This document shows positions 1-64,000 of a DNA stretch of 64,000 nucleotides, in pieces. Under the pieces are notes generated by a model that searched no databases, was not told the DNA's origin, and was given only the letters and a program-made list of their open reading frames with translations. Location: NCBI GenBank assembly GCA_025526935.1, contig JAHLKD010000104.1:1-64000 (forward strand), given 5' to 3'. Positions within the stretch are counted from its first letter, which is position 1, and every line of letters begins with the position of its first letter. Source of the stretch: Cladochytrium replicatum (Eukaryota; Chytridiomycota; Chytridiomycetes; Cladochytriales; Cladochytriaceae). A program made the translations under genes and the position numbers.

Positions 1-39
1 AAATGAAATCAGAAATAAAACTTTTGGAAAACAACAAAG

Positions 40-726
40 CTAGCGTCGTGGGTTAAACCACAAGCCATTCAACATCATGTCGCAAGTTCGATTCTGAGGA
101 TCAACAATAATCCTGTTGTTATCCTCAGCCGAACTTTTTCTTTTTGAAAGTAAAAACAAAGAAGGAAAACTTTTATGAACGAAACAACACTCAACAGATG
201 TCATAGAACGAATATCTGCGAGAGATCGGAGACCTAGGGAATTGCGGTGTTTGGTAAACTGAATACGGCCGAGAGTTTTGGTGAGTAAGTCAGCCATGTT
301 CTCTGAAGAGGAGATTTTGGTGACACATAGATCAGTACCGTCGTGATGGGCAGTTGCAAAGACTTTTGAATCTACATGTTTGTTAAGGTCAGTGCGAATG
401 TAACCTGATTTAATTTGGGAAACACAAGCAGCGTTGTCTTCATAGATAGTGGTCAGTCCATTGAGTATCGTAAGAGGTAATCGTAAGTCTGTGTCCCAGA
501 GAGCAAGAATTTCTGAGTGCATAGTAGAGGTGGTAGGCATATCCTGTTTCGTTGATCGCCAGGAGATAGCTGCGCCACAGCAGGTTAGTGCGTATCCGGT
601 TTGAGCTTTACCAGAGGAGTAGTCAGACATGAACGAGGCATCGGCATAGGCAACAATCGAAGCGGGTTTTGTTCGATCAAAGTAGAGCCCATAGTCCATA
701 GTCTGTTTTAGATATTTTAGAATCAT
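40..726 (-). pseudogene. Copia RNase H / pol C-terminus
   Basis: A 228-codon frame with the copia RNase H features: YLKQTMDYGL at the start, the catalytic Asp in VAYADASFMSD, TGYALTCCGAAISWRS, SEILAL with the Glu, and KHVDSKVFATAHHDG near the end. It is separated from the RT by frame changes near 735 and 820. The last ~60 residues are not conserved family sequence and probably read into the polypurine tract/LTR boundary, where an A/G-rich stretch lies near 130-165. Confidence 0.9.
94..128. repeat. Imperfect inverted repeat (hairpin) at the 3' end of the copia element
   Basis: Two arms of about 14-15 bases (CTGAGGAT... and ...ATCCTCAG) are near-perfect complements around a short loop, at the position expected for the LTR start or 3' end of the element. 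It may be a terminator/polyadenylation structure or chance. Confidence 0.45.
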
Positions 727-815
727 TTTACCTCCTTCCCAGTGTCTCCATAGTAGGGGCTTGGCTGTGGCGAGCTAGAAGGTGCACTGCAAATGCGATG
801 TCAGGTCTACTTTTG

Positions 816-1823
816 TTAGCAAGGTGATCCAATTAGGCTCATGTAAGGATAACCAGGTGAAAGAATGTGTTCTCCTTCGCGGAGGGGACCATATATGTCG
901 TTCCAGGGTTCAATTTGTCTGACGTCAAGTGGGATGAGTGTAGTATCATTGCAGTCAGACATACCAAATCTGTCAAGAATTTTCTTAGTGTAAGCCTGTT
1001 GGTGGACAAAGAGACCATTGGGAGTACGAAGGAATTCGAATCCAATGCATGATTGAGCTAATCCAAGGTCTTTCATTTCAAATTCAGATTTGAGAAGTGT
1101 TTTGGTTAGTCGAATAGCTTCAGGAGTTCCCATAATGCTTAGGTCGTCTACATAGATTCCGATAATAACCCATCCATCAGCAAAGGCTTTATAGTAAATA
1201 GGAGGTGCTTTAGGCATAGAGAGATAATCTCGAGAATCGAGGAACTTCGCAAGTCGTTCGAACTAGCATCGCCCAGATTGTTTAAGACCATAGAGGGCTT
1301 TAAGAAGACGGATTCCAGGGTTGTCATAAACACCTTTGCAATATAGGCCTTCAGGAACCTTCATGTAGATCTCGCAGTCAGTGTCTCCATAGAGGTAAGC
1401 AAGTACAACGTCCATAATATGAACTTCGACGTTAAATATAACACTTAGTGCAAGGATAATACGGTAGGTAGTAGAATCCATAACAGGGGAATAGGTATCT
1501 GAGTATTCAAATCCAGGTCGTTGATTGAATCCTTTTGCTACAAGGCGTGCCTTAAACCTAATAATGTTTCCATCAGAATCTCGTTTTGTAACAAAAACCC
1601 ATTTGTGGTCCACAAGTAGTTTGTGGGTTGGTACTTCCTGTACAGGGCCTCCAACTTGTCGTTTCAAGAGGCCAGTAATTTCTTCTTTCATCGCAGTTTG
1701 CCATTGGGGCCAGTCAGGTGAAGCTTTGGCTTCTTGCAGCGTGATGGGGTCTGGTCGATATTGTGAGTGGGAAGGTTGTTGCTTCTTTGATTTGGAGTTT
1801 GTTGAAGTGTTGTCTGTAGCCAT
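816..1823 (-). pseudogene. Copia reverse transcriptase (decayed)
   Basis: Two collinear pieces in one frame, separated by a single TAG stop near 1263-1268. The N-terminal piece (1263-1823) has the copia RT signatures WVFVTKRDSDG, ARLVAKGFNQ, DTYSPV and ALYGLKQSGR. The C-terminal piece (816-1217) carries the catalytic YVDD box (IGIYVDDLSIMG) and DLG. The stop falls right after LKQSGR, where family members continue uninterrupted, so it is a disabling mutation. After the YMSLIGS block the frame shifts: the conserved continuation (SRPDIAFAV) appears in another frame at about 740-820. Confidence 0.92.
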
Positions 1824-2386
1824 GATGGTTTTGTACGTGGTGAAAGCAAATGCATCGTCTACAAGGGAATGGGTGACGGTGATGTTACTGAAGAGGACCT
1901 CGTTGTTGGTAGGAGGTTTGAGAACAAGTTTGATTCGAGGTTTAGTTGATGAAGTCCCTGAATGTAGTAAGTGGATAGTGAGTGATTGGGATTTGGGATT
2001 TGAAAGATGTTAAAAAAAATAGTGAAGACTAATTAAGATAGAGAAAAGCATCGAATCCAGCTCTCGAGCGATATGCCGGACTTCCAAACATACACCACAA
2101 AGAGTAAGGACCTAGCTAGCAAACAACTGTCAGAAAGCGAGACGGAGGGCCTTTGAACATGGATTTACCAATGAACGTTTTCCCAACTCCACAACTCCAT
2201 CAAGATGCTGCTTACATACCAGTTTGAGCACTGTGACTTTCACAATTTGAGGCGTTACCCACTCCCACGGTGGCACCGGCACTATCCACTACCACAGTGG
2301 TGCCAGAGGGTCTGTTTTCCACTACCACAGTGGTGTCCCCATTGTCATTGTCACTTTCAGGTTGCACATGAGATGTTTTTGGCCTA

Positions 2387-5300
2387 TTAATATGATAGGT
2401 CTTTTTGCGTGTGTTGTTGACGTGGCGAGTAGGTGATGGAGTAGTGTTTCGTTTGCGAGGTTGTTGGGGTGGTTGGTCGGGTTGTTGTTGTCGAAGGCTG
2501 ACCACTGGGTGCGCGTCGAACAGGAGGGACGTTCGCTGGTGTTGGTGTACTGTCTGGTGGTGCATCTGATGTTGATTTGCTGGGGCGTTGTTGCTTTCGT
2601 GATGAGGGTGCCCGAATGATTGTGGGTGGTTCAGCAGCAGCAATCGCACGTTGAGTGAGAGATTCGCGGTTTGCTGGGTTCGGGTGAGGGAATGGGATCT
2701 GAGAGGGCCAGTTATCGATTGGGAATACTGTCAGAGGTGAAGATGATGGTAGTTGTGGTCTTAGGTAGGGATGTAGTTCTGGGAAAGAAGATTCGTCAAA
2801 AACACAATCAGCAAAGCGAGCAGTGAACACATAGCCTGTATATGGGTCGAGGGCCTTGATAATTTTTGGTGTATTCGCTCCGATGTAGATGGCTAATGAG
2901 CGAACTGAGGAGGTTTTTGTTCGAGCTGGAGGTGGTACAGGAACCCAGACAGTGCAGCCAAAAATCCTAAAATGGTTGATTGAGGTTGGTAAACCAGATT
3001 CTACTTCTGCAGGGATTGCATAGTCCAGGGATGAGTGAGGTAGGTGGTTCTTGATGTTGCAGGCGTGTTCGAATGCAAGGTGCCAGTAATTTTGCGGGAG
3101 GTTGCAGCCCATAAGGAAGGTTCGGCCCATTGTGACGATGATGTCAATTCCTCGTTCAGCGATGCCGTTCATCTGAGGTACGTAGGGAACACTGGGCTCG
3201 ATAGTAATCCCTCTTGCTTGGCAGAAGTTTTCAAATGCAGCACTGTTCTGGTTATTGTCGAATCGTATCGCTGTGATTGGGTTGTCCGGGTGCTGGATGT
3301 TGTGGGAATGAATCTGTTGAACTGCAATGGCAAGGAACTGGTCAGTGGATTCAGATGGTGTAACTTTCATCAAACGTGATTTGGTCTTGATTGTCAGCTC
3401 AAATCCAGTATATCGGCCAACAGCTGGTGGGTAGATTGGTCCGGCATGGTCAGAGTGTAACATTTCGCCAAATCGTCGGTTTGTTGACTTGTCTTTAGTG
3501 TCGAAGGGGGCCGTCTTGAATTTTCCTTGTGCACATGGTTGACAGATTTCTTCATCAATGTCTGAAATGGAGGATGGGATGTCAGATTGACGTAAAGGAA
3601 TGAGGTGAGGGTGGTGTCTGATCAAGAGTTTCATGGAATCCGAGCTCTGATGCCCAAGTCGAGCATGATATCGTTTGTAGGCGGTGGAACGGTCTTTGAT
3701 TGTGGTTGGTGGTGTAATTTTGCGGCCAGAGAGATCCGTCATCGCAATCATATTGGCTGAAAGTTGAGCTGGGCGAATTCGTGCGAATGGGAGGCTGAGG
3801 TCAGGGTGACGGTCAAGTACTTCAACTGTCAGTTCAGTGGTGGCATCTGTAATGTAAGTTAGTCGGGATAATGCAGCAAAACTTTCCAAGTTGTTGTCGT
3901 GGAGGACATCGACAGGTATGACATTCTCTGTGGCTTCTGGAGCGAGAACAGCAAGGGTAATGTTAAGTACAGTTCCATTTTCCAACATAACTCGGGCGCC
4001 ACCAACTCCAATACCAAATACTTCACGTTTCCTTTTGATTGTTGTAACCCATTGGAGATCCGGACGATTTTCCAGAGTCAGGAAGAATTCGCGGTGTCGT
4101 AGGACAGTAACTCGAGCACAGTTGTCAATAAGGCAGGGGACTGTTGATTCGCTGTCGGTGAAGTCGACGATTGGGGGTGAATCTTCATGGTTGTCCTTTC
4201 CTACAGTAATGTTAGCAAAGTTGAGCATATACATCCCTGCAGCCAGTGGTTCCTCATCATAGCCGTCGTGGGCATAGTTCTCATCGTAGTAATATTCATA
4301 GTCCTGGTCATCACATTCTTCCTCTTCGTAGTACTCGTTGTCGACAACTTCTTCAGTCTGCTGGGACATTTGATCTGATGGGTAGGGAATATCGGAATCA
4401 GTATGAGAAAACATAAAGTATTGTTGTGAAGGTATGGGTTTGTAATTGCTAGTTACTGCGCGACGGCGAGGGCCATAAGAGTCTTGTTCGTTCTGGTAGT
4501 TAGGTTGTGGGTTCTGGGCCCTGAAGGCTTGGGCTTCCGCATTGGAGGTCGTGCACACCCTAGAGACGTGTCCATACTGGCCACAACGACGACAGATCAG
4601 TGGTGCAGGTTTCATATTCTTACCGCGGGTGGAACCATTTCCACGTCCACGAGGAGGGCCATATCCAAAATTGCGAGAGGGACCTCCACCACGGCGCATG
4701 CCACATCCGCGTCCACGGCCACGTCCACGGTAGATGAACATGTTCACTGGTGTTGTTGTTGTTGAAGGAAGTGCAGGGCCAGTTGGGACAGGTAAAGTCA
4801 GAGTCGATGTTGCCAGAGCCTGGGGGACAGGGATTCCATCATAGCCAATATTGAGCGAAGGTCCGCCAAGTTCAGCTTGTCTTTGTATTTCCAATCCATG
4901 AGTCCTGTCGTCAAGCATACGGGTGTAAAGATCATGATATTTAGTAAAGTTTTTGGCTCTCAATTGGTTGCTTATCGCGATGTCTTGTTCTTTGAAGGTT
5001 TCCAAGGTTTTTGTTATCATCTTCTCATCTGTGACTTCGGCAGCTTGTCCGATGCGCTTCATTTCGCCAGAAATTTTCAAGATCGCAGAGTTGTAGGCGA
5101 TGATGTCGACATAATCGGAGAGTCGAAGTTTCTGCCATTTTCGACGTACTTCAGTTGCAGCAGCATTCGCAAGTTGGGTGTAGGTCGTCTTGAGGTCTTC
5201 CAGAATTTTGCCCGGGTGGTACCATTCAGCATACTGAGCTCCAATAGTGTCAGTCGGCAAGGATTCCTGGATGAATAGCAGAAGTCGAGTTGCATTGGTG

Positions 5301-5503
5301 AACAAAATGTCTTCATCGGGGGTGAAGTTGATTTTTGCTGAGTCCAGGGTGCCATCATCATTGATGCCAGGGATGACTTTGTTTTTGTCCAAAAATGAGC
5401 GGAGACTGTGGGCGATGGCGATTTTCTGGATGTTGGCGTGCCAGGCAATCCAGTTGGATCCATCAGTCTGCAGGATAATCTTCTTGCCCTTCAAGTTGGA
5501 CAT
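2387..5503 (-). pseudogene. Copia gag - protease - integrase polyprotein part (decayed)
   Basis: A 1038-codon open frame. The N-terminal third is gag-like (it starts MSNLKGKKIILQTDGSNWIA and contains a copia-type gag helix region). It is followed by an arginine/glycine-rich stretch and a CCHC zinc knuckle (CRRCGQYGHVSRVC) near residue 305. The retroviral aspartic protease site, normally D-S/T-G-A, reads DNCAR here, so the protease is probably dead. The integrase shows the HHCC zinc region (HARLGHQ...CQPCAQGK), the first catalytic Asp (LHSDHAGP), the second in IRFDNN and the Glu in NGIAERG. The frame ends in a low-complexity Thr/Pro/Gln tail where another frame takes over toward the RT. A short open frame at 5491-5694 just upstream may be the true gag start. 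Confidence 0.88.
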
Positions 5504-5694
5504 GCTGAGTGGCGGTGGTGATGATCTGGGGTGGTAGTTTTGTTGTGCTGGTGGGCTGTTTTGCCTGTTTCCGTTTTGAGTAGAGCGGGTGCGACGTTTT
5601 CCGGCCAGTTTGGAGCTTGATCGCCGATGATTTGGAGCAGTGTGCTGATAACGTGTGAGTCTACTAGCTCTTGTGCAGAGAGGATCATTGTCAC

Positions 5695-6330
5695 GTGTTT
5701 ATTGATTTACGCCAGGACGGCACATTTGTATAGAGTGCACGTTTGACAGGGAAATAGTCAGTGAGACATCAAATCCAATATCTCCAAAAAAGCAACCCAG
5801 ATAACGAAATGAAGGCTTGACAGGTAGAGTTTGACCATGAAGAAGCAAAGGCGTAAACAAATTGCTAGATGATGATCTATTACGAGTTTGGACACCTCTG
5901 GTTATTTCTTCATGGGTTATATTTATTCCGGCCATAGGTATAGTAAACTGTCATTACTTTTCTATCATCCACTTGTAGAAGTTGAGCCCAGATCTGATCA
6001 GAGCAAAGGTTTACATATGATTAACGCGTTCGTGGGAATCATGTGCGACAACAATCCTGTTGATGATAGCTAGATCTCACGCACAGCTTAGCATGATTAT
6101 GCTTCGCTACGCCTGTGAGAAGAAGAGTCAAACCTTATCGCTGCTATCTAGAGCTTCCGGCAGGAAAAGCCGAAACGACAGTACACTTATTTAAGGAGCC
6201 TGTGGCGATACATACAAGGAGCGTTCTCTTGTGCTAGCACATGTGACTCGCAATTTTCTTTATTCATCTCTTATTATCATTAACCTTTGAATCGACACCC
6301 ACAACCTGAGGATCCAGACCACAGCTTTGT
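5695..6330. other. Non-coding stretch between two copia copies (possible LTR remnant)
   Basis: No supported gene. A short block near 6030-6070 shares ordered words (CGTGGG, ATCATGT, CAATCCTGTTG) with window positions 45-120, which would fit a strongly diverged LTR, but no TG...CA termini or primer-binding site can be fixed. Confidence 0.3.
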
Positions 6331-7236
6331 TCAACAAGCTTGTTGAGCAATCACATGCGGCGGTTGGTGAGTTCCGATGGTACTGAGATCAGCATAGAGA
6401 TAGTACAAATCTCTTTTCCGTCGCCCAATAATAACGTGTTCATCCATATCACCATGCGTGAGGATAACCTTGTCTTTGGTGAAACTCACAATGTCCCCGG
6501 AGTATACTACACACCGATGCAAGTGTGTCTTCGAGATCAGGAAATAAAGTGCATTGTGTATTATCTTAATTTGCCCATTGGGTAAAACTACAGATACATC
6601 TCCAAAACCACAAACTGGAATTGTATGACTATCCGCTAGTTCCACCACGTCCTCTGCATTTGTATACGTCAGTGAACTAAAGGCATGACGATTAGGTGTC
6701 ATTCAAACAGTTGCGCCTGTATCAAGCAAACCCACATGATCCTTTGCTTGAACATGTACACGGACAACCTTCTGTGCCGAGTGTGCGTTCACTATCGAAA
6801 ACATATTTCCGATGTATGTGTCAGCATCTTCATCAACAGAAGTAGGTTGGGTAAGGTCAAAGATTACCTTCTTGGTCAGCACCGGTTTGGTGGTTGACTC
6901 ATCCTCCGACAAATCGTCACCGGCATCGCCACCACTGGCAATGAATGCACGAAAATCTGCGTCTGAACAAAGACTCTTTGCAGTGAGATAGCGTTTACAC
7001 ACCAACTGCTTGTGTCCTCGTTTGACACAGAAGTTGCATGTGAGATCTATCTTCTTTGCAGATGAGGATGTGGACGACCTGGAGTCCTGCGACTGCTTGG
7101 TCCGAGTGGAACTGCTACTCCCACCGCTACTGCCTAAGCCACTTGAGGAACCGTGCTTACGGCATTGAGCATTGGGGTGAGATGAGTTCGGATGCAAGGT
7201 ATAAATATCCTCCGACTTCGCACCCTTGGCTTTCAC
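6331..7236 (-). pseudogene. Second copia-type remnant: zinc knuckle and protease, truncated
   Basis: Reading from 7236 down, a serine-rich basic region leads to a CCHC-like knuckle (CNFCVKRGHKQLVC), then an acidic linker and the aspartic protease site LLDTGATV. A TGA follows immediately, then the frame continues with MTPNRHAFSSL, the copia protease/pre-integrase context, and ends near IGRRKRDLYYL, the gag-pre-integrase region. The protease active site is intact, unlike that of the neighbouring element, and the sequence is not a copy of it, so this is a different copia family. It lacks integrase, RT and RNase H. It was probably truncated when the neighbouring element or a rearrangement removed its 3' half. 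Confidence 0.8.
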
Positions 7237-7381
7237 ACTTTCGCCTTTTGCCTTCTTCGCCTTCGCCAGTGTGATTAGACTAAAAATTCCAAAGCAGTGA
7301 TATCATCTATCATGATTAATGATTTATTAACATGTGTTACACTTGCATTCAAAAGGAATTTTGATTAATAAAAATCAAAGT

Positions 7382-10300
7382 TTACTCTGCTCTCAGAGCT
7401 ACAATCATACTTCTCCCTACTCCAAGTGACTGAATTGCTGTTGCTACACTTGTGTTGAAACCTGATGGTCCACATACAACAAATAAAACCCCCTCAAGCT
7501 CATCCTTTGTCAAATATTTGCTTCCTCCCTTTTCTGAAAGTTTTAGGTTATCATCTTCCATTTTACTGTGTGTTGCTGGTAATTCTTCAATATTTATCTC
7601 TTTGGCAAAATCACTAGCTGTACGCCTCAATACACTTGGTCTCCTGTGCAGAACCGTTGGTGGAGCTAAGGCTCCTACCTTAGATTCAAATTGACTCTTG
7701 GTGTCAGGTGATGTAATATAAACAGAAGGAATTTCTCTGAAATGACATTGTCGATAGTTATGCTGAATCACTTTCTTTATTAACTCTGCATTAATTGGTC
7801 CTATAAAACCTGCCGCAAAATTTGTGATATCTGTTCTTGTCACACCATGAATGACTGTAAGTGTGCCATGAGAACTGCTTGCTATCTAGTTTGAATCTTG
7901 TGTATGAGAATCGCCCTTCACATCAGGTATACTTTGTATATACCTCATTCAGCTTGTCCCACATAATTATGTCATTTTCTGATCTGTTTTTGCAGCACAA
8001 GGTTAGAATTGACACTCCTGTTTTATTGTCCTGCTCCACCCAATGTCCAAATTGTTTGTAATAGTCAATCAATAGAAGCATAGCTGAGAGTCCTGAGCCA
8101 CCCGCAAACATTACAACCTTGAATAATTGGTAAACTCTCTGAAGAAACTGCTTTCGCATTACTTACTCGCTTATAACAACCTGTTGGGTCAATCGGATGT
8201 ATCAATTGTAACTCTCCGGGGAACGGCCCGAGCATTCCCACAAGTTCTCCTATTGGCAGATTCAGAAGCTGGGACGTGAGTTGACCTTGAGGTATGCATT
8301 TAACCAGTACTTCAATATGTCCAACAGCCTCCATGAATATAGGAGAGTATGGTCTGTGTTCAAAGTTAAAAACAGAGAAATAAAACGTTTTAATGTGAAA
8401 TGACACACCTTGCCACCATGCCAGTTTCTCCTTTCTTAGAAATTTGCAAGATGACATGATCACCTGGAAAAAACCTTGCAAATGGTGTTTGCTCCCCGCC
8501 ACTCTCTTCTTGAGTAGTATTCACTTTTGCGCTCACTCCAGGAAGGGCAAACTTGAAAATGTACACTGGAGCAGTTGTTTGCTGGCTAACTACCAGACGT
8601 TTGCTCACTAGTTCCACTAAGCAAACTTTGTGTGGCTGGAGAATAGAAGCTTGATCTCCAAAGTATTGATGGATCCGCCTGTCCAGATGGGGAAAGCGTG
8701 TTTCCAGTCCATATGATTTTTCTTCTAGAGATTCATCAGCAAGAGTTCCAATGGCCATTTGAGTCAGCTGCGAGTATGCATAACGTGAATGCATGTGCAT
8801 TTGTATTTTTGTACGCTTCCCACTAGTACTTTGTTGATGGATATCAAGCTTTGGGGTTTTTGAGGTTTTCAAAAACATGCTGGTGCAATCTGATCCAATA
8901 ACATCCAAAATAATTCTCATTCCACCAGGATGGAGCTTTGCATCAATGTACGATCCAATATCATAAACAACACCATCAATCACAATCCATCTATCTCCAG
9001 CTTTAACCCGACGAATAATCTCGGTCCATCCATATTGTGGTAACGGGCGACCTAAGTCGTGCAACAAAGATTCAACTCGCCGCTTTGTTTTTTTGATGTC
9101 CTTTTGATCCTTTGCGCTCAACCAACCAGCAGATGTTGTTTCACCAGATTCACCGTTGATTGAAATCCCAGTTTGCTTTGGCATTTCCCCAAATATGACA
9201 AAAAACAGGAAAATGAGCACCATTAAAGATCCCAGCAAGTACTTCATCAGTATTGCTGCACGCTGTTGCTGTTCTTGGTCAGGCAAAATTGCAGTAATTA
9301 GTTCAATGCCAATAAAGCAGTTTGTAATGCCCAGAATCCATGTAGTCCAACCCAATAGTGCGTGAAAGTAGGCCAGAAGAGTCATAAGTCGAAAAAATTT
9401 AGCTCCCCGGTGCTCTACAGTGACTCCAATAGCCACATTGACAAGGGAAAGTATAAAGACAGTAATACCAATTTTGGCATGAGGCAACTGGATCATTGCG
9501 TCACTTGACAGTAAAACAGTGAGGGCTGAAATAGAAATGTCAGTGATTGCTATGGTCATCCCGTGAGCATGGTAGGTAATCCAAGCTAAAAATAAGCAAG
9601 AAAGTAGTTCAATCAAATTTGAAAGAAAATCAAACATTTTCCTAACTTTTGGGTGAATTTACTTACAAGATACTCGTCTTGAATACCTTTGATGTTTGTT
9701 CAGTAAAGAGAAGGTGCTGAGGAATCAACAAGTTACCTTGCAGAGTAGATACCCCAAGGATAGAATGCTCCGAAGCAAAATGCCATGACTGCACCATGAA
9801 ACAGCTTTTGTCCAATACCCCACGAGGTTGTGAAGAGAACAATCGTATCTTCTCCAGTGCTGGCATTATTTGATGCATTAATAGCAGTTGCATGGTTTGG
9901 AACAGATCCAAGAACAGAATCTAGCTTCTCTGCTAGCAACTTTGATGAAGTAGATCCACCAGCTGGGCAACCAAAAAACTCATTTGGTGTACCCAAGCCC
10001 CCAAAAGCCTGTATCACACATCCAGGAACCAAAAATGGTGAATTTGGATAGTCACTAATATCGGTGTTCCTCTTGATGATATTGGACAATGTTGTTTTGT
10101 CTATCTCTTCAACTTCATTGGCTGTATAAATACTTTCTGTCAAACCACCATTCTCTGTAGATACATGAGAAGATGAATTGTAGTTAGGAAGCAAGGGGCC
10201 ATACCATCGTCCATGCCACCATTCTTATAGTAATAGCGGTCACCGTTGCGTAAGCGTTCATATTGATCTCTTTTAACATGCAGTAGTCAAAAATAAAATA

Positions 10301-12328
10301 TATAATGAGAAGACTGTTCTCACTTGATTGCTGCACCAAACAATGGTCCTACTCTTGCACCTTGGAAAATACCTGGTTAAATGACACAAACTCCAATTAC
10401 ATCACTCTTACCGATCATCCTATTCTCGCTCAAACCACCCACATATGCGTCCAGGTTGTCGACAGACCCATATAGTGACTTGAGGATTTTTTGTTGTGTG
10501 AGATCATTTGTGATATCTGCAAAGGAGTTTGCAAGACGAAGACCAAAATGAGCACGTGCAGAGTTATAAGTTGGAAGGCCAAGATCCCTGCATTACAGTT
10601 ACCAGATAAATTGAGTGCGCCACATAAATCTTACCGTCCACGCTGGATATTCCATGCTGGAAGATCAAAAAGAGGTTCAGGAAAGAATTTTCTGACATCA
10701 TTCGTGAATAGCCCATCAACCAGTCTCTCTCGATGCCCCACTGCGCCGCGAAGTATTGAATCAATTCCATATCTAATGAATCCGTCGATTAAAGAGGTAA
10801 AACTGAACTAGTGCTAACTTACGATCTGACTGGGGAGGGGTTGAACAAGACGTCCCTAAGAACAAGCGGGCCTTCTACGATATCCGAGCCATTGGAGTCA
10901 ACTCGATGAAGAAGAGGTGGTATGGCCGAATGACCGTAACGGAATGCACACACCATAAAGAATGTGTCAATGCGTGGGTCAATGACTGGCGAATAACCTT
11001 CATATTTAGTCAGAGAAGAGCCGAGCACTGTGAAGCTATAGTCCACAAATGTTATCTTCTGGATAAATCCAATTACCATCTTTCTGGCTCTGAAAGTTAA
11101 TAGTTTCAGTTACTCATTAATTCTCTGAACTCTCAGAGCACTCACTCTTGGTAAAGTCTCTCATCATCCCAGTCTGGGTTTTGGTTGCTAAATTTGATCG
11201 CCAGTCGATTGTGCTCTCTAACAAACAATGTCTGTAATGATAACAAGCCAGGATTTTCGTTAGCGCGAATGTCTCCAGCTAGGAACACAGAATCCCCGCT
11301 GTGAATTCCGGAAGACATGATCGTTGAATTGGTTGATGCTTCAGGAAGCAATCCATTTCTGGTAGCTTCAAGAAACCCTCCAGCACCAGTCCGAAGATTT
11401 GAAGCCATCTCATCATCCGACCCTGCAGCGGAAAGGTCAAAAATAGTTTGGAGGGAAGCCATTGGACCCAGAGCACCATAAATCATTGACCCGTCTATGA
11501 ATGCTTTTGAATCTTGAGCTACTCCAACAATGAAGAATAAGAGGAGTTCTCACCTGTTACAAAGTTGATCGGATGTCTACTCATTGTTTCGGAGTCGTAT
11601 AGATGGAGCAGTCGTTTGAACGGCATTGTGATGTTTCCCATACAATTCTGCAAAAAATGTTGAGCTTGAGATATTCTCGGCTCATGCTCTCACATCCTAC
11701 AGTATCATATTGCAAGTCGCAGGGTGGGACGTGAATGGGCATGGGATCAGACTTATTTGATGCAGACAAAACCATATCGTGGGCTATGAACTGTTTTGTC
11801 TATAGTCTCTAGTGACAGCACAACGTAAAGAAGGTTGAAGTTACCTGGCCCCATAAAACAGCCAAGACGTTCGCCCCAAGTTCGCCCTCAACATCTTCAG
11901 CTCGTCCAAACAACTTATTGCTGACTGCTCTTGCCGATGGTCTAATCACAAAGTAAGAATACGTATTTGAGTATCGACCCCTATGGCGACCTTCCTGCTC
12001 CGACGGGCGTCGTTCCATCATCGTCATAGTCGGGCGGAACGTTCCGATTATTAACAGTACCCGGAGTTCCCCACGTTGAATGAATTAAGTTGTTGAAACT
12101 ACCATCGATCGAAGGGTATTTGGAAATCTCTCTACGACCAAGCACGCCAGAGCTACGTTGTGACCGAGAGCTATGTTTGCCGATTATTCTTCTGGCATCC
12201 AAGGACAAGGGACATTGTCGGTCTAGCCCAATGAAGTTTGGGTTGCATTCGATTTTTACTCCAGCTTGTACAACTGCTAGAAAAGCTCCCATAACGACCC
12301 ATCGGACAGTAGTTGCCGCTTCGAGCAT
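7382..12328 (-). CDS. Haem peroxidase - cytochrome b561 - cytochrome b5 - FAD/NAD(P) reductase fusion protein
   Basis: One long multi-exon gene. From the N-terminus: a signal peptide ([20 protein letters not shown]); an animal-type (peroxinectin/MPO superfamily) haem peroxidase domain with [11 protein letters not shown], the distal-His block [39 protein letters not shown] with catalytic Arg and Glu, [10 protein letters not shown], the proximal His in AFRYGHS, and WNIQRGRD; then a hydrophobic domain with His-bearing helices ([31 protein letters not shown]) like cytochrome b561. Next comes a cytochrome b5 domain with both haem ligands (HPGG and MHSRYA). Last is a ferredoxin-reductase-type module with the FAD motif RPYSPI, the nucleotide motif GGSGLSAM and the C-terminal CGPSGF. 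Frame-preserving introns (for example after VGAG and WGQ) tie the modules together. By analogy with DUOX, cytosolic NAD(P)H could reduce haems in the membrane and feed an outside or lumenal peroxidase. Topology is inferred. Confidence 0.85.
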
Positions 12329-12666
12329 TCAGGAATGAAGAGGAAGGAACAGCGATAGTCGGAGTTCGACAGATCCTTACGATCGTAGAACGTATCAAGT
12401 TTGTCCTCCCAATCAAGATCCAAAGTAATGCGCCAAGTGATCGAAACGGGCAACCCTGAAGACGTACAATGAATGAGGCGAGAAAGACTGATCAAATCAT
12501 CAAATCAGTGCAACAACCATTTGAGCTTTAACGAATGATATTGTACTTTTGATTGAAATGTCAGAGTATCAATTTGTAGACGTGGGTTGGTTAGTGAGAA
12601 AAAACAAACAGGACTTAAACGATAACGAAAAAGCTAACAGTTGGAGATTCTTTGCAGCTTCATAGA
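12329..12666. other. Intergenic, no feature seen
   Basis: About 340 bases between the peroxidase-reductase start and the 3' end of the F-box/LRR gene (same strand). A/T-rich patches are present but no clear TATA or gene. It presumably holds the peroxidase promoter. Confidence 0.5.
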
Positions 12667-14460
12667 TTAAAAGTACATGTCCATTGCTCGAACCAACCGC
12701 AGCTTTCGTGCATCCCCGGTATCAATGACGCCGAGGTCTTTTCGCCGGGCCACAAGTTTAAACCTTTTGTCAGAAAATACTGGCTTCTGTGTTCTGTCTT
12801 TCCATGCACTCTTCAACATGCGGTTCTTCTCGATTTCCAGCTGAGCCATGAGCTTCAACATCTTTCGAACCGGATCATATGGCTGCGGCTGGAAATCAAA
12901 TTCGAGATGCTCCAACGACTTTAAACTTCGCACAAGATCTTGCACCAACGCCCAATTATCCGGCATTAGGTTGTAGGAGTTGCCTTAATCCACCAAAAGC
13001 AAATAAGACTTTGCCACATTAGGCGAAATCAACAGCTAAACCTACCAGTGAGATCAAGCGCCAACAAACGATTTTGAATTGAGTTTGTGTCAATGATCAG
13101 GCGAAGAAAGAAATCCAATCCTCGATTGTCGTGACAATCGTTTATTCGAAGCTCCGTTATCGAGGAACTCTTGCTGAGAGCCTTGTGGACGCTCTCGAAC
13201 AAGTCAAACTTCAGAAAAGCCCCTTGGAGAACCAGCGTTTCCAACAAGGGTGCGGATCCGATAGCATCGGTCAAGTCGTTAATGGTTGATTCCGTCAGAG
13301 TGTCGATGTTAAGCTGGAAGAAGGTGAGTCTTGGGAGTCCTGGTTTAGAAATTAGCGTTGTAAATGGAGCTCTCAGTTGCGGACTAACCTCGAATGGCTT
13401 GGGAAAGCAGTTCGAGTGCTGCCGTCGGCATACTGTAGAACCTTGAAAGCACTAAGCGCTCTAGATGCCTAAAAGATGTGCTTCGAGCAAGGGTATTGGT
13501 AACAAAGCAGGACTGATTTTCCAGAATCGAGCCCGAAATTTCTAGAGACCGCATTGGAACCAAAGCCGCATCGTTTTCGGCGATCGCTGACACCAACGAA
13601 TTGTCGTAGGCAGAAAGCTTTGAGGCGATCTTGACGGATTGCAGCAATTCACACGACCGTAGAAAGAAGTTGACCCTCTCGACCGTGCCAAGCGGATCGT
13701 TTGCGCCCCATAGACCCCAGCAAACCTCTCTTAAAGATACACAGGAACGATGGAGTGTTGTTGTCAGAGCTTCTGTAGTAACCGCATCGATACGACCTAT
13801 CACATCGAACACGAGCTTGGAGAGGTGCTTTTGGTTGGAAAGTATTCTAAGAAACTGCTGCACAATTTTGCTTGCGTCAAGGTGGTTGAGATCAAGGTTG
13901 ATCCATAAAACCGTAGTGTTCAAGTTTACATTTGTCGAGACTATTGAGCAGATTCGGTCGAGCACTTGAAATCCTCGATCATTAGGCCAAGCATCGATAT
14001 AAAGACGGAAATTTCGCAGATCCATTCGCTTCAAAAGGTCCTCCCAGTCTTCCAGTCTCTCGTTAGCCTCGTCGCTATGTCCGGTGTAGCACACGCTCAT
14101 ATCCCTGAAGAAAGGGAGCAGGTCGGCGTGTTGGCCGAATGCAGAGCGAAAAGAAGAATCATGCCGAGGCTTTGAAGTTGGGCTGTTGATTGCAACTGGC
14201 AATCGATGCAAGGCTCCCGGAAGCAATACATCACGTAAACTCCCACAAGTTTGGACTAAATTCCAGCAATCAGCGAAATCAAGCAGGGAGGATATTGGTC
14301 CGTCGATAATCTCTCCCGGGAGGTCAACGATGGTCGTGCGAACGGTGGACGCCGATTCCATTGACCGACGTGAGTCAAACAGCTCGACCACCGACACACG
14401 TGTGAGAAATGACCATCTGAAAGACTTATTTTTTAGAAAGAGGGGTGTTCTAATCGACAT
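12667..14460 (-). CDS. F-box-like leucine-rich-repeat protein
   Basis: At least three exons (about 13384-14460, 13030-13380, 12667-12966). An F-box-like segment lies near the N-terminus (VDLPGEIIDGPISSLLDFAD then CWNLVQTCGSLRDVLLPGAL), matching the 'LP.Ei...I...L...dl......C..l' pattern. It is followed by repeated leucine-rich units (LSKLVFDVIGRID, LRSLEISGS, LERLVLSRFYS, LETLVLQGAFLKFDLF, ITELRINDC, LEHLEFDF), each about 25-30 residues. F-box/LRR proteins are usually substrate receptors of SCF ubiquitin ligases. The F-box match is weak, so that role is only suggested. An alternative start is the Met at 14361 (MESASTV), which puts the F-box closer to the N-terminus. Confidence 0.6.
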
Positions 14461-14548
14461 TCGGTGTTATTGGTATCGAACCAACAAGACCGCAAAGCAT
14501 GGTAGAGGATGATTTTGGAAATCTTTATTCCCGGAAAGACAAGTTGAG

Positions 14549-15555
14549 CTATTGGGCAACATGTTTCTGCACGCTAGAGCGCAATGCAGCAATGGCGTCC
14601 TTGGGAGATTCTGAATGGAACACAGAGGTTCCAGCAACAATGACGTTGGCTCCCGCAGAGGTTGCCGCGTCAACGGTGTTCAACGCCAAACCACCGTCCA
14701 CCTCGATATCGAGATCTGGATAGAGAGCGCGGATGACCTTAACCTTCTCTACGCATGGCTCCATAAACTTTTGCCCACCAAAGCCGGGTTCTACATATTT
14801 GGCAGAGGATGAGATTACTGAGAAAAGGAATTTCAGACGGCAACGTACCAACGGTCATTACTAAGATCATATCGGCCTTGTCGCAAACATGCATCACGTC
14901 TTCGACTGCGGTACCAGGCTTGATTGCAACTCCTGCTTTCATCCCCGCCGCATGGATCTGATCAATTAACGCCGGTGCATTGGCTGCTGGGTGAATTAGG
15001 CAATAACACATTGCATACTTCGCTCAGGGTTACCTGTAGCTTCTAAATGGAAAGTGTAAAGGTCTGCGCCGGCCTTCGCGAAATCTTCGACCCACTGCCA
15101 ACTTTGGACTTAGCATCCAAGAGATTAGTTGTCGTTCAAACTACCTTTTCGGGATGGGAAACCATCATGTGGCAATCTATGAGGCATAGCGTTCAAATGA
15201 GAGAGTCTCAACTTCCACTAACGCGGTATCCATACCAAGAAAGGCATTAGTGTGTTGCCTCAAGCACTTGATGATGGGAGCACCGAGAGTGATGTTGGGA
15301 ACGAAATGCCTTTTCAAGTAATTGATACGTATAAGACCCAGATCAATACGTGAAGGAAAGCACCGCTTACCCGTCCATCACATCCATGTGGAGCCAATCG
15401 GCACCGGCTTCGACCATCCTCTTTGCTTCAGCCGAAAGCATGGCGAAGTCGGAGGAGAGCATAGACGGAGCTGTCGTGCAACATCTGGTTCTCAGCACGC
15501 AATCCTCTCCGAGTGACAGCACACATGCACACATACCAATCTTTGCTACGGGCAT
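14549..15555 (-). CDS. RPE1: Ribulose-phosphate 3-epimerase
   Basis: Pentose-phosphate pathway enzyme interconverting ribulose 5-phosphate and xylulose 5-phosphate; a cytosolic (beta/alpha)8 barrel with a metal bound by two His and two Asp. Exon 1 is tiny: MPVAKI, 15555-15537. An intron at 15536-15471 leads to exon 2 (15470-15371), completing APSMLSSDF and HMDVMDG (metal His and catalytic Asp). Exon 3 gives [17 protein letters not shown]; the next begins [11 protein letters not shown] (metal His), then [20 protein letters not shown]. The 3' exons give [30 protein letters not shown] and IEVDGGL (second Asp), ending HVAQ. All family landmarks are present in order, so the gene is intact. The open frame upstream of MPVAKI has other possible starts, but only MPVAKI-APSM fits the family. 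Confidence 0.95.
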
Positions 15556-15601
15556 TTCGAATTGCGAGGGAAAGTTTGCAGGACCGGCAGCGCCACAAGC
15601 T
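15556..15601. promoter_or_regulatory. Very short bidirectional promoter region (46 bases)
   Basis: Only 46 bases separate the start codon of ribulose-phosphate epimerase (minus) from the ATG of the PCI-domain gene (plus). Both transcripts must start within or very near the opposite gene's 5' end. No TATA box is visible. Confidence 0.6.
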
Positions 15602-17403
15602 ATGCTGAACGACACAAACGACGATGTCGCAGCGGCATTCTTGGCGGAGCTGCAGCGGAGCTTTGCGAGCAATGACGGCTATGCGGTTGGAAATCTGCTG
15701 TCGGTAGCGAACCAGCGCTCGGAGGAGTTCGCATTTGCGTTGACTGAGGTATCGTGATCAAACTGAAGTTGAAGAAATATCGCTCACGTCGACGGCAAGT
15801 ACTCTGACGAAGAAATCGAGAAGTGGACATCAAGCTTTGTCGCAGAACCATATGACAAGTTTGCAAAGCAGTACATGATGTTTCTCGCCTCACCCAACAC
15901 CAAGAAGCTTGAGCAGTTCTCATCTGCTTTCTCGTATCCGTATATACTAGGATCATGCCTGGATCACGCATATTTCTTTTTCTCCTTAACTCTGTGTCAC
16001 GATCATTTTTTCATTTTCCAGATTATTCACAGCTGTGTTCAAGGATGAGTGGCAAACTCTGATAGTTCAGACCTTGTGTCGCCAGCTGTATACTGTAGTC
16101 GCAGAGGTACGAAATTCCTTTCCTATAGAGCGAATATTAAAGGGCCTCTCTTTAGCAAAAGCAAATGGGAACGACCGTAGAAGTTGGAAATATCCACGTT
16201 ATGATCCAAACACTTTTGAAGTCAATAATAGACGATCGGCAAGTCCCTGTGCGAATATATGGCGTGAAAGATTACTAAAGTGTGGCCGGACAATTTAGAG
16301 GAGAAAGCAAAGGCGACAAAAGAGGGGCATTTCTGGCTGTTGCAAATACATACTTTAAGATTTGCGAAAAGGTTTGCCTGAGTCCTTCTTAATTGTCGAA
16401 TTCTTAGAGTTAATGTTGAAAAAGGTGAACAAGATGCACATGTGCAAGAACATACTCGATCAGATCATTCGTCAAATGGAAATACCCACCTCCCTTGCTG
16501 GACGTAAAATTGTTGATCAGCTCGTTCGACAGTTTGAACGGTTAGGTTTGCCGATTGGCCAGCGAGTAGCTTTCCACTACCACGTCGGAAAAATGGAAAT
16601 GCTTTACCAACGATTTCAGACAGTGAGCAGTCGTGGTTCACCCCATCTGCACCCAATTCAATCGGCTATCTCGCTAGGCGGATGCACATCTCACTTTCTC
16701 ATTCGAACGGTGTATCCGTGACCTTCCACATAAACGGCAAGATTTACAAACGATCCTACCAATCCAATTACTCATTTCTTCGGTGACCAGGCTAATCCTT
16801 CGTAATCTCGTTATTGTTCGGATGCATCTTGGGAGACTACCCTCACGGAGACTTTTGGAAAAGTACGAGATTCAGCCAGTTCTTGGCGAGCTGGCGCGAT
16901 GTGTGCGGCAACCGCATTTCTCGGGCTACGAAGCTGCCCTCTCCCGGGACAGAACACTGTTGTTTCGATGGGGTTGCTATTCACTTTTGAAGGATCGATT
17001 CTCGCTTCTGATGTATCGAAACTTGGTGTTCAAAGTGTGAGCATTAAAGCGTTCTTCTCGTTCATCACACCAATGATTTTGCTTAGGGCCTCGTTGGCTG
17101 AGACAACGCAAGTGCCGCTTGACTTTGTCGTCACGGCGGCCCATTTCAGCGGAGCAATCGACGCTACGATGACCACTGTCGAAGGGATGGCTGTAGCCCT
17201 AATTGATGAAGTTAAGCGGTCCATCTGTGTGCCTGTCTGCGGCTTACTTTGTTTCCAGGGGTTAATCAAAGGATATCTTCTCCATGGACGTCAACTCCTG
17301 TGAGTGGTTCAGCTCGACAAACACTCACTTTCTGACGCTACGTAACAGAGTTCTTTCCAAGCAAGGCCCATTTCCGAGCGTCATTTCTGTTCTTTGCAAA
17401 TAA
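15602..17403 (+). CDS. PCI-domain protein of the Thp1/PCID2 (TREX-2)-Csn12 family
   Basis: Starts [20 protein letters not shown] and ends [15 protein letters not shown] followed by TAA at 17401-17403. Several short introns interrupt it. Diagnostic segments in order are [69 protein letters not shown], a GNVI-like helix, [29 protein letters not shown] and [19 protein letters not shown]. The last two correspond to the winged helix of the PCI domain ('..LANLIYKGYIKGYISH...VVSKQNPFP' in PCID2). PCID2/Thp1 works in the nuclear-pore-associated TREX-2 mRNA export complex; Csn12 is a close relative in the COP9/splicing context, and these cannot be separated with certainty by eye. Confidence 0.87.
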
Positions 17404-17698
17404 TATATTCCGAACGTTCGGTTACCTCTCAGTATTTTCTAAGTTTCACCTTTCAAAATCACAAGAGAACGAAGGGCTTCCATGGGAAAGGAATGAAAAC
17501 GGACCCAAATTGTTGCAGATTACAAAACCAAAATTGCCTCTCAGACTCAAACAAAGAAAATGTTAGCAACGAAGAAGCCGTAGAAAGAAAAGACGAGCAA
17601 CAAAAATAGAATTAAAATATCTGGTTGCGAACTCGTCAGGTTGAAAGTGCAGCTAAAGAGGGGTCACTGGATTGTTGTGCGCTGTAAAGGGGCTCGAC
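17404..17698. other. Convergent 3' intergenic spacer
   Basis: About 295 bases between two converging genes. A/G-rich, with no ORF of note; it presumably carries both polyadenylation regions. Confidence 0.5.
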
Positions 17699-19718
17699 TC
17701 AGCAGAGACGAGACTGCGGGTGACCAGAATCAAATTGCATCAGATCCACCGATAGGCCATCAAACTCCGTAGTCTTTGCGCTCATGAAACTCTCGCTGTG
17801 TTTGATCACCGGCAACTGGTCGCGGACTGTGGTCGGAAGCTGGCTTGGCAAGTACGGCCCCACACCTCCAATGAAATATCGAGGAACATGATATCCCTGA
17901 ACCGTCTTCAGCCATTTTGCCGAATCCTGGGTGTACACACCGCCGAGGAATGGCGAGGGGTTTGCTCCACGATCATGCAGAACCACGTCAAACGGGCCAT
18001 GCGCAGTTGCAAAAGTGACGACCATGTTCTGTTCAATGGGTACGGCTTGGTAGGTGCTGATGCCTGCTGGTGAGATCGTTGCGTAACTCCGTACGTAGCC
18101 TTTTTGCGCTGGTGGCTTTGGGATGGGGTGCTGCGGGTACATGTAAGGGGAGTAAGGGGTCGCAGCCGGCGCGATTACCGGTGACAACGAAGCACTTCGT
18201 TCAGTGGCGGTATCCTGCTGGAATCGCATCTTGTGCTGTTCTGAGCAATGGAGGGAGCAGAACCAAAGCTCATCGTCCCCCGGCATGTACGTCTGAATCG
18301 GATCGCAGCAAGACAAGTGCGTTCCGCGGTTGCATGTGTCGCACATGAGAAGCTCGCTTTCATTGTCTCCCTTCCCACATACAGTGCAGGCAATCTAAAG
18401 TTTTTGGGAGTTAAGGATGGCGAAGGAACCCCTTTATCAGAACTTACATCGTCATACGGCGTGCGAAGACTCTCTGCAGCTTCCGCCACATGCTGAACCG
18501 GAACAAGAACCTTGCTGAATTTCGACGAGGATGAGCTGACTGTTCCTGTACTTGTTGGTGACGATTTTGGCTTGAACACTGTCCACTTCCACGATGCTTC
18601 CTTGAGCGGGGCCTGCATCACTGGGACACGTCCCCCACCCCGGCCTCTTCCTCTTCCTCGTCTTCCCCTTCCAGCACGTCCCCACTCCGACGGCCACTCG
18701 TCAGGCTCAAATGGTCCCAATCGCTCGTTGAGCTTTTCGGCACGAGCACGCAGCCTGTCGGACATTATTAATCGAATGTCTTGCCTTTGTAGACCCGTTC
18801 TGGATCTTGCCAAAGCACTCGCTCCATGGATTGATCTGCCGGGAGATCCATTCATGCCAGAGCTTTATTTTAAGAAATAGGTTACCAGTTGTGTTTGCTT
18901 GAGATAGAAGAATACACGTTACCTCGACCACCGAGACAGTTGCTCAGCCGCAATAAGCTCTGAAGGATCTGGGTACTCTGGGATGAAAATAGTCTCTTTC
19001 CATTTCTCCCGGAACTCATCGAAATTGGATGCAGACCGGGTCTGCACGAAGTCGCTTTTAAGCTTTGAAATCTTTTCTGTGAGACTGTCTATGAGATCCT
19101 TTTGAGATTGTTGTACTTGGTCCTAGAACAATGAAGCGATAGGCAAAAATCAGAGAACATGCGTGTGTTCAAGAATTCATCGATTCATACCTCCAGTTCT
19201 TTATCGATCCGCATTAGCTCAGCTTCGTGCTTGTTGACAATATTGTCGAGCCTGATTTCATTCCTCTTTTTCATAATTGACATGCGAAGGGTGTGACGTT
19301 CTGATGCTTGAGAATATCCCGGATGAGTACCGTTTCGAACGAGCTCTTCTTCAGAATCAAGCTTGCGCTTGCGTGCTTCTTTCAGTTCTGCTATCTTCTT
19401 AAGTTGCGCAGGCGTGTGAACCGGACCATTGTGGGCGAGTAGCATGCTGGATTGAGTTTCGTTGATGCGGAGCGAGTCGACCAATGAACCGTCCTGATGG
19501 GTTTGGTTCACACCAGAAGCTGGATCCTGGTCAATTGAGGGCTCGCTCCGTTCGAACGCACCCTCGAGATAGGCACCCGGTGCTGAAGCAAGTGTATTAA
19601 CAGCCTTTTGGTTCTGTGATGTGATATCAGTGATTAGTTGTGTGAGATAGCAGCACAGCGGGAAAAGGAGTGACAGAGTCGAAACGGGGGCAGGCAGGTG
19701 GGGGAATGCAGGTAGCAA
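17699..19718 (-). CDS. PHD-finger nuclear protein with N-terminal coiled coil
   Basis: Read from the 5' end: a polar segment, then charged helical sequence likely to form a coiled coil (MSIMKKRNEIRLDNIVNKHE, KDLIDSLTEKISKLKSDF), a segment FREKWKETIFIPEYPDPSEL, and an Arg/Gly-rich stretch (GRAGRGRRGRGRGRGGGR). A cysteine-rich zinc finger follows (ELLMCDTCNRGTHLSCC then WFCSLHC), which fits the second half of a PHD finger. A Pro/Tyr-rich tail ends SGHPQSRLC. PHD fingers read histone H3 tails, so a chromatin role is likely. The 5' end is uncertain: the Met at 19718 is the first in the open frame, but a good acceptor (CATCACAG near 19613) allows an upstream first exon. A CCAAT box (CCAATCA on the minus strand) lies near 19818. 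The specific family member is not recognised. Confidence 0.7.
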
Positions 19719-20159
19719 GAGGATCCGGCGATGTGATTTGCGACCCAGTGCTTGTCGTCGTCGTTGGCCGCGACCAAGAAATCAAGGAAATCGTGCGAAA
19801 ATGATCCGCACACGCTGATTGGTCGGCGCCAAACACGGGTTGTGAGAGTGAAAATGTGCGTGCGGATACTAACGGGGAAACACGTCCGAAAACGCGATTC
19901 TGTGCGGACACTACGCGGAATGCGATTCGCCGCTGCCATCAGGATCAGGCTGTCATAGACCTACAGAAAACCGCTCGCACCGCTGGAGCATGCCTGCCCG
20001 ATCATGCTCGCAGCTCGTCTGCCGCAACGTCATCTCCAATAAAACCAATGCAAATGTGTCCCATCAAAAAAGAGCGGCCCACTGGCCCCCAGATTGACTG
20101 GCTCGGCAAAATGCCAGAATGTGGATGTGACTCCCATCCATCAACAGAGGACCATTGTA

Positions 20160-20723
20160 TCAACGTCCGCGCTTATCCGCCTCACTCCCTTGTTCCATCA
20201 CCGTCACAATGATCGGTGGATGGCGTGATCCAAATGTTTCTCCACCGCAGCACCCACAGAAAGAAATGAAACCGGTGCTTACCTTTCTGCGCCTACCGCG
20301 CTTCATCCTCCTTTTCGGAAAAGTCTTTGACTTAGCTATGCCGCTTGCGCTAGCACCATCATGATCGAGCTGATTTGCGGTGACGGTGTGGTGCAGTTCG
20401 ATATCATGGTGCTGCAGCTGGAGCTGATATCCAGGCTGTCTTTGCGCAAAATCTTCTTGCACAGTAGACCCATCCGACGAACTATCGCGGAGAGCACGCT
20501 CTTCTGGTCCACGAAGTGTCTGATGTTCGCCGTTGATCCCCATTAAATGATTCGGAAAATCAGCGTCAGATGCGCTGCACAGCATGCGGCTCAGAGCGCG
20601 ATACAGCGATGGATGATGTAGGCGAGCTCTCTGCAACCGACTGGCGCCCGAGCGAGATAAATGGGCGATATTGATGGATTTGAGCAGGAGTCTGAATGGC
20701 AAAGCAGTGACAAATTTAAACAA
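20160..20723 (-). CDS. Hypothetical protein (doubtful)
   Basis: A 187-codon open frame without recognised domains. The first ~45 residues are rich in Arg, Leu and Ser with no acids (MFKFVTALPFRLLLKSINIA), resembling a mitochondrial targeting peptide. A basic cluster lies later (KTFPKRRMKRGRRRK). A GTAAGC donor directly after that cluster suggests the real exon ends there and the tail is intron. It could also be chance coding. Confidence 0.3.
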   Translation of the reverse strand: MFKFVTALPFRLLLKSINIAHLSRSGASRLQRARLHHPSLYRALSRMLCSASDADFPNHLMGINGEHQTLRGPEERALRDSSSDGSTVQEDFAQRQPGYQLQLQHHDIELHHTVTANQLDHDGASASGIAKSKTFPKRRMKRGRRRKVSTGFISFCGCCGGETFGSRHPPIIVTVMEQGSEADKRGR

Positions 20724-20816
20724 TTTTTTATATCACGTTGTTAGGGTTGAGCTGCTGCAAAAGTCGCAACCCTAAAAGGGAGCGGAATGGCCACATATTC
20801 TTAAAAAAGAATCTCA

Positions 20817-23727
20817 TCACAGATCAAAAGTAAGGTCGACCACCCGAAACTGCCGCTGGCCGTCTTGGCGCAGGCCCGCAAGATAGTTGGTGCGCTTGGG
20901 GACCATACTCCCGGACGTGGTGTATGTCTGTGTATCCGATGTCCTACAAACCGGTAAATATCTGCACCAGAAAGATTCTTGGAGAAAGAAATACTTTGGC
21001 TCATAGTGCTGGGTTTCGCTGTCACGGCGGAAATGGCTCATGTCAGTCTGCACTGAATGGGTCTTTTTATTCTTGAGGTTCACCTGTTCAAGCAGTTGTT
21101 AGTCGCTCATTCCGTGGATATTGGACAAGACGCTTACAAGCATCAGGCCTCGACGGCGCAATTGCCACTCATTCCACTCATAGTTGGGATCAACAAATGT
21201 GTCCACGATATGGGTGTCAACCTGAGTTCCGGCCTCTGAAACTAAGGGCAGCCGCCCCAGCATTTTCTGTTTCGTAAACGACTTTGCCTGTTCACACATA
21301 ACAGCGTAAGTTAGAAATATTATGCTTAATGGTTTAAGGAGCTTCTTTACTCTTTCTAAAGCGTCTACTGTGGGGAAGTAGTTGTAGAGATGAAACAACT
21401 GGACGAGGTCGGGCGATCGCTTGGCGGTCTCCAAGACTCCCTCGATGTACCTTTTAAAATACTCTTCAGACATATTGAGGCATGCGAAACTTCCCACAAA
21501 CCGGTCGGGAAACTTTGAGAATTCCTTGGCTGCGTCAAATGAAGCAAATGCGAACAGCCGGTCGCGGTATCGTAGTAGTCCCAGGCTCTTGTTGCCAGGT
21601 TTTACTAGTCCATCTCGCCTGATCAAACTGTACGGACAGAAGCCCTTGGATCAAGGTTTCATTGAGCTTACACAAGGAATATACTCTGAGGAGATCGTCG
21701 CTTACCCCATATTCAACTGGAAGACTAAAATACTGGGTTGTGTTTCCCGGATGCTTTACTTCAACAGCCTTATTGATAACGCTTATGGCCGCCATTAACT
21801 CCGAAGCTTTGCTGATAATTTCAGGTTCTGCAATATGAGCTTAGTTAGAATTCACATCATCGGATAGATCCGAAGGTACCATCTTTATTCTCTGGCTCGA
21901 TGTCTAACATATAAGGAGTCGCCCCCGTCTTCGTTGTTTGCGGTATGTCAATTGTAAATGCCTTATCATGTTACTGAGTTCAAGGATATCATTTGCTTTT
22001 AGCTAGCTTTTGTTAATCACCTTTGAGTGGGCAACAATAGTCTCCAACACTCCACGTCGGAATGCAAGCAAGAACAGCTCATCCAGCCAGTTTGACCACA
22101 GTGTCGCCAACAATATGAACAGCGGCTTTACGCCAACAAATTGTGTTAGCGAATATTTCCAACAAAGGAAAGGGATATCAAACAGCCAACATACATAAAC
22201 TTGATCCACTGGAACAGCTGTTTTCGAACGACACGTTGCTTTCAAGTCTCGAATCGCCTCATCAAAACGCTCGGTCAACTGAGACAACGTCTTTCGGCTC
22301 TTTTCTCCTTGTTCCTAAAGATACTCGCTGAAGCTCAAAGCATTTATATGTAGGGTTTTGTCTTAAACCTGGAGAGCGTCAAGGTATATCAAGAGTTGAC
22401 GTCGAAAAATTAGTGCGGATTTGACTCGAGAGAGTGAAACTAGAGAAGGAAGAGACGGGTTTGTCGGATCGGGATGCAGGATCCCTGGTCCGGCACCAAG
22501 ATCCGGGCTTTGAGCTTTATCTACGTAATCCACCACAGCTGCGTTCCGAAAGATGGTCAATTACTTTTCGAGCTCTTCCCACTATTTTGAGTTTAATCAC
22601 TTGCCTGAATACAGCTGAACCAGCTTTTCTGTCTCCATTGTTTGCTCTCGAATTACGTTGTTTAGTTCGACCATCTCCTGATTACTCAGCGTGGGTACTT
22701 GATATCTATTAGTCAAACCATCGTTGCGATGTAAAGTTGTACGAACGGTTCTCGATCCCTTCGCCGCCTTTTCCCAACTGCCGATTAAACAAGCGAATTC
22801 CGGTCACAAGTTGGGCCAACCCGTTCAGCTGTGACTCTTTCTCATTTCGAGGTAGGTGTGTGAACGACGACAGCTCCGCTTGTGGGAAAACGGACTCCAG
22901 AGCCGCTTGGTAGACATTGTTGGAAAAGACTCCCAGTTTTTTCAACTCGGCCTTACCTGTGGTCTCCCGCACAATCCGGATGTCTGTTGGCGATCCAACG
23001 TGACTTCGAAGAAGAATGTATGAAATTATTTTGCGGTAAAGAGCTTGACACACGGGATACGGGATACGTTAGCTAATGTGGAACTGGAGCAAAAACAACA
23101 CACCTTCATAATCCGGGACAGTTTTAGCTTGGGTCTCTGTGACTTCCTTCAAAGTCTGGGAGCATCCATTGATCCTTGATATTTTCTCGCGGTGGAGGAA
23201 GTCCCCTTAAAAGAGAAACAATGGTTTTTCAATCCTCCTCGTTTATTGTATATTTCTTCAAACTTACCTTGGGCAGGAAAGTTGCTGTCGAAGTAAACTT
23301 GCATCTTTATGGTCTCGATGACAGGATTGTCAACACTTGTCAGCTTTTCAACGGCGAGCTAGAGTCGACTACTCAATGCTTTTACAGTAAGAATCGTATC
23401 TGTTTAACTCACCCTAATGAGTCTCTCCACTTCATCTCGAGTAAGTTCACGTTCGACTCGGAACTCATTGCGTGGATCAAGAACGATCGCACGTACCATA
23501 AAAGCTGCAAGTGTCTCCGTTATGATTGTCGTTTTATGCTTTCGGCTGGAAGCCAAGTTGTTGACTCCTCCTCCGCGGTTTGTGGGTGATCCTGATGGCG
23601 GCTGAACCAGTTCTGCGGCACAAAGGGGAGCGTCGGCATTCCGCTGCTGCGACTTCAGCACGACGGAGCTACGAGCGACGATGTCCCTGATAATGTGCTT
23701 GATGATATCCTCCGAGGTTTGAGCCAT
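20817..23727 (-). CDS. CFAP206: Cilia- and flagella-associated protein 206 (CFAP206/FAP206)
   Basis: FAP206 is an axonemal protein that docks radial spoke 2 and dynein c on the doublet microtubule. The N-terminus (MAQTSEDIIKHIIRDIVARS, then ITETLAAFMVRAIVLDPRNE and ERELTRDEVERLI) matches the family's 'ii..ii.ei....vseTLvAFmVkavvLDP.n'. The central part shows FAFASFDAAKEFSKFPDRF and LVQLFHLYNYFPTVDALERV. The C-terminus carries TQVDTHIV, YEWNEWQLRRRGL, THSVQTDMSHFRRDSETQ, TDTQTYTT and NYLAGLR, in the family's order. About ten exons separated by short introns; no disabling change seen. It implies the organism makes motile flagellated zoospores. Confidence 0.93.
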
Positions 23728-23796
23728 TTCCGAGACGAGCGCGAATCGTGATTGGGAACACGCACTTTCCTTTTTTAGTTGCTCATATCTTTATTG

Positions 23797-25823
23797 CTAG
23801 TACGTAAAATCCTGGTTTGCCATAGGATCAACATCATACAAATACAGGGTTTTTCCACCTCCTCCACAAGCCATCGTTCGATCAGAGTGAGAAAGAGCTA
23901 CGGAGAAAAGCGCATGTTGAAACCCCTGAACCATTCCAATCGCCTGTAAACGAAGAATTAACAGTGTCATAAAATAGTTCTGGATACACCATACCCTTTT
24001 AGTGGCACGACTGAACATCTTGACTTCGTTTAAATAATATGATTGGCTCCCTCCACCTCCACCTCCTCCAGCTACGATCCACCTGTTTGCTGGGACAAGA
24101 GGCGTGCGAATATGATGAGGTCCAGCAGTCGGTGATCCTCGGCTGAATTGTGCTGAATACAACATGCACGTGCGCTTCGGTTCAATTACCAACGTTGCCG
24201 GTGCGGGTCCAGGCGGAGCTGGTGCAGGGATATTAGTTGCTGCAGCTGGGGAAGTTGGCCCTCCGTCACGGTTCTCGTTCAGTGTCCATGGAATGGTGTC
24301 AACCAGCTCGCCTGTCGAGAACGACCAGATCTTTTCTCTTCAGCATTAGCTGATGCTTTCTTACTTTTTTTTACTTTTCTTAATCGCCAATGATCTACCT
24401 GAATGTTGTCCTCACGGCTATAAGATCCCGTGAGGACGTTTTCGCCTGTGATATCAAAGTCGAGCGCGTCGCCGTATACTTGCGGACCATAGATGGAGCG
24501 AACTGATCGCTCGGCTCGGATATCCCATATCTGTACGTGGGATACCCAAGATTCAGAGACTTAGATAAAGTGAAAGTTTGTGCGCTTCAGCTTACTTGAA
24601 TGGTATTGTCCCAGCCGGCACTGATGACCACATTCGAGTCCAGTGGATGAAACTTCACTGAAAACACTCGGTTAGAATGTCCAGCGACATCTTTACTCCG
24701 ACTTTTCGGGTGTTTGTCTTTAGTCAAGACATCGCTCCACGGCTCTAACAATCAACTCACCCGTCCACCAGTGATGCAATCAATGCAAGGTTGCTACTGT
24801 CATAAATGCGAACGCAACAGTCAGATCCAACAGTGGCAAAACGCGATCCATCGACAGGAAAGTAATCAATGCAATTGATCTGATTATCCCCTTCATCGAT
24901 AGTTCCTAGCAACTGTCCAGTTGTGTAGTGCCAATGCATCACACGTCCATCCGCATCTGTCAGACATATGAAAAAAAGCAACGCATCTTATAAAGATTCA
25001 TTACATGCTGCGGTTACGATGTTATGTGTCTTGTCAGTTGGTAGCTCGGGTTTGAACGCTATGCAGACACATGGAAGCGTCTCATTTAGCAGTGAGGGCT
25101 TTTGGGTTTTTTGCGACAACGTAAGGGCCACCGAATTAGTTCTCAGAGAGAAAACCTGAACTTTGTCAAAGATATGACAAGGGTTGGTCGGAAACAAGGC
25201 GAATTACCTGAATGTCTGCATTGCCGAGGGAATACAGGAGGTAGTCATCATTTGGAGAGAACTTGATCGAGTATATGTCGTGTTCCTCCCTCATTCAAAA
25301 TGTGAATAAAACCCAAGAGGGAAGGGCTTTTTCGTGTTTGTGGCATACTTTTTGGAGCACCTCGCTTTGAAGACTCCAGTTGTGTTTGGCTCTCGAGGTC
25401 CAAGCAGGCTTCCTGCAAAAATTCATTCAAATCAGAGAGCTCATGAGTATTGGAACTCTTATTACCAATGCTTTTAACTTTTCGTGATCCATCTCTAGTA
25501 TAATATACATCTCCGGCCTCGGAGCCAGCCAGCAACCCCGAGCTTGATGATGTTGATCTTGAGGCTAAATCAAGCCTTGAACTATGAAGAGAACGGGATC
25601 CTGCGGTGTTTGGGTACAGTGACAGTGGGAATCCGGCCGTCGAGCTTGAAGCAGTGCTTGTCCATCTCGCATGATGACCGCCAAATTCCGATCCACGATG
25701 GGACGGGTTAATTGACGTGAGTCTCTCTAAAGAGCGGAAATCGTCTTTGGAGCCCGCGAGCTGCGACTCTGGACGCGCGGACGCAGCCAGTTTCCCTCTG
25801 GTGACCAGCGCTGTGGTCGACAT
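23797..25823 (-). CDS. WD40-repeat protein
   Basis: Starts MSTTALVTRGKLAASARPES (ATG at 25823). A Ser-rich, low-complexity N-terminal region of about 190 residues precedes a beta-propeller spread over several exons. Recognisable repeats include GRVMHWHYTTGQLLGTI, NCIDYFPVDGSRFATVGSDC with VRIYDSS, VFSVKFHPLDSNVVISAGWD with TIQIWDIR, DALDFDITGENVLTGSYS, and the last blade FSVALSHSDRTMACGGG with LYLYDVD, ending at 23797. A Gly run (GGGGGGG) interrupts one blade. WD40 propellers are scaffolds; no specific orthologue is recognised. The pairing with flagellar gene CFAP206 is only suggestive. Confidence 0.85.
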
Positions 25824-25894
25824 GACGCGAAACGCGGGTGCCAGCCACACACGGCCACTCGCAAGTTGAAGCTGTGGTGAATGTGAACACCAGA
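25824..25894. promoter_or_regulatory. Short divergent promoter region (71 bases)
   Basis: Separates the starts of the WD40 gene (minus) and the CRAL-TRIO gene (plus). No TATA box is evident. Confidence 0.5.
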
Positions 25895-27574
25895 ATGTTT
25901 GTGAGCAGAACCAACAGCACGACAGACACCATGCATGCCGGAAGGAAGCACGACTCGCTGAAGAACGCGGGTGGAATTCACTTCAGGGAGCCGGTCCCTG
26001 ATCCTGAGCCGATGGCTACAAATGAGGAACAACCCCGCAGCTTCACTTCAAACTTTTCGCCAAATGCATATCAGGATCCACAGCTTTTGCCAAAAGAGCA
26101 AGAGGTAGGAATCAAATGGAGACAACTTTGAAGCTTTTTCGTCTAATTGCTGACATTCAATTCATCCGTGCGTGTTCTAGCTCATTGTTGATTTCATGTC
26201 GAAAGCAAGCGTTCCATGGCGGACAGCATACCAGTTCCTCATTGCCCGTGATTTCAACTTGAGCAAAGCAATGGCCCTTCATCGGCAATACCTCTCTCTA
26301 CTCTCGCAACATAAGGTTGCTTTTTCTCCACACATTTCAATAACAAGTGCTCTTGATGACATTCGCCCCATCAATCTTGAGGCCGTTCAGTCGCTCTCAG
26401 CACCGTCACCACCGTCTTCTTCATCGTTTTATGGAATATTTTCTGGCTCAGGACGACAGTCACCTCCACCAGTATTGCCAGCGGATTTTCAAGCACAACA
26501 TCACCGTGTAACGTCATCGTCAAACTTGGCAGCGATGCCGGGCCAATGGAAGCTTTCTAATGATAACATTACTCGAAGCCCTTCACCGACGGATTTCCAT
26601 TTAGGCGACAACCCACAAAACTCCATTCCAGGTTCTGAGATCCCCCCAGATGTTGCACAAGCAGAAGCACCACTATTTTATGTACCAGGAAGCTGGGATA
26701 AACATCAGGCGACGTTGATCGTTTTCAATGCACGGCTTGCGGGGCCAATTGACAATGTCGAGAACGTGAGAAGAGTATTCCGAACGCTCCACTTCATGTG
26801 CGACCGAGCTTGTGCCAGGTTTGATATTTTTCTCACATATTCTCACTGTACTTATTTTGACATCAAAGTCTCGCCACACACCGATATGGTATCACCTTTG
26901 TGAGCAACCTCGAATACGTCACAGACCGCTATACAATCATTGAAATTCACCGGCTGATACTTGACTGGCTACAGGTACGAAGAAGCAGCTTTCGGTCTTT
27001 TTTGCACTTAATTGATATGAATTTAGCACCAACTACCAATCCGATTAACGAGCGTTCTCTGCTGCAATGCACCATGGTGGGCCCAGCGGTTTCCCTTCTC
27101 GGTGCGCCCGGGTGTTAGCGCAAATGGCTCAATGCTTCCAGAGGTTTGAGCAGTTTGACTTTTAAAGTGAACTTGGCTGACGATGCCTTATAGATAAAAA
27201 TGTGCAGTAATCTTTTTGCGTACATAGAGCCCGATCAATTACCAAAGCAGCTTGGAGGACACCTAACCTATAAGCACAAGGAGTGGATCGCTGACCAATA
27301 TGTGAGTTTTTATTATTCAGTTCGCTCATGAGCGACTGAGGCTTGTCTCGTTGTGTAGCGATCAGAGCAGTTCGATTCCTCGAATGTTCTCCTGGAAACG
27401 GATATGGAGACAATGACAGTCCATTATGCAAATAATGAGAGCGATCGTGATTCCCGCGCTTCACGACTCTCCACGGACAGGGCTGGCATTCCAATGGATA
27501 TCGACAGTGTTGATAGCGACAATCATCATCATTCTGCCATGACAGTCGATCATGAAATGCACGACGCTGATTGA
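25895..27574 (+). CDS. CRAL-TRIO (Sec14-like) lipid-binding protein
   Basis: Starts MFVSRTNSTTDTMHAG. After a spliced junction (PKEQE to LIVDFMSKASVPWRTAYQFL) comes a CRAL-TRIO N-terminal segment (AYQFLIARDFNLSKAMALHR). A Ser/Pro/Gln-rich insertion follows, then the lipid-binding domain: PGSWDKHQATLIVFNARLAG, RRVFRTLHFMCDRAC, SNLEYVTDRYTIIEIHRLIL, YPIRLTSVLCCNAPWW and PDQLPKQLGGHLTYKHKEWI. The last matches the conserved 'LP.e.GG.l.y.h..W' ending of CRAL-TRIO domains. The tail is acidic and ends HEMHDAD, with TGA at 27572-27574. Family members move phosphoinositides or other hydrophobic ligands. The layout resembles the CRAL-TRIO part of PTPN9 but no phosphatase domain is present. Confidence 0.85.
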
Positions 27575-27740
27575 AGATAATTTGCGATGGGCAAATCGGA
27601 CTATGTATATGTTTCACGGACTCCAATCCTCTGTGTGTCTGTCCTTTCAAAGTTTTATTGAGGTGGATTTTTACGAGATCTGATACAATTTTTAAAGACA
27701 TTACCCCATTTTCTTCGCCGGGACACAACAATTGCACTTT

Positions 27741-29230
27741 CTAGGCCAGGTTGACACTGTTTGTAAGAGCCTTTTGCGCCTTCCCCTCTACCAAAAATTC
27801 ACGAATGTTGAAAATGGTAGTGTTAGCGATTGCATGAAGCGCCTCGTTTGTCAGGAATGCCTTACGGACGTTATGAACTTAAGTATACAAACAAACATTT
27901 GCGAAGATGAAAGTTTACCTGGTGACTGGTAACAATGACGTTCTTCAGTGTCAGCAGCCGAGCCAATTTCTCTGCAATTGGATGATTAGCTGAACGCTCT
28001 GCATGGAATCTCTTGCACTACCGTCGCGAATGATCTCCCCAGACTTGTCCTCAAAAAAGTATTCTGAAGGCTGTCATCAACAAGCTTGTTTGAACATTAA
28101 GCAACTTGTTTACCCGATTCATCCTCGTAAACATCCAATCCAGCACCGCCAATGTGCCCACTCTTCAAAGCATCGATCAAATCTCCGGTGTGGACAAGCC
28201 CTCCCCTGCTTGTGTTAACAATGATTGCTCCTTTTGGCATCAGCGCTAAAGTATCCTGTTTGCCAATAGCTCAGTATCGGCAGCTTCGCTCACGAGGGAT
28301 TCCAGTACCTTGTTGATGAGGTACTTGTTTTTATCGGTTAAAGGAACGTGAATGCTCAAGATTTTTGAGACAGAGAGGAGTTCGGCAATTTCTTCGACAT
28401 AGCGAAAGTTTGCAACCCCCTCCAATTCCTTGCTTTTGTATGGATCATAGCCGACAACATTTGCTCCGAATCCGAGCATAATCTGAAGAAAGATACTCAA
28501 CAGAGAGATTTTATGGACAGGCATTGTTACTTCAGACCAACCTTGATGAAGCAAACGCCAATCTAGTCGTAGGAAGATTAATTCAGTACAAGGTCACCGT
28601 TGTCCAAATCTATATTTCCAACCTTCCCAGTGCCAATTACACCAACAGTCTTTCCTCTGATATCGAACCCAGTCAAACTCGTCAGCGAAAAGTTCCCGGT
28701 CTTGACTCTATTGTAAGCAATATGTAACTTGCGGTTAAGCGTTGAAAGGAGAGCAACACAGTGCTCGGCAACAGCATATGGTGAATACTAAGCCAACAAG
28801 TTGAGCTCAGGAAGTCGACAAAGCCATCAGAAACATACAGCTGGCACACGAACAACTGATATTCCCAAAGCTTTGCAAGCTTCTAAGTCTACGTTATTGA
28901 ATCCTGCACATCGAAGCGCTATCATTTGAACACCAAGTTCGCTCAGTCGAGTGAGAATGCTTGCGTCACAGGTATCGTTAACGAAGATACAAACAATCTT
29001 TTCGTAGTCAGAGATTGTCAGAAGGCACCCCGCAAAGCAGACCAGTGATGGCAAACCTGAGCCCCCTGCGCCAAGTTGATTGTGTCTGCTGAAAGCTTGA
29101 CTTCAAAGAACTTAGGTATCAACTTGATCTTCTTGGGCATATCCGGGCTCGCATCGAATTCCGCGTTTAGATGCTTGATCGCATCGTCGAAGAAAGATTG
29201 CTCATACTTTTTGAAATCGAAGACCACCAT
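27741..29230 (-). CDS. D-lactate dehydrogenase (D-2-hydroxyacid dehydrogenase family), probably the C-terminal part of a fusion
   Basis: NAD-dependent reduction of pyruvate to D-lactate. Segments in order: [76 protein letters not shown], the NAD site ([13 protein letters not shown]), [42 protein letters not shown] (catalytic Arg), [12 protein letters not shown] (Glu), [16 protein letters not shown] (catalytic His), ending AKNSVNLA and TAG at 27741-27743. Interrupted by several short introns. A stop codon lies four codons upstream of the ATG at 29230, and the previous stop is only 24 bases away, so this reading frame is more likely an exon continuing the neighbouring cyclic-nucleotide-binding gene (intron 29237-29289). 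Confidence 0.92.
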
Positions 29231-29253
29231 TTTAACCTGCACTCATGTATCAT

Positions 29254-29916
29254 TTAGCCCCGTTCGAAACTAACTTCAGACTTGCCTACCAGTGTCTTTC
29301 CGCCGTTTTCTGTACCATCGTCCTTCCCATCCCGATCGCTCAAGTCGGCAACTTTATTCCGGAAAATCCGCAACTCCTTGTTTAGATATTTACAGAGACT
29401 GACCGCAAGCTTAGCTCGAGCTGCAATGAGCTCGTTAAACTTTTCGTGGGTGATCTTGTACAGAACGAGAGGGGATGAATCGGCGACTACTGTTGCACTG
29501 TGTGCAGTGCGCTCGAGAAGCGTCCCAAGGCCGACAAAATCGCCACGATGCAAAGTGAGGATTTTGACAGGTCCGGTTGTTGGGGACGCAGGGCCATGGG
29601 CATCATCGTTTTTGAGAACACTCGCGTGACCATCAGCGATTACAAAGAGCTCGGATGTGATCTCGCCCTCCCTTATGATATGGTCTCCCTTCTCAACCTT
29701 TGAAAGTCGTTGAGTGTGCGTAAGGCGATTAGTGATCATCACTCAGAGAGGTGGTTTTCTCACCTTCATTTCTTCCATAATATCTGCAACTGCCTTCGTT
29801 TCGCTCTCATCAAGATCCTTGAAAAAGGCCATCGAAGAAAGCAGAGCGATTCGTTCATCTGAAATAGACAAGTGTTACAGAATGGGAAAGCATCTTGACG
29901 GAGGCTTACCAGCCAT
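29254..29916 (-). CDS. Cyclic-nucleotide-binding-like domain protein, probably the N-terminal part of a D-LDH fusion
   Basis: Starts ATG GCT G at 29916, then a short intron, giving MADERIALLSSMAFFKDLDE and KAVADIMEEMKV. A CNB beta-barrel follows (VEKGDHIIREGEITSELFVI, ILTLHRGDFVGLGTLLERTA, HSATVVADSSPLVLYKI, KFNELIAARAKLAVSLCKYL). In true cAMP/cGMP sites the phosphate cassette reads FGE.AL...RAA. Here it is FVGLGTLLERTAHSA, so both the cassette Glu and the Arg appear lost and nucleotide binding is doubtful. If not spliced, the frame ends at 29254. If a 53-base intron (29289-29237, GTAGGC...TGCAG, branch-like CTAAAT) is removed, it runs in frame into D-lactate dehydrogenase ([12 protein letters not shown]). 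I favour the fusion. Confidence 0.85.
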
Positions 29917-30310
29917 GTTGGAGGTAGATAGTTAACCAGGTGAGTATTTCCTAGTAGCCAATCAAGGCGGGTTTATACATAAATACTTTCTAATAAAGTA
30001 GAGTTGAAAAAAATGATGGTGAATGAAATGTGATGGGTTATCCCTCTGTTAAATGCTCACTGATGATCCTTGGGATCTGCTATTACAAGTAAAACCGGAC
30101 GACTGGTTAATTATATAAGCAAGCTCACTCATGTCCTGTAATATCATCTTGATGGTGTGGGATAAGCAATATTTTCCCTTTCACAGAGCAATCTGTTAGG
30201 AAAGGGGTGCTCCTTCGGACGCAATTCTTCCCGTTCTGCTATATCAATGCCCCAGATACCCAGCTAAAGCCACACGACGCGACAACGCGTCTCCGTTTCC
30301 CGCTTTCGCA
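29917..30310. other. Divergent intergenic region
   Basis: About 390 A/T-rich bases between two diverging genes. No ORF or RNA gene recognised; it presumably holds both promoters. Confidence 0.5.
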
Positions 30311-31117
30311 ATGCCAGCATCCCCCAAGGTAACTCCGGCAAAGGGCGACAGGCGCCAGCTTAGCTTTCTAGCCAAATCACAGAGTGTAAAGTGAGATTTA
30401 TTACCTGATCACGGTGCTACATCTAATTGGATATGCAACAGCTGGCAAGTTTGGAAGGAAACCGAACCACAGCTCCGCTGGCTGCTGGAGCGTCAGTTTC
30501 AGGCTTCGGACGTTAGAATTAGACTAGCAGGAGATCAGTATTTGGTTGAGATAGAGCTTCCCGAAGAACATTCAAAAAGATTGGAAACATGTTGGTCAAG
30601 TCTGAATCTGTCTTTCCTCAACATTAATTCTCTTGTTCAGCGATCAAAGATGGGCAGATGGCTATTGAAATCGATAAGATACATGGTCTAGATCCGGCCC
30701 TTTACTCACGCCGCGATGTAGGATACACATGCTCAATTTTTGCGCATTAACGAACGATACTTACCTTTTTTGTTAGGTAAAGATCTCTAAATACGTTGAA
30801 TCTCTTGCACCAGAGCGTCCTGTCAATCCCAAAGCAGAGGGAACAATTCTTGCTCTGGAGGAGCGCTTGGCTCAGCTTGAGTTAGAGGAGAGAGCCCGGT
30901 CTGTGGACTTGCGAGGTGGGCCAACATGATCTATTCCCCTGCCCCAGGTTAAAATTCAATGTCTGCACCAGTGATTATGACGAAACTGCAGACGTTTCAG
31001 GTCGACAGTTTTAAGCGACTTGAATCTCTGGACAAGCGTGTCGATGATCTCATTCTGAAACTGGACGCAAGGTGTGAGAGAATGGAGAAAGTTGTAGCTC
31101 GGTTTACCAAGCCATGA
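30311..31117 (+). CDS. Hypothetical small coiled-coil protein
   Basis: Starts MPASPKVTPAKGDRRQLSFL. With a donor at GTGAGA and acceptor AACAG it continues NWQVWKETEPQLRWLLERQF and IRLAGDQYLVEIELPEEHSK. After further short introns come GQMAIEIDKIHGLDPALYSR, KYVESLAPERPVNPKAEG, ILALEERLAQLELEERARSV and a C-terminal heptad-rich helix (FKRLESLDKRVDDLILKLDA) ending ARFTKP and TGA. No domain recognised; a coiled-coil assembly role is all that can be inferred. It ends 63 bases before the MCM8 start on the same strand. Confidence 0.6.
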
Positions 31118-31180
31118 TACTTTTTGGGTAAAAATACAATAAAGTGTGTAAAGCTAGTTTCTATTACCAAATTAGGAGAA

Positions 31181-34169
31181 ATGATCGATCCGCGTGTGTG
31201 CGACTTGTACTTTGCTGGAGGTTTGTTGGATATGATGGATCGGAGCGAACACATCTTCATGGTCCAGCGTTAGAGAGCCTGTCCGAGTCTCATGAGTTGT
31301 CTCCACTCATATCGAAACTTGTCGACTACTTCCAAGCCTTTCCTTCGTTGGTAAGCTGGACTCCACGATAAATCTTCTTTACTCACTGTCTTTATGTTTC
31401 CAGGAGGATTTCGAAAGCCCACTTCACGTGGACTATCGTAGCTTGGTTCAATTTTGCGGAACTATTTTGTCGGACAGACATAAATCGCAACCAACCGACG
31501 TTATAAATGCCATCGGATTGTCGAATCACCATGTTCGTTAGTCAACTCAACTCTCTCGCATTTCAATCTGATTAGGATGATTTTTCAGGTTTACCAGCAA
31601 ACAGTCGATGGCTTCGTTCCTCACAAGCGCATTGTACGAATCTCTCATCTTGATCATATTACGCCCCTTAAGGACCTCAAAGCAAACTTGATGGGTAAAA
31701 CTACAGTGGTCTAGGCATCCCACGTAATCATTTTAACTTTTAAAAATGACTAGGTCAGTTCATTTCTGTAAGGGGAACAGTTGTACGGGTATCATCTGTC
31801 AAACCGATTGTGGAGAGGATGACATTCGTTTGCTCAACATGCAAAGAAACACAGTCTCTTTCCTTCTCCGATGGCAAATTTAAACCACCGACAAGGTGCT
31901 CGAAGCATGGTTGCAAAAGCAAAACGTTCCAGCCAGAAAGGGGACCAGAGAGTGAAACTTCAACGACTGACTGGCAGAGGATAAAGTGAAAACGTTCTGT
32001 CCCAATTCATGGCGTTTCTCACAACTCGCTGCTAGGATCCAGGAGAAGTTGGCTGACAGCCAAATTGATTCTGGGCGAATACCACGCACAGTAGAGTGTG
32101 AGCTTACGGATGACTTAGTCGATTCAGTCGCTCCAGGCGATGTTGTCTGCGTCTGTGGAATAGTTAAAGTACTGTCGGCAGAAGAGGGTACGGAAATTGA
32201 CCTTTTTCATGGATGGTTCTCAAGTTCGTTACAGGGAAAGCAACAAAAAGTGCCTCGCAAATGTTTAATCTGTATCTCGACACCAATTCAGTCGTTAGGT
32301 CCGCGTCATTCGAAAAGGAGGGATCGGAAGATATCGAGTCAGACGCAGCATTCACTAAAGATAATGTCAGTTTCTCATCGAAAGACCTCTACGCGATCCG
32401 CTTTATTCACGAAAGCGGTGACGACATATTTAAACTTCTTGTGAACTCACTATGCCCAGCAATTTTCGGGCACGAGCTCGTAAAAGGTATATCTTGTTTC
32501 CAGAAATAGCAAGCATCTAAACAGGAATTAAACTAGCCGGTCTTCTTCTGGCGTTATTTGGAGGACGTCGAAGGCAAACCGAATTCGATAAAGCTACAGG
32601 AATCAGAAGTGACCCACACGTTCTTATTGTCGGCATGTAGAAATCGCCCATTTCAGGAGCTCAGCTGTTCTGATCGTTTGGACTTATTTAGGCGATCCTG
32701 GGTTAGGAAAGTCGCAGATGCTTTCAGCAGCCTGCAAAGTTGCACCAAGAGGAGTGTATGTGTGTGGCAACACTGCAACGACGAGCGGGTTAACGGTGAC
32801 GATGTGCAAGGATGCAGATACTGGAGAAACAGCTCTGGAAGCCGGGGCTCTTGTACTTGGAGATCAAGGGGTGTGCTGCATTGACGAGTTTGACAAAATG
32901 ACGGAGCATCAGGCACTGTTAGAAGCTATGGAGCAGCAGTCGATCAGCATCGCAAAGGCAGGGATGGTGTGCTCGCTTCCTGCTAGGACTACCGTGCTGG
33001 CTGCTGCCAATCCTGTTGGGGGACATTACAAGTAGGATATCTGCTTGGGTTCCCGCATCCGTTTGCTTAAAACGAAAGACAGCAAGGCTAGGACAGTATC
33101 CGAAAATCTGAAGTTGGGAAGCGCTTTACTTTCGAGGTTCGACTTGGTTTTCATCCTGCTCGACAAGCCAAACGAGGAAATGGACATGTTTCTATCCGAT
33201 CACATTATGAAGGTGAATTATTTGTGTGTTGAGCTTTGCACCCGGTCTAACGGATTATATTAAGCTTCACTCCGGCACTTTAAAGCGAGCGCACAAGAAT
33301 GTAGTTAAGAAATGGGGTATGTAAATGCTCGCTCGTAGTCAGGAATGCGTTGTTGAAGGTTCCAACACTAGGATCGAAAGATTCTGCTGGAAATTTAGAA
33401 TGTCTCGACGGGGAAGCTGCTTCTCTTTCTGAACGATTGAAGCTTGGAAGTTCGGACGAGATGGATCCTGTCCCACCACCACTCCTGCGAAAATACATTG
33501 CATACGCTAGACGTTACGTGCAGCCGAGGTAAAGGACATTCGATTCATAGTTCTCAGACTTACAAGGTCATCAAAGATTATCACCTGAAGCGGCTTCAAC
33601 GCTGCAGGAGTTCTACCTAACATTGCGTTCCAAGTATCGATCGGTCGATGCCACGCCAATCACCACTCGGCAGCTGGAATCTATGGTGCGCCTCTCGGAG
33701 GCAAGGGCGCGAGCAGAACTGCGGGAAGTTGTGACGGTTCAAGATGCGCTGGACGTAATAGAAATCATGAAATATTCTCTCTGGGATACGTACGAGGACG
33801 GAATGGGCAACGTGGATTTCCAGCGATCACAGAACGGTGAGTTTGCACATACCAATCTCCTAATTTTCACATTCATGATCGAATGCAGGCACCGGGATGA
33901 GTGCTGGAAAGAAAGGGGAGCCGAAGATGCTGATCGCGGAACTGCAGCGGATATCAAACCACACTGGGCAGAACAAGTGGTCCACTGATGAGCTTTACAA
34001 GATTGCAACGAGTAAGTCATTTTAGGTGACTCCGACCCTTCTTGCTGATAATTTGTGAGGCATAAAAATCTCAACTTCTAACTTTACCAATATGCTGGAC
34101 TCACTTAACAACCAAGGCGAGCTCTTAAATGCTTCTTTGCCGTCGTTCGAGCTCATTGGAGACTTTTAG
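31181..34169 (+). CDS. MCM8: DNA helicase MCM8
   Basis: Starts [13 protein letters not shown], spliced (47-base intron) to [18 protein letters not shown]. The OB/zinc region shows [31 protein letters not shown] and [11 protein letters not shown] (Cys4 zinc finger), then [20 protein letters not shown]. The AAA+ core has [14 protein letters not shown], Walker [29 protein letters not shown], Walker [11 protein letters not shown], sensor 1 [16 protein letters not shown] and the arginine finger in [19 protein letters not shown]. The C-terminal lid has [14 protein letters not shown] and [20 protein letters not shown]. The end is a winged-helix-like [17 protein letters not shown]. All are MCM8-type rather than MCM2-7 (for example [21 protein letters not shown]). 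MCM8 acts with MCM9 in homologous recombination. The Walker A codons are joined across a GC-AG intron (32633-32691). Confidence 0.95.
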
Positions 34170-34292
34170 GATATTTGCTGAACAAAGGGAATCGAACATA
34201 TCAACTATTTTAGTGGCATGGAGAGAATTCATTAAATATCATATGCGCAATTTGCAGAACACTGCGAGCAGCTTTGCGCGTCCGGTTCCAAA

Positions 34293-34950
34293 ATGTCCAC
34301 TCTCACCGTCATCCACCACTCTGAAGATGTGGTCGAGTTTGTGGTTGCGAAATCTTTAGGGCACAGCTTGCCTCAAGCGGCAATTACTTGCTGTTTTGGA
34401 TCGCTCATGGTGTATTTCCTCACTGTGGTGAGTTCAAGGTGGGATTTCGGTTTTGCTGTATGAAACACTTCGACTTTAGGACCCCACTTATGCAGTTTTT
34501 GCGAACATCATTATTTTGTTGGCGATATGTTGGACGTCTACGAATAAAGGTATCTCGTCCCACGTAACAAATAGTTGCAAAACCAATCTCTTAGCGTCAG
34601 AGTCCTTCCTGGCGATTAAAGGTGTGGGACTCCAGTTGAAGAGCATTAGCACAATCGGGCTTCAGAAGTCTTCAAAGTTTCTCCCCCATGCCGACGTGCT
34701 AGATCTTGTGGTTACGGAATTCCTTCACCGCTTCACAATAAAGACCTGCCTTGCGGTAATAGTAAGAGGGCAGGAGAATGCAGAATTGGTGTTCGGGGTA
34801 TGTTCCGGCCACGTCAGTAGTTTATTCCAGGCTGATATTGATCTAAAGGAGACAATGCCAAATCTTTCGATAGTCCAACAGGTCTATAGCCATGCATACA
34901 AGCTGATGTACCAAGCACCTGGGCCAGAAGGGGAAACTGAACTCAAATGA
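34293..34950 (+). CDS. PIG-H, GPI-GlcNAc transferase subunit H
   Basis: Subunit of the ER enzyme that adds GlcNAc to phosphatidylinositol, the first step of GPI-anchor synthesis. Starts MSTLTVIHHSEDVVEFVVAK, with two membrane segments (ITCCFGSLMVYFLTV and YAVFANIIILLAI) as in the family hairpin. The PIG-H domain follows after introns: ESFLAIKGVGLQLKSISTIG, FLPHADVLDLVVTEFLHRF, CLAVIVRGQENAELVF, and LSIVQQVYSHAYKLMYQ at the C-terminus. The stop is at 34948-34950. Length and domain layout match the family. Confidence 0.88.
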
Positions 34951-35010
34951 AATGCTTGCGGTTAATACATCTTTATTTATGCTTTAAAACCCGATTCGCC
35001 CTGAAGCACA

Positions 35011-35320
35011 TTACTGGCCAGTGTAGTTCGTGCGGGCCAAGGCGGGCTTGTGCGAGTCTCTGTGAGCATGGGCGATGTACTTCTTGACGAAAGACTCTTC
35101 CGCTTTGCTCTCGTAAGTGACGGCTGGGATGGGCTTCGCCTTGTTGTACTGGATGATTGCAGTGATGCCGACACCGTAGAAAGCCATGACGTAAAGTGCA
35201 ACCTACGGACGAAGAAAATGAACAGTGGTCTGGTGCATGACCTAACACGGGATCTACCTTGTAGCGCGGAACTTGCCTGCCGAAGACGTGGTAGGGCTCA
35301 TACGGGTTTCCTCCGGCCAT
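35011..35320 (-). CDS. Mitochondrial ATP synthase subunit k-like (Atp19) small membrane protein
   Basis: Two exons give about 84 residues: MAGGNPYEPYHVFGRQVPRY, then VALYVMAFYGVGITAIIQYN (one membrane helix), PAVTYESKAEESFVKKYIAH and a basic tail ending TNYTGQ, with TAA at 35011-35013. The pattern 'G..V..H/Y-K...TM...K.......EE.FIk.Yi..h' resembles fungal Atp19/subunit k of the F1Fo ATP synthase. The protein is short, so the call is moderate. Confidence 0.65.
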
Positions 35321-35376
35321 TGTGAGTTCTACAGCGTAACACGGCAGTCAGCACAGCCCACAGTCGCCCATCCGGC
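35321..35376. promoter_or_regulatory. Very short divergent promoter region (56 bases)
   Basis: Lies between the start codons of the ATP synthase k-like gene (minus) and the Vma12 gene (plus). Confidence 0.45.
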
Positions 35377-36191
35377 ATGCTCCGGTTTTGGGACTCACCT
35401 TTTCAGCAGGTTGAAAATCACGTGTGGCGAATGGTTGCCAGCAACTTGAAAATCGCACCAGGGGATAATCTGAGGGAGGCGATCGACGAGGGTAAAAGAC
35501 TATGCACGGAATCGAGCGCACTCGGAACCAAGCTAGCTGAGCTACAGAACGATGGGGATGCTCGGCAGAGCTGCGTTCCACACGACACGGTGATTCAGCT
35601 GTCCACATTTCTGACACAATGTTTGAACTCCCTTTCCCAAAACTGAAGCTTTGCTTATTTTTATATTAGCCACAGGAGACAGAGAGAAGTACCGCCTACA
35701 CAGCCTACTTAAAGGGAGCAGGCTTACATTGGATAGCCCACCTCCAAGAAAGAAGGTAATATCTCAATTTATTTTTTGGTCCAAGCTCATTGTGTTCTAC
35801 AGAGCCCAGAACTCCTTAAAATTCTTGATGATGTGAAAGCGGAACTTGGGAAGAAGGAGTATGAGTCAATGGTGCAAGGTCTGACAAAGAAGGGCAGAGT
35901 GGTGTTGGAACCTGAAGATTCTGCTGCTCTCAAAGAAGTGTCAAAAGTAGCAACAACGCTCATCAACATGGGGTTTTCAGTATTCGGTGTGGTAGTGGCA
36001 GTATTTTACTTTGGTGACTCAATCACAACAGATGTGTCAATGGTAAGTTACAACCTTGTCGACACAACCAATCCATTTCTAATATATCAATATTCCTTTA
36101 GAAGACTTTGATTGCTGTTGCATCAGCCTTGATTGTGGTTATTGCTGAGGCATTTGTGCTCACACGTTACGTGTTGATTCCTGAATCTTAA
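35377..36191 (+). CDS. Vma12/TMEM199-type V-ATPase assembly factor
   Basis: ER membrane protein needed to assemble the V0 sector of the vacuolar H+-ATPase. The N-terminal helical part (NLREAIDEGKRLCTESSAL, VIQLSTFLTQCLNSL) leads to the conserved core YRLHSLLKGSRLTLDSPPP, spliced to SPELLKILDDVKAELGKKEY and SMVQGLTKKG. Two C-terminal membrane helices follow (VATTLINMGFSVFGVVVAVF and LIAVASALIVVIAEAFVLTR), ending YVLIPES and TAA at 36189-36191. The motif LLkGS.......PP...PEL...L..v...l...EY and the paired helices are the family signature. The exact start codon is uncertain. Confidence 0.85.
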
Positions 36192-36607
36192 AAAGCTCAG
36201 GCAAAAAACATTTTGATTGTAGATATTTTGTTGCTTCATTCTTGCAATATAATCAATTGAAAGTTTTGACCATCACTATCGATGGGTTGTTATATTGTGA
36301 CACAGCTTGAATACTGGAACAAATGAGCTGTGCATTATCACATGTAGACTACAGGACAAAACAAAGTTTAGACAACACCTCGAACTGTGTCGGAGAGAGT
36401 CCTTGCCAGGTTTCTTCGCGCTTAATTCTATCATACTTGGTAACAACACCAACAAATATTTTTGCTGAAGGCACAGCTTATCCAGGCTAACTTTGGGTAC
36501 ATTTCTCTGAATAGAATCGATATGTGCTGGATAATTGATGATGATAGTGTCTAGGTCTATACTTTCTGGGAGCCTGATTGCCATTGTGTCTGGGTCAACA
36601 CTTAAGT

Positions 36608-36745
36608 TGTCTCTGAGAATATCGTCAAACACTACATATATAAGACTTGCTAGTGTCTCTGAGAATATCGTCAAACACTACATATATAAGACTTGCTAGC
36701 GTCTCTGAGAATATCGTCAAACACTACATATATAAGACTTGCTAG
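36608..36745. repeat. Tandem repeat, 3 x 46 bases
   Basis: Three head-to-tail copies at 36608-36653, 36654-36699 and 36700-36745, identical except for one T/C difference at the first base of the third copy. The period is not a multiple of three, so it does not encode a protein repeat. Each copy contains ACTACATATATAAG. Confidence 0.95.
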
Positions 36746-37536
36746 TGTAAGGAAAGTATTTATCATACCTTCCTAGAATCATGCTGCTACACCACACCCA
36801 ATGGGTTTTCTTGATGCTTTGCCTTCAATTGGCTGGACGCAGCCTTCCAAGTTTATGTGGCGTTGCTGGTGCCTCTTTGTGGGCATTATTGGGGCCTATT
36901 TATGTGTCAACAATTTTTACACAAGGCCCCCAAGCCCTCATATGCTGTCCGCCTTACGTCCTCCCGTCTGGCAGATTTTGGTCCGTATGGCGAACTGTAG
37001 AATCGGTTCTGAGCTGCTTGATGGTTGTGTACAAGCTCTCTTGATTTGTTAAATCTCCCGCTTGGAGTTTTGACGGCAATGCAGCATCCAACTAGATACA
37101 GCAATGGGATCATCCATTGCCTATAAAGCTGAATATCTTATTGACCAAGTGTCCTCAGTACAAGGCAACAGTCACAAAGCATCTGCAGGTAGCCTGGCCT
37201 ATGCACTATTATAGCGCGATTTGCAAATTCCATTAACTTCAAACACATTCGTGCATATTTTCTGTTAGAACCTTAGTAATTCTTCGACCACAGCAAAGCT
37301 TCATGATCTACAACAATTGAGGAATGGAAATCCCCATACAGGAAGCTGGCACTTTCGGCACTTTCCAGTAAGGATCAGTGGGTTTTCAGGTCTTTCGAGT
37401 CAGGTCCAGGTCCATTGACCAGTGTACCTGATCTGATAGTCAGGTTTTCAGGAGAATATGAAGCAAAACCTTTATCAGGTCAAGATTCAAACCTGAGTAA
37501 AACCTGATGTGATAAGACAGCTAAAAGGAAGCTATT

Positions 37537-37745
37537 GTCTTTCTGTCCACACGGACACTTTCCAAGAAGACGCAATATGGGTTTTGTATTAAACAATTTC
37601 TATCACAACAGACATCAAAATGTATTCTCTCCACCCGGACACTTTCCAAGAAGTCACAACGGAGAAACAAACAATTTCTACCACAACAGACCTCGAGAGC
37701 TGTGCTTTCTGTCCACCTGGACACTTCAAGTCCATAACATTCCAG
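37537..37745. repeat. Diverged tandem repeats of about 80-85 bases
   Basis: CGGACACTTTCCAAGAAG occurs at two positions and again as TGGACACTTCAAG. AACAATTTCTAYCACAACAG (Y = T or C) occurs twice, in the same order and spacing. On the minus strand it reads as Cys-containing peptide repeats (LESVRVER, DVCCDRNCL/EVCCGRNCL) in an open frame of 116 codons, whose coding status is unknown. Confidence 0.75.
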
Positions 37746-38800
37746 CACATCACAACAAAAATGGACGCTGCCTTTGTTAAACGAAAGCGTAACTAAGCCG
37801 ACGCAACCCAAAGACTGGTGGACAGCCATCTGCTTGACACATGGAAGCGAAGTCTGCCAGCCCCCCCCCAAATTTCAGAGGCGTCCAATGAGGGAAACAG
37901 CATGCAGGACAACCGCAGTTTGAAGCTCCATTAGTGATGGCTTGGAAATAGTTGTTGAGGGAAACTCCAATTAGAACTGTCGAGTCTTTGTTTCTTTCAT
38001 AAAAAGTTTTCCTTGTTTGTTTTTGTTCTTTCAAAAGAAAAGTTCAACTGAGGATGTCAAAAAGACGCGAGTCCAATCTCGAAATTGATCTCGTGACTTC
38101 ACATTCTAGGATTAGTGGCTTACCCACCACAGTATGTTTGTGCTGAGAATTGGGCTTCACTTGATGCTTTTATTTGTGGATTTCATATTCGTGGACAGAA
38201 ACATTAAGCTGGCGCTCCGGAACTTTCCAGACAACAGCAGGCTGGGAGGGACTTACCAAATGAGGAAGGAGAGCGGCGCTGCTGACGTGGCCAGGACAAA
38301 TTAAGGGAGGCTTTGTTGGGAAAATGAGAACCTATAAAAGGAGTGAGTCTTAAGCTTCCAATAGATAGTGAACAAGTACCTCTTATCATTGATCTTATCT
38401 GCATCCCAAGAAACTCCATAAGAGGTTGGGTCCAAAAAACCTGTTTGATTAAGTCCGTGAGGTTAACATCTTCCATCAGGGAGTAGTTAGCCATGCGAAT
38501 GTTGTAGGCGGCAGTCACAGAGTTGCATCGACTGATGGAATTTTGAGCAGGCAGTTGAACATTTTCCATCATAGTTGCAGATCTTTTCTCGATGGGATTG
38601 AGCTGATTGCCAGAGCCAAGTTATCCGCAAGTGCCACACGCTGCATCACAAGAGCGTTGTTCTCAACTTCAAGCTGTATGAGCAATAATGCTGATTCGAC
38701 GCACTTGGGACTGCGATCCAGCCTGATTGATAAAAACCTGAAGGTTTGGTGTGATTGAATATTGATTGTACTTGTAATGACACTTGGAACTTGTAGCCAA

Positions 38801-38873
38801 GTTCCAGTAGCTCAGTGGTTAGAGCAGCTTTATGCAAAGCTGAAGGTCAGGGATTCAAGTCCCCTCTGCAGAC
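38801..38873 (+). other. Degenerate tRNA-like sequence (possible SINE head)
   Basis: TAGCTCAGTGG at 38808-38818 is a perfect pol III A box in D-arm context (AGCTCAGTGGTTAGAGC). A B-box-like GGATTCAAGTCCC follows at 38851-38863 with correct spacing. Between them is a perfect hairpin (CAGCTTT/AAAGCTG, 38825-38842) around ATGC. The acceptor ends do not pair, the anticodon loop is the wrong size and the T loop has an extra base, so this is not a working tRNA gene. A tRNA-derived SINE or tRNA pseudogene fits best. Confidence 0.6.
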
Positions 38874-39242
38874 TCTCCAGCTTACGCTCTTGCAGCCCGA
38901 TCCTGATACCTCGACAATGTCGACATAAAATGCGTAAAGTAATCGAAACTGGTAACAAGTAATTCTGAGTGTTCAGGGAAGTGTTTGCGTATCCGGCAAT
39001 ACTTTCCTGAGTGAACACACGAAAAGGCCCAAAAAGGTAGGTAATTCGACCGGTTAAAAACCAAGGGCTTCTTGTAGCAGTAGTAAGGCGTTTTTAGCTG
39101 TGTTGTAGCTACCACAAAAGCTCCAGGTTCTGTCTCTTGGCCGAGTTGAATATGGGGTGATGACAATGCAAAATTCCCTTGTTATAGAAAAGCTCTCTGT
39201 GGCAAATACAAATCAAGGCTGGTAAAAGCCTACCAAGGAAGA

Positions 39243-39334
39243 CTGTGGTGTTTGAGTGTTCGGTAGATGGTTCCACTGTCTCCTATATCTATACCTGTGG
39301 TGTGTGAGTATTTGGTTGATGGTTCCACTGTCTC
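39243..39334. repeat. Pair of 40-base direct repeats
   Basis: 39243-39282 and 39295-39334 both begin CTGTGGTGT and end GATGGTTCCACTGTCTC, with a few mismatches between. Confidence 0.85.
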
Positions 39335-39345
39335 AAGGAATCAAA

Positions 39346-39365
39346 ACACACACACACACACACAC
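39346..39365. repeat. (CA)n microsatellite
   Basis: About ten CA units, followed by a second short CACACACACA run near 39387. Confidence 0.9.
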
Positions 39366-40306
39366 TAAATTCCACACATTTTCCCACACACACACATAAA
39401 CAAACAATATGATGAAACATATGAACAGACAGTGCAATACATGACCCCAGTAGAGCACAAAAACCTCTCAAGCCCAAGAGATAAAACCATTGCCAGAAAT
39501 CAATGATCAAACTCTCGAAAGTCACTCAGAATTTAACAATCACGTTCGAACTGAGTTGCCCTACTCCTACTACGCCGATTCACCACAGTATTCTACAATA
39601 AACAACTTCCTCGCTCCCAACATGTCAACTGTGACTTTCAACTTCTCACTTTCTTTGCCCTCTCTTGCCAACACAATAACACAAATGGAATTGAAGTGAC
39701 AGCTAAATTTAAGGAGACTTGATGTGAAAGTAAACTGGCGCTGAAGTGTTGGCATTGTCGTGTGCTATACAATCACACTCTTTGGTGATACTGCATCCTT
39801 AATTATCAGTAAACAATTAAGCACATCTCCTAATAGCAGCAGAGTAATATCTTGTTTATGCCAATCCTGCACAGAGCCTCTTGGAGATAAACTCTCCATC
39901 CTCAAAGTCAAATATCTGTGTTGCAGCATCACACTTAAAAGTAGGTACAAACTTTTGGGAAAATGTAAACTGATCAATCAGCTCAACAAACAGACACTAC
40001 ACTAAATCAGACCTCATGTAAATATTCTATGTATTGAAATATGTACTATTTTTGTGATTAACAGATGTAAAGAGACTAGAAAGAAACCAAACTTGCTTGT
40101 ACTTTCTTGTGTATCGTAGAATGTTCTTATGCTCGCTTATACACATAAAGATATTGTGAGCATCAAGTTATTCTGTATATGTTTCACACTTAAGTCTTCA
40201 AATTGTCTCCTTTTGGGATTAAGCAAGTCATGTAGAGAAGTTTACATAGTGGAAGGAATGCAACAAAAGCACAAGTAAATTGTACACAAAAGAGTCTATT
40301 GAAAGA

Positions 40307-43300
40307 TTATATAGTGGTTGCTTGATTGTTGTAGGGCTGAAGTAAAGAGCTATTTGTCTGCATCAGAGTGTAGAGATCCTGGGTAAATAGTTGCCTTGCT
40401 TTTGCCATTGCATGTTGGATTCTTTCGTCCAGTATTTTGGTTAGTTGTGCCTCTTGGTCTATATCTGCGTTTACAGTTTTCAGACTCATTGCTCTATTTA
40501 TTGGGAAGAAACTGTAATCCTGCATTTCAAGCATCTCTGAAACATATGATTCATGAGATGTATACTCTGTTGGATCTTTAATTTGCAGATGAACAATGAA
40601 AAACAAGTAATGCATCAAGTTATGCTCCTTCTTGAGATGGTGAGCAAAAGAAACTGCATTTCTGTCAAATTCACTGGCATTAATGGAGCATACAAAACAA
40701 GTTGATTTAAGGTCATTAAGAATAGATTGATGTTCTTCTCTCAATTGACCAAATGTATCAAATATGATACCCTAAAATATTTGTTAGGACAGGTATCTTG
40801 AGTTGCAAATTGACTTACAAAAATAACATTCAATAGGAAAATAATCACTATAAGAAAGAACGACAAATCTAATGCCACTCTCGCAGCATAGGATTCTTTA
40901 TTACTGTCATGGACTTCTAATAAGTCTCCAATACCACCACCAGCACGGATTCTGAAAGATACTTTAGCATAAAAGAGTACAAAAAGAGAAGGATATTGAA
41001 ACCACTTACCCGTGACTCAGAATTGTAATGAAACATTCGGAAAGAGAGTTGCAATATAATCCCTTTTGGTTATCAAACTTTGTGTGAAAGAAGTTGAAAG
41101 AAACAACAGCATAAAGATATATAATAATGAGACCTAAAATAGCCTTTCATGTGGATTGAATAAGAGGTGCAGAGAGTTAGAATGTAGCTTACCGTTTTGA
41201 ATAGGGAGGTTTTGTTTAACGTCACAGACTGAATAACTCCATGAAGAACAGCATCACGGAAAACGAAGTCTAACAAATGAATAGAATAAATTGCAGGATA
41301 TATCAATCCACTGATAGATAGAGCTGCCATTGAAATAAAGTAGGCAAGTCTGAGATCATGACTTGCATAATTGAATAGCTCAAAAGCTCTCAAAGTTAGC
41401 CTGTGTCGAAGAAAGCTTTGGTAAGCTGAAGTAATTGTGAAACATAATTCTGAGTTAGATTCTATTTGACTGTCTGCAACACCCAAAACGCTGTCTGATA
41501 AGACACTTGTTGATGATTGAACAGTATTTCTGTGCTTCAGTCTATCATGTCTTTTAGATTGATGTTCAATTTTAAATTGATGCATAGATAGAGGAAGTTG
41601 CACATTAATAAATTCAAGTGTTGAGAAAATCCAAAAGCAAAAGTGCAGTAGGCACATATTTTTTTGAAAAATGAATATCCTGTAATGGCAGCTTTTCATT
41701 GTTTCTAATGTATTGCACATTAAATTGATCAAGTTGATAATAATGGCAACAGCGTACGCTGACTTCCACCATACTGCTCTATTTCGTGCCAAAATAGTCA
41801 GCCACTTATTTTTGGCAACGCGTGCCTGATTGTGCAACTCATGGTTCATAACAGCACTGTGGATAACAAAATCCTAAATATAATCTCCATTAGTGTAATT
41901 TACTGACAGTAATGACTAATCTTTACTTGAATCTTCTCTTGTGGAGTATTCCTCAACTTTGACCAAAGGAATTTTTCAATTGTATCTGCAGGCATATACT
42001 TACAAACTTCTGGAATAGGGAATAACACACGATGGAGTGTTCGATCATTTGACTTTGGGACTGTTTTCAGAATCTCTATTTGGCCAATTCTCTTTTGGAA
42101 GTATTCAAAAGGAGAATATCTACACCATTTGTTTTGTTGTACTTCATCCATTATGGGCAAGAGAGTGAGAATTAGCATTGAAATGAGATAACCACACTCA
42201 AGGCAATTTGTTTCACTTTCTTGATCATAGTCCACCAAATTTTCTTTCTTGCATTGGCGATAGTTATCAATCTCAGAGCTTAAAAGTTTTGGAGAATTTT
42301 AGGTTTAGAAGGGAATGAATAATGTGTACCTACAGTATTTTTGCAAGTGCATCAAAATCTAATGTTGCATTGATCTCTTTAAGCATAATGAGAGTCTCTT
42401 CAGAATCATCTTCAATCAATGAAAGTAGACATAGAACTGCGTGACCTTTAACTCTCATGCTGCTTTCATATGGGACACTGGTGCAAGCATTTCTCAATAT
42501 TGAATTAACTGGATATATTATCTTAAAACCAAAAATATCCAACTGATTTGCAGAGCATCCCTAAATAGCAATCAATCATTATTTTTTGGAAGAATGTGGT
42601 GTTGAAATACCTGCGACAAGTCAACTAGAGTATCAAACACTTGAATAATTAGTGTTATATTTTCTGAGTTAAGAATTGGCACTACTGTTTGCAGATACTC
42701 AACACAGTCTTTCACAAGATTAAACCTATTAAAATTGAATTGACAAAACACTTCAAAACCAATTTGACACATACGATTTTAAGTTATCAGGCTGATTACG
42801 CACTATTAACTTCATTTCAGCAATTTCAACCTGTTCAGATATTTGAAATTACCGTAGTCTTGTAATCCTATATTATGCCCCTCAACAATCAGTTGAATGA
42901 GGCGCATAACATCATTTGTTCTGCTGTATTCTGAGTTCATTATATCACTTCACTTCAGTGAGTATGGCTGCAAGTAATGAAATCAAGCTCCATACTTACT
43001 TTACTTTCTGGTCCAGAACATTGTGATTACTGAGTAGAAGTCTTCTTTTGGTATGTGAAATAACTTCAATTGACTTATGCAATTGTGCATGAAGACAAAA
43101 GAAAAATCTCTCTTCTCTTAAGTAGAAATTAAGTTTATTATCTTCCTTAATTTATCTGCTCATATGATATACCTTGTCCCTAGCCAGAACTCTTCCAGAG
43201 TATCTTGAACTTGTTTATTACCACCATTCAAAAGAGCAATCAATAACTTTAGAGCTGATGTCATAATTTCAGGCCTGTTGCTTGTGAGGAGCCTCTCTGC

Positions 43301-46300
43301 CATCAATGTGCAGCCTAATCTTGAAAGTTCATTCTGTATTGAAGATTTCTTCACTTCTAAACGGCTCCACAGTTCTGGCTCTTTAGACCTCGAACATTCC
43401 TCCAATTGTTCAATAACATCATGCACAATCCTTCTTAAAATTTCGATTGATTGAATAACAAGCTGGTGAGCAGTTTTCCCTTTAAGGAATCAATTAATCT
43501 TCGTTAATTAGTTTGGGTCATAAATATACCATCTAATCGCACTGGTCTCATATTAACAACATGATTTAAGTAAGAAATTAGCTGCTGTGAAGGAATATTT
43601 TTGATATCTCTCTCTCTGAAAGGTTTTGAGGTGTCAATTTGAAATATCTCAACTGAAAAGAAAATGAATCATTCCTAAAAGTGGAGTTGACTACTTACCT
43701 AATCCAAGAAGTTCAATTTCTGGAAACAAAATTAGATTCAAAAGTTGATGGTTATGAAAAAACTATAACCTTTCAATTGCAAAACAAATTTGTCACAGTT
43801 GATAAAAGAATTAATAAAATTTGATAAAGCAGTATTATATTGATCCCAAATTGAGATGGTTTTACTGGATGTTTCATTTGGAGACACAACTACTCTGAGC
43901 TTAGGTAAGTTTTCCCACAAATCATTAAGTGTAAATTTTTCTGAAAATTCTTGGCTGTTCTCATAATTTGAGACAGTGTCTTGGTTGTTGTTCTCAGAAT
44001 TTGAGACAGTGAGAGCTGGCAAGATGCATTCCAAGGCAGATTGTACCGCATCTACTAAAGCAGACGACCAGTATGAGCTCAAAAGTGAGCCATTTTCTCC
44101 AAAAATAGTCTTCGCAAATAAATCAGACTGTGGTGAAGACAGATTCTGGCAAAACATGTTTACCAGACCTTTAAGCTGTGAAAATAATGAGTAGAATGAC
44201 AAATACTGAACTGACATATCTGACAAAGAATGAAGCTTATCAGATGATCGCTGAAGAAGTTGAAACAGTGAAGTTAAAAGTGGAAATATTCCAGATAGCA
44301 TGTACATTTGGTCTCCATTATTCCATTTTTTTGCTGCAATTATAATAGGATCTGTATTTCCACCTCTCCCTCTTAATTTCAGCTTCGAAATCTGTGAGAT
44401 TTGGCCACATTGTTGAATATCCGCAATGATTTTATGTATTAATGTGTCCAATTCTTGGCTCTGCAATCTGGATAGAGTAAGTCTTTTATTTTCCAGAATT
44501 GCTTTGATTAATTGCAAAGCATTTGTTTTTAGTTGAACAGAGTTGCTTTCAACAAAAGTTGAAATAATTAAATCTAAACTTATCCAGCTGTTTACAAGCT
44601 GTAAAATTAATATGTCAGTTTATACTACTCACTTTTGGAAGCATCATACCACTTTTGTGTTTTCGTCAATTGTCACAATACATTCACTGATAACATACAG
44701 TAATTCAGCGATAGGAGCATTTTCAATTGGTTTTGGAAATGAATTTTGATTAGGAGCATCATCTTTCATTATACTAAATATATCAAAACCAACTGGAAAT
44801 ACTAAAGACTCTAGTGGTTTTGACCTATCTGTCAGTACTTTCAAATTTAAAGTACCAACTTCATTTACTGTGACATGTTGAAAAGGAGGGTTTTCAACAT
44901 TTTTTTGCATAGAAGGAGTGCGTGACCTCGATAATTTCGGTGATTTTGATGAGTCTTTTGTGTTTAATGCATTTACAGCATCTTGTGGTAAAAAGATTGA
45001 TTTATTCTCCAAAAGGAAGCTGATTATCTTGTTGTGTAGAACTTTCTGTATGTCAGAACTCTGATTTCTGAGCAATATATATAATACCACAAAGTATGGT
45101 GGGATGAGTGAAACAGAGTATCCTAAAAATGTATCAATATGATCAAGTGCAATTCTGGTCAAAATTGCAGGTGATCCTGCAATAATGAGAATAAAGTATT
45201 TTAAACTTCTTTCTAAAGCTGCACTACTTAATCCCATCTTGAATGGATCAAGTGCCACAATAACTGTATCAATATTTTCTAAAAGATATTGTTGATTGCT
45301 TTCGTTTTCGTGGCAAAAGGCATATAAGAATCCAAAAATTGCTACATATTTTGACTCAACAAATGACGCATATGAGTTCATGGGTGCATTCTGTCTGACA
45401 TTTTGACCTATAACTTTTTTGTGACTTTGATACTGCACACATGTATTTACTTGCTCCAGAAACCTCAGCACATACTTTGCAACATGAATTTCTAACAGAA
45501 TTTTTTGTGCTGTCTGGTCAGTGTCCTGAACTGTTCGAGTTAAACAAAAAGGATATTCTAGCAGCTGACGTATTGCAGCATCACCAGATAAAGATGCATT
45601 TGTCACACAAATATCTGCACAATCATCAATAATCTACGTTTTTGTTCAGCAAAGTCATCTAAAAATATATTTGACACACCTTTTCAAATTCATCACTCAA
45701 TTGAAAGACAATGCTATTTTGATGGTCAAACGGCCGTAAGGAGCTGAACAAATAGAGCTCAGTTGCAATTGAAATTGTACCTAGTCTTCTGGCAAGGTCA
45801 AATACTCTTTTATACTTGTCATTCCAATATTCTTCATCAAAGATAATAGAAGCTGATGCACAAACAAGTGAGCTTTGGGTAAGTGAGAAACAATCGTGAA
45901 GAAGCTGAATTGCGAAATGCTTCAGATTGAGTCTATCATACTTGAGCAGATCTACAAGGATTGACTTCAGCTTTGAAACAAATCTTGCATCTATTTCCAA
46001 ACTTTTGCTATAGTTGAATGCAAACTCTCTATTTTGAACAGCACTATTTTGGAAAGAGGAGATGTTGATGTTTTCACTCCCAAGATGGAACATCAAGCTA
46101 GCAGCAATGTATTCTCTGACACTAGAAATGCAGTTGCTATTGAAACAATCTAAATTCAACTCTGTTTGGCCTGCAGGCTGCATCCATAGATGTCTTGTAC
46201 TTTTCCATATGCTTTGTTGTAAGTCAAGATTAGAGAAGTCAATTCGCATCTGGAGGAACATTTTGATTATCTGACAACATTCAATCTTCCCATCATTAAG

Positions 46301-49300
46301 TAGTGATAGCTGCTCTGTATCAAGAAATCTGCCAGAAGATTGCCAAATTAGCACATCAGATGTTACAGGCGAGTTCTGATCATAGCGGCCCCTAGATATC
46401 CACAAGAATTACCTCTAGAGAGCTTTTCATACTAGATATATTACCTGATATCTGATTTACCATCAAGTACATTGAGAATAGAAGTGATAAGCTGCTTCAA
46501 TTTTCCAATATTTGTTAAACATCCAAACATGTACATAGACCGAATTAGTTTAAGCAGTGACAACATAAATAGATTAGCTGCTGTATCACTTGCTACTTGA
46601 ACCTCATGCATTTCAAGATAGTTCACTAGAAACTCAACAAGAATGCCAGTAATTCGTTCATTTACTAGTGATAAATTAACTGCCTCAGATGCACAACTTG
46701 AATTAGTCATAAGATTAGCTATTGAATAGCATTGAGACTGGATAGTCATTGGATAAGGAACTGTATCTATGAAGACCACTAATTTACATTTTAATAGTCA
46801 GCCAACAAACTAAAATTTCAAGAGGAGACAAACCTCTGAGAATTCTGCAGAATGCACTTCTTATTATGTCGGAAAGTCCATCATCCATCAATCCAATGAT
46901 GCAATCTTCTGCTGTTATTAATTTAAATTTTTTGGTGATCAATTCTGCACAAACTTGGTTGTTACTGTCACAAAGGGCCTCATATAGGTCAAGGATTGCC
47001 TCAAAGAAGATACTGTCTTTCAAATAATCAGAATTTAAGCCTTCCTGATCACTCAGCGAATGGATATTTTGTCTTGCAGCTGTGTTTGCTATCATGTTTG
47101 TATCAAGCAAATTGAGATGGGAAGCAGATGTCAGGCTCTCGTAGCTAGTTGGGCAAACTGCTTGAGGCTGATTTAGGAAGCTTGATGATGAGATGAGCGT
47201 ATTGGAAGCAGTTTTACTATAAGTTTTGGGGAACAGGTCAGCCAATTGTACCCACTCAAAATGTGTTCCGTTCTCCACATAAGAGCTCTTACGAATACGT
47301 ATTTCTAGACTCCCACCCTTAATTCTTATCTGGTTGAGAAGTCCTGAAACTGCATGATTTTCATCTGCTAGTCTAATACCATCAAAGTACAGTATATTGA
47401 ACGCAATAAAAATCTGATTTTGATAAACTGCTTGACCATTGCACCGGCAAAGAGCAATCAAGAAACCTAGATATGCAGGATCTTTATTTTGATCTTTATA
47501 GAGAAGTTTTACAAATTTCTGAATCTGTTGATCAGATATTGAACGCAATATAATGTCATTGCCATAAATCAACTGCATCAGTGTCTCAGCAGCACCAATT
47601 TGAAGGTCTAAATGTGCAGACATTGTTGAGAGACTATCATAAGACCGGGCAACATATAATTGATTTTCTTGGTCACTGCCCAATAAAAATTGTTTCAGTG
47701 CCCTGTACACCATTCTAAACACACGTGAGAGAGGCAGTTCTTCGTTACTCTTAACTCTATCCAGTTTTGCGGCATACACATTAACATCAGGTGCATCAAC
47801 AATTAGCTGGAAGTCTGAGGCTATATTATTTAACTCCTTCCAATTGTGTTGAAGCAGCAATCTGATCTGTGGGTCAAATGGAGTTTTAAGTAAGATGAGC
47901 AAAAGGTCTATTATTCCAATTTCACGAAGAAGATTTTGATGCTCTAAGATTGGGTAACCTTCTCGCTTCATTGGGTCTAGGATGTCTGAGAATGTGCAAA
48001 AGTATATAATTAATGTTGATATTTTGAGTATAGTCTGCTCTTCTTTCAAAGATATAGGAAACTTATTCTGATAACTTGTTGTAATCCTCGGATCTTTTGC
48101 AAATGACATAAGATAAGCAGCTAAAGGCTGAATGTGATTAAATTTTGATACACTTTCTTTGTCAACAATAGAAAGGGCAAAGTAATCTTCAATATTTCGC
48201 TCCACACATCCTGAAAACCGAAAAGGATTTGTAGGAGGCTTTCCAGTTAGTTCAACACTTGACCCAGCTCTTGACTGTGCATCTACACTATTCACAGCTG
48301 ATTTGACACCAATCCAGAGTTTTGTTTTGACATGTTGTAGTTGAGCATATGAGCCTGCACTTACATTTGGGTGATCCACATTTACTGGATGAAGAGTAAA
48401 AATCAAGTCCTCATGAACTTCAATGGAATTAAGTCTGTATGCCCCGAAGCACAACCTCAAGTGAATCACAGGGATTCTTTCATTTCCATCTCCAATTTTC
48501 TTGAGCTGTAGATATGCTCCACTAATTGGATGACGGAGTCTAACTGGTTTGCCCCATTCAATTGGCCCTCCAACAAGTTCTACACTATCGGCCCTCTCAA
48601 TCTGCCAGAAAACATTTGCAGATTGTGCATCTCTGGGATTTAGAGGATCAAGATAATAGTTGAAGATGTGAATATCATCCTCAATCGATTGAGACTGCTC
48701 AAAAATGTTGAAAGTAGTTTGCCGGCTTGGACTTGCAGGGACAGAACGCGACATGCTTTCAAGGCAAATATTTCTAAATGGAATTCCACTCCTCACTGCC
48801 ATGTAGCCTTCATGCTCCTTCAGATACAAGCGAATGAATGCCCCTGAATGTACTGCTCTGCGTTCTCTCATGTTTTTCAACTCTTTTGCAGCAGAAAAGA
48901 GTTGAAGGGTCCATCCTGAAGGCAAAGGAGACGTAGTTGCTCCATAAGTTTCGAGTTCCAAGAGCTCATTCTTATTTGGATTGATTTCAATGGTTAAATA
49001 CTCATGTGTCTTGAAACTCTGGAGCATCACTGCATCACCAATACGAACTGCCTCGCCCTCTGCACGAATCTTAAAGCGGGGTACAATTCGAAAGAAGCAT
49101 TCTTTTTTGAGGTGTTTTTCGAGAACCGAGTGTGACCTGTCTGCTACATTTTCACTGCCCTTTCCATTTGTGGCAAGATAACGCTCACAGTGAAGGTTGA
49201 ACAACTGAATTACACTTCCATAGAGAACTGTGGAGCCTGTTAAGTCAAATATCCCGGGAAAGATCTGCATACCATTACCCGGTCTATGCTTCATTCGTGC

Positions 49301-49803
49301 ACTCTCAACTGCATTCAGACGTTGCTCATTGGCTGCAGCTTGTACAAGCTCCGCAAGATGCGGGTCTATCGTTTTTCGATCTGTAGTATTTCCGTAAAAA
49401 AGATCAGCGTCGACATCGTTTCCGCTAGCCCTACGAAGTGCCTGAGGTCAATGTTTAGACAGAGTCTCTAAACGAATGCACGCCGATGAACGACAAACCT
49501 TTTCAGCGTGGAACGACTTCCTCATTTCTACACGGAAAACGGCCTTCATACAGTCCCCGATCAAAGCTTGAGAGGGCGGACAAGAAGCAGCAGCGTTCCC
49601 ACGATCAAGGTTGGAATGGACTTTTTCCTCGAGGTGGACATAAGCGCACTTTTTGACCGCACCGTCAGCGAACAAATGGCCGCGGTGAAGGTTTTCGCTG
49701 TAATTACATAGAAGATCAGCCAATTTGTGCACCTGCTCTGCAGACCAACTCACGAAAAGACCAGCAGGACCTCGTCTCCGTACGTTAGGGACCGGTTCAG
49801 CAT
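40307..49803 (-). CDS. Inositol 1,4,5-trisphosphate receptor-type calcium release channel
   Basis: A complete ITPR-family gene with about 25 short introns. The start reconstructs as MLNRSLTYGDEVLLVF (ATG 49803), spliced to ENLHRGHLFADGAVKKCAYV and ALIGDCMKAVFRVE, matching the receptor suppressor domain. A large exon (46784-49294) holds MIR repeats (STVLYGSVIQLFNLHCERYL, GDAVMLQSFKTHEYLTIEIN, GAFIRLYLKEHEGYMAVRSG, GKPVRLRHPISGAYLQLKK) and the first RIH domain. RIH and helical-solenoid exons follow. The C-terminus has several membrane helices (41073-41849), the pore filter GGGIGD (GGGVGD in animals), the inner helix NVIFGIIFDTFGQLREEHQ and the zinc-finger linker TCFVC...HHLKKEHN, HYLFFIVHLQIKDPTEYTSH. 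This is an ER or vacuolar Ca2+ channel. The residues that contact IP3 in animals look substituted (see findings). Confidence 0.95.
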
Positions 49804-49913
49804 GGGTTACAACAAGCCACTGGACGTGATCTGATTGATGGTTCAGCACTTCGGATCGACATAAAATGTAAAACTACACAATGATTTACAAGTCAGAGCA
49901 GTTTTATTGGCCT

Positions 49914-51682
49914 CGAACAAGTTTGTCGACTTTTTCAATCCGTTCCGCAATTTCTCTTTGCGACGCTGCTATGCTTTCATCTGCCGAACGCAGAATTTTC
50001 TCAAGTGGTTGCGACACCATTTGTGCAAAGTGCGCGGAGAATGATCCCTGATTGTCGTCGAGTAAGTAATGTATTTTCTATGCACAACAGCACTATTTGT
50101 GGTACCTTGAGCTTCGCTGCCAGACCCTGCTGGGACGATACAGCTTCCAATACGAAGCGCTCCTTCATTCTACTCCATCTAGACCCCATCCAAGCCATTG
50201 CTTTTTCGAAATCAGCCTGAAGTGTTGGTTGAAAAAAAGAAGCTCATCTACCTAAACCAGAGACAAGGACGGTTCCGGGAAACGTGATCGCAAACGGTGT
50301 GCCGAGTTGTGTCACGAGTAGTCCACCTACAACAATACCCAGCTACAATGGGGGTAAAATACATTTAATCTTGGTATATGGATAAAAACGGAATACTTTC
50401 CTGCCCAAGCATGTTGTTGCGAAGAAGAACTTGAGCGTTGTTCTGAAGTGTGTCAGCCAGCTCCGATTCGTCAAATGATGATAAAGGCTCTAGCAAAATC
50501 TGAGAATCGAAATCGATTCCTTGAAGTTCCAGTTGTCGGATTTCTTTCGCGAGCGATTCAGGGAGTATGTGGGCTCCTGGGATAACCAGACTCTTCAACT
50601 CTTCTTGGATCCTCCTATGAGTATTTCCGCCAGCTTCGCTGACGAGTCCGGCAACGTAAGGCATTCGGCGCTCTACTTCTCCCAACGACCGCTTCGTCAA
50701 AACCGGGCCGAGGTCCTCAGCGATGCGATCAGCCATGAACAACAGCTTCCAACCAGGAATTTTGTCCAGGTAGCGACGCAATTTGGCCCCGATTCCCGTA
50801 AAGCAAACCTTAAGGATCATGAAATTGAGTTCCACCTCTTCCTGCACACGTTTTTGCTCCTCTTTCGACCGGTTCGAAATTTCGTCCAGTTTGGAACGAA
50901 CGAGAATTTGTCGCGACATGGCGACCTTCAGCTGTTCAACGAGCTCATGAGTTGCTACCCCAGCGACGTATCTAGCAGCGAACTCTTTGTGCTTCGAACG
51001 CTCCAAAAGCATTCCGACCACCAAATTCTTTAGATCACGTAACCCCGATTCGGCCCATGCCTCCTCATACTCTGGCTGATTTCTATTCTGCCCTGTTGGC
51101 GCTTGGCAGGTTGAGACATAGAATACGAGTGGGAGATTTTCAGCAATTTCTTCGCCAACAAGGTGTTTCACCCTGTCGCGGATAGTGTTCTTCAAATCTT
51201 CGACCGAGTTCCGTGAATTTTCGTTCAATACGATGACGATATTGCGCTTCCCAGCGCATACGTGGGACTTGACGATGTTTGCTTCTTCGTTCCCTGTCAG
51301 CTGCCGCATTGAATTGGTGACAACAACGAGAAGATCGCTATGTAGAATCGCATTCTCTGTCTCTCGTGAACTGTAGAATCCAGGATGTAGTGCTACATTG
51401 TGAATAGAAAATAAGAGCGACCGTTTTCTTTTAACCATTGAGACATCATTACGTACTCGGCACATCAACAAGATCAATCCTGTTTTCATTCAACCATGTC
51501 GAGTCGCTTGTAATTGCACCTTTCAGAGAATTGCCGCGATACGTTATCCGTGAAATGACAGGCGTGAACTTTCCGTTGACAATGCGGGCAGGCTGAATTG
51601 GAGCGTCATGCTCTAGGAGCGCATTTACAAGTTCCGTTGTGCCCGTAAAGCTTTCCCCGACCACTGTCCAATAGGAAGACAT
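49914..51682 (-). CDS. Dynamin-like / mitofusin-like large GTPase with degenerate nucleotide site
   Basis: Starts MSSYWTVVGESFTGTTELVN. The P-loop position (GESFTGTT) lacks the Lys of GxxxxGK[ST]. The switch/G3 region reads IDLVDVPST instead of DxPG. Next come LLVVVTNSMRQLTGNEEANI and IVIVLNENSRNSVED at the G4 region, then helical sequence (HKEFAARYVAGVATHELVEQ, KEEQKRVQEEVELNFMILKV). A hydrophobic segment (LGIVVGGLLVTQLG, FAITFPGTVLVSGL) suggests membrane insertion, with a coiled tail ending KVDKLVRGQ and TAA at 49914-49916. The overall order (GTPase, helices, membrane hairpin, helix) recalls fuzzy onion/mitofusin or bacterial dynamin-like proteins. It lies 110 bases upstream of the IP3R-type gene on the same strand. 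Confidence 0.6.
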
Positions 51683-52034
51683 TCAACACGGATGCAGAAA
51701 AAAAGTTAGATTAGCAGGTACCAGAGATTCGAAAGCTGCCCGAGTAATCCAAGATTTCGCGGTTCAACCGCTCTTTCCAGACGGAACCCTCGCCAAAGTT
51801 TGAGTGAAGCGTTTGCATCATTTGAAGGGTTGATGTGCCCACGACGCTGGTGTGCGTGGTACGCCGGAACGGACGGAAAGCATGCAGGCGGCATGGGAGC
51901 AGAGCGGCAGGGCGAGAGGTGCGAACGGGGATAGGAAACGCGCGCACAGCGGTGGATGCCGAGGGGGTTCGCAGTCCCCGTCGCCGGGCACCCCCAGGCA
52001 AAAAGGCGATGGCCATAGCAAGTAAGCCACAGGA
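51683..52034. other. GC-rich divergent region between two genes
   Basis: About 350 bases between the mitofusin-like start (minus) and EME1 start (plus). The right half is strongly GC-rich (CGCGCGCACAGC, CGTCGCCGGGCACC), unlike the flanks. Several overlapping open frames exist because of base composition, but none is recognised as coding. Probably a shared CpG-rich promoter. Confidence 0.5.
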
Positions 52035-54205
52035 ATGGAGCTGGACAAGCTGGCCAGACGGGTGGTGCGGGTGTGCCCACACGTAGCGTACGGGAACATA
52101 CTGCACGATCTGAGGACGACACACAGCGCAGAGGAGACAATCAACAGGATCTGCGACGGGCTGGTGCGTGGAACGGGATGATTTGTGATTTACAACTAAT
52201 GGTTCATGTTAGCTGGACAGTGGCAGACGATCCCCGAAGGCGCAACAGGAAAGAAATATACTGTCTTCGCAAGATGAAGAACTCCTCGAGCTTAACAATG
52301 GCGCTGTTGGCGTTCCTCGAGACTGGTCACCTCCGAAAAGGTATTTGAACGGAACCAACAATCATTCGCACTCTATTGACCGGCATCTGTCAACAGTGAT
52401 ATGGAATCTTTAATGGATGATTTTGAGGTACGTTTAGAACTTTGGGAGCAAGTTTCGTGCTTAATTGTGTGCCCATAGCATCCACATAGATCACTATCAC
52501 CAAAGCACATCAGCACAACCGAGATAGTCGACTTATGCAGCTCTCCAGTTGCTCCAATAGCATATCCTGAAGAGCGATTCAGTAGTCCGGAGCTAAATAA
52601 TCGAGAAACTCTGCCCAATCCACGCGCTACACAAAAACCTTCCCTAATAACTCTTGATTCCGACGACCTTGATCTGCTGGAGTATCAGCCTCGAAAAAAG
52701 GATGCTATATTGACATCTAAAACTGATATGACGAGGAGCGCACCAAAGAAAAGACCAACGCCAGAATACTTTGAGGAGCCAGCCAAGGTATGTGATGCAG
52801 GGTCAAAGTGCAAAGCTGATTGACGAGTTTTCGTTTTTTATCTTTTTCAAAAGCCCGCACGAAGAAAGAAAGCTGATTCAGGCACCGACAAGGCTGACAA
52901 GGAACTGGCTAAACTCCTTAAGCAGAAGGACAAGGTCTTATTCGGCTTTTGGCTATTTTTCACCTTATAACCGGAATATATAGGAAGAAAAGGCAAGGAA
53001 GAAGGCAGAGTTAGCCGCGGAGAAGCAGCTTGCCAAGGTTGCCCAAAGTTTTACTGCATTCATTTCATAGTTGCTCACGGTTGTCTCCATAGGAGGAGAA
53101 AGCGAAGCAAAAGGCCGAGGAAGCTGCCGTAAAGCGAGCTTCCAAAACAGCAAACAAGCTCCGAGCGAAGGACGATACCCTCGTAGACATGAAGGTTCTC
53201 CTCAACAGAAGATTGATTGAGTCCGGCTCCGGTGGGATCATACTTGCAAAGCTTCAGGAGGCCCAAGTACGTGTCCAGATATCCGATTTTCCGGACCCCA
53301 TTTCCGCGCGATGGCAGCGCAAGGTCACACGGGAGTGGGACGCCGAGAACGCGTGCTGGCACCCTTGCGACGAGCGGGTCGAAGACGAGGCGTACCTGGT
53401 CGTAGTGATGAACGGGACCGATTTCGCAAAGATCCTCGCGGATCGGAGCGGACTCCCTCCTGGAGGGTCGGCACCGCTCCGGCACGCAGCGCTGATCCAA
53501 GGACATCTCCCCGGCGCAACGATCATCTACATCATCGAAAGCATGGAGCAGTACTATCGATTCAAGGACAATGCGGTGAAGCGGACGTTTATGGAGGAAG
53601 TTCGGAATCGGAAGGATCAGGGGCGTCGGACTGCTGCGCGGGTTGTGCGGCAGACGCTCGAGTATAGCCAGTTGCCGGACAAGGATGGGATTGAGAATGG
53701 CCTGCTGGATCTGCAGATGGCACCGAATGTGCTGGTGCAGATGTCTGCGGACACAGCGGAAACGTCCGAGTGGATATATAACTTCACGCGGGAGCTTTCG
53801 ACGGTGCCGGAACTCAGGAGTCGAGAAGAAGCGTTGTCGCTGAACTTTGGCGATGACGTGAGGTCTGGGAAGGGACCTGCGGACAGCTGGGCTCGCATGC
53901 TCCGCGAGTTGCGGGTCATTGGCGAGCCGGTCTCGGTTGCGATTGCGAATGCCTATCCTACGCCGCGAGCATTGTTTGATGCGTATTCGAGCTGCGTGAC
54001 GTTGAAGGGGAAAGAGGAGCTTTTGGTTGGTATTCAGGTGAGGTCAAAGTTTTGCTTGTTTATCATTTGCCAATGACTGAAGTGTTAATGGAACAAGGTC
54101 GAACGAATGGCTGGGAAAGTCAACCAGAGCATTGGTGTCACTCGCTCCAAAAAGGTCTTTGCTGTTCTGACAGGAACCGACCCAAACGAAATTTTGGATT
54201 TATGA
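52035..54205 (+). CDS. EME1: Crossover junction endonuclease subunit EME1, with a probable N-terminal CUE domain
   Basis: EME1 is the non-catalytic partner of MUS81, cutting branched DNA in recombination. The core is ERCC4-type: LRAKDDTLVDMKVLLNRRLI, GGIILAKLQEAQVRVQI, DEAYLVVVMNGTDFAKIL, ATIIYIIESMEQYYR, TLEYSQLPDKDGIENGLLDL, VLVQMSADTAETSEWIYNFT and a helix-hairpin-helix-like end (VSVAIANAYPTPRALFDAY). It ends DPNEILDL, TGA 54203-54205. A charged coiled stretch (KEEKARKKAELAAEKQLA) precedes the core. The ATG at 52035 opens with VVRVCPHVAYGNILHDLRTT and SAEETINRICDGL, which match CUE domains. Introns 52164-52212 and 52341-52396 join it in frame to MESLMDDFE. A shorter protein from the ATG at 52401 is the alternative. 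Confidence 0.88.
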
Positions 54206-54353
54206 AGAGATGGCGGTGTGCTACAACTATACCACGATATTACTCTTGCATTTGCATAACATACAGCCAATTCAGAACCAACCATACCCAAATACAGAAT
54301 AAAAAAATAAGGATAGCAGCGTGAGCCCCGTTATATCAGTATCAGTACGACGC

Positions 54354-55745
54354 TCATCGTCCGCGCCTTGAATATTTTCCCCCGCGGCCCCTCTTACCGC
54401 CAGCGCGGTTGATTTTAAGTTTGCAAAAGTTGTTCGACAGAGCTGGCGAAGAGAAAGTGGAAACAATATAAATGAAACTTGACAAATCAAAAGCAAGGTG
54501 GAACATACTTTTAGATCCAGCATTTGATTTCTTTTTTGGCTGTTTTTGCTCTGATCCATTTTCTTTCGCTCCCGCCGGCTTCCTAGCCTTCGTTTTGGTG
54601 CCTTCCATTGGCTTCGAATCGCGGTGTGCTTCCTTTGTTGAAGTTGCAACATCGCCTTCGCAAACACTAAAGCCAAGAGTTTCTTAGATTGTCTGTCTTG
54701 TTTTAGAAAACAACGCTTAGTCGCACTTTTCATTTTGAGACATATTTGATGGAGCCGACACGGTCCGGGGAAATACTACCAGTTCAACTGGAGTATCGAA
54801 AGCCTCGCCATCGTTCAACGGATCCGTATCTAGAATTGGCAGGGCGGTCGCATCGAGTTCCATCACGATGGGTTCAAACAGACGGCTGGAAGAAGGTTTC
54901 CTTCGTAGAGCCATGGATCCTTGGCGAACAATCTGGATCGGTTGTGCAGGTGGTGATGGATCAAGGGGTGGGTCAATGTCGACACACTTCATTTGAATGT
55001 CTCCATTTATGCCCAGCTCGTGGTACGGAGTCGAATTTTTTGGTGGGTGCTGCACTTGGAGCAGCTCTTCGCTGTGAGGGCCATAGTCCATTGAGGTTTC
55101 TTCTTGATTGGTGTCGGGCTTTTCTAGTTGGTGCATGCCGACACGCAGTTCCCAGTGTGCTGGGTCACAGTCGATTGGAGTTTCGCCATTCGAATCATTC
55201 AGCTTGTGGAAGGAATTCGAGTTCACATTGACAAACTGCTCGGGTGCTTCGCTGTTTAGGGGACCATCTATGATGCGAGAACACGAGTGGTGGCGTGACA
55301 CAGCCGACTGCACAGGTGGTTTGTTGAGCTGATCTGATTGTTCAGAGTGAGCCGAGTTTTCAGTGGTTCTGGTTTCAATGGATTGACGAGTCTGGGGAGC
55401 GAATTCGACGAGGAGTTCTGGGTCCGAGTTCTTTTGAGATTCCAGTGTGGCGACCGTCACCCGTGGTTCCGCTTCCGACCGAGAGTGCAGTTTCTTTTGT
55501 TTCGAGTAAGCCTTGTAGAGCAGTTCTGTCAGAGATGCAAAAGTGTCAACAGTGCAGTTCTAGTACTGTACTACTACAACTAGTCACCGATGTTTTTACG
55601 CAGGGCAATGTCATTGAGATCGGGCATTCTCCCGTGCTTGGTAGCAAAGGATCTTTCCCAAGATCTCAGCTGCAGCTTGAGTTTAGCGAGAGCCCGAGTC
55701 CCCGTTCCCGTCCCCATCCCAGTCGACACGTCGGTAGAGCGGAGC
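54354..55745 (-). CDS. SLD2: Sld2/Drc1-type DNA replication regulator
   Basis: Starts MLRSTDVSTGMGTGTGTRAL, then LAKLKLQLRSWERSFATKHG, RMPDLNDIALRKNI and, across an intron, ELLYKAYSKQKKLH. This is the conserved Sld2/RecQL4 N-terminal block ('LK.eLk.WE..F...hGRkP...DI......a..YK.Y.klKk'). The middle is long, acidic and disordered with several S/T-P sites (GETPID, NSTPYHE, DPSPPAQ, AFDTPVE), the sites CDK uses in yeast Sld2. The C-terminus, reached over two introns, is SNNFCKLKINRAGGKRGRGG ending YSRRGR, the family's basic tail. Sld2 bridges Dpb11 and Cdc45-MCM-GINS at origins when phosphorylated. It lacks any helicase domain, as in fungi. Confidence 0.82.
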
Positions 55746-55951
55746 ATTGAATAGTGAATGAATCGAAACAATTGAAATAAATCCAGATGAATGTTTATTC
55801 CCATATTATTGTTGATTCCTTTAATTTCATTTACTGCTGCTAAATTGCATCTCTAGCACTGCTGACACTAGTCCCTGTCTTTTTACCATTCTTTCTTTTA
55901 TCCTATTTATGTGTGTTTCCCCCGGTCCGGGTTTTCCGTGTTGCTCTCCAC
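55746..55951. promoter_or_regulatory. Divergent promoter region (206 bases)
   Basis: A/T-rich sequence separating the starts of Sld2 (minus) and the Crinkler-like/LIM gene (plus). Confidence 0.45.
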
Positions 55952-58900
55952 ATGGAGCTGCCATGCCTGTGTCTGGGCGATCCGCCTGAAAAGGCCTTCG
56001 TGCTCAAGGCGGAGAAGTCCGACCGCTTGTCCGAGCTCAAGCTGAGGATTGCTGAGAGACTCAGGCCCAGATACCATCTCGCCGCTGAGGACTTGGTCCT
56101 GTACAAACTCAACGAGCCCCTTCCCCTGCACGACGACAGGCTCTCGCTGTTCGTCGCAATGGCTCCCAAAGAATGGCCTGACCCGCATGCCTACATAGAC
56201 CTTATCAAAATGGAGAATCCCCTGAAAAAGTTGTCGTTCTACTTCAACAACCCGCTCATCCACTCCGACCTCGACGATGATGACCTGCTGCAGGTTCTCG
56301 TCATCCTCCCAGCTGTCGCTCTTTCTCCGCCATCCGACTCTGTCTCGTCTTCGCTGGCTCGGGGCAACAATGACTACAATGTGCCCCAGTCTCCCCAAGT
56401 CGAACCTCCTCCCTACGAGAGCTCATTGTCACAGATGACCAATTTCTTCCACGACATCATGCAGAACAACCCCAGGGACTCGCCAAGTTTGTTGCCTCGC
56501 TCTGAAAGCAGGCTTGACTATCTCCCCCGAACTGACAGCAGCTCAAACCTGCTGCTTCGAGAAAAGGATAGAGCGTTTGCCCAAAATGGTGCCGAAGTTC
56601 GCTACGATCACCGCCAGAATTACAATGCCACCACTTCGTCTTCTTCGCTAGAACTCCATCACGCCCCTGCTGACCCACTTGTTCCCTACGACAACCACCG
56701 TGTCTCCACATTCGATGACATATTCGTTCCTCCCTCAACGACCTCCCTCGACTCGTTCCTCAACTCACATCCTCCAGAACCGTCCGTGCGTTCCGAACCA
56801 CCAAAGATGGACCTCCCTCCAGAACCCCAGGTCACAACAACACGGACCTATGTCCGAGCGTCCCGCCCTTCTTCCGCCATAGCCGCAAAGGCACCCGTCG
56901 CACAGAGCGAACCCATCGATTCGTCAGCCTCAACCTCTCAAAACGCGCCGTCCGCATTTGAAGACATCTTTGCAAACTGGAACACCTCCCTCGAAAGCAA
57001 TCTCGGACCCTTTGATTTCCAACCCATCGAACAACAACACCCAATGAGCCCCAGAGGCGGTATCGTAACACGGACCACGACATTATCCTCCGCGCCGCCT
57101 TCTGCCACATCACCCGTCACCGCGGAACGCTCCTCGATGACGTCCGTCCGCGTTGCAGTGCGACGCCCCTCCGTCGCACGGATGAACGGCCCTCCCCAGC
57201 TTCCACTCCCTCCCTTACCCAACAGGCTGTCTGGCAGATCCACCGTCAGCCGATCCAACACCGCACACAGCAGATCGTCGTCCTCGGACGTTGCCTCCCG
57301 CCACTTTTCCCATGTATCCGACCACCGAAATCCGGAAACCTTCAACGCTGCCGCCGCATCGTCGTCCTCGTCGTCAGCTGCAAACGCGTTTTCCGCCGAC
57401 GCAGCAGTGCACCAACAACAGCAGCAGCAGCAGGGCGCTTTTGGATTCCCCGGAGCAGTGCCAGGCACTTTTCGGGCGGTGTTGGGGTACATTCCGAGCA
57501 ACCCTGCCACGGAGCTCGAGATCTCGGAGGGCGACACGCTCGATGTGCTCGAGGTTTCGGTGGACGGACACTGGTGCTGCGGCGTCAACCAGTCCCGGGG
57601 TACCGCACAGCCGCGATGGTTCCCGATCACTTGCATCAGCTTCAGCTGCATGGTAATGGTTTGAACAGCATTTGTTGAATCACAAAAAATTTTAATGTGC
57701 GTTTTGGTTATTTGCATATATTTTCCCAGGACTGCCAAGAATTGGTTCGAGGCGACAACTTTTACCCCTTCCGCGACCCCAGCACCTCCACATGCCAGAT
57801 CCTCTGCGAGCGGGACTACAATCGCCGTCTCGTGCACTTCCAGCAATCGCGCCAGCAGCAGCAGCAGCAGCAGTACTCTGTGTGCGCGTCCTGCGGGGGT
57901 CATATCACGGCTGAGCATGTGTCCACGACGACGGGGCGAAAGTACCACCCGGAACACTTTGTGTGCGGGGTGTGTCAGGACCCGCTGGACCGGGACAGGT
58001 TTTTCGAGGAGGACGCGGGGGTGTACTGCGAGCGATGTTATGGGGAGAAGGTTGCGCGAAGGTGCGAGGGGTGCGGGTTGCCGCTGATTGTGGATTTTGT
58101 GGAGACGAGGACGGAGGGTGAGGGGGGGGCTGAGAGGAGGGAGGCGTGGCATGCGGAGTGCGACCATTTGCATCAGGTAAGAACGGTTCTTTCAGCTACA
58201 TCGAGACTTTTTCCTGCGAGCTTACATGATGGGGGTTTTTTTTGTGTGTGTTAGTTGTGGAATGTAAAACTCGGCCAGAGGATCACATCGCCGTCCAACG
58301 CCATCAGCGCAGAGGGTATGGGCGAAGACAAACTTGTATCTTTGATCAAAATCCCATTTTTGTTGGTTGGCAGGGATCGTGGATCTGACGGCCCAGGTAA
58401 CCGAACTCGTCTCACGGATCCTCACTGTCCTCGACGGGTTCGAAAAGTCGCTGTCGCAGTGCATCACCGACATGGTGCTCTCGTTCATCAAGCCGTCTTC
58501 CGAGCTCTCGTCCGAGTCTCGCGCGATGGTCGTCCGCGAGGCCGAGCGGCTCGTTCGGCATGTCGAGGCGCTCTTCATCAGCCTGGACGTCCACGATGCT
58601 AGGGATGATGGCGCAGAGTCGCGCGCGGCGTATGCGCTCGTGACGCGGTGGTTCCAGCTGCTCAGGCCCGCGGGTGGCAGTAGCGCGCGCGCGGCGGCGA
58701 AGGAGGTCGTGAGGGATCTGGGCGAGTTTGCGGGGATCGTGAAGCGGATGGTGCGGGTGGCGATGGACGCTGCGTTAACCGTGGTGAGAAAAGGAGTGGC
58801 TAACGGGAAACCCCACCTTTTTTTAATTGATATTTTTCAATTAGGACCAGAGAGCGTGTGCGAGCTACTCTGACGCGTGTCCGGCGGTCCAGCGCGTGCT

Positions 58901-59411
58901 CTCGCTGCTGGAGACCTCAAGCACCGCCTTCGACGTCCCGCACTTTCCCGACACAACGACTCTGCACATGGACCTCTGCAAACGCTGTCTCCGGCGCATC
59001 GACAGCGCGTGCGTGCGCGCAGGCCCGTGGCGCTGGCACCTCGCCTGCGTCTCGTGCGCGACGTGTTCGTCCCCGCTCCCGAGCCTTGTGACGTGCGTGC
59101 ACGGCGCGCCGTACTGCGGGGAACATGCGCCGCCGGTATCCTCGCGCGGGGGCGCGGCGTTCGAGAATGTGAGCGAGCGGCAGCAGTGGGTGTACCTCCT
59201 TCGGTGCGAGATCACAAGGGTTCAGATGCAGGGAAAAAAGAAGGGCGGTAGTGTTGCGGGGGTTGGAGGTGGGACGACACCGATGGTGATGCCGCCGCCG
59301 CCGGTACCGCCAAAGACGGTCGGGGTTTATCGGGAGCAGCTTGAGAGGATGGAGAGGGAGAGGGGAGGGCCGGCAGGGTCGACGAGGTGGAATGGAGCGG
59401 AGACCGAGTGA
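55952..59411 (+). CDS. Crinkler-like N-domain / SH3 / LIM-domain protein
   Basis: ATG at 55952: MELPCLCLGDPPEKAFVLKA, SELKLRIAERLRPRYHLAAE, DLVLYKLNEPLP, ENPLKKLSFYFNNP and LLQVLVILP. This corresponds to the ubiquitin-like N-terminal domain of Crinkler (CRN) proteins ('C.VlGe.p..aF.V.i....vs.LK..I.......aadeL.LwkV..pl', 'm....kls.yF', 'ihvivq.P'). A long Ser/Pro/Thr-rich region follows with poly-Gln, then an SH3 domain (VLGYIPSNPATELEISEGDT, VDGHWCCGVNQSRGTAQPRW). After an intron come LIM zinc fingers (CASCGGHITAEHV...YHPEHFVCGVC; YCERCYGEKVARRCEGCG; near the end CKRCLRRIDSACVRAGPWRW with HLACVSCATC). A helical region separates the LIM clusters. LIM/SH3 proteins organise actin or polarity signalling. 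The part after 57700 is very GC-rich. Confidence 0.8.
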
Positions 59412-60755
59412 AGGGCGGAGAAGTAGTAGAGGCCCAGATTTTTTTTTTGTGCCGTCACAGCGGGAAGGAGGCTGGAGGCGGGAGATTCAAAATGCAGTTT
59501 GAGAAGCCGACATGGTTTATAAAAAATGTGTTGCCATTTTTGTTTTTAGTTTCCTTTTCTACGGTTTTTCTTTGATTTGGTTGATCCAGCTTTATTTTCT
59601 TCTTGTTAATTCGTTCGAGCATATCCTTTCCTTGCTTTTCCGGTCCCGGACCCATTGTTTTGTTTCTCTCCATGTCATTTTAGAACTTTTTCCGTCTAAA
59701 ACTTTCCGACCATCCTTGTACCATTCCTGATCCCCTGCTTCTGAAACACCGAGCTCTTTTCAGAGTGAGAGTCTTTGACTTTGGTGTTGAGATTTGTGTG
59801 ATCTCATTTTAGTTTGCTTTTCAAGCGTGGCCTATCCAAAAAAGTACGAAGCCTAGCTTCTTACCTCCTGGTGGGTGCGACAAGATTATGCATCAGCTTT
59901 GTTTTTGGTGTTTACTGGGTTGGTTGCTGTGGTTATCAAACACACATTGGTTTGCCTTTTTTTCTCGGAAACAGAATACAAAACCTCATTTGCGTTCAGT
60001 TTTCGTTCTTCGAGCCACCCACTAATTTTCACTTCCAGGAGTCCGTTTTCGTTTTGGATTCTCTAAAAGGGCAGCGTGACGTTTTGTTCAGACTCGACTT
60101 TTTTTTGACAGCTCTAGAGGTAGTGTGAATGGTTATGAGAGTTTTGATAGCGAGCGAGAGACTCGATGCCAGTTGTGCATTATAATACTTTTTTTCCTGT
60201 CCAAGTGTGCGACTGCAAGAACGTCAGAAAACAGAATTTGGCCGGACATTATGCGCACTGATGTTGAAGTTTAACATTTTCCGATAGGCATACAATTACG
60301 AATATACCTCTTTTCCGTCAATAGTAACAACGAATTCATCGGCAATGCACTGCAGATGTCAGTCAATACCAACTAACGTGATTGTCCCACTGGTGCAAAG
60401 ACCGTTGCGCAGCAACTACTTCCTTTATATCACTCTTTTGTTTCTCTATTCTTTTCTAACAATCCAAAAGAAGCACACTGTAGACGGGTGCAGACAAGAC
60501 AAGCAATCAAAAGTTGTTTTAGCAATTCATTTCTTAGCCCTATTGTCAGATATTTATAAAACCCGTCCCCCTCTTATCAATAATAAATCAGTCTGATCTA
60601 ACCCTAAAATCATCTCTACCATCTCGCTCCGGGTACAAGAACCGATACTGTTAGAGTCTACCCAAATCAACAAATTTTCCACAACATAATAATTTGTGTT
60701 GTCTGCGAAGTCCAGCATTATCGATAACGTGGAAAATTTTGCATCCAACAACACT

Positions 60756-60758
<3 letters not shown>

Positions 60759-60795
<37 letters not shown>
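60759..60795. repeat. (CT)n microsatellite
   Basis: About 18 uninterrupted CT units, with a CT-rich tail to about 60818; on the opposite strand it gives an artefactual Glu-Arg repeat frame. Confidence 0.95.
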
Positions 60796-60798
<3 letters not shown>

Positions 60799-60949
60799 CT
60801 CGCTCTCTTTCTCTCTCAGGTGACAGAGATGCTCGACAGACTAGCCGTACCTCCCTCCTTCCAGCGTGGCTCTCCCTGTCCCTGTGTCTCGGGTTGCCCA
60901 GCGAATGACGCGACATGTGACACCATCCTGCGCCACACCTACCCCACAG

Positions 60950-60958
60950 TATATATAG
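60950..60958 (+). promoter_or_regulatory. TATA box upstream of cysteine dioxygenase
   Basis: TATATATAG lies 90 bases before the ATG at 61048, downstream of a CT-rich tract. This is the clearest TATA element seen beside a recognised gene. Confidence 0.55.
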
Positions 60959-61047
60959 CTTACCCCACACTTAATAAAACAATCGTTCATTAACCCACCC
61001 AATCAGCCCGGGATCTGCGTCAAGTCAAATCAAACTTTCATACGCTC

Positions 61048-61977
61048 ATGGCATCCCTGCTGGCACACAACCCGCTCTTCCACAACTCTCACATCGCTCC
61101 CTCCCACCAACGTGCGCACTCCTTCGCTGAGCCTGTCGCTGCTTCAGCACAAAATGGCCTTCCGCACCCGAAATCTCTATCTGATCTATGCAGCATCCTT
61201 CACAATGAACTAGCCACCCACGGCATTGGTTCTGACCAGGTTGACGTGCAGAGGGTTCAGTCGATCATGGAGTCTTACGACGCTACCAAAGCCGAAGACT
61301 GGAAACGGTTCGCGCTCTACGACCCTTCAAAGCCATATACCCGTAACCTTGTCGATGACGGCAACGGAAACTTTAATCTCATGGTTCTGTGCTGGGGTGA
61401 AGGCCAGAAAAGGTGAGCGAACGGTGGAAACATCATGACAACAAGAAGAGGCCTCACATGCATTTTTGCTTTTCCTAGCCCCATCCATGACCACTCGGGA
61501 GCACATTGCTTAATGAAGGTCCTCGACGGCGACTTGGTCGAGACTCAATACCATTGGCCCGACGAAGGCGTCGAAACTTCGGACAAGTCGGAACACGTAG
61601 ACCATGCGCACGAGTCAATGATGGAAGTGAAAAAGACCACGACTCTGGAAGTTAACAAAGTTGGATACATTCACGGTGCGTTTTATATGTACAACCAATG
61701 CTGCAACCTCTCGCACTTTGCTAACACGTTTCTCATGACAACAGACAAGATTGGTCTTCACCGAGTATGTCCGGGCGAAAACCCAAGGTTCCGAAGCACG
61801 GAAAACGAAAAGATTGCCGCCGTGTCTCTTCATCTCTACTGTCCTCCCTTCGACACCTGTCGAACCTTTTGCGAGCGTACCGGGGAACCACGGGCTCAGG
61901 GAAAGTGCTTGTTCTATTCAATGGACGGGAAGAAAGTCAACTACATTGAAAAGAATTGTGTTTTGCAAGATGTGTAA
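61048..61977 (+). CDS. CDO1: Cysteine dioxygenase
   Basis: Non-haem iron enzyme oxidising cysteine to cysteine sulfinate. Three exons. Exon 1 starts MASLLAHNPLFHNSHIAPSH and ends NFNLMVLCWGEGQ. The second gives SPIHDHSGAHCLMKVLDGDL, with the two cupin iron His residues and the Cys that forms the Cys-Tyr crosslink. The third gives KIGLHRVCPGE and AVSLHLYCPPFDTC, where the catalytic Ser-His-Tyr triad is SLHLY (third iron His and crosslink Tyr). It ends NCVLQDV, TAA 61975-61977. Both introns preserve frame (KS-PIHDHS, YIHD-KIGLHR). All catalytic residues are present, so the enzyme should be active. Confidence 0.96.
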
Positions 61978-62142
61978 TTGTGTTTTGATGTTTCTGTCGT
62001 TGCCATTTTAATACACGTGAATACTATTATGCACACTATTATGGACACTGAAAACCCGATCAAAACAAACTCGTGATTGGTTTTTGACTGGAAAAGTTTT
62101 TCTAAGAGAAGCATTGTCGGACTCGTTACAGAGCTTCCCAAC

Positions 62143-63295
62143 ATGGCATTGAGAAGCATACCCGAGGATCCAATCTGGAGAGTGCAACGGGAAGAAGCGG
62201 ATCAGGAGCTCGCCGCCGCTCTAGCTGCAGAGCCAATCGACGAAAACCTGGATGAATCCAACATGCCAAAGTGGCTCAAGTGTGCTCGCAAGCCAAGGCC
62301 ACGAGCAAAGTTACAGTGGAAAAAGCAAAGGACATTGTGGAAAGTTCAGGCCGAAAAGGGTGAGAAACAAGCAAGACCACAGTGATAGAACTGAATTTTT
62401 AATCATTCTCAAGCTGGGAATCCGAAGGTACAAGAATATGATCGGACGATCCTCCCTCCGTTACCTTCAGCACCACCTGCACCTTTCGACCATCAGGACG
62501 TTTGGGAGGCAGCCAGTGGTCACCGGCCGGTGAGAAGGATGCTCAAAAGCTATTTGGTTTCTCCCAACTCCTCAAATCTGATCGTAAATCCAGCTTTTGA
62601 ATGGCAGAGTCAAGCCTGGTAGTGGATATGGTAATCAAGCAGCAGATCCGACACCTGTGTACAAGCCAGCACTCGTTGTGGGAAACTTCACCTACCGACC
62701 CGCGCCAACCATCCACCAACTTGACCAACCGAGCAGAGGCCCGTGGGGTCGCCCAACAGATCCACAAGGGATGGTGGAACGCTTGGCCAGACCGAAACCA
62801 ATGCTTGATCCCGTCCTCCCAGCCGAGCTTCTGGCCGCCCCGGAAATCGGACCTGTGTCCGCCGAGCTTTTCGAACGACTCTCGAAGGTGCGGATCTCTC
62901 ATACACATTCCAGATGATCTTTTTTTGACTTTTTTTTGCAATCAAAGCCCAAGGTCACACTCGATCCGATCCTTCCGCACGAAATGTTTGAGAAACCCGC
63001 CCGTGCACCCCCGTCTCCGTCTCTCTTTGAGCGTCTCGCTGTGCCCAAGCAGAGAGTATACGACGATGAGTACGAGGAAGAGGTCATAGGCCGACGGACC
63101 CGTCGGATCACCGGTCCGCCGTCAGACGACACCTTACGTCGACTTGCACAGCCGAAGCAAACGCCCGATCCTTTCTTGTACCTCCCGGAGCTCGCTAAAG
63201 CCCGCCCCAGGCCAGTTAGCCCAACGGTGATCGAGAGGCTCGCGGAGCCAAAACATCGCATAGTGCTTCCCCCGCGAGTCAAGAAGGCAGCTTGA
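62143..63295 (+). CDS. THEG-repeat (SPMAP2-like) flagellum-associated protein
   Basis: Starts MALRSIPEDPIWRVQREEAD. Repeated units of the form 'hxRLAxPK': MVERLARPKPMLDPVLPAEL, LFERLSKPKVTLDPILPHEM, LFERLAVPKQRVYDDEYEEE, TLRRLAQPKQTPDPFLYLPE and VIERLAEPKHRIVLPPRVKK. These match the THEG repeat, about 20 residues long, known from sperm and axoneme-associated microtubule proteins. Two or three short introns interrupt it; it ends VKKAA and TGA at 63293-63295. With CFAP206 it supports a flagellated life stage. The exact orthologue is not determined. Confidence 0.8.
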
Positions 63296-63365
63296 GACAT
63301 CAGTGGATATTTAGGAATAAGAGTATTATTAGAAATCTCCACTTTTATAGAATATAATAATGTAG

Positions 63366-64000
63366 TTATACAAAAGATTTGGGAGACCAATCACCGATCG
63401 TATCAAGCAATACGGAAAGCCCTCCCTTCCAAAAACCGTCGTTCCGAATAAACGGCTAGCTTTTATTGATCACCCTGATCTGATCTTTATTGCCTTGAAT
63501 ATCAAGCAAACCTCAATGGGGATCGACCTGGCGGCGAAGGCGTGCGAGCGAACGTCGCGGCAGTGCAAAGAGCTTCTTGGTTTCATTAAGCTTGTGAACG
63601 GAGCCCATGCACAGTTTTCTCGGAGCCTAAGTGAGCCAAATCACCATTAACTACCTGCTCTCGCTTACGTTTCATCGGAACGTTTTTTTGCTGCTCAAGT
63701 GGACGCCTGCTCTTTGTACATGAAATCTGAACTCTACACCGAAAGCGGATCGGATGAATACGGGTGAGAGTCGAAACGACTGCCGAGTTGCCAGTCACTC
63801 GCTCTGATCGTTCCCTTTCAGTACATTGTGGAACTTTGTTTCTCGCGTGGTTGAAGATTTGCATGCGTATGGGGAAACACATGTAAACGCAACACGAGGG
63901 AAAAGTGTAACGGGGGCTACATTAACCTTGCGTCCGTATGTCTACGTTGTCGATTGAACTTGCCGCTTTCGCATGAGAACAGAGAAATCATACATTGGCC
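63366..64000 (+). CDS. F-BAR (FCH) domain protein, 5' part (runs off the window)
   Basis: An open frame from 63366 gives RPITDRIKQYGKPSLPKTVV, SMGIDLAAKACERTSRQCKE and LLGFIKLVNGAHAQFSRSL. A frame-preserving intron (63631-63699) leads to MDACSLYMKSELYTESGSDE, and another to GTLWNFVSRVVEDLHAYGET and HVNATRG. The 'G...L......r.CKEl..Fik..a.....f...L' then '...lw........eDl...H' spacing is that of the F-BAR domain, which bends membranes at cytokinesis and endocytosis sites. The only in-frame ATG before the domain core is at 63516, so either a short upstream exon exists or translation begins there. The gene continues past the right edge. Confidence 0.6.

Follow-up and report, generated by a model that had tools for sequence, protein, structure and literature searches.

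A haem peroxidase joined to cytochrome b561, cytochrome b5 and reductase modules in Cladochytrium replicatum: a candidate electron-exporting fusion distinct from DUOX

Dual oxidases (DUOX), which form Family 7 of the peroxidase-cyclooxygenase superfamily, join a peroxidase domain to a membrane electron carrier in one chain. A gene of the chytrid Cladochytrium replicatum, located in the 64,000 nucleotides of contig JAHLKD010000104.1 that we analysed (the whole stretch, hereafter the window), raises the question of whether a comparable plan can be built from other parts, whether such a plan belongs to this gene alone, and what the protein might do. A first-pass annotation of the window had described the gene as DUOX-like in architecture, and its claims are taken up below where results bear on them.

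Gene model and the peroxidase-b561 join

The refined gene model has the following features (positions, strand, description).

7382..12328 (-): whole gene, 17 exons, 1370 aa, one continuous spliced frame
12328-11991, 11941-11845, 11790-11701, 11647-11554, 11518-11477, 11422-11146 (-): exons 1-6
11089-10823, 10772-10635, 10587-10412, 10372-10324, 10269-10205, 10154-9737 (-): exons 7-12
9686-9667, 9585-8409, 8353-8167, 8117-7944, 7885-7382 (-): exons 13-17
12260..12328 (-): N-terminal hydrophobic stretch, aa 1 to ~23, likely signal peptide (hydropathy)
10048..12118 (-): haem peroxidase domain, aa 71 to ~580 (Pfam PF03098, An_peroxidase, 2.5e-127)
11701..11790 (-): exon 3, distal His149 in WGQFIAHD; missing from the deposited model P0001
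11476-11423 (-): stop-free intron, 54 bp (P0002- and P0003-guided alignments)
10930..10932 (-): proximal haem ligand His366 (RYGHS), His in 21/21 rows
9737..10154 (-): exon 12, peroxidase end and first b561 helix, unbroken
9808..10047 (-): short linker where most relatives carry DOMON (spacing comparison)
9182..9807 (-): cytochrome b561 domain, His664/696/726/765, plus a fifth helix (motifs, hydropathy, profiles)
8762..9013 (-): cytochrome b5 domain, ligands His909 and His956 (PF00173, 4.1e-11)
8221..8476 (-): FAD-binding part with RPYS, one intron within (PF00970, FAD_binding_6, 3.1e-08)
7382..8117 (-): NAD(P)-binding part (GGSG, CGPSG) and stop codon; motifs conserved in relatives

The first-pass annotation placed the gene ends at 12328 and 7382; these coincide with the ATG and the final TAA base of the continuous spliced frame. 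The introns that it had placed on one strand were confirmed as frame-preserving, and one more, 11476-11423, was added; all 16 begin with GT and end with AG and are 35-81 bp long. Splice sites were picked by conserved motifs and the added intron by alignment guided with P0002 and P0003, which deviates from our model at a few further sites (e.g., 10372 vs 10360). The paralogue L019 has an intron at the equivalent place (1509-1559), and this one contains an in-frame stop. The hydrophobic N-terminus is in agreement with the signal peptide originally claimed. Retroelement-like frames were observed at 2387-5698 and at 6331-7302, the nearer of them about 80 bp away from the gene's stop codon.

P0001, the deposited model of the gene, fuses an upstream gene onto it, omits exon 3, treats the 54-bp intron as coding, is longer by 7 residues at one later splice site and stops short of the C-terminal NAD part. 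We think that P0001 is wrong where it differs from the refined model. With the exon of the distal histidine missing from P0001, anyone screening deposited proteins would take the active site for a broken one. For the C84 paralogue, the deposited model (P0033) covers 100% of our own with 98% identity.

One could envisage that two neighbouring genes, one for a peroxidase and one for a b561-b5-reductase protein, were merged by gene prediction, given that the window model was built from DNA alone and that the relatives are gene predictions as well. However, exon 12 (10154-9737) runs without a break from the end of the peroxidase into the first b561 helix, the order is identical in four fused paralogues and in other species, and the peroxidase and b561-to-end trees share three groupings. 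The two-gene reading, which we consider hardly credible, was rejected because the join falls inside this single exon.

Domain content and comparison with known systems

The peroxidase motifs that had been noted are present with both the distal and the proximal haem residues, and the catalytic set of PF03098 is complete (His149, Arg273, Glu276, His366, Asn443); at the second haem ester position, Asp is replaced by Ala148. The solved sequences closest to the peroxidase domain are 8s6c, deposited as lactoperoxidase (304 bits), and Dictyostelium peroxinectin A, 6erc (279 bits), with Dual oxidase 1 scoring 190. The solved chains of 8s6c and 6erc, at 528 and 511 residues, have no room for membrane and reductase parts.

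Pfam, run on the first window model of 1388 aa (1370 aa after refinement), did not call b561 on the whole protein. The b561 segment alone matched the Pfam b561 family at 0.00088 (20 bits, under the cut-off of 23), and a profile made from 11 family b561 segments matched the solved b561 proteins 5zle (3.1e-06) and 4o6y (1.8e-04). The four histidine-bearing helices of b561 type described previously are supported by conservation of their histidines in all 17 rows with the region present and aligned (21 rows in all), and hydropathy added a fifth helix, without histidine. The numbers of Lys plus Arg per loop, 3 and 3 in the presumed inner and 0 and 2 in the outer loops, fit an N-terminus placed outside. 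N-glycosylation sequons of the window protein (outside, 6 vs 5.7 expected by shuffling; inside, 4 vs 1.5) do not support this topology. We infer that the N-terminus lies outside and the C-terminus inside.

Both haem ligands claimed for the b5 domain were found, and the motifs follow in the order b5 HPGG and second His, then RxYS/T, GG and CGP; the second b5 histidine is off the aligned column in Cymbomonas and P0057. The reductase module proved complete, as had been stated, with FAD binding called by Pfam and the NAD domain, for which Pfam made no call in the window protein, recognized through a family profile. This five-sequence profile spans the FAD and NAD domains of cytochrome b5 reductases (best match 2eix, 1.2e-40; 5yly, 9.1e-35) and matches both b5 reductase and nitrate reductase.

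In the window protein, as in DUOX, one chain combines a PF03098 domain at the N-terminus, presumably extracellular, with a membrane part for two haems and an FAD/NAD(P)H dehydrogenase on the presumed cytosolic side. DUOX is composed of a NOX membrane domain with EF hands and works with DUOXA, whereas the window protein has b561, b5 and a b5-reductase-type module. The NOX-type membrane domain (PF01794), FAD_binding_8 and NAD_binding_6 gave no match in the window protein (Pfam, E 0.01); NAD_binding_6 was matched in 2 of 9 family members (best 4.2e-05). EF hands, which in DUOX lie between the peroxidase and the membrane domain, were found neither in the window protein nor among the 11 Pfam families matched by nine members. 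According to excerpts of two reports, the DUOX peroxidase domain lacks the proximal histidine and haem was not seen in human DUOX1 (PMC7794343, PMC4420034); the fusion family, in contrast, retains this histidine in all 21 rows aligned. Based on domain content and the retained histidine, we reject membership in DUOX, and the proposal of a DUOX-like plan made from different parts stands.

Other systems share single portions of the plan. In the C-terminal half of nitrate reductase, the order is b5, FAD, NAD, and the window protein resembles this half and NADH-cytochrome b5 reductase in having b5 followed by FAD and NAD domains; unlike the window protein, b5 reductase and nitrate reductase have no peroxidase or b561, and the Pfam scan detected no molybdenum domain in the window protein. 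Ppo / linoleate diol synthases, in which PF03098 is fused to a P450, are likewise fungal PF03098 fusion proteins; no P450 domain was detected by the Pfam scan of the window protein. The four-histidine b561 core has the same order as in CYBDOM proteins (DOMON plus b561), and relatives of the window protein also carry DOMON before b561, which the window copy does not. The CYBDOM protein HYP1 of Arabidopsis, described in excerpts of its report as a DOMON-b561 protein that uses cytosolic ascorbate (PMC10784544), differs in being without peroxidase, b5 or reductase. Related module mixtures are described in parts of two further reports, namely DOMON-bearing ferric reductases of Naegleria and oomycetes and the sponge DspNOX with b561-like helices (PMC3591440, PMC9524095); these rest on a NOX/FRE membrane domain, and PF03098 is not mentioned for them in those parts.

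Spread and phylogeny of the fusion

A domain-order search in other zoosporic fungi, suggested by the first-pass annotation, revealed the same order in deposited models of other Chytridiomycota and of a blastoclad; the fusion is also found in deposited models of a Glomeromycete, a green alga and a brown alga. This census, taken among the 120 of 3928 matches listed, is a lower bound. In the C. replicatum genome, five of the six PF03098 loci detected carry the fusion (the window gene and four of five others). The anatomy, the join and the DUOX comparison of the earlier interpretation are upheld, but the plan is not peculiar to the window gene, being common to deposited models of three fungal phyla and two algae, apparently through one old fusion. 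Going by these models, a peroxidase-b561-b5-reductase fusion family appears to be present in these phyla, the green alga and the brown alga. We found no description of such a family in the open literature searched.

The peroxidase-domain tree used 57 of 151 peroxidase-domain proteins, none of them a DUOX sequence; its 36 unfused rows had been collected with fusion proteins as search seeds and then thinned to 62% identity. The 21 fusion-family rows were split from the unfused rows with support of 100/99 and in 100% of 200 bootstrap trees, and they still fell on one side when seven long or partial rows were removed for a quick tree (SH-aLRT 98). The window protein lies on the fusion side and has the same downstream domain order. 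Since all 21 fusion rows lie on one side of this split, one old fusion behind the family would be the simplest reading of the sequences. The b561-to-end tree repeated three groupings of the peroxidase tree (window gene, C84 and Nowakowskiella; Cymbomonas and P0057; C135 and C80). Quaeritorhiza was placed with Boothiomyces in the peroxidase tree (87/85) but with Borealophlyctis in the b561-to-end tree (99/95). The latter was built without BoothMac, in which the start motif was not found, and without Nowak0078, Fimico, metaP20 and metaP26, in which parts of the module were missing from the models or misaligned.

When the membrane-reductase part alone was used as a database query, there were no matches at 1e-8, and P0002 and P0012, which carry b561 and b5 and by our estimate fall within its length range, were missed too, so this blank result does not speak for absence. 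In searches of the C. replicatum genome with this part, b561, b5 and reductase occurred together only at the fused loci C19, C84 and C104; other matches had b561 only (e.g., C76, C145) or b5 plus reductase (C22, C67). These searches also missed the fused C135 and C80, so an unfused copy may still exist.

DOMON was detected by Pfam in 7 of 9 family members scanned, and the commoner form of the family is that with DOMON between peroxidase and b561. The window copy is the DOMON-less form: Pfam found none in it, none of the 21 DOMON matches in the genome falls on the window contig, and the linker to the first b561 His has 87 residues vs 188-227 in one-DOMON rows. The absence of DOMON and the retroelement adjoining the 3' end might be taken to indicate a diverged or non-functional copy. 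However, the 1370-codon frame runs across 17 exons with cofactor and catalytic motifs intact, and the C-terminus aligns with that of relatives; we regard loss of function as very improbable.

Predicted electron export and competing functions

We consider it probable that this single membrane-anchored polypeptide exports electrons through the plasma membrane to a haem peroxidase outside the cell. The path is deduced from the anatomy together with characterised proteins of the b561 and b5-reductase kinds, and every step, donor and acceptor along it is a prediction. Electrons would pass from NAD(P)H to FAD, to the b5 haem and to the inner b561 haem (His696/His765), then to the outer one (His664/His726) and finally to an acceptor at the peroxidase; in DOMON-bearing relatives, the outer haem would probably deliver them to the DOMON haem before the acceptor. 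The b5/FAD/NAD part would stand in for the ascorbate used by characterised b561 proteins. The electron export from the cell reported for HYP1, which was modelled with first/third and second/fourth His pairs (excerpts of PMC10784544), was counted in favour of the export chain, as the His pairs match. Because DOMON is absent from the window copy, the distance from its outer b561 haem to the peroxidase haem may be large.

As the likeliest fate of the exported electrons, held at slightly below even, we propose that they would make H2O2 or superoxide beside the peroxidase of the window copy, which would oxidise wall, matrix or small-molecule substrates. This coupling was proposed for the window copy, where the peroxidase site is intact, and was modelled on DUOX-peroxidase systems. 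Characterised b561 proteins are described, in the portions of the literature covered, as reducers of iron, copper or the ascorbate radical. We know of no characterised b561 protein that reduces O2 efficiently, which we counted against the reading given above.

Alternatively, the protein could be an NAD(P)H-driven extracellular peroxide reductase, in which electrons re-reduce the oxidised peroxidase haem and destroy H2O2 at the cell surface. The distal His, Arg, Glu and proximal His of the window site are consistent with such an activity, as is the complete series of electron-chain motifs on that one polypeptide. The distal His is retained in 15 of 19 scorable fusion-family rows in the alignment; in the other four (three Cladochytrium paralogues and one protein in a Glomeromycete), both the distal His and the catalytic Arg are lost and the electron-chain motifs are kept. 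A peroxide reductase leaves these four rows unexplained, and the DOMON relay is absent from the window copy; we find this function unlikely. We are equally doubtful of a surface ferric or cupric reductase in which the peroxidase would play a secondary or protective part. The b561-DOMON protein HYP1 reduces ferric and cupric substrates (excerpts of PMC10784544), and the b561 histidines are conserved even in those four rows from which the distal site has gone. Nevertheless, a metal reductase would have no need of the distal His that most rows keep, and the genome already has loci of ferric-reductase type (14 PF01794 matches on 9 contigs; 15 PF08030 matches).

With regard to electron export to the peroxidase, we tentatively suggest, as a possibility well short of even, that the fusion constitutes an undescribed family of the peroxidase-cyclooxygenase superfamily, which would have reached the DUOX plan via an unrelated membrane machine, namely b561 electron export powered by NAD(P)H and wired directly to an outside peroxidase, and in which the peroxidase haem of members without the distal site would be recast from a catalyst into an electron relay or sensor. 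In those members the distal residues are gone and the proximal ligand and chain motifs are kept, the opposite of DUOX, where the proximal ligand was lost. If this is true, a single chain coupling a donor within the cell to a peroxidase on its exterior evolved at least two times, with different membrane parts, and early-branching fungi would gain a candidate surface redox enzyme not built on NOX; one early-branching lineage carrying the fusion is known for mycorrhiza. The presence of intact and distal-site-lost paralogues in one genome makes the role of the fused peroxidase domain in DUOX-like proteins testable. A closer relationship of the distal-site-lost paralogue C19 to DUOX was considered and rejected, as its best solved matches were again 8s6c (286 bits) and peroxinectin A (236), both scoring above DUOX1 (153).

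Gene model and domain content

The reading of 7382-12328 as one gene, put forward in the first-pass annotation, was borne out by a single spliced open frame in the window DNA, in which the end of the peroxidase and the first b561 helix share an exon. The parts of the locus are as follows.

12328-7382, minus: window gene, a peroxidase-b561-b5-reductase fusion
11476-11423, minus: additional intron of the window gene, 54 bp
10154-9737, minus: exon 12, carrying the final peroxidase segment and the histidine-bearing first b561 helix, unbroken
12667-14466, minus: upstream gene, fused to the peroxidase gene in the deposited model P0001

Our first model of the gene had 16 exons and 1388 aa. Alignments guided by the relatives P0002 and P0003 uncovered the additional intron, which is easily taken for coding sequence because it is stop-free; the intron at the same place in one Cladochytrium paralogue contains an in-frame stop. 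Revision gave 17 exons and 1370 aa, with GT..AG borders and lengths of 35-81 bp for all 16 introns. Residue numbers refer to the revised model and Pfam coordinates of the window protein to the 1388-aa model. Exon 12 runs across the join, and hence the peroxidase and the first b561 helix are separated by neither a splice nor an intergenic gap. A Pfam scan of the upstream frame (13384-14466, minus) gave no match.

The domain set proposed in the first pass was largely recovered: Pfam detected An_peroxidase (2.5e-127), Cyt-b5 (4.1e-11) and FAD_binding_6 (3.1e-08), and family profiles accounted for the b561 and reductase parts, but Pfam gave no NAD-domain call for the window protein on its own. Although the b561 segment fell short of the Pfam cut-off (0.00088), we identify the membrane part as b561, because PF03188 is matched by 9 of 11 fusion-family b561 segments with E no higher than 0.1 (best 1.4e-12), and a profile of the 11 segments found two solved proteins of b561 type, 5zle and 4o6y, ahead of one final match that was noise (1.8). 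In profile searches the C-terminal part of the family hit cytochrome b5 reductase and nitrate reductase.

Paralogues, distribution and relationships

A PF03098 search of the Cladochytrium genome returned six loci with 25 exon-level matches, and at five of them (the window and contigs C84, C19, C135 and C80) b561, b5 and reductase follow downstream on the same strand. The sole exception was the C134 locus, where no such module was found within the 9 kb taken; by eye, its peroxidase resembles the fungal dioxygenase type. The deposited C84 model (P0033) spans the whole of ours at 98% identity. The C135 and C80 paralogues are nearly identical and carry an apparent SH3-like insert inside the NAD-binding part; among nine family members scanned, which did not include C135, C80 alone matched SH3_9 (4.5e-05). 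The genome also holds ferric-reductase/NOX-type loci (14 PF01794 matches on 9 contigs), and thus the fusion family is no substitute for an absent NOX-type protein. In the same genome, b5 and reductase matches lie close together, with no b561 match, at G000:C22:166613-167651 and G000:C67:153584-154603 (both minus).

The first pass had pointed to other zoosporic fungi as the place to look for the same domain order, and deposited models of Chytridiomycota and Blastocladiomycota have it. Gene predictions with the full order (peroxidase, b561, b5, reductase) were found in the Chytridiomycota Irineochytrium, Borealophlyctis and Boothiomyces (two species, one with two genes), in Sorochytrium (Blastocladiomycota), a Glomeromycete deposited as Rhizophagus diaphanus, the green alga Cymbomonas and the brown alga Discosporangium, and in the EukProt entry P0057. 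Shorter or partial models came from the Chytridiomycota Nowakowskiella (two), Quaeritorhiza and Fimicolochytrium, of which the second Nowakowskiella model and that of Fimicolochytrium stop short of b561, and two metagenomic proteins combine peroxidase, DOMON repeats and b561 but have no reductase. This census, drawn from the best 120 of 3928 matches, is a lower bound, and its members are gene predictions rather than transcripts. Database labels read 'hypothetical protein', 'heme peroxidase' or 'unnamed protein product'. The fusion genes P0053 and P0056 of Boothiomyces sp. JEL0866 are consecutively named (HDV06_006911, HDV06_006912) on contigs of equal length, and are probably a tandem pair.

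A maximum-likelihood tree was built from 57 peroxidase domains, of which 36 (none from DUOX) are unfused and 21 are complete or partial rows of the fusion family. The fusion rows formed one side of a branch with support of 100/99, present in 100% of 200 bootstrap trees. The split persisted (SH-aLRT 98) in a quick tree lacking seven long or partial fusion rows. A second tree, of 16 sequences from b561 to the end, left several forks open, and the two trees share the groupings of the window copy with C84 and Nowakowskiella, Cymbomonas with P0057, C135 with C80, and the Boothiomyces pair. They conflict over Quaeritorhiza, whose row is long and incomplete: it joined Borealophlyctis (99/95) in the b561-to-end tree and Boothiomyces (87/85) in the peroxidase tree. 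On the whole the trees fit a single fusion whose two halves were then inherited together, which would be compatible with descent or with transfer between lineages.

DOMON was detected in seven of nine family members scanned. It is absent from the window copy, as none of 21 genome-wide DOMON matches lies on the window contig, and 87 residues separate the peroxidase end from the first b561 histidine, compared with 227 in the sister C84. Quaeritorhiza likewise lacks DOMON (64 residues). Since C84 and Nowakowskiella have DOMON, its loss from the window copy is the likeliest explanation. The interval reaches 413 residues in Cymbomonas (P0063) and 550 in P0057, with two and three DOMON-like repeats, respectively, by eye.

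Catalytic residues and a proposed electron path

Peroxidase positions were named after myeloperoxidase, in agreement with the description in PMC4420034. The proximal histidine is present in all 21 family rows, the catalytic arginine in 17 and the ester glutamate in 10, and the distal histidine in 15 of the 19 rows covering it. Distal histidine and arginine are missing from the same four rows, those of Cladochytrium C19, C135 and C80 and of the Glomeromycete; C135 and C80 have Gln at the distal-histidine position, and the C19 locus (G000:C19:58500-67500) has the distal His, catalytic Arg and ester Glu all substituted while retaining the proximal His and the electron-chain motifs. In all four rows the b561 histidine quartet, the pair of b5 histidines and the reductase motifs are retained, which suggests that electron export is needed more often than distal peroxidase chemistry. 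The second b5 histidine of Cymbomonas and P0057 falls off the aligned column, and by eye both have a histidine two residues earlier. The window copy has the active peroxidase set, except for an alanine in place of the second-haem-ester aspartate, a state found in 13 of the 15 fungal rows covering this position.

The N-terminus of the window protein is signal-like in hydropathy and its loops contain 3 and 3 K+R inside versus 0 and 2 outside, arguing that the peroxidase is probably outside and the b5-reductase inside. N-glycosylation sequons lend this topology no support, numbering 6 outside (5.7 expected) and 4 inside (1.5 expected). In HYP1, a CYBDOM (DOMON + b561) protein, modelling assigned the first and third b561 histidines to the outer haem and the other two, the second and fourth, to the inner haem (PMC10784544). 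By analogy, electrons would pass from NAD(P)H to FAD, b5, the inner b561 haem and the outer b561 haem. Our tentative first choice, at somewhat under even chances, is that the outer haem of the window copy reduces O2 in a DUOX-like manner; it may instead reduce metal ions or the haem of the peroxidase.

Dual oxidases (DUOX) are the obvious functional parallel. Unlike the fusion family, they are built with a NOX membrane domain and EF hands, and their peroxidase domain is without haem ligand, no haem being seen in that of human DUOX1 (PMC7794343 and PMC4420034). Other reported mixtures of such modules are ferric reductases that bear DOMON and a sponge NOX whose helices resemble b561, both resting on a NOX/FRE core (PMC3591440 and PMC9524095). 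The 2015 peroxidase classification recognizes seven families, and its main text does not mention b561, cytochrome b5, DOMON or chytrid (PMC4420034); nor is chytrid mentioned in the available part of a Nox/Duox evolution paper (PMC1940245), or peroxidase or b561 in a review on zoosporic-fungal enzymes (PMC6690862). Among the open-access papers surveyed, nearly all of them judged by listing, we recognized no description of the fusion architecture, which does not prove it undescribed.

Other frames in the window

2387-5698 and 6331-7302, minus: retroelement frames, presumably copia-like (SH3_retrovirus 7.9e-10, gag_pre-integrs 1.4e-05, Pol_BBD 7.2e-08), starting ~80 bp from the peroxidase-gene stop codon
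46784-49447, minus: inositol trisphosphate/ryanodine-receptor-like fungal gene, its large frame matching RIH, Ins145_P3_rec and MIR
53093-54076, plus: EME1/MUS81-like nuclease frame (EME1-MUS81_C 4.7e-11, ERCC4 8.8e-07)
55844-57664, plus: 606-aa frame with a Crinkler N-terminal domain match (3.5e-07), then low-complexity sequence and an end that looks SH3-like by eye
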